Below are positions 1 through 55,555 of a DNA stretch of 55,555 nucleotides, piece by piece. The stretch is from contig JALSGQ010000093.1 of NCBI GenBank assembly GCA_026982665.1, positions 1 through 55,555 of the forward strand, read 5' to 3'. The stretch is from Hyphomicrobiales bacterium (GTDB lineage: Bacteria > Pseudomonadota > Alphaproteobacteria > Rhizobiales > Aestuariivirgaceae). The notes below the pieces were generated by a model. That model was not told the origin of the DNA. It saw nothing but the letters and a program-made list of their open reading frames with translations, and made no database searches. Position 1 is the first letter of the stretch; every line of letters begins with the position of its first letter. Made by a program: the position numbers and the translations under genes.

Positions 1-585
1 GCCTTCATCGCCTTTGGCCTTGCGGCCGCGGGCACACCGGGGCCCAACAACCTCATCCTTGCCAGCATTGCCGCCGGTTACGGGCTGCGCCGGGCGGTGC
101 CGGCCATCCTCGGGGTGTCGCTGGGGTTCTCCTTCATGATTGCCGCCGCCGGGCTGGGGCTGGCCGGGGTGTTCCGGCAATATCCGCAACTGGCCGAAAT
201 CCTCAAGTGGCTGGGCAGCGGCTGGCTGCTGTATCTTGCATGGCGCATCGCCACAAGCCCGGTGGAGCTTGCAGCCAATGAGGCCACAACGGCCAATCCG
301 CCAGGATTCTGGCAGATGGCGGCCTTTCAGTGGGTAAACCCGAAGGCATGGAGCATGGTCATGGCCATGATGGGTGTCTATGCCGGGCGCAATATCGGCT
401 ATCGTGAAGACATGCTGCTGATGGCCGCCATGTTCACCATCATCGGCACCATCACCGCCAGCAGCTGGGCATTCATGGGCACACTTGCCGGGCGGTTGCT
501 GAAGCCGCAACAGCTCCTCTGGTTCAACCGCATCATGGGATTGCTGCTGGCAGCTTCCGTGGTGCTGATGTGGCAAGGGCAGTGA
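1..585 (+). CDS. LysE/RhtB-family amino-acid exporter, 5' truncated by window edge
   Basis: The reading frame is open from base 1, so the start lies outside the window; 194 codons are visible. The visible N-terminal part carries the LysE-family signature TPGPNNLIL followed by a small-residue helix and GLRRAVPAILGVS. Several hydrophobic segments follow, with FQWVNPKAW in the second half, which is typical of the family. The family consists of inner-membrane exporters of amino acids such as lysine, threonine or homoserine lactones; the substrate cannot be told from sequence. An internal ATG at 97 is in frame but would remove the signature, so it is not the start. The gene converges on tgt, with 108 bp between them. 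Confidence 0.88.
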   Translation, partial: AFIAFGLAAAGTPGPNNLILASIAAGYGLRRAVPAILGVSLGFSFMIAAAGLGLAGVFRQYPQLAEILKWLGSGWLLYLAWRIATSPVELAANEATTANPPGFWQMAAFQWVNPKAWSMVMAMMGVYAGRNIGYREDMLLMAAMFTIIGTITASSWAFMGTLAGRLLKPQQLLWFNRIMGLLLAASVVLMWQGQ

Positions 586-693
586 TGACCGGATGACTGC
601 ACGCTTCCAGGAGCGGAAGGCATTCACACTGCCGGAAAGGCATGCGCAACCTCCCCCACGCAAGCTGCAGATCAGGCAGGATGGCCTCGCCCT

Positions 694-1830
694 TCAATCC
701 GGCAGGCCGGCCTGCCATTGCTCCTTCGTGCGCTGGCGAAACTGCTCGAAAGTGCCCTGGCTGATGGCTTCCCGCATGCCGGCCATGAGCTGCTGATAAT
801 AGGCAATGTTGGCAAGGCTCAGGATCATCTGCCCCAGCAGCTCGCCAGCCTTCACCAGGTGATGCAGGTAGGCGCGGCTGTAGCCGCCCAGTGCCGGATG
901 CGGGTTTCCGGGGTCCAGCGGCCGCGTGTCGGTGGCAAAGCGGGCATTGCGCAGGTTCAGCTTGCCGAAGCGGGTGAAGGCCTGCCCGTGCCGCCCGGCG
1001 CGGGTGGGCATCACGCAGTCGAACATGTCCACGCCGCGTGCCACGGCTTCCAGCAGGTCTTCCGGCGTGCCCACGCCCATCAGGTAGCGCGGCTGCTTCG
1101 CCGGCAGCAGCGCAGCGGTGTATTCCACCATGCGCAGCATCGTCTCCTGCCCCTCGCCCACCGCCAGTCCGCCGATGGCGTAGCCGTGAAAGCCGATTTC
1201 AAGCAGCCCCTTCACCGATGCCGCGCGCAGCTCTTCTTCCACCCCGCCCTGCACGATGCCGAAGATGGCGCGGCCCATGGCCTGCTGGCGCTCGAAGGCC
1301 TCGCGGCAGCGCGCCGCCCAGCGCAGCGAGCGCTGCATGGCGCGGGCCTGCTCCTCCACCGTGGCCGGCAGGGCGATCACTTCATCCAGCTGCATGCGGA
1401 TGTCGGAATCGAGCAGGTGCTGGATCTCCATGCTGCGCTCCGGCGACATGAAGTGGGCCGATCCATCGAGGTGCGAGCGGAAATGCACACCCTCTTCGGT
1501 GATCTTGCGCAAGGAGGACAGCGACATCACCTGAAAGCCGCCGGAATCGGTGAGAATGGGCCCATCCCAGCGCATGAAGGCATGCAGCGAACCAAACAGC
1601 TCGTGAATGCGCTCCGCCGTGGGGCGCAGCATCAGGTGATAGGTGTTGCCGAGGATGATGTCGGCCCCGGCGGCACGCACGTCCTGCGGCCAGATACCCT
1701 TTACCGTTCCCTGCGTGCCCACCGGCATGAAGGCCGGCGTGCGGATAACGCCACGCGGCAGATGAATGCGCCCCAGGCGCGCCGCACCATCGGTGCATTG
1801 CAGCTCGAAACGGAAGGAATCATCGCTCAT
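694..1830 (-). CDS. tgt: tRNA-guanine(34) transglycosylase lacking the zinc site
   Basis: This enzyme exchanges guanine at tRNA position 34 for preQ1 in queuosine synthesis. The protein has 378 residues, the usual bacterial length. Seen: LTDSGGFQ with the general base Asp95, the substrate loop Asp149-Glu150, GGLAVGEG at 220-227, and [16 protein letters not shown] with the nucleophile Asp271. Odd: the four residues that bind the structural zinc (Cys318, Cys320, Cys323 and His349 in the Zymomonas enzyme) align here with Asn309, His311, Leu314 and Ala340, so the whole site is gone although flanking sequence is conserved. Position 151 is Val where bacterial enzymes usually have Cys158; eukaryotic, queuine-using enzymes have Val there. 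The start ATG at 1830 was chosen because family homology begins directly after it; the frame is open further upstream. queA lies about 21 kb away rather than next door. Confidence 0.93.
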
Positions 1831-1915
1831 GCCGCCGGTACCCTGCTGCTGGAAAACGGGGTTGTCATGCACATGGGCACGCCGCAACCCGACGGCACAA
1901 GGCATGGGAATGCCG

Positions 1916-3205
1916 TCAGGCCAGCAGCGTGCGCTCGAGGAACCACCATGCACCAATCGCTGCCACCACCAGCGATGCCGGCACGGTGATGCGGCTGCGA
2001 TACCATGATTTGTGGCGAAACCACAGCCCCACGGCAAGGAAACACAGGGCAATGACCGCCAGCTGCCCCAGCTCGACACCGATGTTGAAGCCCACCAGCC
2101 CGGCCGTGAAGGCACCCTCGGGCATGCCGATCTCCGTCAGGACGGAAGCAAACCCCAGCCCGTGCAGCAGGCCGAAGAGGAAGATGAGCAGCGGACGCCA
2201 CGCGTAGAGGCGGTCATGCACCATGTTCTCCACTGCCACGTAGACGATGGAAAGAGCAATCAGCGGCTCGACGATGGCAGGTGGGGCGGCAATGTAGCCT
2301 GCCATGGCAAGGCCAAGGGTGATGGTGTGCGCCAGCGTGAAGCTGCTGATCTGCCACAGCAGGCTGCCGATGCTGGCGGAAAACAGGAACAGGCCGACCA
2401 CGAACAGGATGTGATCCATGCCCTTGGGCAGGATGTGCTCGAAGCCCACCACCACGTATTGCCAGAACACGTCCCAGCCGGAAGGCGGCTCGATGCCGTG
2501 CAGCGAAATCGGTGGGCTTTCCTGCCCGGCACGCACCAGTCCGGCAAAGACGTATCCGCCCTTCCCTGCCTGCTGCCCGGATTCCGCGTTCTCCGCGTCC
2601 GTGGCGCTGGCGGTCCTGGTGGCTGCATCTCCGCCATTGGCGGCCGCACCTTGCGGCAGCGCCACGCGCAAGACGATGTCGCCAAAGGTGCGCGGCCAGC
2701 GCCAGGTGAAGGCCTGCGCCGGCAGCGGCAGCCGCGCGTGCAGAACCAGCGTGCTGCTGCGCGCCAGCCGAATATCCCCTACCGGGGGCACCTTCAGGGT
2801 ATCGAACACCAATGGCACGCGCCTGCCATCCACCTTCAGTTCCATGGCACCGATGATCTCCTCGCGGCGCTGCATGAAACGCTCCTGCAAATCTTCCGGC
2901 GGCAGTTTCCGCAAGGCGTTGTATTCCTCGGCCTGCGGCGCATCCTGCGTGTTCTGGTGCTCAGGCCCGATGCCGGCCAGCAGGGCCTCCAGGTTGAGGC
3001 GAATGCGCATGTTCAAGGTTCCATCGGCCTGCACGCGCACATCGGCAATGGCCGGACGCAGCTCATGCGCCTGTGCGGCAGGAGAGAATGCCAGCGACAT
3101 GGCCAGTGCCAGCAACACGGCGGGTGCCATCAGCCACGCCAGCCATGCCATCAGCCACGTCAGCGGATGCATCGCGCCGCTGCATTTCCTTGAAGAAGAG
3201 AGCAT
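1916..3205 (-). CDS. HupE/UreJ-family membrane protein with long exported N-terminal domain
   Basis: The protein has 429 residues. The start at 3205 has a good ribosome site (AAAGG, nine bases upstream). A signal peptide runs to about residue 47 and should be cut at AQA/HELRP, leaving a mature N-terminal histidine. A soluble domain of about 200 residues follows, then a C-terminal membrane domain of roughly seven helices starting with [20 protein letters not shown] and containing [12 protein letters not shown]. These His/Asp motifs are characteristic of the HupE/UreJ family, whose members are thought to move nickel or cobalt. The role here is inferred. The gene is transcribed divergently from an exported DUF4198 protein, a partnership consistent with metal uptake, but no hydrogenase or urease gene is visible. 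Confidence 0.82.
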
Positions 3206-3290
3206 CTCGTTGCGCCTTTCGAGCGTGAGCGGACATGCCTGATCTGCGTGCTGCATGAGACCCCCGGCTTGCAATCTTGTCATGCATGGC

Positions 3291-3304
3291 AAGGAAGTTT
3301 CCTT
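3291..3304. promoter_or_regulatory. Short inverted repeat between divergent metal-type genes
   Basis: AAGGAA-GT-TTCCTT, with perfect six-base arms, lies in the 149-bp gap between the HupE-like gene (-) and the DUF4198 gene (+). Its place midway between two divergent starts suits an operator. No regulator is identified and the site is short enough to be chance. Confidence 0.3.
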
Positions 3305-3354
3305 ATATGATCCGGCCGTGGCGGCAAAAACGAAAAAACGTTCAGGTTGGCGAA

Positions 3355-4371
3355 ATGCGCTTGCATCATGACATGTCCTCTTCATGCACTGGCGGCGATG
3401 ACAAGGCTCTGCAGCCCCCCTTTCAGGCTGCCAGGCAAACCCGCGGGCACGGTGCAGGGCGATTGCTGGCGCTGATGATCCTGCTGGGCGCGCAGGCAGG
3501 CGTCTTCGGCCATCCACAGGCTGCATCTGCCCATGAATACTGGATCGACCCCGTGCAGCCCATTGCCCCGCTGACCGCGCGGCTGACGGCAGATGCACGT
3601 GTCGGGCAGTTCTTCAATGGTGATTCCCTGCCGTGGCTGCCCGATGCCGTGCAGGCGGCGGGCGTGATCGATGCAATGGGCAGACGGCCCAATGCCCGCA
3701 TCATTGGCGACATGCCCATGTTCGATGCCGCCAGCCGGGTGGAGGGCGCACAGATCCTGTTCCTGCAGACCCGGCCGGAGACGCTCACGTGGGACAGCTG
3801 GGAAAAGTTCCTCGCTTTCCTGGAAGAAAAGAAGCTGCATGCCGTTGCCGAGCTGCACCGCCGTCGGGGACTGCCGGACAGCGGCTTCACCGAACACTAC
3901 GTGCGCCATGCCAAGGCGCTGCTGTGGCGCGGGCATGCGGCATCGCCCCCGACGATGCCCGACACAGGCAAGCCGCCGGCAGACAGGGTGCTGGGGCTGA
4001 AGCTGGAGCTGGTGGCGCTGGATGACCCCTTCAACCTGCCAAGGCGGAAGGGCATGCTGCGCATCCGGCTGCTGTGGCAGGGACAGCCACTGGCAAAAAC
4101 GGATGTGCAGGTGTTTTCCCGCCCTGCAGGGCAGCGGGGAGAAGAGGCAAGGCCCCGGCACTTCACCAGCAATGTGGAGGGTATTGTTTCCATCCCCGTA
4201 GAGGCAGGGCGTGATTATCTCGTCAATGCAGTGCACATGGAGCCCGCCTTGCCATCATCCGGCAAGGCGGCGGGCAAGGCAGCAGCCGAGCGAGCCGTCA
4301 ATGACATGCCGGTGTGGGTCAGCCACTGGGCATCGCTTACCTTCACCACGCGAACGGGTAGTGGCCATTGA
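3355..4371 (+). CDS. Exported DUF4198-family protein
   Basis: The protein has 338 residues from the ATG at 3355. The frame is open further upstream, to ATGs at 3307 and 3286, so the start is uncertain; this one puts a basic N-terminus before a hydrophobic segment at about residues 36-58. Cleavage after ASA would give a mature protein starting HEYW. The rest is soluble and has the DUF4198 pattern (HEYWID... near the N-terminus, and a C-terminal beta-rich part with TFTTRTGSGH at the end). DUF4198 proteins often accompany nickel or cobalt transporters and are periplasmic. Divergent transcription from the HupE-like gene supports a shared role. A strong hairpin follows at 4422-4453. Confidence 0.7.
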   Translation: MRLHHDMSSSCTGGDDKALQPPFQAARQTRGHGAGRLLALMILLGAQAGVFGHPQAASAHEYWIDPVQPIAPLTARLTADARVGQFFNGDSLPWLPDAVQAAGVIDAMGRRPNARIIGDMPMFDAASRVEGAQILFLQTRPETLTWDSWEKFLAFLEEKKLHAVAELHRRRGLPDSGFTEHYVRHAKALLWRGHAASPPTMPDTGKPPADRVLGLKLELVALDDPFNLPRRKGMLRIRLLWQGQPLAKTDVQVFSRPAGQRGEEARPRHFTSNVEGIVSIPVEAGRDYLVNAVHMEPALPSSGKAAGKAAAERAVNDMPVWVSHWASLTFTTRTGSGH

Positions 4372-4421
4372 CGAAAAAACGATGCCGGCGCAGCCGCGCC
4401 CATTCAAGCCCGGATGCAAGA

Positions 4422-4453
4422 TGCCCCATGAGCCGAAACGGGCTCATGGGGCA
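4422..4453. terminator. Bidirectional hairpin between convergent genes
   Basis: Perfect 13-bp arms (TGCCCCATGAGCC and its complement) surround a six-base loop, GAAACG. The hairpin lies between the DUF4198 gene (+) and the arginine decarboxylase gene (-). There is no clear U-tract, so it may act as a transcript-end stabiliser as much as a terminator. Confidence 0.6.
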
Positions 4454-4525
4454 GGCAAGTATCAGGATGTTCTGTCAGCCTGTTCCGCCGTGGCGGAGAA
4501 TGGCGGAAAGGCTGCCCTGGTGCTG

Positions 4526-5044
4526 TCAGATCTGCACCACGCCGGCGAACACGCAACCGTTTCTTTCCACCACATGCTCGGCGGCGATGCTCTCCATGTG
4601 CGCCACCTTCAGGCCGCGGTTGGCGATCGCCTCCTCGGCCATGCCGCGCACGATTTCTTCCACCTCGGCCTTCGGTGCGGCATCGGAATATTCCATGATG
4701 ACACCGGCACGTTCCGGATCGTCCGGCTTGGCGATGGCAACGGCAGCGGCAATGACCTGCCCCGGCTCGTCGGAACAATACTGGGCATAGGCCGTGGGTA
4801 CCAGCAGGCCCGGTGCAAGCTTCACCGGCTCGATGCGCTTCACCTGCGGGCCGACGATGGAAGACAGGCGCACCAGGTTGACATCGGCAATGCCGGCGCG
4901 CAGCAGCGCCTGGTCGAAGGCCACGAGGCGACGTTCGGCATCGCCATGCCCGGCACACAGGAAATAGGCCCGCGGCTGAAACAGTGCGCGTGCCGCCAGC
5001 TGTGCGACGTCGAGGTTGCTCAGGTCATTGGTGTGGATGTTCAT
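4526..5044 (-). CDS. Pyruvoyl-dependent arginine decarboxylase
   Basis: The protein has 172 residues. Family features seen are VRLSSIVGP at 58-66, the self-cleavage site where Ser61-Ser62 would split the chain and turn Ser62 into the pyruvoyl group, then KLAPGLLVPTAYAQY and GVIMEYS, which carries the conserved glutamate near the active site. The family makes agmatine from arginine, the first step of a polyamine route, without pyridoxal phosphate. It is best known from archaea, chlamydiae and scattered bacteria. The start at 5044 has GGAGG ten bases upstream. No agmatinase or other polyamine gene is beside it, so the route must be completed elsewhere. Confidence 0.88.
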   Translation of the reverse strand: MNIHTNDLSNLDVAQLAARALFQPRAYFLCAGHGDAERRLVAFDQALLRAGIADVNLVRLSSIVGPQVKRIEPVKLAPGLLVPTAYAQYCSDEPGQVIAAAVAIAKPDDPERAGVIMEYSDAAPKAEVEEIVRGMAEEAIANRGLKVAHMESIAAEHVVERNGCVFAGVVQI

Positions 5045-5433
5045 GGTCGGCGACCCTCCAGTGAGCAGTCAACATATCGCCGCAGGAAGCCTTCCTGCCC
5101 CCTTGCGACGACCCAGAGTCAGTCGCGCCTACGCTCATGTTCGGGAAACCCGCAAGCCCGAGCCAGCGCCAGCAAGGCCCACCCCTTCGCCACCATCGGC
5201 AGCAGAAGCGGCAGACGCGCCCTTTTAACCATTGCCCGCGCGCAAGGCAACACCCGGCAACGGCGCAAAAGCCCCGTGCCTGCGCAATCCTGCCTTGCGG
5301 GCATTGCATGCGCGGGGCATGATGCAGCACGCAAGACATCTCGTGGGCAATTGGCAGCTTGTGGCAGCTTGCAGCTGCAGCATGCATCCTGCCGCAGCTT
5401 GCGCAACGCCATGCCAGGGGGCAAGGGCCACGC
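5045..5433. other. 389-bp divergent intergenic region
   Basis: This separates the decarboxylase gene (-) from ycjX (+). It holds an inverted repeat at 5082-5098 (GCAGGAA-gcc-TTCCTGC) about 40 bp upstream of the decarboxylase start, and a short direct repeat at 5353-5372 (GGCAGCTTGT/GGCAGCTTGC). I see no gene or clear sigma70 promoter. Confidence 0.5.
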
Positions 5434-6879
5434 ATGAAGAACACGGGGCTTACCGACGAGCTGGGCTATGCCGCCGCCTCGCTGGCGGATGCGGCACGCA
5501 ACCTGTTCTCGCCATCCCTGCGGCTGGGCATCACCGGCCTGTCGCGCTCCGGCAAGACGGTGTGCATCACCGCCATGGTGCACAACCTCGTCAACCGCGC
5601 GCCAATGCCGCTGTTCGATGCCGCCCGCACCGGCAGGCTCCGCCGCGCGTGGCTCGAGCCGCAGCCCGATGCGCAGGTGCCGCGTTTTGCCTTCGAGGAA
5701 CACCTGGCGGCGCTCACCGCTGGTGATGAACGCCACTGGCCGGAAAGCACCCGGCAGATGGCGCAGCTGAGGCTGATGCTGGAATACGAGCCGCAGGCCC
5801 TGCTGGCGCGCGGGCTGAAGCGCAACCGGCTGGCGCTGGACATGGTGGACTATCCCGGCGAGTGGCTGCTGGACCTGCCGCTGCTGGACATGGACTTTGC
5901 CGCCTTCTCCGATCTGGCGCTGGGCACGGCGCGCCAGCCGCAACGCCGGGCGCTGGCGGCACAGTGGCTGTCGCTGCTGGAAGGCATCGATGCCGATGCG
6001 CCATACGAGGAGGAAACGGCGCAGAAGCTGGCATCTGCCTACCGCGCCTATCTCTCCCGCTGCAAGCGCGAGGAAGGGCACTTTGCCGCGTTGCTGCCCG
6101 GGCGCTTCCTGATGCCGGGAGACATGGAAGGCTCCCCTGCCCTCACCTTCTGCCCGCTGCCCGATTCGCAGGGCGCACACCCGCCCGCCGGCAGCCTGCG
6201 GGCAGAGATGCAGCGCCGCTACCGCGCCTACGTGCAGCATGTGGTGCGGCCGTTCTTCTACGGCCATTTTGCCCGGCTGGACGCGCAACTGGTGCTGGTG
6301 GACGTGATTGGTGCCCTGAACGCCGGCGAGCACGCGCTCAATGACCTGCGCGATACGCTCAGGCTCGTGCTCTCCAGCTTCCGCGTCGGCTCCTCCCACG
6401 TGTTTGCCCGCCGCATCCGCCGCATCCTGTTCGCTGCCACGCAAGCCGACCTCATCCCCTCCGCCCAGCATGAGCGGCTGCAGCGAATCCTGGCACTTCT
6501 GGTGGAAGAGGCGGCAAAACGCGCCGAATATGCCGGTGCCTCGTTCCGCACGATGGCGCTGGCGGCGGTGCGGGCCACGCGCGAGGGCATGGTGCGGCAC
6601 GAGGGCGAGGAGCTGCCCGTCATCATCGGCGTGCCGGAGGCGGGGCAACGGCTGGGCGATGAAGAGTTCGACGGCAGGCGCGAAACGGCGGTGTTTCCCG
6701 GCGACTTGCCGGAAGATCCACGCGCGGTGCTGCGCGAGGACTTCACCGGGCGCCTGCGCTTCGTGCGCTTCCGCCCGCCAGACGTGGCCGCGCCGCTGCC
6801 GCTGGAACCGGCGCAGCCGTTTCCGCACATCCGCATGGATGCAATGCTCGACTTCCTGCTGGGAGAGGCGCTGGCATGA
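5434..6879 (+). CDS. ycjX: YcjX-family P-loop NTPase
   Basis: The protein has 481 residues. GLSRSGKTVCITAMVHNLVN near residues 33-52 is the P-loop characteristic of YcjX (DUF463), and ALDMVDYPGEWLLDLPLL at about 139 is the conserved switch-like segment of the same family. YcjX proteins bind guanine nucleotides, associate with the membrane and belong to envelope-stress regulons in enterobacteria; their exact task is unknown. The frame is open to 5359, but homology begins at about 5434, where ATG follows GGGGGCAAGG at some distance. The gene overlaps ycjF by four bases (ATGA), so the two are translationally coupled. Confidence 0.9.
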   Translation: MKNTGLTDELGYAAASLADAARNLFSPSLRLGITGLSRSGKTVCITAMVHNLVNRAPMPLFDAARTGRLRRAWLEPQPDAQVPRFAFEEHLAALTAGDERHWPESTRQMAQLRLMLEYEPQALLARGLKRNRLALDMVDYPGEWLLDLPLLDMDFAAFSDLALGTARQPQRRALAAQWLSLLEGIDADAPYEEETAQKLASAYRAYLSRCKREEGHFAALLPGRFLMPGDMEGSPALTFCPLPDSQGAHPPAGSLRAEMQRRYRAYVQHVVRPFFYGHFARLDAQLVLVDVIGALNAGEHALNDLRDTLRLVLSSFRVGSSHVFARRIRRILFAATQADLIPSAQHERLQRILALLVEEAAKRAEYAGASFRTMALAAVRATREGMVRHEGEELPVIIGVPEAGQRLGDEEFDGRRETAVFPGDLPEDPRAVLREDFTGRLRFVRFRPPDVAAPLPLEPAQPFPHIRMDAMLDFLLGEALA

Positions 6880-7982
6880 GCAACGAGAGAAAACCGCGCG
6901 GCCCGCTGCATTTCACCATCGACGCGGCGCGGGAAACGATGCAGGATGCAATGCAGGAAACTGCGCGGAAGAGCGCCCCGGCACCGGGCAAACCGGCAGC
7001 GAAAGAGCACATCAACCCCACCCGTGCACCGATGGCACTGCCGGCGGAAGAGGCGGAAACGGTGCAGCCGGCCTTCGAGGCAGAGGCACAGCAGGCCGCA
7101 CTGGTGGACGCCGACGACTCCCTGCCCCGCCGCAACCACTGGCCTGTGCGGCTGCTGGGCTGGGGCGTTTCCCTGTTGCTGGCGCTGGCGGCAGCGCTGG
7201 GCATCGATGCACTGCTGCGCGCCGCCTTCGGCCGTGCCGACTGGCTGGGCTGGCTGGCCGTCGGCATCGTCGGGCTGTCATTGCTGGCGGCGGTGGCGCT
7301 GGCCTTGCGCGAGGTGGCCGGGCTGTGGCGTATCAGGCGCATGGCGCGCCTGCGGCGGCAGGCGGAAGCAGTGCTGGCCGCACCTGACGAAGAAAGGCTG
7401 CAGGGGCTCGTGCACGCCGTGATGAAGACCTATCGCAAGCGCGAGGACATGCGCTGGGCGCTGCGGCGGCTGCAGGAGCACGGGACGGCGGCATTGTCGC
7501 CGGCAGAGCGGCTGCGGCTGCTGGAGCTGGAGGTGCTGCAGCCACTGGATGCGCGGGCGCAGCGCATCATCCTGCGTGCGGCGCGCGACGTGGCGGGATT
7601 GACCGCCATCGTGCCGGCGGCGGTGCTGGACGTTCTCATCGTTGCGCTCAGGAACCTGCGCATGCTGCGGCAACTGGCGGCGCTGTATGGCGGCAGGCCG
7701 GGGCTGCTGGGCGGCTGGAAGCTGGGACGCATGGTGCTGGGGCACCTGGCCGTAACCGGTGCCATCGCGCTGACCGATGCCTTTTTGCCGCACCTGCTGG
7801 GCAAGGGGCTGGCCGGGCGGCTCTCCGCCCGTTTCGGCGAGGGAGTGGTGAACGGCGTGCTCACCGCGCGCATCGGGCTGGCGGCGCTGGATCACGTGCG
7901 TCCCCTGCCCTTCTCGGCAACGGCCAGGCCGGGGCTGAAGCAACTGGCGCAGGCGCTTATCAGCGGCAACGACAACCCTTGA
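6876..7982 (+). CDS. ycjF: YcjF-family (DUF697) membrane protein
   Basis: The protein has 368 residues. The first 85 or so are hydrophilic and rich in Ala, Glu and Pro. Two strong membrane helices follow (about residues 88-110 and 118-145), then a charged region and a C-terminal hydrophobic domain with DVLIVALRNLRMLRQLAALY, typical of DUF697. The partner YcjX precedes it with an ATGA overlap, the conserved arrangement of this pair. The function is unknown beyond association with YcjX and envelope stress. The last part (RPLPFSATARPGLKQL) matches the family's usual C-terminus. Confidence 0.9.
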   Translation: MSNERKPRGPLHFTIDAARETMQDAMQETARKSAPAPGKPAAKEHINPTRAPMALPAEEAETVQPAFEAEAQQAALVDADDSLPRRNHWPVRLLGWGVSLLLALAAALGIDALLRAAFGRADWLGWLAVGIVGLSLLAAVALALREVAGLWRIRRMARLRRQAEAVLAAPDEERLQGLVHAVMKTYRKREDMRWALRRLQEHGTAALSPAERLRLLELEVLQPLDARAQRIILRAARDVAGLTAIVPAAVLDVLIVALRNLRMLRQLAALYGGRPGLLGGWKLGRMVLGHLAVTGAIALTDAFLPHLLGKGLAGRLSARFGEGVVNGVLTARIGLAALDHVRPLPFSATARPGLKQLAQALISGNDNP

Positions 7983-8162
7983 AGAATGCGCTGCTGTTGC
8001 CCTTCCCATGCTCTGCCGGCGAACCTCAAAGCCCGGCCTGTTTCAGCCATGCGCGACATGTGATTTGATTCCCTGCCTGCTCGCGGTGCATCATACGTCA
8101 GCATCATGCGCCAAATGACAACAAGCGCCGCCCCCGCCAGCGGCATGCAAGGGGAGGAGAAA

Positions 8163-9134
8163 ATGCCCGCATCAACGCTTGCAGCTTCATCGGTTTCATG
8201 GCCATACCGGCATGCTTCCCTGCCGTGGCCGATGCTCGGGATGTTGCTGGTGGTGCTTCTTGCCCTGCCGTTCTTCTCCACATCGCGGGCGGAGGCGGAA
8301 GAGGTGGCCATTCGCCACAATGGGCTGACGCTCACCGCCAACCTGGAGCTGGCGGAAGGAAAGACACCGGCCGACGGCGTGCTGCTGATGGTGCATGGCA
8401 CGCTGGCCCACAACCGCATGGAAACCATTGCCGCACAGCAGGCGCTGCTGAAGGAACGCGGCATTTCCTCGCTGGCCATCAACCTGTCGCTGGGCATTCA
8501 CGCGCGCAGGGGCATGTTCGACTGCGCCAGTGAAGCCATCCGCCAGCGGCATGACGATGCCGTTTCCGAAATCGCCGCCTGGGTGGCGTGGCTGAAGGAT
8601 CAGGGCGCTTCGACCATCTGGCTGTTCGGCCATTCGCGCGGCGGCAACCAGGTGGTGCTGTATCTGCTGGCAGATCCCGACCCGGCCGTGCGCAAGGCGG
8701 TATTGCTGGCACCGATGACCTTCGATGCCGCAAAGGCTGCCGCAGGCTACGAGAAACGCTTCAGCGCCCCGTTGCAGGAACAGCTCAGGAAGGCGCAGGA
8801 ACTGGTGCGGCAGGGAGAGGGCGAGAAGGTGGTGCGCTGGCCCGGCATCGTCTATTGCCGCAACGGGCGCGGCACGGCGCAGGCCTTCCTGTCGTATCAC
8901 GCACCGCGGGATGTGCTCGACACGCCTTCCCTGCTGAAGCGGCTGCCGGTTCCGGTGCTGGTGGTAACAGCGGCGGAAGACGAGATCTTCCCCGAGCTGG
9001 CAACACGCATGAAGACGCTGGCCGATGGCGGGAAGGTGCAGCACGTGGTGGTGGAGGACGCCAACCACTTCTTCATCGACTTCGCCGCCGAGGATGCAGC
9101 CGATGCCATCGCCGCCTTCCTGAAGGGCGAGTGA
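8163..9134 (+). CDS. Exported alpha/beta-hydrolase
   Basis: The protein has 323 residues. ATG 8163 was chosen because GGGGAGGAG lies just before it; an in-frame ATG at 8106 lacks this. An N-terminal hydrophobic segment (about residues 20-35, MLGMLLVVLLALPFF) followed by SRAEA is a likely signal peptide. The fold is read from VLLMVHGTLAHNRM (oxyanion-loop HG), the nucleophile elbow GHSRGGNQ (Ser at about residue 160), the acid in TAAEDEIFP and the base in VEDANHFF. The substrate is unknown. The gene stands alone, 180 bp after ycjF, and converges on a DUF983 gene. Confidence 0.82.
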   Translation: MPASTLAASSVSWPYRHASLPWPMLGMLLVVLLALPFFSTSRAEAEEVAIRHNGLTLTANLELAEGKTPADGVLLMVHGTLAHNRMETIAAQQALLKERGISSLAINLSLGIHARRGMFDCASEAIRQRHDDAVSEIAAWVAWLKDQGASTIWLFGHSRGGNQVVLYLLADPDPAVRKAVLLAPMTFDAAKAAAGYEKRFSAPLQEQLRKAQELVRQGEGEKVVRWPGIVYCRNGRGTAQAFLSYHAPRDVLDTPSLLKRLPVPVLVVTAAEDEIFPELATRMKTLADGGKVQHVVVEDANHFFIDFAAEDAADAIAAFLKGE

Positions 9135-9185
9135 TCAACGGCATTTCAGCGCCCCGGCATGCCGGCAGCGGCAGCGGCAATGCTC

Positions 9186-9623
9186 TTAACGCCGGTGTGG
9201 CCGGCACATGGCGGCATACTGGAAGCCATGCAGGCGCAGCGCCCATTGCACGCCGATAATGCCCCCCTTCACCGGACGCAACAGCAGCAGCAACAGCACG
9301 ATCCATCCCGCGCCCCATGCCCACAGTGGCAGGACCAGGCCGGAAAAACGCAGCAGCAATGCCGCCAGCAGCACCACCTGCAGCGCAACGAAAGTGGCCA
9401 GCGGCAGCACCAGCCGCCGGGCCCGGTGATGATACAGCTCCTCGCCACAATGGGCGCAGGCATGCTCCACCTGCAAGCGCTGGCCAAACAGCCGTCCTTC
9501 ACCACAGGCCGGGCAGCGCCCGCGCACGCCACGCCACAATGCCCGCGGCCAGGCGCGGCGCAGCCGTGGACTGTGCGAGGCTGCCACATTTCCCTTCATC
9601 AGCGGCAGGGTGGAGATGCCCAT
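9186..9623 (-). CDS. DUF983-family zinc-ribbon membrane protein
   Basis: The protein has 145 residues. A zinc-ribbon-like pair, CPACGEGRLF and ACAHCGEELYHH (CxxC...CxxC), precedes two adjacent membrane helices, the arrangement of DUF983. ATG 9623 was chosen over an in-frame GTG at 9644 because of the purine-rich GGAAAGAAG ahead of it. DUF983 proteins are common in alphaproteobacteria, often near cytochrome oxidase genes, but no such gene is near here, so no role is proposed. Confidence 0.75.
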   Translation of the reverse strand: MGISTLPLMKGNVAASHSPRLRRAWPRALWRGVRGRCPACGEGRLFGQRLQVEHACAHCGEELYHHRARRLVLPLATFVALQVVLLAALLLRFSGLVLPLWAWGAGWIVLLLLLLRPVKGGIIGVQWALRLHGFQYAAMCRPHRR

Positions 9624-9818
9624 CTGTCTTCTTTCCGGTTTCACGGGAGCAGCAAAGGCTGTCTGTCAGAAATGGTGGAGAGTGCCCGGCATGGCGGACA
9701 CCCCGATTCGCCAACGTATTCCTTCATCATTGAACAATGTGGCAAACAGCGGCAACAGGGGGTGTGCTGCCGCGCGACAAACTGTCCCGTCCCCTTCAAG
9801 CTCCACTCGCAGCCCTGC

Positions 9819-10319
9819 TCACCTGCTGCGCTCTTCAGGCGGCATGGGGTGCTCGTTCTCGCACAGCTCATGGTCGGAGAGGATTTCCAGCACCCGGCAA
9901 TTGCGCACCTCGCCGGAAGGACATTCGCGCAGCATGCGCTCGAACTCCCCCTCCAGCGCCTGCAGCCAGGCAATGCGCCGACGCACGCTCTTCAGGTTGC
10001 GCCTGATGATCTCGTCCGCCTCGGCGCAAGGTGCGGCCGGATTGTCGGCCAGTTGCAGCAGGGCGCGAATGTCGGCCAGCGGCAGACCCAGCTCGCGCGC
10101 ATGGCGGATGAAGGAAAGCCGCTGCAGCGTCTCGCGCCCGTAGCGGCGCTGCCCGCCGGCGGTGCGCAGCGGTTCCGGCAACAGCCCCTGCTGCTCGTAC
10201 CAGCGCACCGTCTGCACGCTGACCCCGGCAGCCTTCGCCAGCGCACCGATGGAAAGCCATGCGCCTGCCCGCTCCCGCGACCGTTTCCGCGGCTGTTCCT
10301 GCTGCTTTTCCCGCGCCAT
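9819..10319 (-). CDS. MerR-family metal-responsive regulator (ZntR/CadR/PbrR-like)
   Basis: The protein has 166 residues. The winged-helix part is SIGALAKAAGVSVQTVRWYE at 23-42, with GGQRRYGRETLQRLSFIRHA following, as in all MerR proteins; a long dimerisation helix follows. Cysteines at 98, 133, 141 and 153 sit where ZntR and CadR-type proteins bind Zn, Cd or Pb: Cys98 at the start of the helix, then CPSGEVRNC in the metal loop. The metal cannot be named. The start at 10319 has AGGGTGAT before it. The gene is divergent from a cation efflux gene whose promoter (10374-10404) has the MerR-type geometry, so the regulator should control it. Confidence 0.87.
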   Translation of the reverse strand: MAREKQQEQPRKRSRERAGAWLSIGALAKAAGVSVQTVRWYEQQGLLPEPLRTAGGQRRYGRETLQRLSFIRHARELGLPLADIRALLQLADNPAAPCAEADEIIRRNLKSVRRRIAWLQALEGEFERMLRECPSGEVRNCRVLEILSDHELCENEHPMPPEERSR

Positions 10320-10373
10320 ATCACCCTGCCTTTCCATCACATGCGAAAATCCCGAGGGCGGGCCAATGCATGC

Positions 10374-10404
10374 TTGACCCTACAACTGTTGTAGCCTGTA
10401 GAGC
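10374..10404 (+). promoter_or_regulatory. MerR-type promoter with 19-bp spacer and operator
   Basis: The -35 is TTGACC (10374-10379) and the -10 is TAGAGC (10399-10404), exactly 19 bp apart. The spacer begins with a perfect 7-1-7 palindrome, CTACAAC-t-GTTGTAG (10380-10394). Overlong spacers with a dyad inside are the hallmark of promoters that MerR-family activators untwist. It drives the CDF gene and lies between the two divergent genes. Confidence 0.85.
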
Positions 10405-10471
10405 TGACACAGGCAAGGCTGCAACACGTGGCAGCATCCTGCAGATATCCATGAAAACACGGGGCAAATGC

Positions 10472-11461
10472 ATGACACGAGAGGCTGGCCGCAACACACC
10501 ACTCCCGGCATCAGACATGCAGGAGCATGCAGGGCTGCATGATCATCATCATGCACATGCGCACCGGCATGATTGCCACGGGCACGACCATGCGCATGAA
10601 CATGCCCCGGCACACGGGCAGCATGCACAAGCCTCCTGCTGCTCCGCATCCCGTGCCCCTGCCGCCACTACCGCCAATGTCCCTGTCGCCAACGCCAGTG
10701 CCGCCAGCGCCACTGCCACTCCCATCAATGGCGCGGATGCTGCCGGCACCAGCTGCTCCACCGGCGGGGCTGGCTGCGGCTGCCAGGCCACGGTCATCGA
10801 CTTCGACGGCACCGATCCGGCCTACATCCGCCGGCTGTGGATGGTCATTGCCATCAATGGCACAATGTTCCTGGTGGAAATGCTGGGCGGCTTCCTTGCC
10901 CGCTCGCAGGCGCTGAAGGCCGATGCCCTGGACTTCCTTGGCGATACTCTCACCTACGGACTGTCGCTGGCGGTCATCGGCAAGCCGCTGAAGGTGCGCA
11001 GCATGGTGGCTGTCATCAAGGGGGTGTCGCTGCTGCTGATGGGCCTGTGGGTGCTGGGCGCAACGCTGTACGCCACGCTGGTGCTGAAACAGCCCGTGGC
11101 TCCGGTAATGAGCATCATTGCCGTGCTGGCGCTGGCTGCCAATGTCGCCTCCGTCCTGCTGCTGCTGCCCTACAAGGATGGCGACGCCAACGTGCGCTCG
11201 GTGTGGCTGTGCTCGCGCAATGACGCCATCGGCAACATCGGCGTGCTGGTGGCCGCCGGCCTGGTGTGGCTTGCCGGCTCGCCGTGGCCGGACATCATCG
11301 TCGCCTTCATCATGGCCGGGCTGTTCACCCATTCGGCCACGCGCATTCTGCTGCAGGCACGCGACGAATACCGTGGCACACAGGCCTTTTCCGGCTCCCG
11401 AGATCGCGGCAGGCGTCTTGACGGCGGCAGCTTCCGGAGAAAATATACCCGTGCGCAATGA
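10472..11461 (+). CDS. Cation-diffusion-facilitator efflux protein with His-rich N-terminus
   Basis: The protein has 329 residues from ATG 10472; ATG 10451 is also possible. The first 110 residues are a soluble tail very rich in His (HDHHHAHAHRHD and nearby runs) plus Cys pairs (ASCC, AGCGCQ), likely to bind metal. Six membrane helices follow from about residue 125. The metal-site motifs of TM2 (KADALDFLGDTLTYG) and TM5 (SRNDAIGNIGVLVAAG) are present in the Asp-rich form of this subclass. The protein ends soon after TM6, so it lacks the C-terminal cytosolic CDF domain. It would export a divalent cation from the cytoplasm, induced through the divergent MerR-type regulator. Confidence 0.85.
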   Translation: MTREAGRNTPLPASDMQEHAGLHDHHHAHAHRHDCHGHDHAHEHAPAHGQHAQASCCSASRAPAATTANVPVANASAASATATPINGADAAGTSCSTGGAGCGCQATVIDFDGTDPAYIRRLWMVIAINGTMFLVEMLGGFLARSQALKADALDFLGDTLTYGLSLAVIGKPLKVRSMVAVIKGVSLLLMGLWVLGATLYATLVLKQPVAPVMSIIAVLALAANVASVLLLLPYKDGDANVRSVWLCSRNDAIGNIGVLVAAGLVWLAGSPWPDIIVAFIMAGLFTHSATRILLQARDEYRGTQAFSGSRDRGRRLDGGSFRRKYTRAQ

Positions 11462-11587
11462 GGGTGCAGGATGCAGAGAGCAGGACACGCCCTGCTCAAG
11501 GCATGCTGCATCACGCTCCTTTCGCAACATTTCCCCAAGGGGGTATCTTCCCCTGCCCTGCCCAACCTGCCCGGTACCGGCTGCCTC

Positions 11588-12361
11588 ATGCCAGACCTCG
11601 AACACATGCTGCTGCTGTTTGCTGCCGGGCTGGTTGGCGGCGCGGCCAATGCGCTGGCTGGCGGCGGCACCTTCTTCACCTTTCCCGCCCTGCTGGAAAG
11701 CGGCCTTTCGCCCATTTCAGCCAATGCCACCTCCACCTTCAGCCTGTGGGGCGGACGGGTGGCGGCGGTAGCGCCGCAGTGGCGCGCCATCGACGTGCGC
11801 CAGCGCTCCGTGCGCGTGCGCATCCTCACCGCCCTGGCCGGCGGGGCCACCGGCGCGCTGCTGCTGCTGGCCACGGGCGAGCGCGCCTTCATGTTCATCG
11901 TGCCGTGGCTGCTGCTGTTCGCCACGCTGCTGTTCATCTTCTCGCGGCGGGTGGGGGGCTGGCTGCGGCGGCACCTGGGTGGGGGGCTGCACGGCGGCCT
12001 GCAACGCCTGCTGGAGTTTGCCGCGGCGGTCTATGGCGGCTATTTCGGGGCCGGGCTGGGCGTCATCCTGATTTCCATCTACGCCGTGTTCACTGACATC
12101 ACGCCCAACATGGCCAATGCGCTGAAGAACGTCGTTACCGCCCTGCTGCTTACCATCGCCGTCATCATCTTCATCCTCTTCGGGCGTATCGCCTGGCTTG
12201 CCGCGTTCATCACGCTGGCCGGCGCGGTGCCCGGCGGCTGGCTGGGCGGGTGGCTGTCCATGCGGGTGAATCCGCAAGCCATGCGCGGCATCATCGGCGT
12301 TGCCGCGGTGCTGCTCACGGCGTGGTATTTCATCAAGGTCTACTGGCTGGGCAACGCCTGA
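11588..12361 (+). CDS. TauE/SafE-family membrane permease
   Basis: The protein has 257 residues and about eight hydrophobic segments. The two-fold family motif is visible: AGLVGGAANALAGGGTFFTFPALL with NATSTFSLWGG in the first half, and AAVYGGYFGAGLGVILIS with NALKNVV in the second. Family members move sulfite, sulfoacetate or other organosulfur anions; the substrate here is unknown. The frame runs upstream to 11471, but family homology starts at MPDLEHMLLL, hence the start at 11588. It follows the CDF gene on the same strand after 126 bp and may or may not share its transcript. Confidence 0.85.
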   Translation: MPDLEHMLLLFAAGLVGGAANALAGGGTFFTFPALLESGLSPISANATSTFSLWGGRVAAVAPQWRAIDVRQRSVRVRILTALAGGATGALLLLATGERAFMFIVPWLLLFATLLFIFSRRVGGWLRRHLGGGLHGGLQRLLEFAAAVYGGYFGAGLGVILISIYAVFTDITPNMANALKNVVTALLLTIAVIIFILFGRIAWLAAFITLAGAVPGGWLGGWLSMRVNPQAMRGIIGVAAVLLTAWYFIKVYWLGNA

Positions 12362-12371
12362 GCTCCGGCAT

Positions 12372-12412
12372 GGCAATGGCATGGTCCAGGCAATGGCATG
12401 GTCCAGGCAATG
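12372..12412. repeat. 17-bp tandem repeat, 2.4 copies
   Basis: Two perfect copies of GGCAATGGCATGGTCCA (12372-12388, 12389-12405) are followed by a partial third, GGCAATG. It lies just upstream of recG, between the permease stop and the recG start. It looks like a replication-slippage duplication. Confidence 0.9.
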
Positions 12413-12483
12413 ACTTGGCCCCGGACAAGCCCGCCCCGAAACCTGCTTGAGCAGCCCCCCTCGCCCTCTGCTATAAGCGCCGC

Positions 12484-14598
12484 ATGAGACCGGAGCTGCT
12501 CAACCCGCTGTTCGCCCCCATTACCGTGCTCGACGGCGCGGGGCCGAAGATCGCCGCTGCCGCGGCGCGCCTGTTCAACCGACCGGAGAAACAGCCAGCC
12601 CGGCTCATCGACCTGCTGCTGCACCTGCCACACGATGTCATCGACCGCCGCCACCAGCCGCCACTTGATGCCCTGCCGCGCGAGGGTGGTGCCATCATCA
12701 CCATTCGCGCGCGCGTGCTGCGGCACCGCTCGCCACCACCCCATTCGCCTGCCCCGTGGCGGGTGGAAGTGGGTGATGATACGGGCAATACCCTGACACT
12801 GGTGTATTTCCGTGCCCGTGGCGACTGGCTGCCAAGGCTGCTGCCCGAGGGCGAGGAGCGCTACATTTCCGGCCGGCTGGAATGGTATGGCGGCAGGCCG
12901 CAGATGGTGCACCCCGACCATGTGCTCACGCCAGAGGAATTTGCCCGGCTGCCGGCGCTGGAACCGGTATATCCGGCTGCCGCAGGCATCACCTCCCGCA
13001 CCATCGGCAAGCTGGTGCGCCAGGCGCTGGAACGCCTGCCGGAACTGCCCGAATGGCTTGATTCCGCCCTGATGAAAAGCCGCGGCTGGCCTGCCTTCGG
13101 CGAAGCACTCAGGCAGGTGCACATGCCGGAAAGCCTGCAGGACCTGCAGCCCGACAGCCCGGCACGGCAGCGGCTGGCAGTGGACGAGCTGCTGGCCAGC
13201 CAGCTGGCGCTGGCACTGGTGCGGCACCACGTGAAGACGCGGCACGGCCGGGCGCTGTCCTTCACCGGTGCGCTCCAGCAACGCATCCTCGCTGCCCTGC
13301 CCTACGACCTTACCGGTGCCCAGCGCCGCAGCGTGGCGGAAATCACTACCGACATGGCGCGGCCCGAACGCATGCTGCGGCTGCTGCAGGGCGATGTCGG
13401 TTCCGGCAAGACGGTGGTGGCGCTGCTGGCGATGGCGGCTGCCGCGGAGGCCGGTGCGCAATCGGTGCTGATGGCACCATCCGACCTGCTGGCGCGGCAG
13501 CACTTCACCACCATCGCGCCGCTGGCCGAACAGGCGGGGCTGAAGACCGTGCTGCTGACGGCGCGGGAGAAGGGGGCGAAACGCCGCGATATCCTGCGCC
13601 AGTTGCAGGAAGGCGAAGTACACATTGCCATTGGCACCCATGCACTGTTCCAGGCCGATGTGCGCTATGCCGACCTCGGCCTCGTGGTGGTGGACGAGCA
13701 GCATCGCTTCGGCGTGCACCAGCGCCTTGCCCTGCAGGAGAAGGCACAGACGGCAGCCGATGTGCTGGTGATGTCGGCCACGCCCATTCCGCGCACGCTG
13801 GCGCTGGCGCTTTATGGCGACATGGACATCTCGCGGCTGGACGAGAAACCACCCGGCCGCCAGCCGGTGAAAACCGCCGTCATTCCCGTCTCGCGCGCAA
13901 CCGAGGTGATGCAGCGGCTGCAACAGGCGGTGGCCCGCGGCGAGCGCGCCTACTGGGTATGCCCGGTGGTGGAGGAATCGGACAACCTGCCGGTGATCTC
14001 GGCAGAAGAGCGCTTTGCGGCACTGCAGCAGCTGCTGCCCGGCAAGGTGGGGCTGGCGCACGGCCGCATGAAGGGCGCAGCGCGCGACGCGGTGATGGAG
14101 GATTTCCGCCAGGGGCGCATATCGGTGCTGGTGGCTACCACCGTGGTGGAAGTGGGCGTGGACGTGCCGGAGGCCACCATCATCATCATCGAGAATGCCG
14201 AACGCTTCGGCCTGGCGCAATTGCACCAGCTGCGTGGACGGGTGGGGCGCGGCGGGCGTGCCGGGCATTGCGTGCTGCTGTATGGCGAGCCGCTTTCGGC
14301 GACAGCGGCCAAACGCCTTGCGGTAATGCGCGAAACCGACGACGGTTTCGTCATTGCCGAGGCCGACCTGAAACTGCGCGGTGCAGGCGATCTGCTGGGG
14401 GCGAAGCAGTCCGGCCTGCCACAGTTCCACACGGCAGACCTGGCGGTGCATGCCGAACTGCTGGCGCTGGCGCGCGATGACGCACGGCTGGTGATCAACC
14501 GCGACCCGGCACTGCAGGGCAAGCGCGGGCAGGCCCTGCGCCACCTGCTCTACCTGCATGAGCGCGATGCCGCACTGCCGCTGCTCTCCGCGGGCTGA
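12484..14598 (+). CDS. recG: ATP-dependent DNA helicase RecG
   Basis: The protein has 704 residues, the normal length. An N-terminal wedge (OB-like) domain with VEVGDDTGNTLTLVYF precedes the helicase core: LTGAQRRSVAEI, Walker A LQGDVGSGKTVVALLAM (about residue 300), Walker B DEQHRFGVHQR, motif III MSATPIPRTLAL, and motif VI HQLRGRVGRGG. The C-terminal end has the family's RGAGDLLGAKQSG. RecG remodels stalled forks and Holliday junctions. The start ATG at 12484 directly precedes family homology. The gene is flanked upstream by a tandem repeat and downstream by a hairpin. Confidence 0.97.
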   Translation: MRPELLNPLFAPITVLDGAGPKIAAAAARLFNRPEKQPARLIDLLLHLPHDVIDRRHQPPLDALPREGGAIITIRARVLRHRSPPPHSPAPWRVEVGDDTGNTLTLVYFRARGDWLPRLLPEGEERYISGRLEWYGGRPQMVHPDHVLTPEEFARLPALEPVYPAAAGITSRTIGKLVRQALERLPELPEWLDSALMKSRGWPAFGEALRQVHMPESLQDLQPDSPARQRLAVDELLASQLALALVRHHVKTRHGRALSFTGALQQRILAALPYDLTGAQRRSVAEITTDMARPERMLRLLQGDVGSGKTVVALLAMAAAAEAGAQSVLMAPSDLLARQHFTTIAPLAEQAGLKTVLLTAREKGAKRRDILRQLQEGEVHIAIGTHALFQADVRYADLGLVVVDEQHRFGVHQRLALQEKAQTAADVLVMSATPIPRTLALALYGDMDISRLDEKPPGRQPVKTAVIPVSRATEVMQRLQQAVARGERAYWVCPVVEESDNLPVISAEERFAALQQLLPGKVGLAHGRMKGAARDAVMEDFRQGRISVLVATTVVEVGVDVPEATIIIIENAERFGLAQLHQLRGRVGRGGRAGHCVLLYGEPLSATAAKRLAVMRETDDGFVIAEADLKLRGAGDLLGAKQSGLPQFHTADLAVHAELLALARDDARLVINRDPALQGKRGQALRHLLYLHERDAALPLLSAG

Positions 14599-14652
14599 AG
14601 AATGCGCCCCCTCACGCCTGCCCCGGCCTGCCGCCCGTCATTGCAGCAACAA

Positions 14653-14677
14653 GGGGCGACCACCACGTGGCCGCCCC
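14653..14677. terminator. Possible hairpin downstream of recG
   Basis: GGGGCG (14653-14658) pairs with CGCCCC (14672-14677) around a 13-base loop that itself contains CCACGTGG. A short T-containing stretch follows. It lies between recG (+) and the convergent PEBP gene (-). Confidence 0.4.
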
Positions 14678-14816
14678 TCCGTTTCCTGCATGGTCGCATC
14701 ACCTTGCGGCAGCATCAGCCAATGCACCTTTCCAGCCCCAGGCAGCCCGCTGCCGGCTTCACCAGAACGCCGGCATCACGCTGCCTGTGCCGGCAGGTGC
14801 GGGAGGCCCCGCTGCC

Positions 14817-15320
14817 TCAGGCCGCCTCTTCCTTGCGCTTGCGGTAGGTGCCCATGTGCTCTGCCGTTTCCAGGATGTGCCCCTCCATGGCCTTCAGCAG
14901 CTCATCCTTGGTCATCGGCTCATTGGGCAGCTCGGTGTCCAGCGCATAGAGCTTGAAGTAGTAACGATGCCGGCCAATGGGCGGGCACGGACCGCCATAG
15001 CCGATCTTCTTCCAGTCGTTGTAGCCTTCCACCGCGCCCTCGGGCATCTTGTCGGTGCCGCTGGCACCCTTGGCGATGCACTCCGGCTCCAGCGGATCAA
15101 GCTCGTATTGCACCGGCAGGTTGTGCACCACCCAGTGCACGTAGACCATCTTCGGGTCCTTCGGGTCCGGTGCATCCGGATCATCGACGATCAGCGCCAG
15201 CGTCTTCGCCTGGCGCGGCACGCCCTCGAACACCAGCGGCGGCGAGATGTCATCTCCCTCGCAGGTGAAATCGACGGGAATCTCGGTGCCGTATGCAAAA
15301 GCGGGCGAATAGATGCGCAT
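14817..15320 (-). CDS. YbhB/YbcL-type phosphatidylethanolamine-binding-like protein
   Basis: The protein has 167 residues and no signal peptide. Family motifs are clear: FTCEGDDISPPLVFEGVP near the N-terminus, LIVDDPDAPD and VHWVVHNLP in the middle (the anion-pocket Asp and His), and YGGPCPPIGRHRYYFKLYALD, followed by the usual C-terminal EGHIL helix. These small cytosolic proteins resemble eukaryotic PEBP/RKIP; their bacterial role is not settled. The start at 15320 has AGGAGGGG upstream. The gene converges on recG and is divergent from the DUF2853 gene. Confidence 0.92.
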   Translation of the reverse strand: MRIYSPAFAYGTEIPVDFTCEGDDISPPLVFEGVPRQAKTLALIVDDPDAPDPKDPKMVYVHWVVHNLPVQYELDPLEPECIAKGASGTDKMPEGAVEGYNDWKKIGYGGPCPPIGRHRYYFKLYALDTELPNEPMTKDELLKAMEGHILETAEHMGTYRKRKEEAA

Positions 15321-15503
15321 GCCATCCCCTCCTCTTGCAGGGTTGAACCGAAACAACCATCCCCTTCGCACATAGGCATGTGGCAAAAAAAGTAAAGGCC
15401 ACCGCGCACGCAGGCAGGGCTGCCCCCGGCATCTCCATGTGCTCCGGGCAGGGAAGGTCCGGCGCACACGCAGGCAGGTTTTGCACAGGGCACGGGGCAT
15501 TCT

Positions 15504-15532
15504 TTGCAAGCAGTGGGAAAAACGGCTAGATT
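15504..15532 (+). promoter_or_regulatory. Sigma70-like promoter for the DUF2853 gene
   Basis: TTGCAA (15504-15509) and TAGATT (15527-15532) are separated by 17 bp, about 76 bp before the start of the DUF2853 gene. The fit to the sigma70 consensus is fair and the spacing ideal. Confidence 0.45.
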
Positions 15533-15608
15533 TTCCCCGGTTCCCTGAGTCGCAACGGGGGCTATACAACAACAGCGGGACCATTCCTGCCAGTTCAGGG
15601 AGAAGAAG

Positions 15609-15929
15609 ATGGCGGATATTGCCAAGTACCTGGAAGACGTGAAGCGCTATGACTCCAGCCCGAACGAGAAGGCGGTGGAGACCATCGTGAAATATCTCGG
15701 CATCGCCCTGCGCTCGCGCGATGCCTCGCTGGTTTCCTGTTCCGATGATTCGGAGCTGGATCGGGTACGCACCGGCTTCTGCGTGAAGAAACTGGGGCTG
15801 GATGCCGATGCCGCCGCCAAGGCCGTGGCCGAGGTCTGCGAGCAGATGAAGAAAGATCGCAACAAGAACCGCGTAACTTTCTACTACCTGCTGGCCAAGG
15901 CCACCGGCACCATGGACAAGCTGGCCTGA
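15609..15929 (+). CDS. DUF2853-family small protein
   Basis: The protein has 106 residues, soluble and largely helical in character. It shows the well-conserved DUF2853 core: IVKYLGIALRSRDASLVSC, SELDRVRTGFCVKKLGL and NRVTFYYLLAKATG. The family is widespread in alphaproteobacteria; its function is unknown. GGGAGAAG precedes the ATG. The gene is monocistronic, with its own likely promoter, between the PEBP and thyA genes. Confidence 0.88.
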   Translation: MADIAKYLEDVKRYDSSPNEKAVETIVKYLGIALRSRDASLVSCSDDSELDRVRTGFCVKKLGLDADAAAKAVAEVCEQMKKDRNKNRVTFYYLLAKATGTMDKLA

Positions 15930-16121
15930 AGGCAGACCCCGGCATCGCAGCTGGGGCACAAGGCTGTCAGCCGTTGTGCATCCGGCCATCGGTGCATGAG
16001 ATGACATCGGCAACAAGCCACGGTAGCGTGCAGTGCGCCATGGTGGCTTGTTTCCTTGTCTTGCTTGCCGCAAGGGCGAGGCCTGCATTCCGTGTGGAGT
16101 GGCAGGAAAAGGGGGGAGCGC

Positions 16122-16916
16122 ATGCGCCAGTATCTGGAGCTGATGCGCCATGTGCTGGAGCATGGCGTGCGCAAGGATGACCGCACCGGCACCGGAACGC
16201 TCAGCGTCTTCGGCTGGCAGATGCGCTTCGACCTTGCCGAGGGCTTTCCGCTGCTCACCACCAAGAAGCTGCACGTCCGCTCCATCATCCACGAACTGCT
16301 GTGGTTCCTGCGCGGAGATACCAACATCCGCTGGCTGAACGAGCATGGCGTCAGCATCTGGGACGAATGGGCAGACGAGAATGGCAATCTCGGCCCCATC
16401 TACGGGCACCAGTGGCGCAGCTGGCCTACCTGCGACGGCAGGCACATCGACCAGATCGCCCATGTCATTGACCAGATCCGCAACAACCCTGACTCGCGGC
16501 GCATCATCGTCTCCGCCTGGAACGTGGCGCAGCTGGAAGAGATGGCGCTGCCTCCCTGCCACCTGCTGTTCCAGTTCCACGTGGCCGAGGGACGGCTCTC
16601 CTGCCAGCTCTACCAGCGCAGCGCGGACATTTTCCTCGGCGTGCCGTTCAACATCGCCTCCTATGCCCTGCTCACCCACATGATCGCCCACGTAACCGGG
16701 CTGAAGGCGGGCGAATTCATTCACACGCTGGGCGATGCCCACCTCTACCTGAACCACCTGGAGCAGGCACGCACGCAATTGCAGCGCCAGCCACGCCCCC
16801 TGCCGCAGCTCGTCATCCGCCGCTCCGTATCCGACATCGACGATTTCCGCTACGAGGACTTCGAAATCATCGGCTACGACCCGCACCCGCACATCAAGGC
16901 CCCGGTGGCCGTGTAA
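16122..16916 (+). CDS. thyA: Thymidylate synthase
   Basis: The protein has 264 residues, the same length as the E. coli enzyme. It methylates dUMP to dTMP using methylene-tetrahydrofolate. Seen: [41 protein letters not shown] (folate/dUMP loop), the catalytic cysteine in [30 protein letters not shown], and the C-terminal [10 protein letters not shown]. The ATG at 16122 follows GGGGGGAGCGC. The partner dihydrofolate reductase, often adjacent, is not here; a perfect palindrome follows instead. Confidence 0.98.
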
Positions 16917-17022
16917 CACCCGGGCCGGGCCGGGCGGCATCATCACGGGCAGGTCGGCATCGGGCCTCCTCCACCCTGTCTTCCTGTTTCCGGAATCGGG
17001 CATCCGTCCGGCAATGAACAAC

Positions 17023-17056
17023 GATCCCGCCGCACTCCGCGGAGTGCGGCGGGATC
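17023..17056. terminator. 34-base perfect palindrome between convergent genes
   Basis: GATCCCGCCGCACTCCG is followed at once by its exact reverse complement, giving 17-bp arms with no spacer; a folded RNA would open the central few bases as a loop. It lies between the thyA stop (+) and the TPR-SPOR stop (-), so it can serve both strands. No U-run follows. Confidence 0.65.
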
Positions 17057-17096
17057 CCTGCTTGCGTGCGGAAGGGTCTTGCGGGAACCGGTGAAC

Positions 17097-18470
17097 TTAC
17101 CCTCCCGCGCGCACCACCAGGCAGGAAACGCGGCTGCGCTTCAGGCTGCGGCACAGGCTGCGGGCCCTGGCGCGATCATCAAAACCCACCAGCCGCAGGC
17201 GATAGAAGGTACCCTTGCCGGGGATTTCGACCTGCATCACGTCCACTTCGCCGCCCCGCACTACCCGGCGCACCTTGCGCTCAAGCTTGCGCCAATGCGC
17301 ACGTGCCGCATCCTCGGAGCGCTGCGATGCCAGCTGGATGGCCCAGCCGCGATACGAGCGGACAGCCTTCGCGGCAGCAGCATCCTTCTGCTGGCGAGAC
17401 ACCGCGCTGATGGATGCCGTGTGCAGCACTGCACCCGTGGCTGCCTGCTCCGCTGCCGGACGCTGCGATGCCGGTGCCGGTGCCTGCTCCCCGGCATCTG
17501 CACGTGCCGCTTCTCGTGCTGCTGCCGGTGCCGGCGGCAATGCACCCACTGCTGCCACGCGCCAGCCGTCCTGCGGCTTTGCGGCCACCTGCCGCGCAGC
17601 ATCAACCGGCGGACGCACGGGAGCCGCCTGCGGTGCCTTGCGCACGTTGATGACCGGCGCGCCCACGATCATCACCGAGGCGGTGCGGATGTTGCTTTCC
17701 GCCGCACCACTGCCTGATGCCGGCGTGATGCGGTCGGCAATGCGCTTGCCGGAACGCTCCAGCAGGTCGGCAAACAACTTCGTCTTCGGCAACCTGCCCT
17801 TGAGGATGGCGGCGAGGCGCTTGCGCGCCGGGGCAAAGTCCGGCTTCTCCTTCAGCGCTGCATAGAGCGCCTCCTGCGTGCGCGGCAGCGAGTTCAGCGC
17901 CGAGAACAGCAGCGCACGCGCATAGTGCACCCGATGCTTCTCGGCATGGTCATTGGCCAGAGCCTGATCGTAATCCGCCAGTGCCAGGTAATACAGGCCG
18001 CGCTCGTGCAGGATGTTGCCACGGGCGAAATAGGCCGGGGCAAAGGACGGGTCGATGTAAAGCGCGGCTGTCAGGTCCTCGATGGCGCGTCCGGCATCTC
18101 CCTTGGCACGGAAGGCCAGCGCGCGATTGTAGAGCGCCGTAACACGGGCGCGGGCGGAAAGGGCATCGATGCGCAATGCGGCATCATAATCCCTGATGGC
18201 GGCATCGAATGCCGACAGCCGCTGATGCGCCAGCCCCCGGTTCAGCAACGCCCGGGCCAGCAGCTCGGGCGCCAGTTTGCGCGTGTTGACCAGGCGGTCA
18301 TAGATGGCCACCGCCTGCGCCGGCCTGCCCTGCTGCAGCGCTTCATATGCCTGCACCAGCTTCGCGGCCAGCCCGTTCTGTTCTCCGGCGCCTGCCTGTG
18401 AAGGCGCAGCCGCACTTGCAGCAAGCAACACGACACCTACAGACGCACACACAAGACCCTTGCACTTCAT
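17097..18470 (-). CDS. TPR-repeat envelope protein with C-terminal SPOR domain
   Basis: The protein has 457 residues. A signal peptide covers about residues 1-27 (GVVLLAASAAAPSQA). Residues 35-230 form TPR-like helical repeats, such as ARALLNRGLAHQRLSAFDAAIRDYDAALRID and APAYFARGNILHERGLYYLALADYDQAL in consecutive units. A disordered Ala/Pro-rich linker follows (about 240-370). The C-terminal 80 residues match a SPOR domain (GWAIQLASQRSEDAARAHW... FYRLRLVGFDDRARARSLCRSLK). SPOR domains bind septal peptidoglycan stripped of stem peptides, so a role at division sites or in wall turnover is inferred. ATG 18470 is preferred over an in-frame TTG at 18488. Confidence 0.82.
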   Translation of the reverse strand: MKCKGLVCASVGVVLLAASAAAPSQAGAGEQNGLAAKLVQAYEALQQGRPAQAVAIYDRLVNTRKLAPELLARALLNRGLAHQRLSAFDAAIRDYDAALRIDALSARARVTALYNRALAFRAKGDAGRAIEDLTAALYIDPSFAPAYFARGNILHERGLYYLALADYDQALANDHAEKHRVHYARALLFSALNSLPRTQEALYAALKEKPDFAPARKRLAAILKGRLPKTKLFADLLERSGKRIADRITPASGSGAAESNIRTASVMIVGAPVINVRKAPQAAPVRPPVDAARQVAAKPQDGWRVAAVGALPPAPAAAREAARADAGEQAPAPASQRPAAEQAATGAVLHTASISAVSRQQKDAAAAKAVRSYRGWAIQLASQRSEDAARAHWRKLERKVRRVVRGGEVDVMQVEIPGKGTFYRLRLVGFDDRARARSLCRSLKRSRVSCLVVRAGG

Positions 18471-18693
18471 AGTGCCTGCATTAAGCAAGCATCAGGGTTA
18501 AGCCGCCGCTAAGCAGGGATGAACAGGAACAGAAACCGCTGTCTCATGGTGGAACAGCAGCGGCTTGTGGCGGATTGCGACGCCATGCGCCACTGCGCCC
18601 CTCTTGCAATGGGTTCGCAAAAGCGCCACAAAGAAGATCGACATCAGGCTGCCCGCTGCAAGGCAGGCGCTGCCGCACGATCAATGACGGAAG

Positions 18694-20076
18694 ATGACCA
18701 TGCAGGCGAAAGACTGGACCCCCGCAAGCTGGCGCGGCAAACCCATCAGGCAGGTGCCGGAATATCCTGATGCGGCACGGCTGGAAGAGGTGGAGCGCAA
18801 GCTCGCCAGCTTTCCCCCGCTGGTGTTTGCCGGCGAGGTACGGCAACTGAAGCGCAAGCTGGCCGAGGTGGCGGCCGGCAAGGCCTTCCTGCTGCAGGGC
18901 GGGGATTGTGCGGAGAGCTTTGCCGAACATTCCGCCGACAACATTCGCGACTTCTTCCGCGTCTTTCTGCAGATGGCGGTGGTGCTTACCTATGCCGGCG
19001 GCCAGCCGGTGGTGAAGGTGGGGCGCATTGCCGGGCAGTTCGCCAAGCCGCGCACCGAGCCGACGGAAACGCGCGATGGCATCACCCTGCCCACCTACCG
19101 CGGCGACATCATCAACGACATCGCCTTCAACGAGCAGGCGCGCACGCCTGATCCGCACCGCCTGTTGCAGGCCTACCGGCAGTCTGCGGCCACGCTCAAC
19201 CTGCTGCGTGCATTCGCCACCGGCGGCTATGCCAACCTGGAGCATGTGCACCGCTGGACGCTGGGCTTTCTCAAGGACAGCCCGGCCTCGGAGCGCTATC
19301 GCGAAATTGCCGATCGCATCTCCGATGCCCTGCGCTTCATGCAGGCCTGCGGCATCACCGCCGAGACCACGCCGCAGCTGCGCACGACGGAGTTTCATAC
19401 CTCGCACGAAGCGCTGCTGCTGGGCTACGAGCAGGCGCTCACGCGCATCGATTCCACCACCGGCGAGTGGTATGCCACCTCCGGCCACTTCCTGTGGATC
19501 GGTGATCGCACGCGCGATCCGGAAGGTGCGCACGTGGAGTTCATGCGCGGCATCCGCAACCCCATCGGCATCAAGGCCGGTCCCAGCATGACGCCGGACG
19601 GCCTGCTGCGCCTGCTGGACATCCTCAACCCCGACAACGAGCCGGGGCGCATCACCATCATCAGCCGTTTCGGGGCCGACAAGGTGGCCGACGGCCTGCC
19701 GCCGCTCATCCGCGCCGTTCAGCGCGAGGGGCGCGTGGTGGTGTGGTCCTGCGACCCCATGCACGGCAACACCATCCGCTCCTCCTCGGGCTACAAGACG
19801 CGGCCCTTCGACCGCATCCTGAAGGAAGTGCGCGACTTCATGCAGGTGCACGCGGCGGAAGGCACGCACGCCGGCGGCATCCACATAGAGATGACCGGCA
19901 AGAACGTAACCGAATGCACCGGCGGCAACACCAGCGCCATCAGCGAAGCCGACCTGTCCAGCCGCTATCACACCCACTGCGATCCGCGGCTGAATGCAGC
20001 GCAATCGCTGGAGCTGGCCTTCCTGGTGGCAGAGGAGCTGGCGCGCAACGCCGTGCACCGCCAGGCTGCGGAATGA
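18694..20076 (+). CDS. Class-II 3-deoxy-7-phosphoheptulonate (DAHP) synthase
   Basis: The protein has 460 residues. It condenses phosphoenolpyruvate and erythrose 4-phosphate, the first step of the shikimate pathway. Features of the plant/actinobacterial type-II family are clear: [19 protein letters not shown] at the N-terminus, [11 protein letters not shown] (metal-binding Cys), [40 protein letters not shown], and [18 protein letters not shown] near the end, with [12 protein letters not shown]. An in-frame ATG two codons later (18700) could also start it. It is divergent from the TPR-SPOR gene across 223 bp. Confidence 0.96.
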
Positions 20077-20296
20077 GCGGCGACGGCAGAGGTGCCTGAG
20101 CACCAAACTGCGAAAGCAGGCAAGAGTCAATTTCTCTCATCCCGGGGCCTGATGGCACCCGTCAGGGCAGTATGCCGATGCCTGCCGCATCGGTGCTGCT
20201 CATGCTGTCCTGGAAGAAGAGAGCATCCAGCCCGTGGCAGACGAAGAACTGCAGCCCTTCACCTGTGCATGATCCATGCAATTTTAGCCACGATAT

Positions 20297-20323
20297 TACC
20301 ACATGCGTAACCGGCACGTGGTA
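20297..20323. promoter_or_regulatory. Inverted repeat upstream of a small membrane-protein gene
   Basis: TACCACATGC and GCACGTGGTA (10-base arms, one mismatch) flank a 7-base spacer, about 48 bp before the small gene's start, in an AT-richer stretch. It could be an operator or an RNA hairpin. The rest of 20077-20370 holds no convincing gene; a weaker hairpin (CCTGA...TCAGG) lies near 20148-20166. Confidence 0.45.
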
Positions 20324-20370
20324 TATCAGAACCAAATGGATATGTCTGCCAAATGCTGGAGAGATGAAAA

Positions 20371-20652
20371 ATGCCTGATTTTGCAGGCAACATGCTGCAG
20401 GACATCATCGCTGCCACGCGCGACGGGCACCCGCCGCTGTATGTGCAGATGATGCTGGTAACCATGCTGTTCATCATCCTGCGCCTGTATGTGCTGGTGC
20501 GCAGGAGGCGACGCGCTGCAACGCCCCCGAACGAGTGGCTGATGAGTGGCTATCTTGGCCTGCTGGCGCTGCTTTCTCTCGGTGTGTGGGATCACCTGCA
20601 GATGTTCTATCGTGATTACGTGCTGCATACCGTGCGGGTGCTCATCGGTTGA
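20371..20652 (+). CDS. Small membrane protein of unknown function
   Basis: The protein has 93 residues and I recognise no family. Two hydrophobic segments are visible, about residues 25-43 (VQMMLVTMLFIILRLYVLV) and 58-72 (MSGYLGLLALLSLGVW), separated by a very basic loop, RRRRRAA, so the loop is probably cytoplasmic. The C-terminus is DYVLHTVRVLIG. GGAGAG precedes the ATG and a strong terminator follows at 20711. The upstream region carries a good inverted repeat, which supports a regulated gene. It could still be a chance frame, but codon use resembles the neighbours. Confidence 0.6.
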   Translation: MPDFAGNMLQDIIAATRDGHPPLYVQMMLVTMLFIILRLYVLVRRRRRAATPPNEWLMSGYLGLLALLSLGVWDHLQMFYRDYVLHTVRVLIG

Positions 20653-20710
20653 ATGACGCTTTCGGGCCAAGTGCCCCGGCACTCCCGGCTTTCGGGCATG
20701 GCAAAGGAAA

Positions 20711-20741
20711 AAACGCCGGCAGGCTCATCCTGCCGGCGTTT
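20711..20741. terminator. Strong bidirectional terminator
   Basis: Perfect 13-bp arms, AAACGCCGGCAGG and its complement, enclose the loop CTCAT. On the minus strand the stem ends in a run of T, so it terminates tig; on the plus strand it also closes the small membrane-protein gene. Confidence 0.88.
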
Positions 20742-20773
20742 GTGCATGAAACCGAAGATCAGGACAAGGCTGC

Positions 20774-22189
20774 TCAGCCTTCATCGCTGCCCTTTTTCGC
20801 CTGCTCGCCAGAGGAGCCGGTCTTGTCGTCCGCCTCGTCCTCTTCTTCCAGCAGCGCCTTCAGCTCGTCTGGCGTTACTTCCTTCTCCTCCACCTTCGCC
20901 TGGCTGATGAGGTGGTCAAGCACCTTGGCCTCGAAGATGGGACCGCGCAGCTCCATCAGCGCTTCCGGCGTCTTGCGGTAGAACTCCAGCACCTGCTGCT
21001 CCTGCCCCGGATACTGCATGGCCTTGGAATACAGCGCCTGCTGCAGCTCCTCGTCGGTTACGGTGATGCCCGCCTGCTCGCCGATCCTGCCAATGACCAG
21101 CCCCAGCCGCACCCGGCGCTCGGCAATGGTGCGATATTCCTTGCGTGCCTCCTCCTCGGTGGTGCCTTCATCCTCGAAGCTGCGGTTGTGCTCCTGCATC
21201 TCGTGCTGCAGGGCGTGCCAGATCTGCTCGAACTCGGCATCCACCAGCCGCTGCGGCACCTCGAAGTCGAACTTCTCGTCCAGCAGGTCCAGCACCTTCT
21301 GGCGCAGGTCGGCCTCCGCGGCCTGCTCGTATTCACCGGCGAGCTGCTCGCGCACCTTCTCCTTCAGCGCCTCCACGTCGTCAAAGCCCAGGCGCTTGGC
21401 GAACTCGTCGTCGATCTCGGCATCCTTCGGTGCCTGCACCTCCTTCACCGTAACGGTGAACTCGGCCTCCCTGCCAGCCAGCTCCTGCTTCGGATAGTCT
21501 TCCGGGAAGGTTACCTTCACCACGCGCTCTTCGCCGGCCTTCGCGCCTTCCAGCTGTTCCTCGAAGCCGGGAATGAAGCGGCCGGAGCCAAGCTCCAGCG
21601 GAATGTCCTCGGCAGAGCCGCCTTCGAACTCCTCGCCATCGATGCGCCCGACAAAGGAGATCACCAGCCGATCCCCCTTCTCGGCCACGGCATCCTCGCC
21701 CTTGTCCTCGAACTCGCGGAACTGGCGGGCGACGTCATCCAGCGCCTTCTGCAGGGTTTCGTCGGAAATCTTCACCCGGTAGCGCACCAGCTCCATGTCG
21801 GCGAGATCATCGGGCAGCTCCACTTCCGGCAGCACCTCGAACTTCAGCAGGTAGGCAAGGTCGGCATCGCCTTCCACCACCTGCCGTGCGCCTTCCTCGC
21901 CGCCTTCCACCTCCACGTCGGGCTGGTAGGCCGGGCGCTCGCCGCTTTTCTGCAGCGCCTGCTCCATGCTCTCGCGCAGGGCGTTTTCCACCACCTCGGC
22001 CTTGATCTGCTTGCCATACATGCGGCGCAGGTGCTGCACAGGCACCTTGCCGGGACGGAATCCGGGCAGGTTCACGGTCTTTGCCATTTCGGCCAGCTTC
22101 GCTTCCAGCTTCTCGGCAATTTCCGCCGCCGGCACCACCACGCGCAGCTCGCGCGCCAGGCCTTCGTTCTTCACTTCCTGAATGTCCAT
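20774..22189 (-). CDS. tig: Trigger factor (ribosome-bound chaperone/prolyl isomerase)
   Basis: The protein has 471 residues. The ribosome-binding signature NLPGFRPGKVPVQHLRRMYG lies near residues 35-54. The central FKBP-type isomerase domain starts around 150 (KGDRLVISFVGRIDGEEFEGG, then IPLELGSGRFIPGFEEQLEG). A long helical C-terminal chaperone domain ends in an acidic, Lys-containing tail. The start at 22189 is the ATG directly before family homology; the frame stays open upstream through a tRNA gene. tig often precedes clpP/clpX, but here it is followed only by a terminator. Confidence 0.97.
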   Translation of the reverse strand: MDIQEVKNEGLARELRVVVPAAEIAEKLEAKLAEMAKTVNLPGFRPGKVPVQHLRRMYGKQIKAEVVENALRESMEQALQKSGERPAYQPDVEVEGGEEGARQVVEGDADLAYLLKFEVLPEVELPDDLADMELVRYRVKISDETLQKALDDVARQFREFEDKGEDAVAEKGDRLVISFVGRIDGEEFEGGSAEDIPLELGSGRFIPGFEEQLEGAKAGEERVVKVTFPEDYPKQELAGREAEFTVTVKEVQAPKDAEIDDEFAKRLGFDDVEALKEKVREQLAGEYEQAAEADLRQKVLDLLDEKFDFEVPQRLVDAEFEQIWHALQHEMQEHNRSFEDEGTTEEEARKEYRTIAERRVRLGLVIGRIGEQAGITVTDEELQQALYSKAMQYPGQEQQVLEFYRKTPEALMELRGPIFEAKVLDHLISQAKVEEKEVTPDELKALLEEEDEADDKTGSSGEQAKKGSDEG

Positions 22190-22281
22190 GTTCCGTGTTC
22201 CAGCTTGTGTGCTTGCCTGTGTTCCATTGCTCCATTCGCGCCAGTGCAGCCTGATGCGGCAGGATGCATCATCTGCAGCCC

Positions 22282-22366
22282 TGGTGCGGGCGGAGGGAGT
22301 CGAACCCTCACGGGTTGCCCCACAGGAACCTAAATCCTGCGCGTCTGCCAGTTCCGCCACGCCCGC
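22282..22366 (-). tRNA. tRNA-Leu(UAG)
   Basis: On the minus strand the gene begins GCGGGCGTGGCGG and ends CGCCCGC plus discriminator A, with CCA encoded. The acceptor arms pair fully. The anticodon stem CAGGA/TCCTG encloses the loop TTTAGGT, giving anticodon UAG, which reads CUN leucine codons. A variable arm longer than usual (the class-II feature of tRNA-Leu) and a T-arm with GGTTCGACTCC are present. It lies just upstream of tig on the same strand. Confidence 0.95.
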
Positions 22367-22743
22367 AAGGCCCACCGCACGTCGAAGGATGTTTGCGGCC
22401 ATGCCGCAAGGCCCCATGAACCACCCGCGACAGGATGGCACCCGGCACGATCCCGCCGAAAAGGCGCATTGCCAAGCCCCGTCAACACACCTCTCCGCCC
22501 GGCGCGCTCGTGCGCTCTATAGCAGAGCGCATGCACCTGTGCCAGTGCGTTGCAACAGCGAAAAACGCCGCAATGCAGTGCCTGCATGCCATACTCGCCG
22601 GAATCCGGAATGAGGTGGCATGCAGGAGCAGCAAAAACCGGCTCCGGCACGCATCTGGCGGGATGCCGGCGGGATCATGGCAGGCCTTTCCGGTTTTCGC
22701 CGCCTGCCTGCCTCTGCGGCCAGCAGCGGCAATCCGGGCTGCC
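22367..22743. other. 377-bp region between tRNA-Leu and queA
   Basis: No gene is seen. A hairpin with perfect 8-base arms (TGCGCTCT / AGAGCGCA, five-base loop ATAGC) lies at 22511-22531 and could end the queA transcript or belong to the tRNA promoter region. The promoter for the tRNA, and perhaps tig, should lie in this stretch on the minus strand. Confidence 0.5.
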
Positions 22744-23940
22744 TCACGGCATCCCTGCCGGATGCAACAGGCAGGCATCCCCATAGGAGTAGAACCGGTA
22801 GCGCTGCGCCACCGCATGGGCATAGGCGGCGCGCATGGTCTCAAGCCCGCTGAAGGCGCTTACCAGCATGAACAGGGTGGAGCGCGGCAGGTGGAAGTTG
22901 GTGATCATCAGGTCGGTGGCGCGGAAGCGGTAGCCGGGCCTGATGAAGATGTCCGTCTCGCCGGCAAAGGGGCGGATGCGCCCATCATCATCTGCTGCCG
23001 TTTCCAGGATGCGCACGGTGGTCGTGCCCACGCAGACGATGCGCCCGCCACGCGCGCGTGCATCGTTCAGCAGTTCAGCCGTGGCTGCGGGCACCTCGCC
23101 ATATTCCGCGTGCATGCGGTGCTCTTCCACCTCTTCCACCTTCACCGGCAGAAAGGTGCCTGCCCCCACGTGCAGGGTGATGCGCGCCGTCTGCACGCCT
23201 GCCTCCTGCAACCGCTCCAGCAGCTCCGGCGTGAAGTGCAACCCGGCGGTGGGGGCGGCCACGGCACCCTCGCGCTCGGCGAAGATCGTCTGATAGTCCT
23301 GCCGATCCACCACGTCGGGCTTGCGGCGCGCCGCGATGTAGGGTGGCAGCGGCATGTCGCCCACGCGCGCCAGCGCCGCGTCCAGCTCCTGCCCCGGGCA
23401 GGAGAAGCGCAGCACGATCTCGCCGCCCTCGCCCTTTTCCACCACCTCGCCCCACAGCTCGTCCACCGAGCAGCCGGCACCGGAGAGACCGAAGAGAATG
23501 CGATCTCCGGGTTGCAGCTTGCGAGCCGGGCGGGCAAAGGCGCGCCACGTAACGGCGTCTTCCCGCTTGTGCAGGTTGGCCACCACCTTCGGCATGGAAT
23601 CGGCTCCCTGCCGCACTCGCCGCCCGGTGAGCATGGCGGGAATCACCCTGGTGTCGTTGAACACCAGCACATCGCCTGCCCGCAGGAAGCGGGGCAGATC
23701 ACGGAAGATGGCATCCGTCAGCAGCGGCCTGCCGCAAGGCTCCTGCGCATCTCCTGCTGCAGCCGCGCCGCCTGCCGAGGGCGCGGAGGCGTAATCTGCC
23801 GCTTCCCGTCCTGCCACCTGCGCCCCTTGCGGCGGGCTAGGCGGCCTTACCACCAGCAACCGCGCCGAATCACGCGGGCGCGCCGGGCGCAGGGCTATGA
23901 GCTCTTCCGGCAAATCGAAGTCAAAATCCGATAATTTCAT
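22744..23940 (-). CDS. queA: S-adenosylmethionine:tRNA ribosyltransferase-isomerase
   Basis: The protein has 398 residues. It adds the ribosyl part of S-adenosylmethionine to preQ1 in tRNA, giving epoxyqueuosine. Family motifs seen: [19 protein letters not shown] at the start, [67 protein letters not shown], and [20 protein letters not shown]. An extra Ala/Gly-rich stretch at about residues 35-72 is longer than usual and looks like a low-complexity insertion. Tgt, the preceding step, is encoded about 21 kb away, whereas in many alphaproteobacteria the two are adjacent. Confidence 0.97.
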
Positions 23941-24160
23941 GGAGTTGCCTGCACTTTCTTGCATTCTGGATGAACTTCATACCCCGCAGCAGGGAGAATG
24001 CGTCATTGATCGCGCCCGTGATAGCAGGCGCGCCTGCAGCTGTCAGCCATCCCGTCCGGCAACGGGAGCAAACCCGTCATCCCGGACACTGGTGCACTGG
24101 CACCCGGCAAGCCGCCAATGGCCGCAGGCAAGACGATCGAGGCCGGGCCGAGCGCGTTGT

Positions 24161-27100
24161 TCACACCGCAAGCAACGGCAGCCATTCCCGCCAGCGGTTG
24201 AAGTGGTCGTAATCGCCCGGCCGCTGATCGCGATTGCCATGATCCAGCGGCAGGTAGGGCTGCCGGGGGTCCATGTAGGCGGCCAGCAGCCGTTGCAGGC
24301 CCTGCCAGGCATCCTCGGCCCGGGTGGCCACATCGCGCCTGTCCCGCTGCCGCGAGGAGGCCTTGTGCCATTCGTCCACCTCCAGCGGATCATCCTCCGC
24401 GCCCGACAGGCGCACCAGCACCAGCTCGCGCACATGGCGCGCATCACCCACGGCCTCGAAGGCACCGCGCATGGCCATTGCCGCCTCCAGGTCCAGCTGC
24501 GGATCATGCGCGGCGGAAGCCGGATGGCGCTTCGGCAATGTGCCGGTCTTGTAGTCGATGATGCGCAGGCTGCCATCGGCCAGCACATCGATGCGATCGG
24601 CCCGCGCCGTGAGACGGAAGGGCTTGCCCGCCACCTCGAAGGACACGCTGCCCGCGCATTCCGCATGCGCCTGCTGCCATGCAGCATCCTGCCGCCACGG
24701 CACCTCGCAACGGCTGATCCAGCTCTTTGCCATGTGGGCGAAGCGCCCGGCAAACTGCGCCAGGTGCGCATCATCGCCAATGAACGCACGATGCATCTGC
24801 TGCAGCAGCGCCAGCAATTCCCCTTGCGGATCTTCCGGCAATTGCCGCGGCCAGCGCCGGGCGAACTCTTCCAGCGCCGCATGCACCAGCGTGCCGAACA
24901 GCGCCGGCGTGGGCGCGGTGCCCAGGGCCGGCAACGGTTCCAGCCGAAGCACCTGCCGGGCAAAGATGGCGTAAGGGTCGCGCAGCAGCGTGCGCACGCG
25001 GCTGGCGGAAATGCGCGCAGGCCGCAGGTGCAGCGGTGGTGCCGGGGATGGTGGTGGCGGCTTCAGCCTTGCCGTTTCGGTCATCAGCGCCGGGTCGGTG
25101 CGCGGGTCATCCAGCATGGCGGCCAGCTCAAGCGGCCAACGCTGGCGCAGCAGGAACTGGTCATGCCCGGCGGCCCGCAATACCGCCTGCAGGCGCACCA
25201 GCCAGCGCGAAGGCTCGGCCGGCTGCTGATCCACCCGCTCGGCACAGGTGAGCCATACTTCGCCGGCTGCCGCCGCCTGCACGAAGTCGTGCGCCGAAAG
25301 GCCCATGCGCCGCTCCGGCAGCGGCAGCGCCAGCCGCTCGCGATCGGCCCGGTTGAGCCACGGATCGTTCTGCGCCACTTCCGGCCATATGCCTTCGTTC
25401 AGCCCGCCGAGGATCACCCTGTCGGCACGCAGCAGGCGTGCTTCCAGCAGGCCGAGGATGGACAGCCGCGCATGACGGGCATGACGCGGGCGCAACGGAC
25501 GCGCCGCCAGTTCCGTTTGCAGGAAGATGGCCAGATCTTCCGCCCGCATGACGGGCTGCGTGGCTTGCCGAGCCGCCGTGCCCGGCTCCCCGGTGCCTTG
25601 CGCCCCGGCATTCTGCTTCACGTCATCCTGCCGTGGTGCATGCCCTGCCGATACCGTGGCCTCCACGCTTTGTGCAAATACCTCGGCCAATGCCGCGGCC
25701 AACGCCTCGCCGGCATCGCCGTGCCACAGCCGACAGCTTTCGCCAGGCGGTGTGGTGATGTCCTCGGCCACGCGCAGCAGCCGCTCCAGCAGCATCGCCA
25801 CCGGCCACGAGCGCCGTGCTCCGGCCACAAACATGTCCGCCAGCGGCGCAAGACGTTGTTGCAGCGCCTCGGCCAGCGACTGCACGGCCTGCCAACGCCC
25901 GGCGCTCATGTGGCGCACGTTGGGGTGCTCGAACGCGCCCTGCCCCTGTGATACTTCCTCCTGCCGCTGGCGTGCGAGCCGCGGCAGATCATCCAGCGCC
26001 AGGCGGCGCTGCAGGGGGCGCAGCACCGCCAGCTCCAGGTCGGCTGCGGCGGCGGCACAATCATGCCGCTGCATTCCGAAACAGGCCAGCGGATGCGCCA
26101 GCAGCGGCACCAGCGTCTCGGCAGAAAACCCTTCCAGCGCCGCCTGCATCAGCAGCTTCAGGAACATGCCGCCCGGCGTGTCGATGAGCGGCTGGCCGGC
26201 GGAATCGTCCACCTCGATGTTCCATCGCGCCAGCTCTGCCCGCACCGCGCGCGCCAGCGTGCGATCCGGCGTTATCAGCATGCAGGTCTTGCGCGGGTGG
26301 CGCAGTGTTTCGCGCATCAGCAGGGCAATGGCCAGCGCCTCCTGCCGGCGGGTGGGTGCGGGCAGCAGGTGCAAACCTTCCGCCCCATCACGCAAGGCAT
26401 CACGATTCCGGCGCACGGCCTGCCGCCACTCATCCGTGGTTTCCACCGGCCGCATGGCCTCGCGCAGCAGAATCACCCGTGGCGAGGCCTCAACGGGTTC
26501 GCTGCCAGCAAATCCGCCAGCATGAAGAATGCTGCCGCCTGCTGCCGCCTGCTCCAGTGGTGGCAGCTCGATGACCTCGCTGCGATCCACCTCCATGCGG
26601 CGCAACAGCTCGCGCATGCCATACTGCGGATGGCCGGGTGCAAGCGCGCGCCAGCTGGCCTCGTCCATGCCCACGTCCAGCCCCGGCAACACCACGCACC
26701 CCCGTGGCAGCCGGGCGATGGTGGAAAGCAGCTCCGCCGTTGCCGGCAGCGAGCCGGTGGAGCCCGCGGCTATCACCGGTGCGGACGGCGGGTTGGCCCG
26801 AAGCCAGGCAGCCTCCAGCCGGATGAGCGCGGCCCGTCGCGCGGCTGCTCCCATCAGACCGCGGCGCTGCAGCGCCTGCGGCCATGCATCGGCCAGGAAC
26901 ACCAGGAACTGCTGCGCCGCCTGCAGATGCTCCGCCCGCTCCGGCGCAATGGGCTCCTGCAGCCACATGCGCGCCACGGCATCCAGCGGCACTTCCTCGT
27001 TCTCGAACGAATCGATGAGCCGCGCCAGCGAGCGCGCCAGCCGCCACACCGCGCCGGGATGCGCCCGCAGATGTCGCGCCAGCCGCCAGTGGCCCGTGTC

Positions 27101-27658
27101 CTGACGCATGGCCCAGCGGCGCAGCAGATCGGCCAGCAGGAACAGCCGTGGCAAGGGCGCAATGGCCGGTGGCGGCAATGGCAGGGGTGCAGCTCCGGCT
27201 TCGGCATTGCCCGATGCACCGGTATCGGCAGGCTGCCGCTGCGCAACGTGCACTGCCCATGCATTGCTGGCGGCGCTCAGCAGCAGCTCGTCTTCGTCCA
27301 CATCGCCCAGCGGCAGGATGCGTGGCAGCAGCCGTGCACCGGCGGCATCCCCTTCCAGGTGCAGCATGGCGCTGGCCAATGCACGGGCGGCGCGGCGCGT
27401 GGGCAGATAGATGCGCCAGCCGGCAAAGGCCGGAAACGGCCCGGCCTGCATGCCTTCGTTCAACGCGGCTCCAGCCTCTGCACCCGCATCAGCTGCATGG
27501 GCCCGGTCGGCAGCAGCGCTTCCTGCCCCTGCCCCCACGCCACCATCGGGCAGCCAGCCCAGGCGCATGGCTGCTGCCAGCCGCGCCAGGAAATCGGCAT
27601 CCGGTGGAATGCTGAACACCCGTGGCCGCCGATGTTTCCTGCCTTCGTCCACCGCCAT
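24161..27658 (-). CDS. addB: Double-strand-break repair protein AddB
   Basis: The protein has 1165 residues. It resembles alphaproteobacterial AddB, the partner of AddA in the AddAB helicase-nuclease that processes DNA ends for recombination. Seen: an N-terminal WRIYLPTRRAARALASAML region where AddB has a degenerate helicase domain, a long central part, RLSILGLLEARLLRADRVILGGLNEGIWPE, and a C-terminal PD-(D/E)XK nuclease signature, ADRIDVLADGSLRIIDYKTG (about residues 1020-1040). ATG 27658 with AAGGGGG five bases before it was chosen over an in-frame GTG at 27691. The expected next gene, addA, is absent; queA follows in the same orientation after 220 bp. Confidence 0.9.
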   Translation of the reverse strand: MAVDEGRKHRRPRVFSIPPDADFLARLAAAMRLGWLPDGGVGAGAGSAAADRAHAADAGAEAGAALNEGMQAGPFPAFAGWRIYLPTRRAARALASAMLHLEGDAAGARLLPRILPLGDVDEDELLLSAASNAWAVHVAQRQPADTGASGNAEAGAAPLPLPPPAIAPLPRLFLLADLLRRWAMRQDTGHWRLARHLRAHPGAVWRLARSLARLIDSFENEEVPLDAVARMWLQEPIAPERAEHLQAAQQFLVFLADAWPQALQRRGLMGAAARRAALIRLEAAWLRANPPSAPVIAAGSTGSLPATAELLSTIARLPRGCVVLPGLDVGMDEASWRALAPGHPQYGMRELLRRMEVDRSEVIELPPLEQAAAGGSILHAGGFAGSEPVEASPRVILLREAMRPVETTDEWRQAVRRNRDALRDGAEGLHLLPAPTRRQEALAIALLMRETLRHPRKTCMLITPDRTLARAVRAELARWNIEVDDSAGQPLIDTPGGMFLKLLMQAALEGFSAETLVPLLAHPLACFGMQRHDCAAAAADLELAVLRPLQRRLALDDLPRLARQRQEEVSQGQGAFEHPNVRHMSAGRWQAVQSLAEALQQRLAPLADMFVAGARRSWPVAMLLERLLRVAEDITTPPGESCRLWHGDAGEALAAALAEVFAQSVEATVSAGHAPRQDDVKQNAGAQGTGEPGTAARQATQPVMRAEDLAIFLQTELAARPLRPRHARHARLSILGLLEARLLRADRVILGGLNEGIWPEVAQNDPWLNRADRERLALPLPERRMGLSAHDFVQAAAAGEVWLTCAERVDQQPAEPSRWLVRLQAVLRAAGHDQFLLRQRWPLELAAMLDDPRTDPALMTETARLKPPPPSPAPPLHLRPARISASRVRTLLRDPYAIFARQVLRLEPLPALGTAPTPALFGTLVHAALEEFARRWPRQLPEDPQGELLALLQQMHRAFIGDDAHLAQFAGRFAHMAKSWISRCEVPWRQDAAWQQAHAECAGSVSFEVAGKPFRLTARADRIDVLADGSLRIIDYKTGTLPKRHPASAAHDPQLDLEAAMAMRGAFEAVGDARHVRELVLVRLSGAEDDPLEVDEWHKASSRQRDRRDVATRAEDAWQGLQRLLAAYMDPRQPYLPLDHGNRDQRPGDYDHFNRWREWLPLLAV

Positions 27659-27902
27659 CAATGCCCCCTTGATGCCCCCCGCCCCGACCACGTTTCATGC
27701 CGCGTCAATCAATGCCATCGGCAACATGGCACAGCCCCTGCCGCGGGAAAAGACTGCACTGGCACCCACTGTGCTTCCCGCCTGTCGGAAGCTGCCGATG
27801 CAGCGCTTTGACTTTTCCGACAAGAATACTCAACTAATTTTCAGACACCGGGCATGAGAATCATGCATCCGTTTCGCATCCTGCACAGGAGAGAAGAAAG
27901 TC

Positions 27903-28208
27903 ATGACCACCACCGTGGAACTGCCGCCGCGTGATGCGGACGGATACCTGGAGAACATGAACGACTGGACGCCCGAAATCGGCCGTGCCATGGCGGAAGC
28001 CGACGGCTTCACGCTCACCGACGAGATGTGGGAGCAGATCATGAAGGCGCGGGAGTATTACGAGGAATACAACCAGGTGCCGGCCTTGCGGGTGTTCATG
28101 AAATACATCGGCAAGAAGAAGAAAGAGATGTTCGACATGTGGCAGACCGGGCCGATGAAACCCATCACCAAGTATGGCGGCCTGCCCAAGCCCACGGGCT
28201 GTGTCTGA
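27903..28208 (+). CDS. TusE/DsrC-family sulfur-carrier protein
   Basis: The protein has 101 residues. It carries the family's N-terminal DGYLENMNDWTPEIGRAMA, the central TDEMWEQIMKAREYYEEYN and the C-terminal arm GGLPKPTGCV with the penultimate Cys100 that carries persulfide. The second DsrC cysteine, expected about ten residues earlier, is replaced by Thr (PITKYGGLP), so the protein is TusE-like rather than a dissimilatory DsrC. TusE passes sulfur to MnmA for tRNA 2-thiouridine. TusBCD genes are not next to it. AGGAGAGAAGAAAG precedes the ATG. Confidence 0.9.
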   Translation: MTTTVELPPRDADGYLENMNDWTPEIGRAMAEADGFTLTDEMWEQIMKAREYYEEYNQVPALRVFMKYIGKKKKEMFDMWQTGPMKPITKYGGLPKPTGCV

Positions 28209-28540
28209 TGACGGATTGCAGGGGTTGTCGCTGAAGGCCCTCCCTTGCCGGCATCCGGCAGATCCCCAATCATGGCCGGATGGCGGAATGTGCGGTTTTC
28301 ACGCAACGCGCCAGTCTGACCGTCGGCGCAAGATCACCAGCACTGTCATGATCCCCGGCCTGAGGCGGAGGATCCCTGCCCTGCCCCGCGCCCCCGTGCG
28401 CGGGGCCTTTTTGTGCATGAGCAGAAACGGTCTCTTGCCTTGAATTGTGCCCCGCCGGGAACGTGGATGCCGCCTGCGGGCCTAACGGCAGGATAAGCGG
28501 TTCATCTCGTCAGCTGCAGCGCTGCACAGGCAAACGGATG
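28209..28540. other. 332-bp convergent gap after the TusE-like gene
   Basis: No coding gene is seen. It contains a good terminator at 28384-28413 and, before it, an imperfect inverted repeat around GATCC (28350-28373). The terminator is 175 bp past the stop, which leaves room for a 3'-derived small RNA, but nothing recognisable is there. Confidence 0.5.
28384..28413 (+). terminator. Rho-independent terminator
   Basis: CCCCGCGC (28384-28391) pairs with GCGCGGGG (28398-28405) around a six-base loop, followed by CCTTTTTG. It is in the right orientation to end the TusE-like transcript. Confidence 0.85.
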
Positions 28541-29032
28541 TCAGCGCGTCATGCGCAGCAGGCGCTCCTTCTGGCGCTGCCAGTCGCGCTTCTTGATGGC
28601 TTCGCGCTTGTCGTGCTTCTTGCGCCCCTTCGCCAGGCCGATGAGCAGCTTCACCAGCCCCTTGCCATTGAAATACATCTTCAGCGGCACGATGGCCATG
28701 CCCTTGCGGCTGACCTCGTCGGTCAGGCGCTTGATCTCGCGCTTGTGCATCAGGAGCTTGCGCTTGCGCCGCGGCTCGTGGTTGTTGATGTTGCCGAAGC
28801 GGTATTCGGGAATGTCGGCGTTGATCAGCCACAGCTCGCCACCTTCCGGCGAAACATAGGCCTCGGCGATGTTGGCCCTGCCCTCGCGCAACGACTTCAC
28901 CTCCGTGCCCAGCAGCACCAGGCCGGCCTCGAAGGTTTCCAGTATCTCGTAGTCATGCCGCGCGCGGCGGTTTTCCGCCACCACCTTGCCACCATCGGCC
29001 AGCTTGCGCGCGCCACCCTTTTTCGAGGACAT
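28541..29032 (-). CDS. smpB: SsrA-binding protein SmpB
   Basis: The protein has 163 residues. It binds tmRNA and takes it to stalled ribosomes. Seen: [32 protein letters not shown], the core ISxAYV-like segment [37 protein letters not shown], and the basic C-terminal tail [16 protein letters not shown], which enters the mRNA channel. The start ATG at 29032 begins with the typical short Lys-rich leader. It follows dapA on the same strand after 96 bp, a conserved alphaproteobacterial order. No tmRNA gene is visible nearby. Confidence 0.97.
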
Positions 29033-29128
29033 GCCGTTACGCTCCTGCCCTTGCGCCGTGCCTTGCGCCCCGGCCCGCCGTGCGGCACCCTGCTGTGCCG
29101 TGATTGCTCAACGCATGGTGCAAACGGT

Positions 29129-30025
29129 TCACAACAGCCCTGCGTGCTGCATTGCCGCCTTCACCGCCTGCTTCGACGATTCGGCAATCTCCACCATCGG
29201 CAGGCGGGCAAACGGCGTGCACAGCCCCAGCAGCGAGCAGGCATACTTCACCGGCCCCGGCGAGGTTTCCACGAACAGCGCGCGGTGCAGCGGCATCAGC
29301 CTGTCCTGCAGCTCCAGCGCCGTGGCGAAATCTCCCTTCAGCGTTGCCTCCTGGAACTGTGCGCACAGTGCCGGGGCCACGTTGGCCGTAACCGAAATGC
29401 AGCCCACGCCGCCATGGGCATTGAAACCCAGCGCCGTGCCGTCCTCGCCGGAAAGCTGGATGAATTCCTCGCCCAGCTCCAGCCGCAGCAGCGAGGGACG
29501 GTTGAGATCGCCCGTGGCGTCCTTGATGCCGACGATGTTGGCGCAGTCCCTGGCCAGCTTCACGATGGTATCATTGCCGATGTCCGCAACCGTGCGGCCC
29601 GGCACGTTGTAGATGAGAACGGGCAGCTCCGGCACCGCCTCGGCCACTGCCCTGAAATGTGCATACAGGCCGGCCTGTGTCGGCTTGTTGTAATACGGCA
29701 CCACCACCAGCGCCGCACTGGCCCCGGCCTGTGCCGCATGCTGGCTCAGCAGCACTGCCTCGGTGGTGGAATTGGAGCCGGTGCCGGCAATCACCGGAAC
29801 GCGCCCTGCCGCCTGCTCGATGACGATTTCCACCACCCGCATGTGCTCCACGTGATCCAGCGTCGGCGATTCGCCAGTGGTACCCACGGCCACCAGCGCG
29901 TGCGACCCCTGCTCCACGTGCCAGTCCACCAGCTTGCGCAGCGCTTCCTCGTCAATGTCGCCATTTTCGCGCATCGGCGTGATGAGGGCCGGCATCGACC
30001 CCTTCAGCCCGGCTGTCTCGACCAC
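29129..30025 (-). CDS. dapA: 4-hydroxy-tetrahydrodipicolinate synthase
   Basis: The protein has 298 residues. It condenses pyruvate with aspartate semialdehyde on the way to lysine and diaminopimelate for the wall. Seen: [10 protein letters not shown], the substrate threonines in [24 protein letters not shown], the active-site tyrosine in YNVPGRT, and the Schiff-base lysine in [12 protein letters not shown]. The start is GTG at 30025, preceded by AGGGAG; family proteins begin a few residues before the KGSxxALxTP motif, which fits. It is followed by smpB in the same orientation and is divergent from the lytic transglycosylase gene. Confidence 0.97.
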
Positions 30026-30436
30026 CTTTCAAATCTCCCTGGCTGGCCGCGGCAGATGAACACTTCGTCATGTGCACATCATCCGGCGGCAACGGTTGCT
30101 TAACCATGATTGCGGCAGGATTCATCACTGGCCGGCAGCTTAATCACATGCAATGCCGGCCGGCAAGCGCCAAGGTGGCGGCAATGATGCCGGAGGCATG
30201 GCTGGAAAAGGGACAAGTGAGCGAAAAAGCGCCGCAGGATGCAACCATGCATCGGCAAGATAGCGCGATACCACAACCCTGCCGCATTCCTGCGCATCAT
30301 CAGGCAGGAAAATGGCGTTGATTCCGGCAAAACCTGAGGCGTTGATGGCAGATGCATGAAAAGGCCATGCCCACCAGCAAGCAAAACGCATGGCCGGCAT
30401 TGTTCACAGCAGATGAGAAAGACCGGGGCACAAGAG
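30026..30436. other. 411-bp divergent gap between dapA and the transglycosylase
   Basis: I see no convincing gene. A GGCCGGC...GCCGGCC pair with an 18-base loop lies at about 30132-30163. Promoters for both divergent genes should be here, but none can be picked confidently. The exact transglycosylase start is also uncertain, so this gap could be up to 81 bp shorter. Confidence 0.45.
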
Positions 30437-32728
30437 ATGTTTTTGCGCAAGACCACAAGCACTGCAAAGCCGGGGGCGTTCCCTGCCACACCACGCACCG
30501 GCAGGGTGAAACGCACCCTTGCCATGCTGCTGATGGGCACCGCCCTGGGCGCAATCATGCCAGCCATTGCCCCCACCCCGTTGCAGGCGGCCACCTGCAC
30601 GCAGGCGGGCATTTCCGCCACCGCCATCAACGCCGTGAAGCTGGCACGCAAGGGAGATCTTTCCCGCGCCCTGCAGCTGGCCGGGCAGGATGCCGCCGTG
30701 CGCAAGACCGCGCAATGGGCCTGGCTGCGCCACAACATGCGGCAGGCCAGCGCCGAACAGCTGGCTGGCTTTGCCGCCGCCAATTCACGCTGGCCGCTGG
30801 CCTCCACCTTCCGCGCCGCGGCCGAGCTGAAGCTGCTGCTGAATGCCGATGATGCCACGCTGGCCCGGCATTTCGGCCGCCATCGCCCCGCCAGCGCTGC
30901 CGGGCACGCTGCCCTGGCCCGCCACCTGCTGGCCACCGGCAAGCGCAATGAAGCCCGCGCCGCCCTGCACCGCGCATGGCGCAACGTGGCGCTGCCCGAT
31001 GCCGCCGTCAGCTACATTCGCAAGAACGCCGCGCTGCGTTCCCTGCTCACCCGCGCCGATGACGAAGCCCGGCTGTGGCGCCTGATCATGGCGCAGCAGA
31101 CGCTGAAGGCCGTGCGCTTTGCCCGCCACATGCCGCGTGCCCATCGGCAGGCGGCGGCCGCTGCCCGCGCCCTGATGCGCCGCCAGCGCGGTGCCATTGC
31201 GCTTTACCGCAAGCTGCCGGCATCCATGCGCGGCAAGCAGGCCGTGCGCTATGCCCTTGCCCGCTATTACCGCCGCCAGCAACAGCCGCTGAAGGCGCTG
31301 GCAATGCTGAAGAACCTGCCGCGCGACAATGCCCGGCTCATCCGCGCCGACCAGTGGTGGACGGAAAAGCGCCTGGTGGCGCGCCACCTGCTGCAACTGA
31401 AGTATCGCCAGCACTGGCGCGATGCCTATCGGCTGGCCGCCTCGCACGGCTTCTCCAGCGGCAAGCACGCCTTCAGGGGCGAGTTCCTGGCCGGTTTCAT
31501 CGCCTTCGAGAAACTGGGAATGCCGAAAACGGCGCTGAAGCACTTCGAGCGCCTGCCGAAACTGGCAAAGAGCCGCACGTGGAAATCGCAGGGCTGGTAT
31601 TGGGTGGGGCGTGCCCGTGAACGGCTGGGAGACATTGCCGGTGCACGCCGGGCCTATGAACAGGCGGCCAGAACACCAACCGTCTATTACGGCCTGCTGG
31701 CACGCGAAAAGCTGGGGCTGGGCCGCAAGCCCATTCCGCTGAAGACGGCCACCGCCACCACCGCCGCGAAATGCCGCGTGGCGGCGCACGAGCTGGGCCG
31801 CGCCGTGCGCCTGCTGAAGGCTGCCGGAGAGAGCAAGGCCACCATGCGCATGTTCGTGTGGCCGCTGGCCTACTCCTTCAACAAGCCGCAGGAGCTGGCT
31901 GCTGCCGCCGCCCTGCTGTGGGATCTTTCCGGTCCGGCCAATGCGGTGCGGCTGGCCAAGGCGGCCGGTGCACGCGGCATCGACATAGACAACTACGCCT
32001 ATCCGGTGAAGGCGCTGCCCCCGCATCGCAGCAAGGAAAAGGTGCTGGAGCTGCCGGTGGTGCTCTCGCTGGTGCGGCAGGAAAGCGAGTTCGACCACTC
32101 CGCCTACAGCCGTGTCGGCGCTCGCGGCCTGATGCAGCTGATGCCGGCAACCGCCCGCATCGAGGCGCGGCATGTGGGCGTGCGCTATCATCCCAACTGG
32201 CTGCACACGCGCCCGGCCTACAACCTGCTGCTGGGGCGGCATCACCTCGCCCGCATCATGGAGCATTTCAGCGGCTCCTATGCCATGGCCTTTGCCGCCT
32301 ACAATGCCGGTGGCGGCAACGTGCGCAAGTGGCTGAAGAACTATGGCGACATGCGCACCGGCACGCCGGATCCGGTGGAATGGGTGGAGCTCATCCCCTT
32401 CACCGAAACCCGCACCTACGTGAAGAAGCTGCTGCAGGGCCTGCACGTGTATCGCACGCGGCTGGGCCGGCCCATGCAGCCGATGTCGAAGGACCTGTGG
32501 CGCGGCGTGCCCGGCTGGCGCGAGCTGGTGCTGCGCGGCGGCAGCGGAAATGACAGGCGCAGTGGCAGCACGGGCAGTTACAGCAAACAGGCATCTGCAT
32601 CCCGCGCCGACAACAGCGATTCCGGGACGAGGGCCATGTCCGTGCCCATTCCGCCACAGCGCCCGGACCGCACGGCAGAGGCCAGCAGCAAGCCACGCGA
32701 CATTGCAGACCTGATCAGGAAGTATTGA
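30437..32728 (+). CDS. Soluble lytic murein transglycosylase (Slt-type)
   Basis: The protein has 763 residues from ATG 30437; in-frame ATGs at 30413 and 30356 are alternatives. A basic N-terminus and a hydrophobic stretch (LAMLLMGTALGAIMPAIA) ending PLQAA form a signal peptide. Residues 60-500 are Ala-rich helical repeats like the superhelical U-shaped domain of Slt70. The catalytic domain begins near 535: LSLVRQESEFDHSAYSRVGA with the acid Glu549, GLMQLMPATA, and AFAAYNAGGGNV. It cleaves the glycan strand to give anhydromuropeptides. A low-complexity Ser/Arg tail follows. The slt-dapA-smpB cluster is typical of alphaproteobacteria. Confidence 0.92.
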   Translation: MFLRKTTSTAKPGAFPATPRTGRVKRTLAMLLMGTALGAIMPAIAPTPLQAATCTQAGISATAINAVKLARKGDLSRALQLAGQDAAVRKTAQWAWLRHNMRQASAEQLAGFAAANSRWPLASTFRAAAELKLLLNADDATLARHFGRHRPASAAGHAALARHLLATGKRNEARAALHRAWRNVALPDAAVSYIRKNAALRSLLTRADDEARLWRLIMAQQTLKAVRFARHMPRAHRQAAAAARALMRRQRGAIALYRKLPASMRGKQAVRYALARYYRRQQQPLKALAMLKNLPRDNARLIRADQWWTEKRLVARHLLQLKYRQHWRDAYRLAASHGFSSGKHAFRGEFLAGFIAFEKLGMPKTALKHFERLPKLAKSRTWKSQGWYWVGRARERLGDIAGARRAYEQAARTPTVYYGLLAREKLGLGRKPIPLKTATATTAAKCRVAAHELGRAVRLLKAAGESKATMRMFVWPLAYSFNKPQELAAAAALLWDLSGPANAVRLAKAAGARGIDIDNYAYPVKALPPHRSKEKVLELPVVLSLVRQESEFDHSAYSRVGARGLMQLMPATARIEARHVGVRYHPNWLHTRPAYNLLLGRHHLARIMEHFSGSYAMAFAAYNAGGGNVRKWLKNYGDMRTGTPDPVEWVELIPFTETRTYVKKLLQGLHVYRTRLGRPMQPMSKDLWRGVPGWRELVLRGGSGNDRRSGSTGSYSKQASASRADNSDSGTRAMSVPIPPQRPDRTAEASSKPRDIADLIRKY

Positions 32729-32904
32729 TCATGCGAGCTGGACGCCGCATGCCGATGATCACACAGGGTCTGATATCCTGCCGCAGAGGCTGCGGATGGA
32801 TTGGCAGATCAGGTGATCCTTCACGGTGATGATCGAACCGCAACGGGTGCGGCAGCGATGGCTGCCGGAGCATCGTGTCAGCCCTTGAAGCGCTTGGAAG
32901 TGCA

Positions 32905-33507
32905 TCAGCCATCGAGTTGCGCCTTCGGGCTGCCCACGGCCTGCGCGAGGGCCTGATACAGCACCTGCACGGCACGCCACAGCAGGATGAGGCCAATGGC
33001 AAGCGCAATGGCGCGCTCCAGCCATGGCATCTGCGCCGCGGTGGCGGCGATGACCACCAGCGCGCCCAGCACATCTGCCTGCAGGTGGCGCCCATCTGCC
33101 AGCATGGCCGGGGCCTGATAGCGCTGGCCCGTGCGCACCAGCACCGTGCCCCAGATGCCATTGAGCAGCGCCGCGGCCATAACCAGTGCAAAACCCGCAG
33201 GATGCATGGTCGCAACCTGCCCGCCGGCCTGGGCCAGCGCCTGCCAGACAAGCGTGCTGCCTGCCAGCATGATGAACAGGGCGATAATGACGGCAGCGGC
33301 ACTTTCCACCACGGAAGGCGCGTGCGCCTGGCGCCGGAACAGCAGCGCCATCAGCACCAGCATGCCACTGGCCACGTTCAGCAGCTTCTCCTGCGCATTC
33401 GCCTGCATCGACAGCGAGCCGGTGAACCACCAGCCGGCCCAGTTGAGTGTCAGCACCACGCCAGACACCAGCAGGGATGTGGCGGATATCAGCAGCAGCC
33501 GTTTCAT
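32905..33507 (-). CDS. CDF-like six-helix membrane protein, probably Fur-controlled
   Basis: The protein has 200 residues and about six hydrophobic segments, with no C-terminal cytosolic domain. TM5 has the CDF motif ADGRHLQADVLGALVVIAA (His141, Asp145). The matching TM2 motif, SMQANAQEKLLNVASG, keeps the family spacing but has Asn in place of the first Asp, so the metal site looks degenerate. It may move a metal differently, or not at all. ATG 33507 was chosen because AAGGAG stands seven bases before it. A strong Fur-box-like sequence lies 37-55 bp upstream. It converges on the transglycosylase gene; the gap has a small hairpin at 32781-32795. Confidence 0.72.
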   Translation of the reverse strand: MKRLLLISATSLLVSGVVLTLNWAGWWFTGSLSMQANAQEKLLNVASGMLVLMALLFRRQAHAPSVVESAAAVIIALFIMLAGSTLVWQALAQAGGQVATMHPAGFALVMAAALLNGIWGTVLVRTGQRYQAPAMLADGRHLQADVLGALVVIAATAAQMPWLERAIALAIGLILLWRAVQVLYQALAQAVGSPKAQLDG

Positions 33508-33543
33508 GCCCACGCTCCTTGGGAATGGGATCATGCCTTTATT

Positions 33544-33562
33544 GATAATAATAATCATTTTA
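33544..33562 (-). promoter_or_regulatory. Fur-box-like operator
   Basis: The 19-base sequence GATAATAATAATCATTTTA matches 16 of 19 positions of the classical Fur consensus GATAATGATAATCATTATC. It stands out in this GC-rich DNA and lies just upstream of the CDF-like gene's ribosome site. In alphaproteobacteria the cognate regulator may be a Fur or Mur protein sensing iron or manganese. Confidence 0.75.
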
Positions 33563-33783
33563 ACTCGGAAATTGCAACCGTGATGGCGGGCTGGTGGATT
33601 GATGCGGTCTGTGCGTGGCTTGTGCGTAGTTTGTGCGTGGTTGCGTTGCCGGTGCAAGGCGTGCGCGCGCCCGCGTGTTCAGGCGCAGGAAATGCGGGCC
33701 AAAGCATGCAGCGCCTTGGAAAGGGAGCTGCAAGCCGCCATGAAAGCCGATGCATGCGTGGGCCGGAATGGAGCTGGAACGCT

Positions 33784-35418
33784 TTATCGTTCTTCCTGTG
33801 GTGAAACGCCAGCGTAGAGGATGCCGCACAGGTGCGCCATCTCACGGTTGCAGGTGGCTAGATCGTTGACGGAGAAATCGCGCAGCCGCTCGTGCCCGCA
33901 GGCGCGGGCGAACATCTTCATCAGCTCCGTGGTGTTGTGCAGGAAGCGTTGCAGGCGGCGGGCGGCGGCATCCACGTTCAGGCGAGCGCGCAGGGCCTCG
34001 TCCTGCGTGGCGATGCCGGCGGGGCAGTTGCCGGTGTGGCAGATGCGGGCGGAGACGCAGCCGATGGCCTGCAACGCGGCGCTGCCCAGGGCGATGGAAT
34101 CGGCACCCAGCGCCAGCGCCTTGACGCAATCGGCGGCGGTGCGCAGGCCGCCGGTGATGATCAGCGAGACATGCCGTGCCTTGCGGGTATCCAGGTGGCG
34201 GCGGGCGCGGGCCAGCGCCGGAATGGTGGGAATGGAAATGTTGTCGCGCAGCAGGCGCGGGGAAGCGCCGGTACCGCCACCACGACCGTCGAGGATGAGG
34301 TAGTCGGCTCCGGCCTGAAGCGCGAAGTCGATGTCGGCCTCGATGTGGTTGGCAGACAGCTTGAAACCAACGGGAATGCCGCCGGAACGCTCGCGCACCC
34401 TCTCGGCAAAGCGGCGGAAATCCTCCGGTGTTGCGAGGTCGGGAAAGGCGGGCGGCGAGATGGCGGCCTCACCCTCCGGCAGGCCGCGCACCTCGGCAAT
34501 GCGGCTCTTCACCTTGGCGGCGGGCAGGTGGCCGCCCAGCCCGGTCTTTGCCGCCTGCCCGGCCTTGAAATGCAGCGCCGCCACCTGCTCCGGAATATCC
34601 TCGCGCCAGCCGAACATGGCCGGCCCCAGCTCGAACAGGTAGCGCTCGTTCTCCGCCCGCTCTTCCGGCAGCATGCCACCCTCGCCGGAGCAGATGCCGG
34701 TGCCAACGGCTGCCGCGCCGCGCGCCAGCGCCACCTTCGCCTCCTGCGAGATGGAACCGAAGCTCATGTCGGCGATCAGCAGCGGGGTGGCCAGCTTCAG
34801 TGGTCGCCGTGCTGCCGGGCCGATGACGACTTCCGTTGCCACCGGTGCATCGTCGGGCAGCGGGCGGTGGGCAAGCTGGGCGGGCAGCAGCAGGATGTCT
34901 TCCCAGCGTGGCAGGGCGGGCCGCGGCACGCCCATGGAAGCCAGCTCGCCATGATGGCCCAGCTCCTGCAGGTCATGCCGGGCCAGCAGGTGCACGTGGG
35001 TCAGCGTCGGCTCCTCCGGTGTGGCGCGCGCCTGCGGCATGGCATCGCTGCGGCAGGGTTCGGGGGCCGGGTCGCCGGGCTTCAGGCCCTGCAGTGCCTC
35101 ATGGCTGTTGTCGCACCAGGGAGCATCGGCGGTGGCCTTGCAGTTGCACAGCAGGGCGGGGCCGGAGGCATCGGCACGGAAGATCAATGGCTCGATGCCG
35201 GTGCCACGATGATTGCCATCGCAGAAGGGCGGCGTGCAGGTGCGCCCGCAGCGGCACCAGGCATAGAAGCGCCCCTCCTCCAGCTCCACGATGCTCGGTT
35301 GCAGGCTGCCGATGAGTGGCGTGCTGTCGTCGCACGGCGCGCCGATGGGCACACGTTTCGGCCTGTCGGCCGTGCCATTGTCATCGGCACCGCTGCTGCC
35401 TTTGCCGTGGTCAGTCAT
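33784..35418 (-). CDS. Double-CDGSH domain fused to FMN-binding glutamate-synthase-like domain
   Basis: The protein has 544 residues. Two CDGSH-type [2Fe-2S] motifs occupy the N-terminus: Cys55, Cys57, Cys66, His70 (CRCGRTCTPPFCDGNH) and Cys91, Cys93, Cys102, His106 (CNCKATADAPWCDNSH). From about residue 150 a glutamate-synthase central/FMN domain follows: LIADMSFGSISQEAKVALA, GICSGEGGML, VGFKLSANHIEADIDFALQAGADYLILDGRGGGTGA, and a cluster motif ICHTGNCPAGIAT, compatible with a [3Fe-4S] centre. There is no glutaminase domain, so it is probably an oxidoreductase of unknown substrate. Its ATG lies inside the 3' end of the TrmO-like gene (8-bp overlap), implying coupled translation. Confidence 0.85.
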   Translation of the reverse strand: MTDHGKGSSGADDNGTADRPKRVPIGAPCDDSTPLIGSLQPSIVELEEGRFYAWCRCGRTCTPPFCDGNHRGTGIEPLIFRADASGPALLCNCKATADAPWCDNSHEALQGLKPGDPAPEPCRSDAMPQARATPEEPTLTHVHLLARHDLQELGHHGELASMGVPRPALPRWEDILLLPAQLAHRPLPDDAPVATEVVIGPAARRPLKLATPLLIADMSFGSISQEAKVALARGAAAVGTGICSGEGGMLPEERAENERYLFELGPAMFGWREDIPEQVAALHFKAGQAAKTGLGGHLPAAKVKSRIAEVRGLPEGEAAISPPAFPDLATPEDFRRFAERVRERSGGIPVGFKLSANHIEADIDFALQAGADYLILDGRGGGTGASPRLLRDNISIPTIPALARARRHLDTRKARHVSLIITGGLRTAADCVKALALGADSIALGSAALQAIGCVSARICHTGNCPAGIATQDEALRARLNVDAAARRLQRFLHNTTELMKMFARACGHERLRDFSVNDLATCNREMAHLCGILYAGVSPQEER

Positions 35419-35932
35419 GATCGTTGCAGAAACCTTCAGGGGCATCGATGGCCGGGTTCCAGGGACGGATGTCGATGAGCGGCGTGCCGTCGATGCAGTC
35501 GATGGCATCCACCTCGATGATGCCCGCCGGCTGGTCGAGTGAAAGGATGCGCACGGTGGACATGGCGATATTGTTGGGGCGCACAGGCGAGCGCAGGGCG
35601 AACACGCCAAATGCACCGGGCTGATGGCGCGGGCGCTGGATGATGATATGCCGTGCCGCCCTGTGCATCCAGTAGAGCGCAATCACGTGCTCGTATGCTT
35701 CAAGCCCGGTCAGCCCCTGCCGGTATTCGGCGCGGATGTGCAGGAAAGCCTTCAGGCCGTGCTCGCGCATGCGCTGGCGCGCCTCCGTCAGGTTGCGCGG
35801 ACAGTCCTTGCGCGTCTTCCACGGGGTCTGCACATGGCCGATGAAGGCCAGCCGCGGGCCATCGGCCACTTCCGCCGGGTCGAACGGCAGGGTGATCTCC
35901 CCTTCGCGCACTTGCTCGTCAGGTTTCGACAT
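35411..35932 (-). CDS. TrmO/TsaA-family (VirR/Trm-O type) tRNA methyltransferase-like protein
   Basis: The protein has 173 residues. Seen: FIGHVQTPWKTRKDCPRN at the N-terminus (the family's I-G-x-x-x-T/S-P-x substrate strand), GLTGLEAYEHVIALYWMH, and the signature HPxxP-like RSPVRPNNIAMSTVRI, then VDAIDCIDGTPLIDIRPWNP. TrmO-type proteins N6-methylate t6A37 in tRNA-Thr; some homologues have no proven role. The gene overlaps the following CDGSH-glutamate synthase gene by eight bases. A strong terminator upstream (35988-36017) separates it from the MlaC-type genes. Confidence 0.85.
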   Translation of the reverse strand: MSKPDEQVREGEITLPFDPAEVADGPRLAFIGHVQTPWKTRKDCPRNLTEARQRMREHGLKAFLHIRAEYRQGLTGLEAYEHVIALYWMHRAARHIIIQRPRHQPGAFGVFALRSPVRPNNIAMSTVRILSLDQPAGIIEVDAIDCIDGTPLIDIRPWNPAIDAPEGFCNDHD

Positions 35933-35987
35933 GGCCGCTGTTTCCCTTGCCCTTGTGTGCCTTCACATCTCCGCTTCATGGCCAGAA

Positions 35988-36017
35988 GAAAGGCGCGCCG
36001 AAAAGGGCGCGCCTTTC
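35988..36017 (-). terminator. Rho-independent terminator after the MlaC genes
   Basis: Perfect 12-bp arms, GAAAGGCGCGCC and its complement, enclose a six-base loop. On the minus strand the stem runs into TTTCTTCT. It should end the MlaC-type transcript before the TrmO-like gene. Confidence 0.85.
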
Positions 36018-36065
36018 ACTATCCGGTTATTTCCGGTTCCTGCACATGTCAGCCGCATATCCGTG

Positions 36066-36680
36066 TCAGCGGTTCAGCGCCATCACCAACGCGCCGACAT
36101 CTCCCTGCTTCCTCTGCAGGTACTTGTAGAACAGGCTGCGCTGCAGGTAGCTGAGAGAGAAGCCCATCACCTTCACATCCACCACCCGCCAGCCGACGCG
36201 CGTCTTGCGCAGTTTCCACACCGGCGTGTAGGTGCTGCCATTGGCCAGCCATACCTTCGAGCGCACCAGCCAGGCATCGCCATCCTGCCGCGGCGTCTTC
36301 TCGATGACCGCCTTCGTTACACGGTAGCGTTGCGACTGGTCGGCAAAGTAGCGGGCCATGAACTGATGCACTCCGCGCACATACAGCGGGCGCTGCTTGC
36401 GATCCAGCTGCGTGCGGTAGCGGCCAATGGAGAACATGGCAATGGAGTGCACATCCGCGCGGCGGCGCAGGACATCGGCAAAGGCCTTGTGCGTTCCCTT
36501 GCGCTGGGCACGCAGAAGGTCAGTGGCCGTGGCCTGCATGTATTGCACCGCCGGGTGCAGGCCAGCCGCCTGCGCCTGGCCGGCATGCGCCGTGCCATGC
36601 AGCGATGCTGCCAGCAGCAGCCCCATGCCCAGCACCACCTGCCGCCGATGCATTGTTGCCGAAAACAGCGAACCCGTCAT
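36066..36680 (-). CDS. MlaC/Ttg2D-family periplasmic lipid-binding protein, copy 1
   Basis: The protein has 204 residues. The N-terminus has a twin-arginine-like signal, HRRQVVLGMGLLLAASLHGTAHA. The body fits the MlaC fold pattern: an early helical part with FSIGRYRTQLDRKQRPLYVRG, FMARYFADQSQRY, then VWKLRKTRVGWRVVDVKVMGFSLSYLQRS, equivalent to MlaC's Gwk-v-Dv-i-G-S motif. MlaC shuttles phospholipid between the outer and inner membrane. This copy is the most diverged of the three and the last in the direction of transcription. ATG 36680 was chosen since the signal follows it closely; ATG 36653 is possible. No MlaB/D/E/F genes are nearby. Confidence 0.78.
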   Translation of the reverse strand: MTGSLFSATMHRRQVVLGMGLLLAASLHGTAHAGQAQAAGLHPAVQYMQATATDLLRAQRKGTHKAFADVLRRRADVHSIAMFSIGRYRTQLDRKQRPLYVRGVHQFMARYFADQSQRYRVTKAVIEKTPRQDGDAWLVRSKVWLANGSTYTPVWKLRKTRVGWRVVDVKVMGFSLSYLQRSLFYKYLQRKQGDVGALVMALNR

Positions 36681-36921
36681 GATCTCCAATCCCGCACGAC
36701 CATCTGCACAAGACAATTGCCAGCCAATCACCTTTCCCTTACGCGGATCCCCTCACCGAAAACAGGGGGGAAGCGTGCACCAGGCCCGGCTGCCACCACG
36801 CAAATCAACGCTGCCATGTTAACCTTGACGACTGGTTAAAGGCAACTGCCGCCAACAGCCCCGGCATGGCTGGAAATGACAATTTGCGCCAGATGAGCTG
36901 GGCTTGTCGCCCCGGAAATGC

Positions 36922-37518
36922 TCACGCTGTACCCTGCCGCAGCTTCTGCAGCAGTACCGCGACATCGCCACCGGAACGCTTCAGGGTGGAAGCAAACCGC
37001 TCACGCATGCGCATGGCCAGCCAGATGTTGTGCAGGTTCACATCAATAACGCGGTATTTGCCACCGGCATTGGCAAGCCGCCACTGCATGGGCCGCTTCC
37101 TGCCGGCATAGTCCACGATTTCCGCCACCACCAGGGTGCGGCTTCCCCTCGTCGACACACGCTTCGCACGCACTTCCAGCGCCACCAGCTGCTTGCGATG
37201 CTTCACGAACATCCCGGCCACGTAATCGAGCATCGCATCCCGATACTGGCGCTTCATCTCATCCGTCAACTGCCGGTAATGCCGCCCCAGGGCAAAGCGC
37301 ACGAATGCATCCATGTCCACATGGGCAGAGAAGAGCCTGCCCAGCTCGCTTTTCAGGCTGGCATCATCACGCCCAGAGGCCGCCAGCCGCACCACCCAGG
37401 TGCCCAGCCGCTCCACGAACTCTTCAGCCGAAAGGCGCGCGGCCAGGGCCGGAGAAACACCCAGCAGGGCCACGAAGCCCGCAACAAAATAACGACGATC
37501 AATGCTGGTGATGGACAT
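36922..37518 (-). CDS. MlaC/Ttg2D-family periplasmic lipid-binding protein, copy 2
   Basis: The protein has 198 residues. ATG 37518 follows GGGGGAG at nine bases. The signal peptide has twin arginines: DRRYFVAGFVALLGVSPALAA. Then comes the family pattern RFALGRHYRQLTDEMKRQYR, LDYVAGMFVKHRKQL, a VVAEIVDYAGRKRPMQWRL strand and YRVIDVNLHNIWLAMRMRERF, ending RSGGDVAVLLQKLRQ. It resembles copy 3 more than copy 1 (shared RFALG, LDYxAG, NIxxIWL and KSGGD/RSGGD elements), consistent with local duplication and divergence. It is separated from copy 1 by 241 bp and from copy 3 by 129 bp. Confidence 0.82.
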   Translation of the reverse strand: MSITSIDRRYFVAGFVALLGVSPALAARLSAEEFVERLGTWVVRLAASGRDDASLKSELGRLFSAHVDMDAFVRFALGRHYRQLTDEMKRQYRDAMLDYVAGMFVKHRKQLVALEVRAKRVSTRGSRTLVVAEIVDYAGRKRPMQWRLANAGGKYRVIDVNLHNIWLAMRMRERFASTLKRSGGDVAVLLQKLRQGTA

Positions 37519-37647
37519 TGAAACACACTCCCCCACACACAAGTTACCCGCTTGTCAGGATCAAGCAGCCCGCCATCTCCACCGCAGCAGGCCGTGCGGC
37601 AACCATATAGGGGAACAACCTTAAGTTTCGGTAACGCCACCCGCGCT

Positions 37648-38277
37648 TCAGGCTGCGTTTTCGCGCAGGTAGTTCAGCAGGGCATCGAAGTCCCCGCCCG
37701 ACTTGTTGAGGATGGAAACGAACTTGTCGCGCATGCGCAGGGAAAGCCAGATGCCCCTGATGTTCAGGTCTCCGACGCGCAGCGGTCCGCCCCCGGTGTA
37801 GATGCGCCACAGCACCGGGGAAGTCTTGCCATCATCAAAGACAAGGCGGGTTTCCACGGTCGTCCATGCACCGCGGGTGTGCTGTTTCACCGCCCTGATG
37901 TCCTGTGCGGCAAGATCCTTGCGATACCACACGAACAGCCCGGCAATGTAGTCCAGCACCAGCCGGTAATATTCCGGCATCAGTTCCTTCGGCATTCGGC
38001 GGCGATACTTGCCCAGGGCGAAGCGCGCCACGGCACGGATGTCTGCACTGCGGGTGAGCAGGTTCAGGAACTGGCGCTTGAGCCGGGCATCACTGGCATT
38101 GGAGCGCGCCAGCGCAATGACCTTGCCGCCCAGTTCCACGGCAAAATCCGCGGCACTCGTGCGTGCATGTGCAGGAGCAGCGGAAAATGCTGCAAGGGAC
38201 AGCGTTGCAATTCCCACAGCCGGCAGCATCTGCAAGACATTCCGGCGGGAAGGGAAAGATGCATTCCGAAAATCCAT
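37648..38277 (-). CDS. MlaC/Ttg2D-family periplasmic lipid-binding protein, copy 3
   Basis: The protein has 209 residues. ATG 38277 has GGAG eight bases upstream. The N-terminus, SRRNVLQMLPAVGIATLSLAAFSAAPAHA, is a twin-arginine-like signal peptide with a clear AHA cleavage site. Body motifs: RFALGKYRRRMPKELMPEYYR, LDYIAGLFVWYRKDL, LRVGDLNIRGIWLSLRMRDKF and KSGGDFDALLNYLREN. It is first of the three in the direction of transcription. The promoter should lie in the 289-bp gap to the divergent ArsR-methyltransferase gene. In hopanoid clusters a similar protein is called HpnM, but no hopanoid gene is here. Confidence 0.82.
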   Translation of the reverse strand: MDFRNASFPSRRNVLQMLPAVGIATLSLAAFSAAPAHARTSAADFAVELGGKVIALARSNASDARLKRQFLNLLTRSADIRAVARFALGKYRRRMPKELMPEYYRLVLDYIAGLFVWYRKDLAAQDIRAVKQHTRGAWTTVETRLVFDDGKTSPVLWRIYTGGGPLRVGDLNIRGIWLSLRMRDKFVSILNKSGGDFDALLNYLRENAA

Positions 38278-38566
38278 GGTGCCATCTCCATCTGAAGAAA
38301 AATTGCGGGCTGCGGAGCGTTTTTCGGGGGCAAGGCACAAATTCGCGAAGCTCTTCATGTGTGCTCTCCGACTTTGCCGCTCCCCTGCCTGCAGGCTGCA
38401 ATTTGCGCAATGCAAGGGCGTGTGGCAAGAGTTTTTGCCAGCAAGGGCATGAACACACCGCAATGCAGCCGGAAAATATTGCTCCGCCCCCCTTTGGCCT
38501 TGCCTGGCTGGAGCGCATCAAATCTGCAATCTGCCGACATCACGGGCAGACAAGGCAGGAGAAGGA

Positions 38567-39532
38567 ATGGCGACGGAGGCAGACAGAAGCAAATTGCTGG
38601 CGGCACTGAAGGCGGCGGCAGAGTCCACGCGCCTGCGCCTGCTGTTCATCCTCTCGCACGGAGAGTTCAACGTCAGCGAGCTGACACGCATCCTGGGGCA
38701 GAGCCAGCCACGCCTTTCACGCCACCTGAAGCTGATGGTGGATGCCGGCCTGCTGGAGCGGCAGCGGGAGGGCAGCTGGGTGCTGTTTCGCCTGCGCGAG
38801 GACGGCACCGGCGGAGAGCTGGCACAGTTCATAACCCGCCTCGGGGAAGCGGACAACGACCTCATTGCCGATGACCTGCGCAAGGTGCAGGCGGTGCTGG
38901 CGGAACGCCGCGAGAAGGCGGAAGCCTATTTCGCCTCCGTTGCACCGGAGTGGGATCGCATCCGCTCGCTGCACGTGGCCGAGGGGGCAGTGGAGGCCGC
39001 CATGCTGGACATGGCCGGTGAAGGCCCATTTGCCCTGCACGTGGACATCGGCACCGGCACCGGCCGCATGCTGGAGCTGTTTGCCTCCCGCACGCGCGAG
39101 GCAGTGGGCATCGACAGCTCGCGCGAGATGCTGGCGGCGGCGCGCGGGCGGCTGGCGGCAGAGGAACTGCGGCACGTGAAGCTGCGGCTGGCCGACGCCC
39201 GCGAGCTGCCGCTGGACGATGCCGTGGCGGACCTGGTGAGCATCCACCAGGTGCTGCATTACCTCGACGAGCCGGCGGCAGTGCTGGCCGAGGCCGCACG
39301 CATACTCGCCCCCGGCGGGCGGCTGCTGGTGGCCGATTTCGCGCCGCACGATCTGGAGTTCCTGCGCGATGAATGCGCGCACCGGCGGCTAGGCATCAAG
39401 CAGGACGACATGCGCCGCTGGCTCGATCGTGCCGGGCTGCTGTTGCTGCGGCAGCACAACCTGCCACCACCACCGGAAAAGGGAGAGCATGGCCTTACCG
39501 TGTCCCTGTGGCTGGCGCAAAAACCACGATGA
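38567..39532 (+). CDS. ArsR-type regulator fused to SAM-dependent methyltransferase
   Basis: The protein has 321 residues. Residues 8-80 form an ArsR-family winged helix (ESTRLRLLFILSHGEFNVSELTRILGQSQPRLSRHLKLM). Residues 130-300 form a class-I methyltransferase: motif I VDIGTGTGRMLELF, GIDSSREMLAAAR, ADARELPLDDAVADLVSIHQVLHYLDEP. Similar fusions sit next to metF or metH in many alphaproteobacteria and are thought to sense S-adenosylmethionine or homocysteine metabolism; here no met gene adjoins, but glyA, which feeds one-carbon units, lies directly downstream and converges. AGGAGAAGG precedes the ATG. Confidence 0.88.
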   Translation: MATEADRSKLLAALKAAAESTRLRLLFILSHGEFNVSELTRILGQSQPRLSRHLKLMVDAGLLERQREGSWVLFRLREDGTGGELAQFITRLGEADNDLIADDLRKVQAVLAERREKAEAYFASVAPEWDRIRSLHVAEGAVEAAMLDMAGEGPFALHVDIGTGTGRMLELFASRTREAVGIDSSREMLAAARGRLAAEELRHVKLRLADARELPLDDAVADLVSIHQVLHYLDEPAAVLAEAARILAPGGRLLVADFAPHDLEFLRDECAHRRLGIKQDDMRRWLDRAGLLLLRQHNLPPPPEKGEHGLTVSLWLAQKPR

Positions 39533-39623
39533 CACCACGCCCTGCCGCAATGACGCCAGGGGGGCAAACACCAGGGGGCGAAGCACGCTCATCACGCCGT
39601 GCATCGCCATGATGGCGCTTCAT

Positions 39624-40922
39624 TCAGCCGGTGGGTTGCTCGTAGATGGGAAAACGCCCGGTCAGTTCCAGCACCTGCGCCTTCACCGCCGCTTCCACCT
39701 CCGCGTTGCCCTCTTCTCCATTCTCGGCCAGACCTTTCAGCACCTGCAGGATCAGCTCTGCAGTGCGGCGGAATTCCTCCGGGCCAAAGCCGCGGGTGGT
39801 GGCTGCCGGCGAGCCAAGGCGGATGCCGGAAGTAACGAAGGGCTTCTCCGGATCGTTGGGAATGGCGTTCTTGTTGCAGGTGATGTTGGCCCGGCCAAGT
39901 GCCGCCTCTGCTGCCTTGCCGGTGAGGCCCAGCGGGCGCAGGTCCACCAGCACCACGTGGGTGTCGGTGCCGCCGGAGACGATGGCCAGCCCGCCCTCCA
40001 CCAGCGTATCCGCCAGCACCTTCGCGTTCTCCACCACCGCCTGCGCATAGGCGCGGAACTCCGGGCGCAGCGCCTCGCCGAAGGCCACCGCCTTGGCCGC
40101 GATGACGTGCATCAGCGGCCCGCCCTGCAAGCCGGGAAAGATGGCGGAGTTGATCTTCTTCGCCAGCTCCGCGTCGTTGGTGAGGATCATGCCGCCACGC
40201 GGGCCGCGCAGCGTCTTGTGGGTGGTGGTGGTTACCACGTGCGCATGTTCCAGCGGGTTGGGGTGCACACCGCCTGCCACCAGCCCGGCGAAATGCGCCA
40301 TGTCCACCATCAGGTATGCACCCACCTCGTCGGCAATGGCGCGGAAGCGGGCGAAGTCGATGATGCGCGGATAGGCCGAGCCGCCAGTGATGATGAGCTT
40401 CGGCCTGTGCTCCTTCGCCAGCCGCTCCACCTCGTCGTAATCGATGAGGTCAGAGCCTTCCTCCAATCCGTAGGCCACCACGTTGAACCACTTCCCCGAC
40501 AGGTTTACCGGCGAGCCGTGCGTCAGGTGCCCGCCGCTGGCCAGCGACAGGCCCATGATGGTATCGCCGGGCTGAAGCAGCGCCAGGAACACCCCCTGGT
40601 TGGCCTGCGAGCCGGAGTTCGGCTGCACGTTGGCGAACTCGGCGTTGAACAGCTTCTTCGCCCGCTCGATGGCCAGCTCCTCGGCCACGTCCACATACTG
40701 GCAGCCGCCATAGTAGCGCCGGCCCGGATAGCCTTCCGCATACTTGTTGGTCATCACCGAGCCTTGCGCCTCCATCACCGCGCGGGAGACGATGTTTTCC
40801 GAGGCAATCAGCTCTATTTCGTTCTGCTGGCGGCTCAGCTCCCGCGCAATGGCGCTCATCACCTCGGCATCGCCACCGGCAAGCGGACGGCTGAAGAATC
40901 CGGCAGGCACAGTGTAGGACAT
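39624..40922 (-). CDS. glyA: Serine hydroxymethyltransferase
   Basis: The protein has 432 residues. It interconverts serine and glycine and charges tetrahydrofolate with one-carbon units, using pyridoxal phosphate. Seen: [70 protein letters not shown], and the PLP lysine in [19 protein letters not shown] 40922 was chosen with GAAGGGG ten bases upstream; an in-frame ATG at 40949 is possible. hemA, which uses glycine, lies upstream in the same orientation; the 230-bp gap contains a GGCGGC...GCCGCC hairpin followed by T-rich bases on the minus strand, so they are probably separate transcripts. Confidence 0.97.
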
Positions 40923-41152
40923 GCGGCTATCCCCTTCGCTGGTCATCATGTTTCCCGGCTGCCCCCTGAATCAGGCAGAGCAGGACACGCTTCGCTGCGC
41001 TTATGGCAATGCAGGCCCGCAAAAGCAAGGCGGCGTGCTGCCCCCTGTGGGCATGCCGCCGCCATCACGACTGTCCGGGTATCACAATGGAGCCGCAAAC
41101 CGCCCTGCCCAGCCCAGGCTGCGGCTACTCCGCTCCTCCCCTGTGCCCTGCC

Positions 41153-42397
41153 CTACTCCGCTGCCTCGCGCCGCGGCAGGGCGCGCGGCAGCTCAAGCTC
41201 GTTCCACAGGGTATCCAGCGCCTCCACCATCTCGTCGATGTAGTCGGGCGTGTGGAACGGCCCCGGCGTGAGGCGGATACGCTCCGTGCCCACCGGCACG
41301 GTGGGATAGTTGATAGGCTGCACGTAGATGTCGAAACGTTCCATCAGCGCATCGGTAAGCTGCTTGCAGCGCTTGGCATCGCCCACCATCACCGGCACGA
41401 TATGGCTGGGTGTAATGACGACGGGAAGGTGCCTGTCCAGCAGCTTCTCGCGCAGCATGGCGGCATGCTTCTGCTGCAGTTCGCGCTCGCGCGAGGAGGC
41501 CTTCAGGTGCCTTACCGAGGCCAGCGCGCCAGCGGTGAGCACCGGCGAGAGCGAGGTGGTGAAGATGAAGCCCGCGGCATAGGAGCGGATGGCGTCGGTG
41601 ATGTCGGCATCGGCAGCGATGTAGCCGCCCATGATGCCGAAGGCCTTGGCCAGCGTGCCCTCGATGATGTCGATGCGCTCCAGCAGCCCGTCGCGTTCGC
41701 ACACGCCGCCGCCGCGCGGGCCATACATGCCCACCGCGTGCACCTCGTCGATGTAGGTCATGGCGTTGTATTTCTCCGCCAGGTCGCAGATCTCGGCGAT
41801 CGGCGCGATGTCGCCATCCATGGAATAGACCGACTCGAAGGCAATGAGCTTCGGCGCATCCGGGTCGGCCTCGCGCAGGAGCTCTTCCAGGTGCTCCAGG
41901 TCGTTGTGGCGGAAGATGCGCTTCTCGCCGCGCCCGTGGCGGATGCCCTCGATCATCGAGGCATGGTTGAGCTGGTCGGAAAAGGTGATGAGGCCGGGCA
42001 ACAGCTTCGCCAGGGTGGAAAGCGTTGCCTGGTTGGCCATGTAGCCGGAATTGAACAGCAGCGCGGCTTCCTTGCCATGCAGGTCTGCCAGCTCGCGCTC
42101 GAGCTGCACGTGATACCACGACGTGCCGGCAATGTTGCGCGTGCCGCCTGCGCCTGCACCGACGTCATCCAGCGCCTCGTGCATTGCCTTCAGCACGTCC
42201 GGATGCTGGGCCATGCCCAGATAGTCGTTGGAGCACCAGACGGTTACTTCCTTCGCATTGCCCTCGTCGTCGTAATACAGGGAGCGGGGATAGTTGCCAC
42301 ACTTGCGGCGGAGCTGGGCGAAGTATCGATAGCGCCCTTCCTCGTGCAGTTTCTCGATGGCCTCCCGGAAAACGCGCTTGTAGTCGATCTTCGCCAT
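41153..42397 (-). CDS. hemA: 5-aminolevulinate synthase (glycine/succinyl-CoA type)
   Basis: The protein has 414 residues. It is the PLP enzyme that starts tetrapyrrole synthesis in alphaproteobacteria and mitochondria. Seen: [100 protein letters not shown], and the PLP lysine in [13 protein letters not shown]. The C-terminal [24 protein letters not shown] is also typical. The start at 42397 ([10 protein letters not shown]) matches the usual short N-terminus. A 15-bp tandem duplication lies 58-87 bp upstream of the start, within the likely promoter or leader. Confidence 0.97.
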
Positions 42398-42766
42398 GAC
42401 ACGAACGCTCCCCATACCCGTTTGACTGCATCCGCCAGACGCCGGCACATCCGGCCTCGGCACCATGCACCTCGGCACCATGCAACTGCCGCAGCCATTC
42501 GCTCCTGCACAGGCATGGCAGATACGGCCAGCGGATGCACGCCTCTCCCTTGCGCGAGAGTATCGTCTTGCCCGCGCATGCGGGCAGTTAATTCCGCTTC
42601 ATGAATAGCTTTTCATGCATATGAAAGGCAAGGGGGCAATGCCACGACACAGGATCAGCACCATTCATGCCGCATGCAGCGCAATGACAACGGGCGTGGA
42701 AAGCGTTCCGTCATGCCGATCTCGCATCACCAGCGGCAAGTCGTGCAAGGCTGACGATCGCGGGCA
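42398..42766. other. 369-bp gap between hemA and the L,D-transpeptidase gene
   Basis: No gene is seen. It holds a 15-bp tandem repeat near hemA and a dyad at 42609-42628 (CTTTTCAT-gcat-ATGAAAGG, eight-base arms with one G-T pair) that could end the L,D-transpeptidase transcript or serve as an operator. The hemA promoter must be in the left part. Confidence 0.5.
42455..42484. repeat. 15-bp perfect tandem duplication upstream of hemA
   Basis: CCTCGGCACCATGCA occurs twice in direct succession (42455-42469 and 42470-42484), 58 bp or more before the hemA start. It alters spacing in the hemA control region. Confidence 0.92.
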
Positions 42767-44044
42767 TTATCCCGGCTGCCCGGCAAGACGCACCGGCTTC
42801 GGCTGGCCGGAGACGAAACCGGTGCCGTCCAGCCGGTAGATGTCCTTGCGGAAATGCACGTTGCCATCCGGCGTAACCCAGCCCGTGAGATAGGCCCAGA
42901 TGACTGCCGGGCGGTCCTCCACCTTCACGTCCAGCCGCTCCTTGCTGCGCACCACCTGCTCGATGCGGGCGCGGTCCCACCCCGGCGTGCCGCGCAGGAT
43001 CCACTCGGTGAGGATGTGCACCTTCTCCACCCGCACGCAGCCGGAAGAGAAATAGCGCTGCGCCGAGGTGAACAGCTGCTTCGTCGGCGTGTCGTGCATG
43101 TAAACGGCGTAACGGTTCGGGAAATTGATCTTCACCGTCGCCATGGCATTGCCATCGCCCGGGTCCTGGCGGAAGACGTAACGCTTCGTGTCGATGTTCG
43201 GCCACGGCAGGGTGTCCGGGTCCACCTCCGGGCCATTGAAGCCATCGTGGATGCGAATGCGCTGCTGCTGCAGGAACTTCTTCGGGTTGCCGCTCTTCCA
43301 CGCCTCCGGCACGATGTCGCGGCGGGCGATGGATTCCGGTGCCGTCCAGTAGGGATTGAAGTTCAGCTCGTGGATCTTCGAGCGCACGGCAGGCGAAGGC
43401 CGCTCCGGCATGCCGACGATGACGTTGTGGCGCGAATAGACCAGCCCGTTGTTGACCGCTTCCAGCTGCGTCGCCGGCAGGTTGACGAACACGAAGCGCG
43501 GGTGGATGCCCTGCTGCGCCCACTCCACCCGTGGCAGGTTGGCCAGCAGCGTGTCCAGGCGCTGCTCGGCAGGAATGTTCAGCTCGTGCAGGGTGGCGGC
43601 ATCCACATGACCGGTAACGCGCAGGCCATGATTGCGCTGAAACTGCATCACGGCCCTTGCCACGTCCTTGTCGTAACGGCTGTTGAGCGGCGTATCCGGC
43701 GGCAGGTAACCCTCCAGCGCCAGCCGCCGGCGCAGGGTGCGCACCACCTTGCGGCGAGAACCGGCCACCAGGGTGCGCCGCATGCGCGGCAGCCGAGGCC
43801 AGCCGCCGGCACGCACCACCATGTCATAACGGGCAATGGCCTCTTCCATCAGCGCTACCGAGTCGCTGCTGAGCATCGGCGGCGCACCGGCCTCGCCATA
43901 CACCTCCGTGCGCGTTGGCGGCGTGCTGATGCCACCACCGTTGAAGTTGGTGATCTTGCGGCCGGCCTGCGCAGCCCCGGCGGTGGCCGTGGTGGCAATG
44001 CCCGCTGCCAGCAGGCCCAACATGTCGCGGCGCGAAAGATGCAT
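42767..44044 (-). CDS. L,D-transpeptidase (YkuD domain, YcbB-like)
   Basis: The protein has 425 residues. The N-terminus MHLSRRDMLGLLAAGIATTATAGAAQA is a twin-arginine-like signal. A peptidoglycan-binding helix bundle is seen at about residues 110-160 (LNSRYDKDVARAVMQFQRNHGLRVTGHVDAATL). The YkuD domain follows: PATQLEAVNNGLVYSRHNVIVGMPERPSP, YAVYMHDTPTKQLF with the conserved His, and the nucleophile Cys336 in FSSGCVRVEK. These enzymes make 3-3 crosslinks or attach proteins to peptidoglycan. ATG 44044 with AAGGTGAGG before it was chosen over GTG 44053. Length and domain order resemble YcbB/LdtD. Confidence 0.92.
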   Translation of the reverse strand: MHLSRRDMLGLLAAGIATTATAGAAQAGRKITNFNGGGISTPPTRTEVYGEAGAPPMLSSDSVALMEEAIARYDMVVRAGGWPRLPRMRRTLVAGSRRKVVRTLRRRLALEGYLPPDTPLNSRYDKDVARAVMQFQRNHGLRVTGHVDAATLHELNIPAEQRLDTLLANLPRVEWAQQGIHPRFVFVNLPATQLEAVNNGLVYSRHNVIVGMPERPSPAVRSKIHELNFNPYWTAPESIARRDIVPEAWKSGNPKKFLQQQRIRIHDGFNGPEVDPDTLPWPNIDTKRYVFRQDPGDGNAMATVKINFPNRYAVYMHDTPTKQLFTSAQRYFSSGCVRVEKVHILTEWILRGTPGWDRARIEQVVRSKERLDVKVEDRPAVIWAYLTGWVTPDGNVHFRKDIYRLDGTGFVSGQPKPVRLAGQPG

Positions 44045-44353
44045 CTGCCTCACCTTTTCATTACAAGCAGGGCAAACCCCATGTCAGACGGTTCGGGACC
44101 AGAGGGCACCCCCGGCCATGAAGTGCTTCGCAAGCCCTTCATATCATGTCTGCACCAGGCCTCGCATAACAAGCAGGAAAGGTATCTTCACATTTTCTTG
44201 TGGCAATCGTGAGGCCCCTGCAAGCGCCCTGCACCGCAGTCTGCATCAGGCCTTGCCTGCTCATGCAATATGCATGCAATGGCGTTGCCCGAAACCTGAA
44301 CGCCTCATGTGTCAGCAAGGCAAAGGCAGGAAGCCGTGCCCTCCGGTTGCACG
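44045..44353. other. 309-bp gap between the L,D-transpeptidase and ileS
   Basis: Both neighbours run leftward. I see no gene and no strong hairpin. The right side carries an AT-richer CACATTTTCTTGTGG stretch (44191-44205), a small inverted repeat (CACA...TTGTGG) of unclear meaning. Confidence 0.4.
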
Positions 44354-47311
44354 TCAGCCCTGTTGTTCCTCCAGCGCCTCCAGCGTCTGGCCGGTGCGCT
44401 GCATCCATTCGCGCACGGCCTCGGCATCGCGCGGGGTGATGTCGGGAAACTCCGGATCGGCCCCGACCTCCTCGGTGATCTTCCACGAGCGGGCGCACTT
44501 TCGCCCCTGTGCCATCTCCACCACCACGGCCACGCCCGGCACCTCCTGGAGCCGGAAGGCATCCGCCGGGCCTTCGCCCTGCTCGATGGCAATGCCGGAG
44601 GTGATGGCCACTTCCGCCATGTCGATGCCTTCCACCGCTGCCAGCAGCTCGGCATCGCTGATGAAGACGCGCGGCGCGGCCTGCAGCGAGGAGCCGATGC
44701 GCTTCTCCTTGCGCTCGATCTCCAGCGCGCCGGTGATGACGGAGCGCACCTTGCGGATCCTGCGCCACTGCTCCGCCAGCGCCTCGTTGCGCCATTCGTC
44801 GGGCAGCGGCAGGAAGGTCTTCAGGTGGATGGAATCGTCCCGGTTGCCGGTGCGGCTCCAGAAGGCCTCCTCGGCAGTGAAGGCAAGCCACGGTGCCAGC
44901 CAGCGCAGCACGTGCTCGAACAGCGTGTCGATGACCGTGCGGCAGGCGCGCCGGCGCGGGCTGGCGTATGGATCGCAGTAGAGCGAATCCTTGCGGATGT
45001 CGAAATAGAAGGCGGAGAGGTCATTGACCATGAAATTGAGAATGGCCGCGTAAGCCCGCTTGAAGTCGAAGGCCTCGTAAGCCTGCATCACGACCCCGCC
45101 CACCTCGTGCAGGCGGTGCAGAATGTAGCGCTCCAGCGCCGGCATGTCGGCGATGTTCTCCACCTTCTCCGTCGTCGGGTCGTAATCGGCCAGCGCACCC
45201 AGCATGTAGCGGATGGTGTTGCGCATCTTGCGATAGGCATCGGCCATGCTTCTGATGATCTCCGGGCCGATGCGCAGGTCTTCCGAATAGTCGGAGGCCA
45301 TCACCCACAGCCTCAGGATGTCGGCGCCATACTGCTTCATCACGTCCTGCGGGCTGACGACGTTGCCCAGCGACTTGGACATCTTGCGCCCTTCCTCGTC
45401 CAGCACGAAGCCGTGGGTGAGCACGCTCTCGTAGGGCGCGCGGCCCCGCGTGCCGCAGCTTTCCAGCAGCGAGGAATGGAACCAGCCGCGGTGCTGGTCG
45501 GTGCCCTCCAGGTACATCGACGCCGGCCACTTCAGGTCGTCGCGCTGCTCCAGCACGAAGGCATGGGTGGAGCCGGAATCGAACCACACGTCGAGAATGT
45601 CCTTCACCTGCTCGTAGTCGTCCGGGTTGTCCACCCGGCCCTTGAGATAGCGCTCCTTCGCGCCGTCCTCGAACCAGGCATCGGCACCCTTTTCCCGGAA
45701 GCTGTCGATGATGCGGCGGTTGACTTCCTCGTCGATGAGGATCTCGCCCGTTTCGCGATGCACGAAGATGGCGATCGGCACGCCCCAGGCGCGCTGGCGC
45801 GAGACCACCCAGTCGGGCCGGTTCTCGATCATGGCGGTGATGCGGTTCTCGCCGGAGGGCGGCACCCACATGACATCCGTCTTGATGGACTTCAGCGCCC
45901 GCTGGCGCAGCGTGGTGCCATCCTCGTAAGGCCGGTCCATGGGGATGAACCATTGCGGCGTGTTGCGGAAGATCACCGGCTTCTTGGAGCGCCAGGAATG
46001 CGGATACTGGTGCCTGATGCGGGCACGCGCGATCAGCATGCCGGCATCCTTCAGCGCCGTGATGACGGCCTCGTTGGCATCACCCTTCTCGCCCTTCTCG
46101 GTGAGCACACGCCTGCCGGTGAAGCCGGGGGCCTCGGCGGTGAGCACGCCATCCTCATCAACGGTGAAGGGAATGCGGGTGTCGATGCCGCGCTCTTCAA
46201 GCTCGCGCGCATGGGCCATCCACACGTCGTAGTCCTCGCGGCCATGCCCCGGTGCCGTGTGCACGAAGCCGGTGCCGGCCTCTTCCGTTACATGCTCGCC
46301 GGGCAGCAGCGGCACGGCGAAGTCGTAGCCCAGATTGGCCAGCGGATGGGCGCAGGTGATGCCCGCGATGTCATCCGCCGTAACGTCGGCCACGCGCTCG
46401 TATTCCTCCACGCGGGCGGCCTGCATCACCTCCTCGGCCAGTGCATCGGCCAGGATGTAGCGCTCGCCGGGCTTGGCCCAGTTGTCTTCCGGCGCCGCCT
46501 TCACCTCGTAGAGGCCATAAGCGATCTTCGGGTTGAAGCTGATGGCGCGGTTGCCGGGGATGGTCCACGGCGTCGTCGTCCAGATGACGACGAAAGCACC
46601 TTGCAAGGCATCCGGCCCTTGCGTGAGCGGAAACTTCACCCAGATGGCATCGGAGACGTGGTCGTGATACTCCACCTCGGCCTCGGCCAGCGCCGTCTTC
46701 TCCACCACCGACCACATCACCGGCTTCGAGCCGCGGTAGAGCTGGCCCATCTGCGCGAACTTCAGCAGCTCCGCGGCGATGATGGCCTCGGCCTCATAGG
46801 CCATGGTGAGATAGGGGTTCTTCCAGTCGCCGATGACGCCAAGGCGGATGAACTCCTCGCGCTGCACGTTGATCCAGTGCTCGGCAAACTTGCGGCACTC
46901 GGCGCGAAAGGCGTTGATGGGGATCTCGTCCTTGTTCCTGCCCTTGGCGCGGAACTCCTCCTCCACCTTCCATTCGATGGGCAGGCCGTGGCAGTCCCAG
47001 CCCGGCACGTAGTTGGAATCGAAGCCCATCATCTGGCGGGTGCGGGTGATGATGTCCTTCAGGATCTTGTTCAGCGCATGACCAATGTGCAGGTGCCCGT
47101 TGGCGTAGGGCGGGCCGTCGTGCAGCACGTATTTCTCCCGCCCCTTTGCCACCTCGCGGCAGCGGCGGTAGAGATCCATCTCCTCCCAGCGCTTGAGGAT
47201 CTCCGGCTCCTTCTTCGGCAGCCCGGCGCGCATGGGAAAGTCGGTCTTCGGCAGGAACAGGGTGGCGCGATAATCGCGGCCTGCCCCCTTCTCGTCCGTC
47301 GCCTTGCTCAT
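44354..47311 (-). CDS. ileS: Isoleucyl-tRNA synthetase
   Basis: The protein has 985 residues. Class-I signature sequences are present: [16 protein letters not shown] (HIGH) and [14 protein letters not shown] (KMSKS), with [15 protein letters not shown] and the editing-domain [14 protein letters not shown]. The C-terminus reads [15 protein letters not shown]...[10 protein letters not shown] where E. coli IleS has paired cysteines for zinc (KCxRCW...CPRC); only one Cys remains, as I recall for alphaproteobacterial enzymes generally. ATG 47311 was chosen as the first Met near homology; the frame is open to 47368. lspA, a common neighbour, is absent. Confidence 0.97.
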
Positions 47312-47630
47312 GAGATACAAGCCCCGTTCAGCATGAAAAGCCTGTCTGGCGCGGGCACGCCCCTTCATCCACCCTTCAAGCCTGGCTGCAAGAGAGCGGA
47401 AACCGACAATGAATCATGCCCGCCCGCATGAATCTGCCGGGTTTTCTAGAACAGTGTCGGTCGCGGGGCAATGGCGATGAAAACAAGCAAAGACGGCACC
47501 GCAAGACATGGCACAGCAAGCATGGCACGGCAAGAGACAAGCCTGCCTGAGCGCCCTGCCCTTGCGCACGGCGCGGCCGCCATGCCTCATCATGAGCGCC
47601 GGCAGCGCATCGCCACCGCCCTGTCCCGTG
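47312..47630. other. 319-bp gap between ileS and clpA
   Basis: No gene is seen. It includes an imperfect 14-bp tandem repeat at 47507-47534 (CATGGCACAGCAAG / CATGGCACGGCAAG). The ileS promoter is expected here on the minus strand. Confidence 0.5.
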
Positions 47631-50054
47631 TCATTCGGCCTTCTGCGGCTTCCTGCTGGGCTTGCCCTTGCGCTGGCGTGGCGGCACCTTCTCCTCCTCG
47701 CGCGAGAGATACTCGAACACCAGCTTCGGCTCCGCGCCCTTCCTGCGCTTGAGATCAATGCGCACGGTGCCGCCATTCTTCAGCTTGCCGAACAGCACCT
47801 CTTCCGCCAGCGGCTTCTTGATGTGCTCCTGGATGACGCGTGAGAGCGGCCGCGCACCCATCTGCTGGTCATACCCCTTTTCCACCAGCCAATCGGCAGC
47901 AGCGTCTGACAGCTCGATGTTGACCTGCCGCTCGGCCAGCTGTGCCTCCAGCTGCAGCACGAACTTCTGCACCACCTGCCGCACGATCTCCGGCGAGAGG
48001 TGGGCAAAGGGAATGATGGCATCCAGCCGGTTGCGGAACTCCGGCGTGAACAGGCGGCGGATGGCCTCCTCGTCATCCCCCTCGCGCTTCGTGCGGGTGA
48101 AGCCGTAGGCCTGCTTCGCCAGGTCCGCCGCGCCGGCGTTGGTGGTCATGATGAGGATGACGTTGCGGAAGTCCACCGTCTTGCCATTGTTGTCGGTGAG
48201 CTTGCCGTGATCCATCACCTGCAGCAGGATGTTGAACAGGTCAGGGTGTGCCTTCTCGATCTCGTCCAGCAGCAGCACGGCATGCGGATGCTGGTCGATG
48301 GCGTCAGTGAGCAGGCCGCCCTGGTCGAACCCCACGTAGCCCGGTGGCGCGCCGATGAGGCGCGAGACCGAATGCCGCTCCATGTATTCCGACATGTCGA
48401 AGCGGATCAGCTCCACGCCCAGGTGCTGCGCCAGCTGCCGCGCCACCTCCGTCTTGCCGACGCCGGTGGGGCCGGAGAACAGGTAGCAGCCAATGGGCTT
48501 TTCCGGCTCGCGCAGGCCGGCGCGCGAAAGCTTGATGGCGGAGGCCAGCGCATCGATGGCGGCATCCTGGCCAAAGACCACGCGCTTCAGCTCCTTTCCG
48601 AGATTCTTCAGCAGCTTCGCGTCGTCGCGACTGACCGACTTCGGCGGTATGCGGGCCATGGTGGCAATGGTGGCCTCGATGTCCTTCACGCCGATGGTCT
48701 TCTTGCGCCTGCCTTCCGGCAGCAGCATCTGCGATGCGCCGGTTTCGTCCAGCACGTCGATGGCCTTGTCCGGCAGCTTGCGGTCTGCCATGTAGCGGGC
48801 CGAAAGCTCCACCGCCGTCTTGATGGCATCATGGGTGTAACGCACCTTGTGATGCTTCTCGAAATAGGGTTTCAGGCCCTTGAGGATCTTCACCGCGTCT
48901 TCCACCGAAGGCTCGGCAATGTCGATCTTCTGGAAGCGCCGCACCAGCGCCCGGTCCTTCTCGAAATACTGCCGGTATTCCTTGTAGGTGGTGGAGCCGA
49001 TGCAGCGCAGGCTGCCGGAGGACAGCGCCGGCTTCAGCAGGTTGGAGGCATCCATGGCACCGCCGGAGGTGGCACCGGCGCCGATGACGGTGTGGATCTC
49101 GTCGATGAACAGGATGGCCCCGGGATATTCCTCGATCTCCTTGATGACGGCCTTGATGCGCTCCTCGAAGTCTCCGCGGTAGCGGGTGCCGGCCAGCAGC
49201 ACGCCCATGTCGAGCTGGAAGATGGTGCATTCCTTCAGCACCTCGGGCACCTTGCCCTCGACAATGCGCCGCGCCAGCCCCTCGGCGATGGCCGTCTTGC
49301 CAACGCCGGGATCACCCACCAGCAGCGGGTTGTTCTTCTGCCGCCGGCACAGCACCTGAATGGTGCGGCGCACCTCCTTCTCGCGGCCGATCAGGGGGTC
49401 GATCCTGCCGGCTTTCGCCTTCTCGTTGAGGTTGACGCAATATTCGTCCAGCGCCTCGGTGCTGGGGCGGGCTTCATCATCGTCATCATCATCGAGATCG
49501 CTGTCGCGATCGCGCTCCGGGTCATCATCACCGCGCGAGGACATGCGCGGCAGCCCCGGGAAACCCTCTTCGCGATCCTTCACCCCGCGTGCCGGGCGGG
49601 CAACAGAGCGCGAGCCGCGCTTGGCAATGCCGTGCGAGATGTAGTTCACCGCATCGAACCGGGTCATGTCCTGCTCCTGCAGGAACCAGGCGGCATGGCT
49701 CTCGCGCTCGGCAAAGATGGCCACCAGCACGTTGGCCCCGGTTACCTCCTCGCGCCCGGCGCTCTGCACGTGGATGACGGCGCGTTGCAACACCCGCTGA
49801 AAGGCAGTGGTGGGCTTGGGCTCCACACCCGGAGCGGCCACCAGCCCGGCCAGCTCGTTCTCCAGATACTCCAGCAGCTGCTGGCGCAGCAGCTCGAGGT
49901 CAACGTCGCAGGCTTCCATCACCGCTGCGGCGTCCTCCTCATCCACCAGCGCCAGCAGCAGGTGCTCCAGCGTGGCGTATTCGTGCCGGTACTCGCTGGC
50001 CATGGCCAGCGCCCGGTGCAACGCCTTTTCCAGCGAACTGGTGAACGTCGGCAT
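47631..50054 (-). CDS. clpA: ATP-dependent Clp protease ATP-binding subunit ClpA
   Basis: The protein has 807 residues. It is the AAA+ unfoldase that feeds ClpP. Seen: an N-terminal Clp repeat domain ([29 protein letters not shown]), a first AAA module with [13 protein letters not shown], an acidic low-complexity insert near residues 170-195 (DDDDDD), and a second module with [39 protein letters not shown]. The ClpP-contact loop, usually [I/L]-G-[F/L], reads Tyr650-Gly-Phe here ([10 protein letters not shown]). The Lys/Arg-rich C-terminal tail is longer than usual. AAGGAG precedes the start and contains the clpS stop codon; seven bases lie between the two genes. Confidence 0.96.
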
Positions 50055-50061
50055 GATGCGC

Positions 50062-50379
50062 CTACTCCTTTTCCATCACGCACTGCAGGGGATGCCCGTG
50101 CGCCTTGGCCAGCGACATGACCTGGTTTACCTTGGTCTCCGCAATCTCGTGCGGATAGACACCACACACGCCCACGCCATGATAGTGCACGGCCAGCATG
50201 ATGCGCGTGGCCTCTTCCTGGTCCTTGTTGAAATAGCGTTGCAGCACCATCACGACGAAGTCCATGGGCGTGTAGTCGTCGTTCAACATGAGCACCTTGT
50301 AAAGCGGCGGCCGCTTCGTCTTCGGCCGGGGCTTTTCCAGCAAGCCCGCCTGCTGCCGCCTGTCGCCCTTGTCGCTCAT
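50062..50379 (-). CDS. clpS: ATP-dependent Clp protease adaptor ClpS
   Basis: The protein has 105 residues. ClpS brings N-degron substrates to ClpA. The pocket residues are in [19 protein letters not shown], with [31 protein letters not shown] following and the ending [10 protein letters not shown]. The first 25 residues are a basic flexible extension. ATG 50379 was taken because homology and length fit; the frame is open to 50562. It is the first gene of the clpS-clpA operon, with its TAG stop inside the clpA ribosome-binding site. Confidence 0.96.
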
Positions 50380-50789
50380 GCCCGTTGCAGCCTCCTCGCT
50401 TGCACCCCTTGCATCATGGCAGGCCGGCAAGAAGCCGCAAGCTCTTCCTGCATCTGTGCACACCTGGCCTGTGTGCCTGCCTCTCCTGTGCTGCGTCTCA
50501 GTATAAAGCCTTTCGCAGTGCAATTCATCATGAAAAATGCGCCATGCCGGTTGGCCCGCCATTCATGCTCCGCCCCGCTGCAGGCTGGCGAAAAGCCGCA
50601 AAACCTGCCCTGAAGAACGGCTTTCCACCTGACTACCCGGCCGGACATTGCCTCCGCAAGACGCCACAGCATGGTGCAATTTTACCATTTGGCAACCCCG
50701 TTTGCACCACAATCCCGCCCAAGCGGGGACATGCGCCATGAACGGCGCAAACGCCTCCTTGACACGCAACAGGCAGGCGAGGCTCAAGC
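50380..50789. other. 410-bp divergent gap between clpS and the carboxypeptidase gene
   Basis: No gene is seen. An AT-richer segment near 50673-50715 (AATTTTACCATTTGGCAACC) may hold the promoter of the rightward gene. No repeat or riboswitch is recognised. Confidence 0.4.
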
Positions 50790-53147
50790 ATGCTCACCAC
50801 AGCAGCCCATGATCGGCTGAAAGACGACAATCGCACGACATCCACCGGCATGTTCGCAGGCATTGGCGCGCGAGCCACTGCGCGCACCTTGCGCCTGCCG
50901 CTGGCGCTGATGATGCTGACCGTCATCCTGCACGCCGTGCTGCTGGTGCCCGCCGCACAGGCGCGCCAGCCGCAGGCTGCCATCGTGGTGGATGCGCGCA
51001 CCGGCAAGGTGCTGTTCGCCCGGCATGCCGACAGCCCGCGCTATCCTGCCTCCATTTCCAAGGTGATGACGCTCTACCTGCTGTTCCGCGAAATCCGCGC
51101 CGGGCGGCTGAGCCTGAACTCGCGGCTGAAGGTATCGCGCCGTGCCGCTCTCATCCCGCCGTCCAAGCTGTGGCTGAAGCCGGGCCAGACCATTACCGTG
51201 GATCAGGCCATTCGCGCACTGGCAGTGAAGTCGGCCAACGACGTCGCCACGGTGGTGGCGGAGAACATCGCCGGTTCGGAGGCCGCCTTCGCCCGCCGCA
51301 TGACGCAGATGGCGCGTGCACTGGGCATGACCCGCACCACGTTTCGCAATGCCTCCGGCCTGCCCAACCCGCCCAATGTCTCCACGGCGCGCGACCTGGC
51401 GACGCTGTCGCTGAGGCTGATGCGCGACTTCCCGCACTTCTACAAGCGCTACTTCGCGCTGAAGACATTCCGCTGGCGCGGCCGGGCATTGCGCAACCAC
51501 AATCGCCTGCTGTGGAGCGTCGCCGGCATGGACGGCATCAAGACCGGCTACACCCGCGCCGCCGGCTCCAACCTCGCCGCCTCCGTGCGGCGCAACGGCA
51601 AGCGCATCGTCGCCGTGGTGCTGGGCATGCCATCCTCGCGCGCCCGCAACCGCTACATGGCCAGCCTCATCGAGAAGAGCTTCCGCCAATACCGCCTGCA
51701 GAAGGGCACGCGCATCGCCGCCATCGCCGGCACGCCGCCGGGCTGGAACCCGGCGCGCGGCAGGGCCATGCTGGCGCGCCTGCAGCAGATGGAACGCGCC
51801 TCCACCAGCAGTGCCCGGCACCGGAACGACAATGCACGCAAGGTGGCGGCCCGCATGCAGGCAACACGCAAGGTGAGGCCGCAGCCGCGGGTGCGCCAGG
51901 CACAGGTTGCCGTGCCTGCTCCGCAGCAGGCGGCACGGCTGGCACGGCTGGCGCTGCAGGCGGCCGTGATACCCACCGCAGGCGATGGCGCTGACTTTCC
52001 CGCCCCGGCAGATGAGGTGATTGCCAGCAAAAAGACCGCAACGGCGGGCACCAGCAGGATCACCCCGCCGAAACCGCAACCACGCCCCGGCAACATGCTG
52101 ATGGCCAAGGCTGCCCAACCTGCCTCCCGGCGCAACGTGCGTGAACCGGAAAGCACCACGCCGCGCATGGCGCAGGCAGACAGCGCCACAGCGGCCGAAA
52201 GCGCCGCGCATGATGCCCCGCGCCGCATGGCTGCCGCGGCCGAGCGCTCCCGCACCATGGCAGGCGAAGCCGGTGCGCATGCAGAAGTGCAGATCCCCGG
52301 CACCCTGGTGCGCGTACGCGTGAATCCGGTGGCATCGGCAGAGGATGCCGCTACCACCACGACGAATACGCCAGCCGTTGCCGGCATCAGCAATCACAAC
52401 GCCGTGGCACGTTCCGCAAAGGCCGAAGCCTTGAGCACGGCAGTCGGCAAGAACAAGACTGCCAATGTCCACACTGCAGCGGTATTGAAAGCTGACGTCA
52501 TCCGCGAAGATGACAATTCCGCCGTCATGGTGCTGGTGCGCAAGACCCCGGCACGGCAGCCGCGCGTCAACAATGCCAATCCCGCACAGGCTGCCGGCAC
52601 CATGCCGCCAGCCAGCCGGGCAGCCACTGACGCCCGCCCCGACGACACCCACGGCACCGCGGAGCATGCCCCCGCGCCGCGGCAAGTCGCGCAGCGCCCT
52701 GCCTCGTCGGCACCCGAGCGCTCTGCGCCGACAATACGGGCTGGCAAGGCCGCTGCTGCCGCCATTGCAGCCGCTGCATCCGCCGGCGGCGACAGCACTC
52801 GCGTGGCTGCTGCCCCCCGCACCGAGGCACCACGTGTCGATTCCCCTGCAGAGGAAATCCTGCTGCCGGAGCCTGACCGTGCGCGGCAGCTGATGCAGGC
52901 CCGCTGGCTGATCCAGATCGGTGCCTTCCCGACGCTGGAAGGTGCGAAGAAATACCTGGAGAAGGCCCGCCGCCTGTCGCGCAACGTGCGCGGCGAGCAG
53001 CCGGTGGTCATCCGCGTGCGCAAGGGAACGAAGATGTTCTACCGTGCACGCTATGCCGGCATGTCGCGCCGCCAGGCCATCCGCGCCTGCCGCGAGCTGA
53101 AGCGCCGCGGCCTTGCCTGCCTGCCCATGGCCCCCGGCGCGGGCTGA
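50790..53147 (+). CDS. D-alanyl-D-alanine carboxypeptidase with long linker and C-terminal SPOR domain
   Basis: The protein has 785 residues, about twice the length of PBP5-type enzymes. A membrane signal spans about residues 35-58. The penicilloyl-transferase motifs are complete: Ser88-Ile-Ser-Lys91 (PASISKVMT), Ser148-Ala-Asn150 (KSANDVATVV) and Lys251-Thr-Gly253 (GIKTGYTRAAGSNL). After about residue 320, a 370-residue Ala/Pro/Arg/Thr-rich linker replaces the usual PBP5 C-terminal domain and amphipathic anchor. A SPOR domain ends the protein (about 705-780: RWLIQIGAFPTLEGAKKYLEKA... FYRARYAGMSRRQAIRACRELK). It should trim pentapeptides, with SPOR directing it to the septum. Confidence 0.92.
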   Translation: MLTTAAHDRLKDDNRTTSTGMFAGIGARATARTLRLPLALMMLTVILHAVLLVPAAQARQPQAAIVVDARTGKVLFARHADSPRYPASISKVMTLYLLFREIRAGRLSLNSRLKVSRRAALIPPSKLWLKPGQTITVDQAIRALAVKSANDVATVVAENIAGSEAAFARRMTQMARALGMTRTTFRNASGLPNPPNVSTARDLATLSLRLMRDFPHFYKRYFALKTFRWRGRALRNHNRLLWSVAGMDGIKTGYTRAAGSNLAASVRRNGKRIVAVVLGMPSSRARNRYMASLIEKSFRQYRLQKGTRIAAIAGTPPGWNPARGRAMLARLQQMERASTSSARHRNDNARKVAARMQATRKVRPQPRVRQAQVAVPAPQQAARLARLALQAAVIPTAGDGADFPAPADEVIASKKTATAGTSRITPPKPQPRPGNMLMAKAAQPASRRNVREPESTTPRMAQADSATAAESAAHDAPRRMAAAAERSRTMAGEAGAHAEVQIPGTLVRVRVNPVASAEDAATTTTNTPAVAGISNHNAVARSAKAEALSTAVGKNKTANVHTAAVLKADVIREDDNSAVMVLVRKTPARQPRVNNANPAQAAGTMPPASRAATDARPDDTHGTAEHAPAPRQVAQRPASSAPERSAPTIRAGKAAAAAIAAAASAGGDSTRVAAAPRTEAPRVDSPAEEILLPEPDRARQLMQARWLIQIGAFPTLEGAKKYLEKARRLSRNVRGEQPVVIRVRKGTKMFYRARYAGMSRRQAIRACRELKRRGLACLPMAPGAG

Positions 53148-53551
53148 GCCCGGGCATCAACCCCTGCCCCGCACGAGGCAAGGTTGCATCCATCGCCAAC
53201 TCCGCCTCCCCGCATCCCGCACAATGTGCAGACCCTGGCGCAGGCTGGCCGTCATCGGGGCGCGCACGCAAGTCTGCACCGGGCAGGCGTCAGGGCTGCA
53301 AACCCCACCCACAACCGGACAAGAGACACCTGCGCCTCGCAGCATCTTGCTTCAGGCCGGGCCTGCCAGCCATGGAACATGCTTCCTCATATGCTTCGGG
53401 GATATTGCAGTTCATTCCTGGTCATGCGTTCAATCAAGGTGTTTCCGGAGGTGTCCAATTGCAAAGCCTGCGCTGAAAGGGCATCTCGATGGCTGCAGGC
53501 TGATACCAGGCTCACAGGCATTTCCACGGCACAAACACGGGAGGCACGACA
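53148..53551. other. 404-bp gap upstream of cutA
   Basis: No convincing gene is seen in either strand. The right half is AT-richer than its surroundings and probably carries the cutA promoter; no clear consensus can be named. Confidence 0.4.
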
Positions 53552-53905
53552 ATGCAGGATGCCCGGGCAGCTCTCATCTACACCACGCTGCCAAACGCGG
53601 ACAGGGCCCGTGAAATGGGTGAATTGCTGGTGCGGGAAGGTTTGGCAGCATGCGTGAACATCATCCCGCACATGCAGTCCATTTACATCTGGCAGGGGGA
53701 GCTGGCGCAGGATGAGGAAGTGGTGCTGCTGGCCAAGACGACTTCACGACTCGCCACAGCCTTGATGAAGCGCATGGCGGCACTGCATCCATATGAGGTG
53801 CCCGCCATTCTGCATTTGCCGGTAATGGATGTGCATGCTCCTTATCTGGCATGGATGCGGCAGGCCGTTTGTGCTAAGCCCGCTGCCGATGAAACCGGTG
53901 AATGA
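53552..53905 (+). CDS. cutA: CutA1-family divalent-cation tolerance protein
   Basis: The protein has 117 residues. Seen: LIYTTLPNADRAREMGELLVREGLAACVNIIP, the signature SIYIWQGELAQDEEVVLLAKTT, and MAALHPYEVPAILHLPV, all typical of this small trimeric beta-alpha-beta protein. CutA1 was linked to copper tolerance in E. coli; its biochemical role is unclear. GGGAGG precedes the ATG. A SLAC1-type gene follows on the same strand after 59 bp, so the two may share a transcript. Confidence 0.95.
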   Translation: MQDARAALIYTTLPNADRAREMGELLVREGLAACVNIIPHMQSIYIWQGELAQDEEVVLLAKTTSRLATALMKRMAALHPYEVPAILHLPVMDVHAPYLAWMRQAVCAKPAADETGE

Positions 53906-53964
53906 TGCACACCACGCGCAGCGGCATGCAGCGACAGCCGGCATGCAGCACAGGGAGCCAGGAC

Positions 53965-54978
53965 ATGAGCACGCAACCGGCACAACGGGAAGCAATGTTG
54001 CAGGACGGAAATGAAGAAGTGGCATCCCGCCTGAAGTTCTTCCCCGTCAGCTTTTTCGCCATCATCATGGGGCTGGCCGGGCTGACGCTGGCCTGGCGCA
54101 AGGCGGCCGAGCTGCTGGGCACCACCGGCATGCTCTCCCACGCGCTGGGCATCTTCACGCTGCTGCTGTTTGCCGTGCTGCTGGGAGTGTATCTGCTGAA
54201 GGCGGCGCGTTACCCACAGGTGGCGCGGAACGAGCTGGAACACCCGGTGATGAGCGCCTTCGTGCCCACCATCTCCATCTCGCTGCTGCTGCTGGCGTTG
54301 TGCATGCTGCCGCTGTCGCGCGGGCTGGCGGTGTGGCTGTGGGGGACAGGGGCAGCGTTGCACCTCATCCTGACGCTGCACATCGTACGCAGCTGGGTGG
54401 CGCGGGATCATTTCCAGCTCGGGCACATCAACCCTGCCTGGTTCATTCCGGCGGTGGGCAACGTGGTAGTGCCGCTGGCCGGCGTGCCGCTGGGGCATGA
54501 GGAACTATCCTGGTTCTTCTTCGCTGTCGGTATTTCCTTCTGGGTCATCCTGCTGGTGATCGTTTTCTATCGCATCCTGTTTCATGACCCGCTGCCGCCG
54601 ATGCTGCTGCCCACCCTGTTCATCCTCATCGCTCCACCGGCTGTGGGCTTCCTGGCCTACGAGAATCTCACCGGTGGCAGCATCGATGCCTTTGCCCGCA
54701 TCCTCTATTATTTGGCCCTGTTCTTCACGCTGCTGCTCGTCATAGAGCTGCCACGCTTCCTGAAGCTGCCGTTCTTCCTCTCGTGGTGGGCCTATTCGTT
54801 TCCGTCCGCCGCCATGACCACCGCCACCTTCGTGATGGCCGAGAAGGTGGGAGGAAGCTTCTTCCACTGGCTGGCGCTCATCATGCTGGCCGGGCTGACG
54901 ATGCTCATCCTGTGGCTGGCCTACAATACCCTGCTGGCCATCCGCGCCGGCCGCATCTGCCAGCCCCCGAAGCATTGA
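53965..54978 (+). CDS. SLAC1/TehA-family membrane channel or transporter
   Basis: The protein has 337 residues and about ten hydrophobic helices. The opening FFPVSFFAIIMGLAGLTLAWRKA, the motif INPAWFIPAVGNVVVPLAG, ILYYLALFFTLLL and FFLSWWAYSFPSAAMTTATF match the TehA/SLAC1 fold, in which a gating Phe sits in the pore. Members carry anions, C4-dicarboxylates or give tellurite tolerance; the substrate is unknown. ATG 53965 with AGGGAGCCAGGAC before it was chosen; the frame is open to 53902. It follows cutA. Confidence 0.88.
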   Translation: MSTQPAQREAMLQDGNEEVASRLKFFPVSFFAIIMGLAGLTLAWRKAAELLGTTGMLSHALGIFTLLLFAVLLGVYLLKAARYPQVARNELEHPVMSAFVPTISISLLLLALCMLPLSRGLAVWLWGTGAALHLILTLHIVRSWVARDHFQLGHINPAWFIPAVGNVVVPLAGVPLGHEELSWFFFAVGISFWVILLVIVFYRILFHDPLPPMLLPTLFILIAPPAVGFLAYENLTGGSIDAFARILYYLALFFTLLLVIELPRFLKLPFFLSWWAYSFPSAAMTTATFVMAEKVGGSFFHWLALIMLAGLTMLILWLAYNTLLAIRAGRICQPPKH

Positions 54979-55114
54979 TGGCGCTTTCCGGCATCATGCT
55001 GCGGATGCAAGGCACAACAGCCGCGGCAGTTGCTCTCTGCCAGCCGGACCTCAGGAGAAAGAAACACGACCATGAAGAAGGAAGTATTTCGTCGAACGTG
55101 AAGAAAAACAAGGC

Positions 55115-55132
55115 GCCCTGCTGGCTCAGGGC
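55115..55132 (-). terminator. Minus-strand hairpin with T tract
   Basis: GCCCTG and CAGGGC enclose six bases. On the minus strand the stem is followed by GCCTTGTTTTTCTTC. The T-run on the minus side suggests a leftward transcript arriving from 55.2-55.5 kb. Confidence 0.5.
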
Positions 55133-55171
55133 ACGGCCCGGCACCAGCAGGACATCGTTTCTGCTTCGAGC

Positions 55172-55215
55172 AAATTGCAAGGTTCCGGCAAAAAATTGCC
55201 GAAACCTTGCAATTT
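55172..55215. repeat. 44-base inverted repeat
   Basis: Twenty-base arms with one mismatch (AAATTGCAAGGTTCCGGCAA and its near complement) enclose AAAA. It could be a terminator or a dyad operator; it is unusually AT-rich for this DNA. Confidence 0.75.
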
Positions 55216-55514
55216 TCAGCTTTCCAATTCTCATAAAAACACGTTTTATTCAGTATCTTGCAAAATGCTTCACGCGCGACGCTTTATCGTAGCCATGCAC
55301 CCGGACATGAGCAGTCAAGAGCAGCAACTTCAATGCTGCTGATGCCTTCCCGCTTCGTGGTTCACAGCTTGCAGATACGTTTGGGCCCGTGAGCCCCCAC
55401 CCTCGTGAGGAGCAGGACAATCCGGAACGCATCCTGTGCTCCAGGGAGTGCACTTCACCTTTGAAAAGCCGTGCTGCCCGCAATGCCTTGCCTCAGCAAA
55501 AGGCAAAAACACCC

Positions 55515-55550
55515 CCAGCACTGGCCATCAACCACAAGCAGTGGTGCTGG
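55515..55550 (-). terminator. Terminator of a leftward gene beyond the window
   Basis: CCAGCAC (55515-55521) pairs with GTGCTGG (55544-55550), with further internal pairing; on the minus strand the stem is followed by GGGTGTTTTTGCC. It suggests a gene just beyond the right edge, transcribed toward the window. Confidence 0.55.
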
Positions 55551-55555
55551 AGGAT

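Follow-up and report, generated by a model that had tools for sequence, protein, structure and literature searches.

Metal capture through a free N-terminal histidine

The systems closest to the locus described here come from a recent study of exported proteins whose mature chains begin with a metal-binding histidine (PMC12537917; Nat Commun 2025). In the so-called 'anglerases', an N-terminal Ang-1 domain fishes for metal and feeds it to a permease domain of the HupE/UreJ-2 type. The Ang-1 domain of RbAng-1a (PDB 9GCE) binds Cu with a Kd of 74 nM and Ni with a Kd of 220 nM via His1 and Asn41, the latter of which is not highly conserved, and the soluble protein IsDUF4198 (PDB 9GCB) holds Ni via His1 and His18 with a Kd of 18 nM (PMC12537917). 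In a signal-peptide training set, 2.6% of the cleaved proteins have histidine as their first mature residue; the figure is 79% for DUF4198 proteins and 100% for the Ang-1 set (PMC12537917). Two adjacent genes for such proteins would be unusual by the first of these figures, but a histidine start is a family trait in both cases. The same study describes each family on its own and names DUF4198 as one of the families prevalent around Ang-1 genes; the sections of it covered here deal with metal binding and do not state a transfer from DUF4198 to Ang-1. Beyond this paper, a literature search found no publication that names both DUF4198 and HupE.

Other members of the DUF4198 family (PF10670) have been met in different settings, including the DUF4198 proteins of PepSY/DUF2271/ApbE clusters, which are described as secreted (PMC8238504), and the products of iron-responsive Caulobacter genes (PMC3751524). 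In Neisseria gonorrhoeae, the zcp transcript is regulated by Zn and by Zur (PMC13343924), and its product is presumably the same protein as the Zcp of PDB entries 9MHI-9MHO, whose titles name Zn, Cu and Co crystals. A mutant entry of this series names the histidines H29, H31 and H142; the literature search found no paper for 9MHI and, for Zcp, just the brief mention in PMC13343924.

The locus considered here lies on contig C93 of a Hyphomicrobiales genome, within a stretch of 55,555 nucleotides hereafter called the window. A preliminary description of this DNA had noted two divergent genes for exported proteins starting with His-Glu and had proposed that a soluble carrier hands metal to a membrane protein. 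This central idea is largely in print already (PMC12537917), and the pair is real, conserved and mostly a known kind of system. Sequence comparison adds that the DUF4198 proteins linked to the permease form a distinct, low-scoring group in which mostly Gln or Glu stands where IsDUF4198 has His18, so this group may use a metal other than Ni.

A divergent pair with counterparts of known structure

Coordinates and families of the two genes had been given correctly: the window carries a HupE_UreJ_2 gene (PF13795; Hup for short) on the minus strand and a DUF4198 gene (PF10670) on the plus strand, each the single match to its family in the whole 2.13 Mb genome. The Hup gene (1916-3205, minus strand, stop codon included) scores 152.2 bits against a cut-off of 24.5 for the transmembrane domain and encodes a predicted signal peptide ending in AQA (3068-3205), a mature N-terminal Ang-1-like beta-sandwich domain of residues 1-191 starting HELRPA (2495-3067) and the HupE/UreJ-2 transmembrane domain (1919-2485). 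Both the two-domain layout and the start of the mature chain, HE(L/V)RPAI, are those of RbAng-1a (PMC12537917). A phmmer search aligned the periplasmic domain with the 9GCE chain from His1 onwards (E 1.1e-14), and the AF2 model of the mature protein (mean pLDDT 90.1, with a low-confidence stretch at about mature residues 141-170) superimposes on 9GCE with a VIA Z of 23.0 and an rmsd of 1.6 over 156 residues (model 1..190, chain 1..157). Further VIA rows for this domain, at Z of about 8-9, belong to ZrgA and PA4063, for each of which there are entries with bound zinc.

In the transmembrane domain, H211, D218, H219, H247 and H302 (mature numbering) are each invariant in an alignment of 52 Hup proteins (the window and 51 further loci). 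The spacing of H211, H219 and H247, 8 and 28 residues, is near the 7 and 28 residues that separate the histidines named as the candidate permease site of MmAng-2a (PMC12537917). The structure-comparison lists held no clear solved match for this domain, which is no evidence of a new fold.

On the other side of the spacer, the DUF4198 gene (3355-4371, plus strand; 73.1 bits against a cut-off of 34) encodes a predicted signal peptide with a long n-region that ends in ASA (3355-3531; the start codon is our choice) and a mature chain of 279 residues that starts HEYWID (3532-4368; AF2 model, mean pLDDT 91.6). IsDUF4198 resembles it in Pfam family, start histidine, acidic second residue and Trp at residue 4 (PMC12537917), as well as in fold: the model matches the Ni-bound chain of 9GCB with a VIA Z of 18.3 and an rmsd of 3.7 over 205 residues (model 1..274, chain 1..213), the IsDUF4198 chain being shorter, at 213 residues. 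The closest solved folds are those of the Zcp entries with Cu, Zn and Co (VIA Z 21.5-22.1, the highest being 9MHM at 22.1), although Zcp shares only 16-17% identity with the window protein. The next row after 9GCB stands at Z 10.3, and rows of complement domains at Z 8-10, which cover residues 124-277, were taken to reflect a common beta-sandwich arrangement. A scan of a collection of genome contigs with the single DUF4198 sequence found no relative, whereas a scan with a multiple alignment (A1) did.

The genes are separated by a spacer (3206-3354) in which a six-base dyad, AAGGAAGTTTCCTT (AAGGAA-GT-TTCCTT, 3291-3304), had been pointed out as a candidate regulator site. The dyad is present, but it is neither beyond chance, with 28% of shuffled spacers holding at least as many such dyads, nor conserved, being found in 0 of 50 related spacers; nothing here supports it as a regulator site. 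The commonest 7-mer, CATGAGA, occurs in 8 of 51 trimmed spacers, against a maximum of 5 after shuffling, and in 9 of 51 untrimmed ones including that of the window. Its position varies and some of the spacers that have it come from close relatives, so it does not amount to a clear motif. More generally, the spacers yielded no conserved motif: the short words that recur in them either come from closely related genomes or lie at varying positions.

Conservation of the His-Glu start

Both chains are predicted to be cut after A-x-A such that the mature proteins begin with HE, as had been proposed (...AQA|HELRPA for Hup and ...ASA|HEYWID for DUF4198; mature starts HELRPAIAD and HEYWIDPV). The best argument for the site is that residue 1 of the solved recombinant 9GCE chain, a histidine, aligns with His1 of the window's Hup (codon 3065-3067, minus strand). 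The 9GCB chain likewise begins at its own His1.

The start histidine, whose loss among homologues would have spoken against the proposal, is kept in 80 of 80 DUF4198 relatives and 54 of 55 Hup partners. These figures refer to the best 80 of 393 relatives returned by an alignment search and are biased to the window's own group. For DUF4198, all 78 rows read from these 80 loci start H1-E2-x-W4, and the printed fragments of the two loci dropped for unknown letters show HEFW; with the window included, His1 (codon 3532-3534, plus strand) is present in 79 of 79 aligned rows. For Hup, 52 of the 55 hits could be read at the loci, with H1 in 52/52 and E2 in 51/52, and His is likewise found in 52/52 rows of the Hup alignment that includes the window. 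Two further hits, missed by the search pattern, print HELNP, and one is unreadable. As the patterns used to find the starts themselves require His, the informative part of these counts lies in their failures, of which there were none for DUF4198 and two for Hup.

By eye, 23 HupE_UreJ_2 proteins that lack a large N-terminal Ang-1 domain (L033-L056, from the sample of the same order described below) also show His after a signal-like stretch, with starts such as HAVAEGDKGY and HGVDTSDAGY; the trait may therefore be independent of the capture domain in HupE_UreJ_2 proteins. Among 30 high-scoring DUF4198 loci, 13 show a start HFQ, again by eye.

A proposed pair for metal capture and import

We read the two proteins as a periplasmic metal-capture and import pair, with a probability of roughly 0.6. 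Hup would act as an anglerase: the free His1 of its periplasmic domain (amine and imidazole) and the side chain of residue 41 would bind a transition metal ion, which the domain would present to the HupE/UreJ-2-type permease. DUF4198 would be a soluble periplasmic binder that also relies on His1, collecting or buffering the same ion near the permease and delivering it to Hup for import. Binding of Cu or Ni at His1 sites of this kind is taken by analogy from the relatives studied in PMC12537917; a shared fold and a shared start do not by themselves establish function. The interpretation offered in the preliminary description thus stands in part: both His1 residues are conserved, solved relatives carry metal on His1 and the genes are linked, whereas the tie to nickel or cobalt is weakened (see below).

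A quite different reading, in which the proteins defend the cell against excess metal or mismetallation by holding periplasmic copper without importing it, draws on the existence of copper proteins with an N-terminal His, such as CopC (PMC12537917). The description of HupE-type domains as permeases for metal capture and uptake (PMC12537917) argues, if weakly, against it, and we consider it very improbable.

Linkage of Hup and DUF4198 extends well beyond the source genome. Divergent Hup–DUF4198 neighbours were found at 53 of the 80 loci, 52 by rule and one (L139) in which a long open frame hides the pair; in two loci Hup lies on the same strand as DUF4198, and at 25 the retrieved sequence, extending up to 4 kb, contains no Hup. 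The divergent pair occurs in records named Hyphomicrobiales and Rhodobacteraceae and in a few from gamma- and deltaproteobacteria. Adjacency is not required, however: among the 25 genomes that lack a neighbouring Hup, 24 have a match elsewhere (one of them partial) and one has none. Neighbours shared by loci of this kind (NUDIX, porphobilinogen deaminase and URO-D) look like the synteny of one group. Fifteen of these loci (L091 and L104 among them) form a single cluster from Marivita and related genomes, in which the DUF4198 gene and a frame of the porphobilinogen deaminase type point towards each other. Searching the PDB with one frame of L003 returned no match.

In 297 sampled genomes from the same order, for which two match tables were compared by eye, the linkage can be assigned to one part of the family. 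DUF4198 matches fall into a high-scoring group (n=70, at least 124 bits) and a low-scoring group (n=19, 73.9-117.2 bits, window included), with four weaker or partial matches (at most 65.5 bits) excluded. Among the listed Hup matches, which leave out the weakest, an opposite-strand neighbour was found for 14 of the 19 low-scoring DUF4198 matches (in two cases the Hup match is truncated where its contig stops) and for 0 of the 70 high-scoring ones. Of the remaining five low-scoring matches, those in G212 and G218 seem to represent other subtypes, a further two are extra copies in genomes where a pair is also present, and the last belongs to a genome whose Hup is on another contig. The window's genus mate (G022) has no match to either PF10670 or PF13795.

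The linked DUF4198 group was found in 15 genomes, every one with a Hup match over the cut-off, while Hup exceeds the cut-off in 94 of the 297 genomes overall. The permease, being common where this DUF4198 is missing, evidently does not need the carrier; the DUF4198 group nearly always comes with a Hup but not the reverse, an asymmetry that suits an accessory carrier. The frequency of Hup without this DUF4198, together with the dispensable adjacency, could also mean that both proteins bind the same metal with no direct passing between them, DUF4198 being an independent periplasmic buffer or sequestering protein that is co-regulated with the permease. The parts of PMC12537917 that deal with the two families, which describe binding and not transfer, fit this alternative too. 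It is harder to reconcile with a divergent linkage that spans several bacterial groups and with the correlated divergence of the two proteins, whose distance matrices across 52 genomes (window included) give r 0.79 against a permutation maximum of 0.16—weak evidence of interaction, as shared species history alone can produce such a correlation. We regard the independent buffer as somewhat unlikely. A cooperating capture and import pair would be a small system, just two proteins and open to experiment, in which a soluble periplasmic metal binder may work together with a permease that fishes for metal.

The second ligand and the identity of the metal

While the predicted histidine start is shared with the solved relatives, the residues aligned with their second ligands differ in the window's two proteins. 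In 9GCB, His18 lies within the motif LLGHP, and the number given in the paper fits a count from His1. Profile alignment places RVGQ of the window protein on LLGHP, making Gln26 (codon 3607-3609, plus strand) the partner of His18, so that, by this alignment, the second Ni-site histidine of IsDUF4198 has no counterpart in the window protein. Across the 79 aligned DUF4198 proteins (the window and 78 loci), this column holds Q 47, E 24, A 2, T 2, S 2, M 1 and H 1. The Hup-linked group instead keeps His109 (codon 3856-3858, plus strand; 76 of 79 rows), the region of which has no clear counterpart in IsDUF4198 in the profile alignment. On the Hup side, Gln41 (codon 2945-2947, minus strand) aligns with Asn41, the second Cu ligand of RbAng-1a. 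Its column in the 52-row alignment reads D 22, N 14, T 5, S 3, A 3, Q 2, E 2 and other 1, with Asp thus the commonest residue of the linked set. Comparison of DUF4198 residue 26 with Hup residue 41 in 52 genomes showed no pattern by eye.

Judged from these alignments, it is possible that each of the two proteins binds its metal through a single N-terminal His together with an amide or carboxylate side chain. A stronger version would be that DUF4198 proteins of the Hup-linked kind form a group of their own in which the second Ni-site His has become Gln or Glu, and that the matched mono-histidine sites serve a dedicated relay from soluble donor to membrane acceptor, probably for copper; we offer this tentatively and think it, on balance, unlikely. 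If true, the sites of carrier and permease would be matched in chemistry, with metal moving between two mono-histidine sites. The replaced second ligand and the group-specific linkage in any case suggest which DUF4198 proteins to pair with Ang-1, and that the metal of those proteins may not be nickel.

Nickel deserves separate consideration: the large subunit of NiFe hydrogenase is matched at three places in the genome, once over its full length and twice in fragments, and a nickel uptake route could serve these enzymes; urease alpha has no match in the genome. The 18 nM Kd of IsDUF4198 for Ni and the naming of HupE/UreJ domains as nickel permeases (PMC12537917) are in keeping with such a role. 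For this pair, however, the tie to Ni/Co transport mentioned in the preliminary description is weakened by several observations. In 71 of the 79 rows, Gln or Glu occupies the position of His18, and RbAng-1a binds Cu more tightly than Ni (PMC12537917). The hydrogenase matches lie on contigs C109 and C110, away from the pair on C93, and C110, which holds two of the three hydrogenase places, also carries a NiCoT-like frame with RHAVEADH (about 27345-28079; L168 1471-2205) that scores 25.6 bits, below the PF03824 cut-off of 27.7. Given this frame on a hydrogenase contig, hydrogenase nickel likely has another route into the cell. A dedicated nickel supply for the hydrogenases is thus distinctly unlikely as the role of the pair.

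For the capture and import pair, the replaced His18, the tighter Cu binding of RbAng-1a and the NiCoT-like route together make us lean, with low confidence, away from nickel alone and towards copper or a mixed Cu/Ni/Zn role. The genome also has two COX1 matches and one match of the CobN/Mg-chelatase type. It has no match to the TonB receptor barrel (PF00593), which, like the lack of a conserved spacer motif, counts against a capture and import pair.

Further features of the genome sequences

Some additional observations were made along the way. The NiCoT-like frame on C110 also has a His-rich loop. In the window, a gene for a pyruvoyl-dependent arginine decarboxylase (PF01862, 132.8 bits; 4526-5044, minus strand) adjoins the DUF4198 gene in convergent orientation. 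Finally, an open-frame translation at L170 10389-11000 contains repeated units resembling HPRVGGEH and IPAWAGNT, suggestive of a CRISPR repeat array translated as if it were coding.

Follow-up and report, generated by a model that had tools for sequence, protein, structure and literature searches.

Three MlaC-superfamily genes with twin-arginine signals form an array in a Hyphomicrobiales genome in which no MlaA is detected

Results

An array of three intact MlaC-superfamily genes

The stretch of DNA analysed (the window, 55,555 nucleotides) is an entire contig (C93) of a 2.13 Mb genome in 167 contigs that is scored 100% complete. The genus is probably Thermopetrobacter, judging from the named relatives nearest copy 1 of the array, among them Thermopetrobacter sp. 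TC1; the family also contains Aestuariivirga, Taklimakanibacter and Anderseniella. The array and its surroundings comprise the following features:

35411..35932, minus strand: TrmO-like tRNA methyltransferase (PF01980, 93.9 bits), the downstream neighbour in the genus
35988..36017, no strand assigned: 12-bp perfect inverted repeat 3' of copy 1 (arms 35988-35999 and 36006-36017), terminator-like, without a clear T run
36066..36680, minus strand: copy 1, gamma-type MlaC-domain protein, 204 aa, signal HRRQVVLGMGLLLAAS
36922..37518, minus strand: copy 2, divergent beta-type MlaC-domain protein, 198 aa, signal DRRYFVAGFVALLG
37648..38277, minus strand: copy 3, beta-type MlaC-domain protein, 209 aa, signal SRRNVLQMLPAVG
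38567..39532, plus strand: ArsR-type regulator fused to a SAM methyltransferase (Pfam HTH_5 and Methyltransf_11), divergent

The first-pass annotation had described three same-strand genes of 204, 198 and 209 residues with an MlaC pattern and had proposed an enlarged set of periplasmic lipid carriers, which may serve different lipids or membranes. The positions, strand and lengths it gave are correct, all three ORFs are intact, and an enlarged set of carriers from the MlaC family is supported. The three copies are members of the MlaC superfamily: each passes the gathering score of the PF05494 MlaC profile (66.4, 79.0 and 58.8 bits for copies 1, 2 and 3; cut-off 26), and each matches solved MlaC/Ttg2D chains in sequence comparison. 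The elements RFALG, LDY(V/I)AG, IWLxxRMR and SGGD, noted earlier as common to copies 2 and 3, are present in both (39% identity), as are the signal motifs HRRQVV, DRRYFV and SRRNVL in copies 1, 2 and 3, respectively.

More specific models fit less well. Copy 2 reaches 14.8 bits with the MlaC equivalog NF011697 (PRK15117), missing its cut-off of 195, and copies 1 and 3 give no match to it. HpnM (TIGR03481), a branch of the MlaC family named for its association with hopanoid biosynthesis, is the top-scoring NCBI model for copies 1 and 2, at 40.6 and 35.9 bits and thus far below its cut-off of 160.1; copy 3 has no HpnM match. Because the copies miss both equivalog cut-offs, the names MlaC and HpnM need qualification here. 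This best match, together with an above-cut-off HpnN in two genus mates (G002 and G005), would suit a role for the copies as HpnM-like partners of the HpnN RND transporter in moving hopanoids. Such a role is very unlikely, however: the TIGR03481 cut-off is missed widely, HpnN was not found in the window's own genome (G000; top score 26.7 bits, for a frame of 1132 aa), and the array is not adjacent to HpnN in relatives. With scores this low and no HpnN found in the genome, an HpnM/HpnN system was rejected.

Structure prediction was consistent with the profile results for the two copies whose models were compared. AlphaFold2 models of copies 1 and 2 (pLDDT 87.9 and 84.3) have the helix-sheet-helix layout of MlaC, and their strong structural matches in Foldseek were MlaC-family entries only, several with bound phospholipid. 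In VIA-align comparisons with MlaC structures, Z reached 18.9 for copy 1 and 19.0 for copy 2, and 12 MlaC-family entries (Z 10.8-19.0) scored higher than the next fold. Copies 1 and 2 are thus predicted to fold like lipid-bound MlaC.

A shared terminator had been placed after copy 1; the inverted repeat exists at that position but is absent from the terminator calls, and the terminator is best described as plausible. No sigma-70 promoters were found at the array in our scan. Genes related to the TrmO-like gene occur at 7 other loci. At 33784-35682 on the minus strand, a 632-aa frame carries, by eye, CDGSH-type iron-sulfur motifs and a glutamate-synthase-like domain, and relatives of this frame are present at two other loci of the genus.

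A short MlaD, an MlaE and no MlaA in the same genome

MlaC is usually regarded as a single shuttle between MlaA and the MlaFED transporter. Profile searches of the window's own genome recovered four MlaC-domain genes, namely copies 1-3 and one gene of a further class (delta) on contig C80, adjoining metF. A single MlaE (TIGR00056, 251.9 bits; cut-off 212.2) lies on C126 beside an ATPase whose best model is MlaF, at a score below the MlaF cut-off, and a single MlaD of 153 aa lies on C145 (TIGR04430, 146.3 bits; cut-off 135). The latter is a true, short MlaD, which at this length should not span the periplasm or reach the outer membrane. Since MlaE, MlaF and MlaD are encoded on these other contigs, the earlier statement that there is no Mla transporter holds for the locus only and is false for the genome as a whole; likewise, the array on C93 does not have the location within an mlaFEDCB operon that the MlaC equivalog specifies. 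MlaA is absent from the genome (PF04333 gave no match up to E = 1) and from the 10 other genomes of the genus (0/11 overall), leaving the MlaE, MlaF and MlaD portion of the classical MlaA-MlaC-MlaFED pathway.

In domain, fold and lipid-binding shuttle architecture, the copies resemble E. coli MlaC and Pseudomonas Ttg2D (PF05494; PDB 5UWA, 5UWB, 6HSY). E. coli has one mlaC gene, located in mlaFEDCB and carrying a Sec-like signal (MFKRLMMVALLV), and its product has an MlaA partner (PMC10719372); the window genome, in contrast, has several paralogs located apart from mlaFED, twin-arginine signals and no MlaA.

Paralogs of different origin within an ancestral gene order

MlaC genes from 36 genomes of the family were assigned to four classes, of which beta and gamma each form one clade family-wide and alpha is a group defined by position that a smaller tree splits in two. 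In four sister genera, the gene order is MlaA-alpha-beta-gamma, opposite a divergent ArsR-methyltransferase gene and often followed by metF. This ArsR-methyltransferase anchor was recovered at 32/34 loci compared and at 14/15 further loci of a family coded f2, and because it also adjoins the window array, the array and the sister-genus loci are positional orthologs. MlaA, which adjoins alpha in the four sister genera, is found in 11/36 family genomes and 0/11 in the genus, and all 11 genomes of the genus likewise have no alpha. Family-wide, alpha and MlaA occur together in 10 genomes and are both missing from 21, with alpha alone in 3 and MlaA alone in 0 (Fisher p 2e-6, without correction for phylogeny). 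Our refined reading is that the array derives from the ancestral MlaA-alpha-beta-gamma layout.

Copy 3 falls in the family-specific beta clade (support 100/99) and copy 1 in the gamma clade, which is common to at least five Hyphomicrobiales families; on these placements, copy 1 is the gamma ortholog of the genus and copy 3 its beta ortholog. The tree also sets copy 1 apart from copies 2 and 3, in line with the divergence first noted for it. Copy 2 sits within the genus beta clade (99/98) on a long branch of 2.1-2.5 changes per site. Approximately unbiased (AU) tests rejected its placement outside beta (p=0.011) and nearly rejected placement outside the genus betas (p=0.068), so that a position inside the genus clade is only suggested. 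Since copy 2 was seen in no genome of the genus other than the window genome (11 genomes), it is most likely a fast-evolving beta duplicate made within the genus. Two other origins were rejected: that of a lost alpha by the AU test (p=0.010), and a plasmid origin by the lack of any tblastn match among 72,556 plasmids. The copies are paralogs that differ in origin, and the gamma clade is ancient. As for conservation of the triplet in relatives, the beta and gamma pair recurs in most genomes of the genus, and copy 2 is confined to the window genome.

The joint loss of MlaA and alpha and the very long branch of copy 2 could also mean that these MlaC genes are relics, redundant and drifting since MlaA was lost, with copy 2 foremost. 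We consider this improbable in view of the intact ORFs and the retained signal motif. Furthermore, of the three copies it is copy 2 that scores best with the MlaC profile, and its predicted fold is confident; the beta and gamma pair has been retained in most members of a genus with genomes of ~2 Mb.

Conserved twin-arginine signals in three of the four classes

A twin arginine precedes the hydrophobic core in 11/12 alpha, 44/48 beta, 39/42 gamma and 8/27 delta proteins, and is thereby conserved in 94/102 alpha, beta and gamma proteins of the family. The classic Tat motif is S-R-R-x-F-L-K; motifs in relatives are often near this consensus, and those of the window (HRRQVV, DRRYFV, SRRNVL) are looser. 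A TatC gene is present in the genome (244.8 bits, C117). The possibility of Tat export, raised earlier from the three motifs, gains from the conservation of the twin arginine among orthologs and from this TatC, which together make Tat export well supported; the three copies are probably exported folded through Tat. Tat-type export is not universal in gamma, since the f2 gammas lack a twin arginine ahead of the hydrophobic core.

Class differences at the partner-contact face

In E. coli MlaC, residues E169, V171 and S172 contact MlaD (PMC11289387), and V171 crosslinks to MlaA (PMC10719372). At the position of E169, alpha has D in 7/12, beta K/R in 44/46 and gamma L/M/V in 42/42 proteins; at that of S172, alpha and beta have W and all gammas have S. 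(The column of an MlaA-contact residue quoted as K84, which is S84 in the E. coli sequence, was omitted.) That the classes differ on this face argues for different partners or modes, and the departure of beta from the E. coli pattern at 169 suggests that beta may not dock to MlaD. Charge was discarded as a class marker, all classes being basic.

A simpler explanation is that the copies are interchangeable, dosage-type MlaC shuttles for one MlaFED complex, with another lipoprotein or a porin replacing MlaA. Retention of MlaE in 36/36 family genomes searched, the true short MlaD of the window genome and the retained fold of the modelled copies (1 and 2) all agree with it. Its difficulty is that beta and gamma are separate clades family-wide with different docking-face residues and that gamma persists in genomes that have no MlaE (below); we judge it rather unlikely, though it is the strongest of the alternatives.

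Gamma in genomes without the transporter

In an order-wide sample of 297 Hyphomicrobiales genomes (at least 95% complete), MlaC was present in 72 and MlaE in 274. MlaC was found in 11/23 MlaE-negative genomes, 10 of them from f2 (one of these ten, G318, being taken as MlaE-negative from its absence in the list of positives), a comparison made without phylogeny correction and driven by this one family. The MlaC proteins of f2, f19 and f21 and one of f7 group with copy 1 in the gamma clade (SH-aLRT 100, 34 rows). Nearly all f2 gammas adjoin an ArsR-methyltransferase gene and metF; the ArsR-methyltransferase is also near gamma in G036 and G055, the MlaE-less genomes that were checked further, which have neither MlaD nor MlaA. 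The presence of gamma in these 11 MlaE-less genomes indicates that it is independent of MlaFED there.

For the occurrence of an MlaC-family protein away from mla operons, HpnM provides a precedent. The MlaE-less genome G182 encodes a true HpnM (L183:2971-3762, 203.9 bits) with an MlaA-like gene nearby, that is, MlaA and an MlaC-family protein without an Mla transporter.

Several further observations concern the surroundings of these genes. MlaE frames in the order sample are mostly ~260-340 aa where the family has MlaC arrays; in most families lacking MlaC they are ~390-430 aa and may be of the STAS-fused Mpc type. An Extensin-like_C gene (PF06904) comes directly after gamma-MlaC at several family loci, L041:6369-7594 and L048:10554-11758 among them; in Aestuariivirga-type genomes the two genes overlap by 1-4 bp, a possible operon with a cell-wall enzyme. 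This gene is not adjacent to the window array. Delta-MlaC directly follows a PlsC-like acyltransferase (PF19576/PF01553) at L039:9117-10770, L042, L043 and L049, suggesting a link to phospholipid acylation, whereas the delta of the window genome adjoins metF instead.

Discussion

Copies 1-3 are most likely periplasmic lipid-binding shuttles of the MlaC fold that would be exported through Tat already folded. They probably descend from a cluster with the ancestral order MlaA-MlaC(alpha)-MlaC(beta)-MlaC(gamma), from which the genus would have lost MlaA and alpha before a later beta duplication. The betas (copies 3 and 2) would most likely deliver phospholipids to the single MlaFED complex or collect them from it, their outer-membrane step involving either direct contact between membranes or some acceptor that is not MlaA, and gamma (copy 1) would most likely carry lipid along a route with no need of MlaFED. 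Tat use, lipid cargo, direction and partners are what we infer. We give an even chance to this division of labour, in which beta copies shuttle phospholipid for an MlaA-less, short-MlaD MlaFED and gamma shuttles lipid by a separate route. Somewhat more tentatively, gamma-MlaC may be a distinct carrier class of several Hyphomicrobiales families that serves an undescribed periplasmic route without MlaFED or MlaA, coexisting here with duplicated betas that serve an MlaA-less Mla system.

Two MlaA-less systems described in the literature both work with a long MCE needle. Brucella Mpc, an MCE lipid transport system of Hyphomicrobiales, has neither MlaA nor MlaC; its needle is a long MpcD, its MpcE is fused to a STAS domain, and its lipoprotein resembles PqiC (PMC12436622). 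Veillonella Mla also has neither MlaA nor MlaC, a long MlaD spanning the periplasm (PMC10665443). The window genome shares the lack of MlaA with both but has a short MlaD and several MlaCs, an MlaA-less combination that fits neither system. The literature searched, the coverage of which was incomplete, contained no description of MlaC genes in tandem arrays or of MlaC export through Tat.

An MlaC gene alone does not prove an Mla pathway. With MlaA missing and the gamma lineage surviving without the transporter, the shuttle seems to have been rewired: here it exists in several copies, bears Tat-type signals and has persisted after the loss of MlaA, and in a sister family one class has outlived the transporter itself. 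Such natural gene loss makes the partner choice of MlaC and the direction of transport testable.
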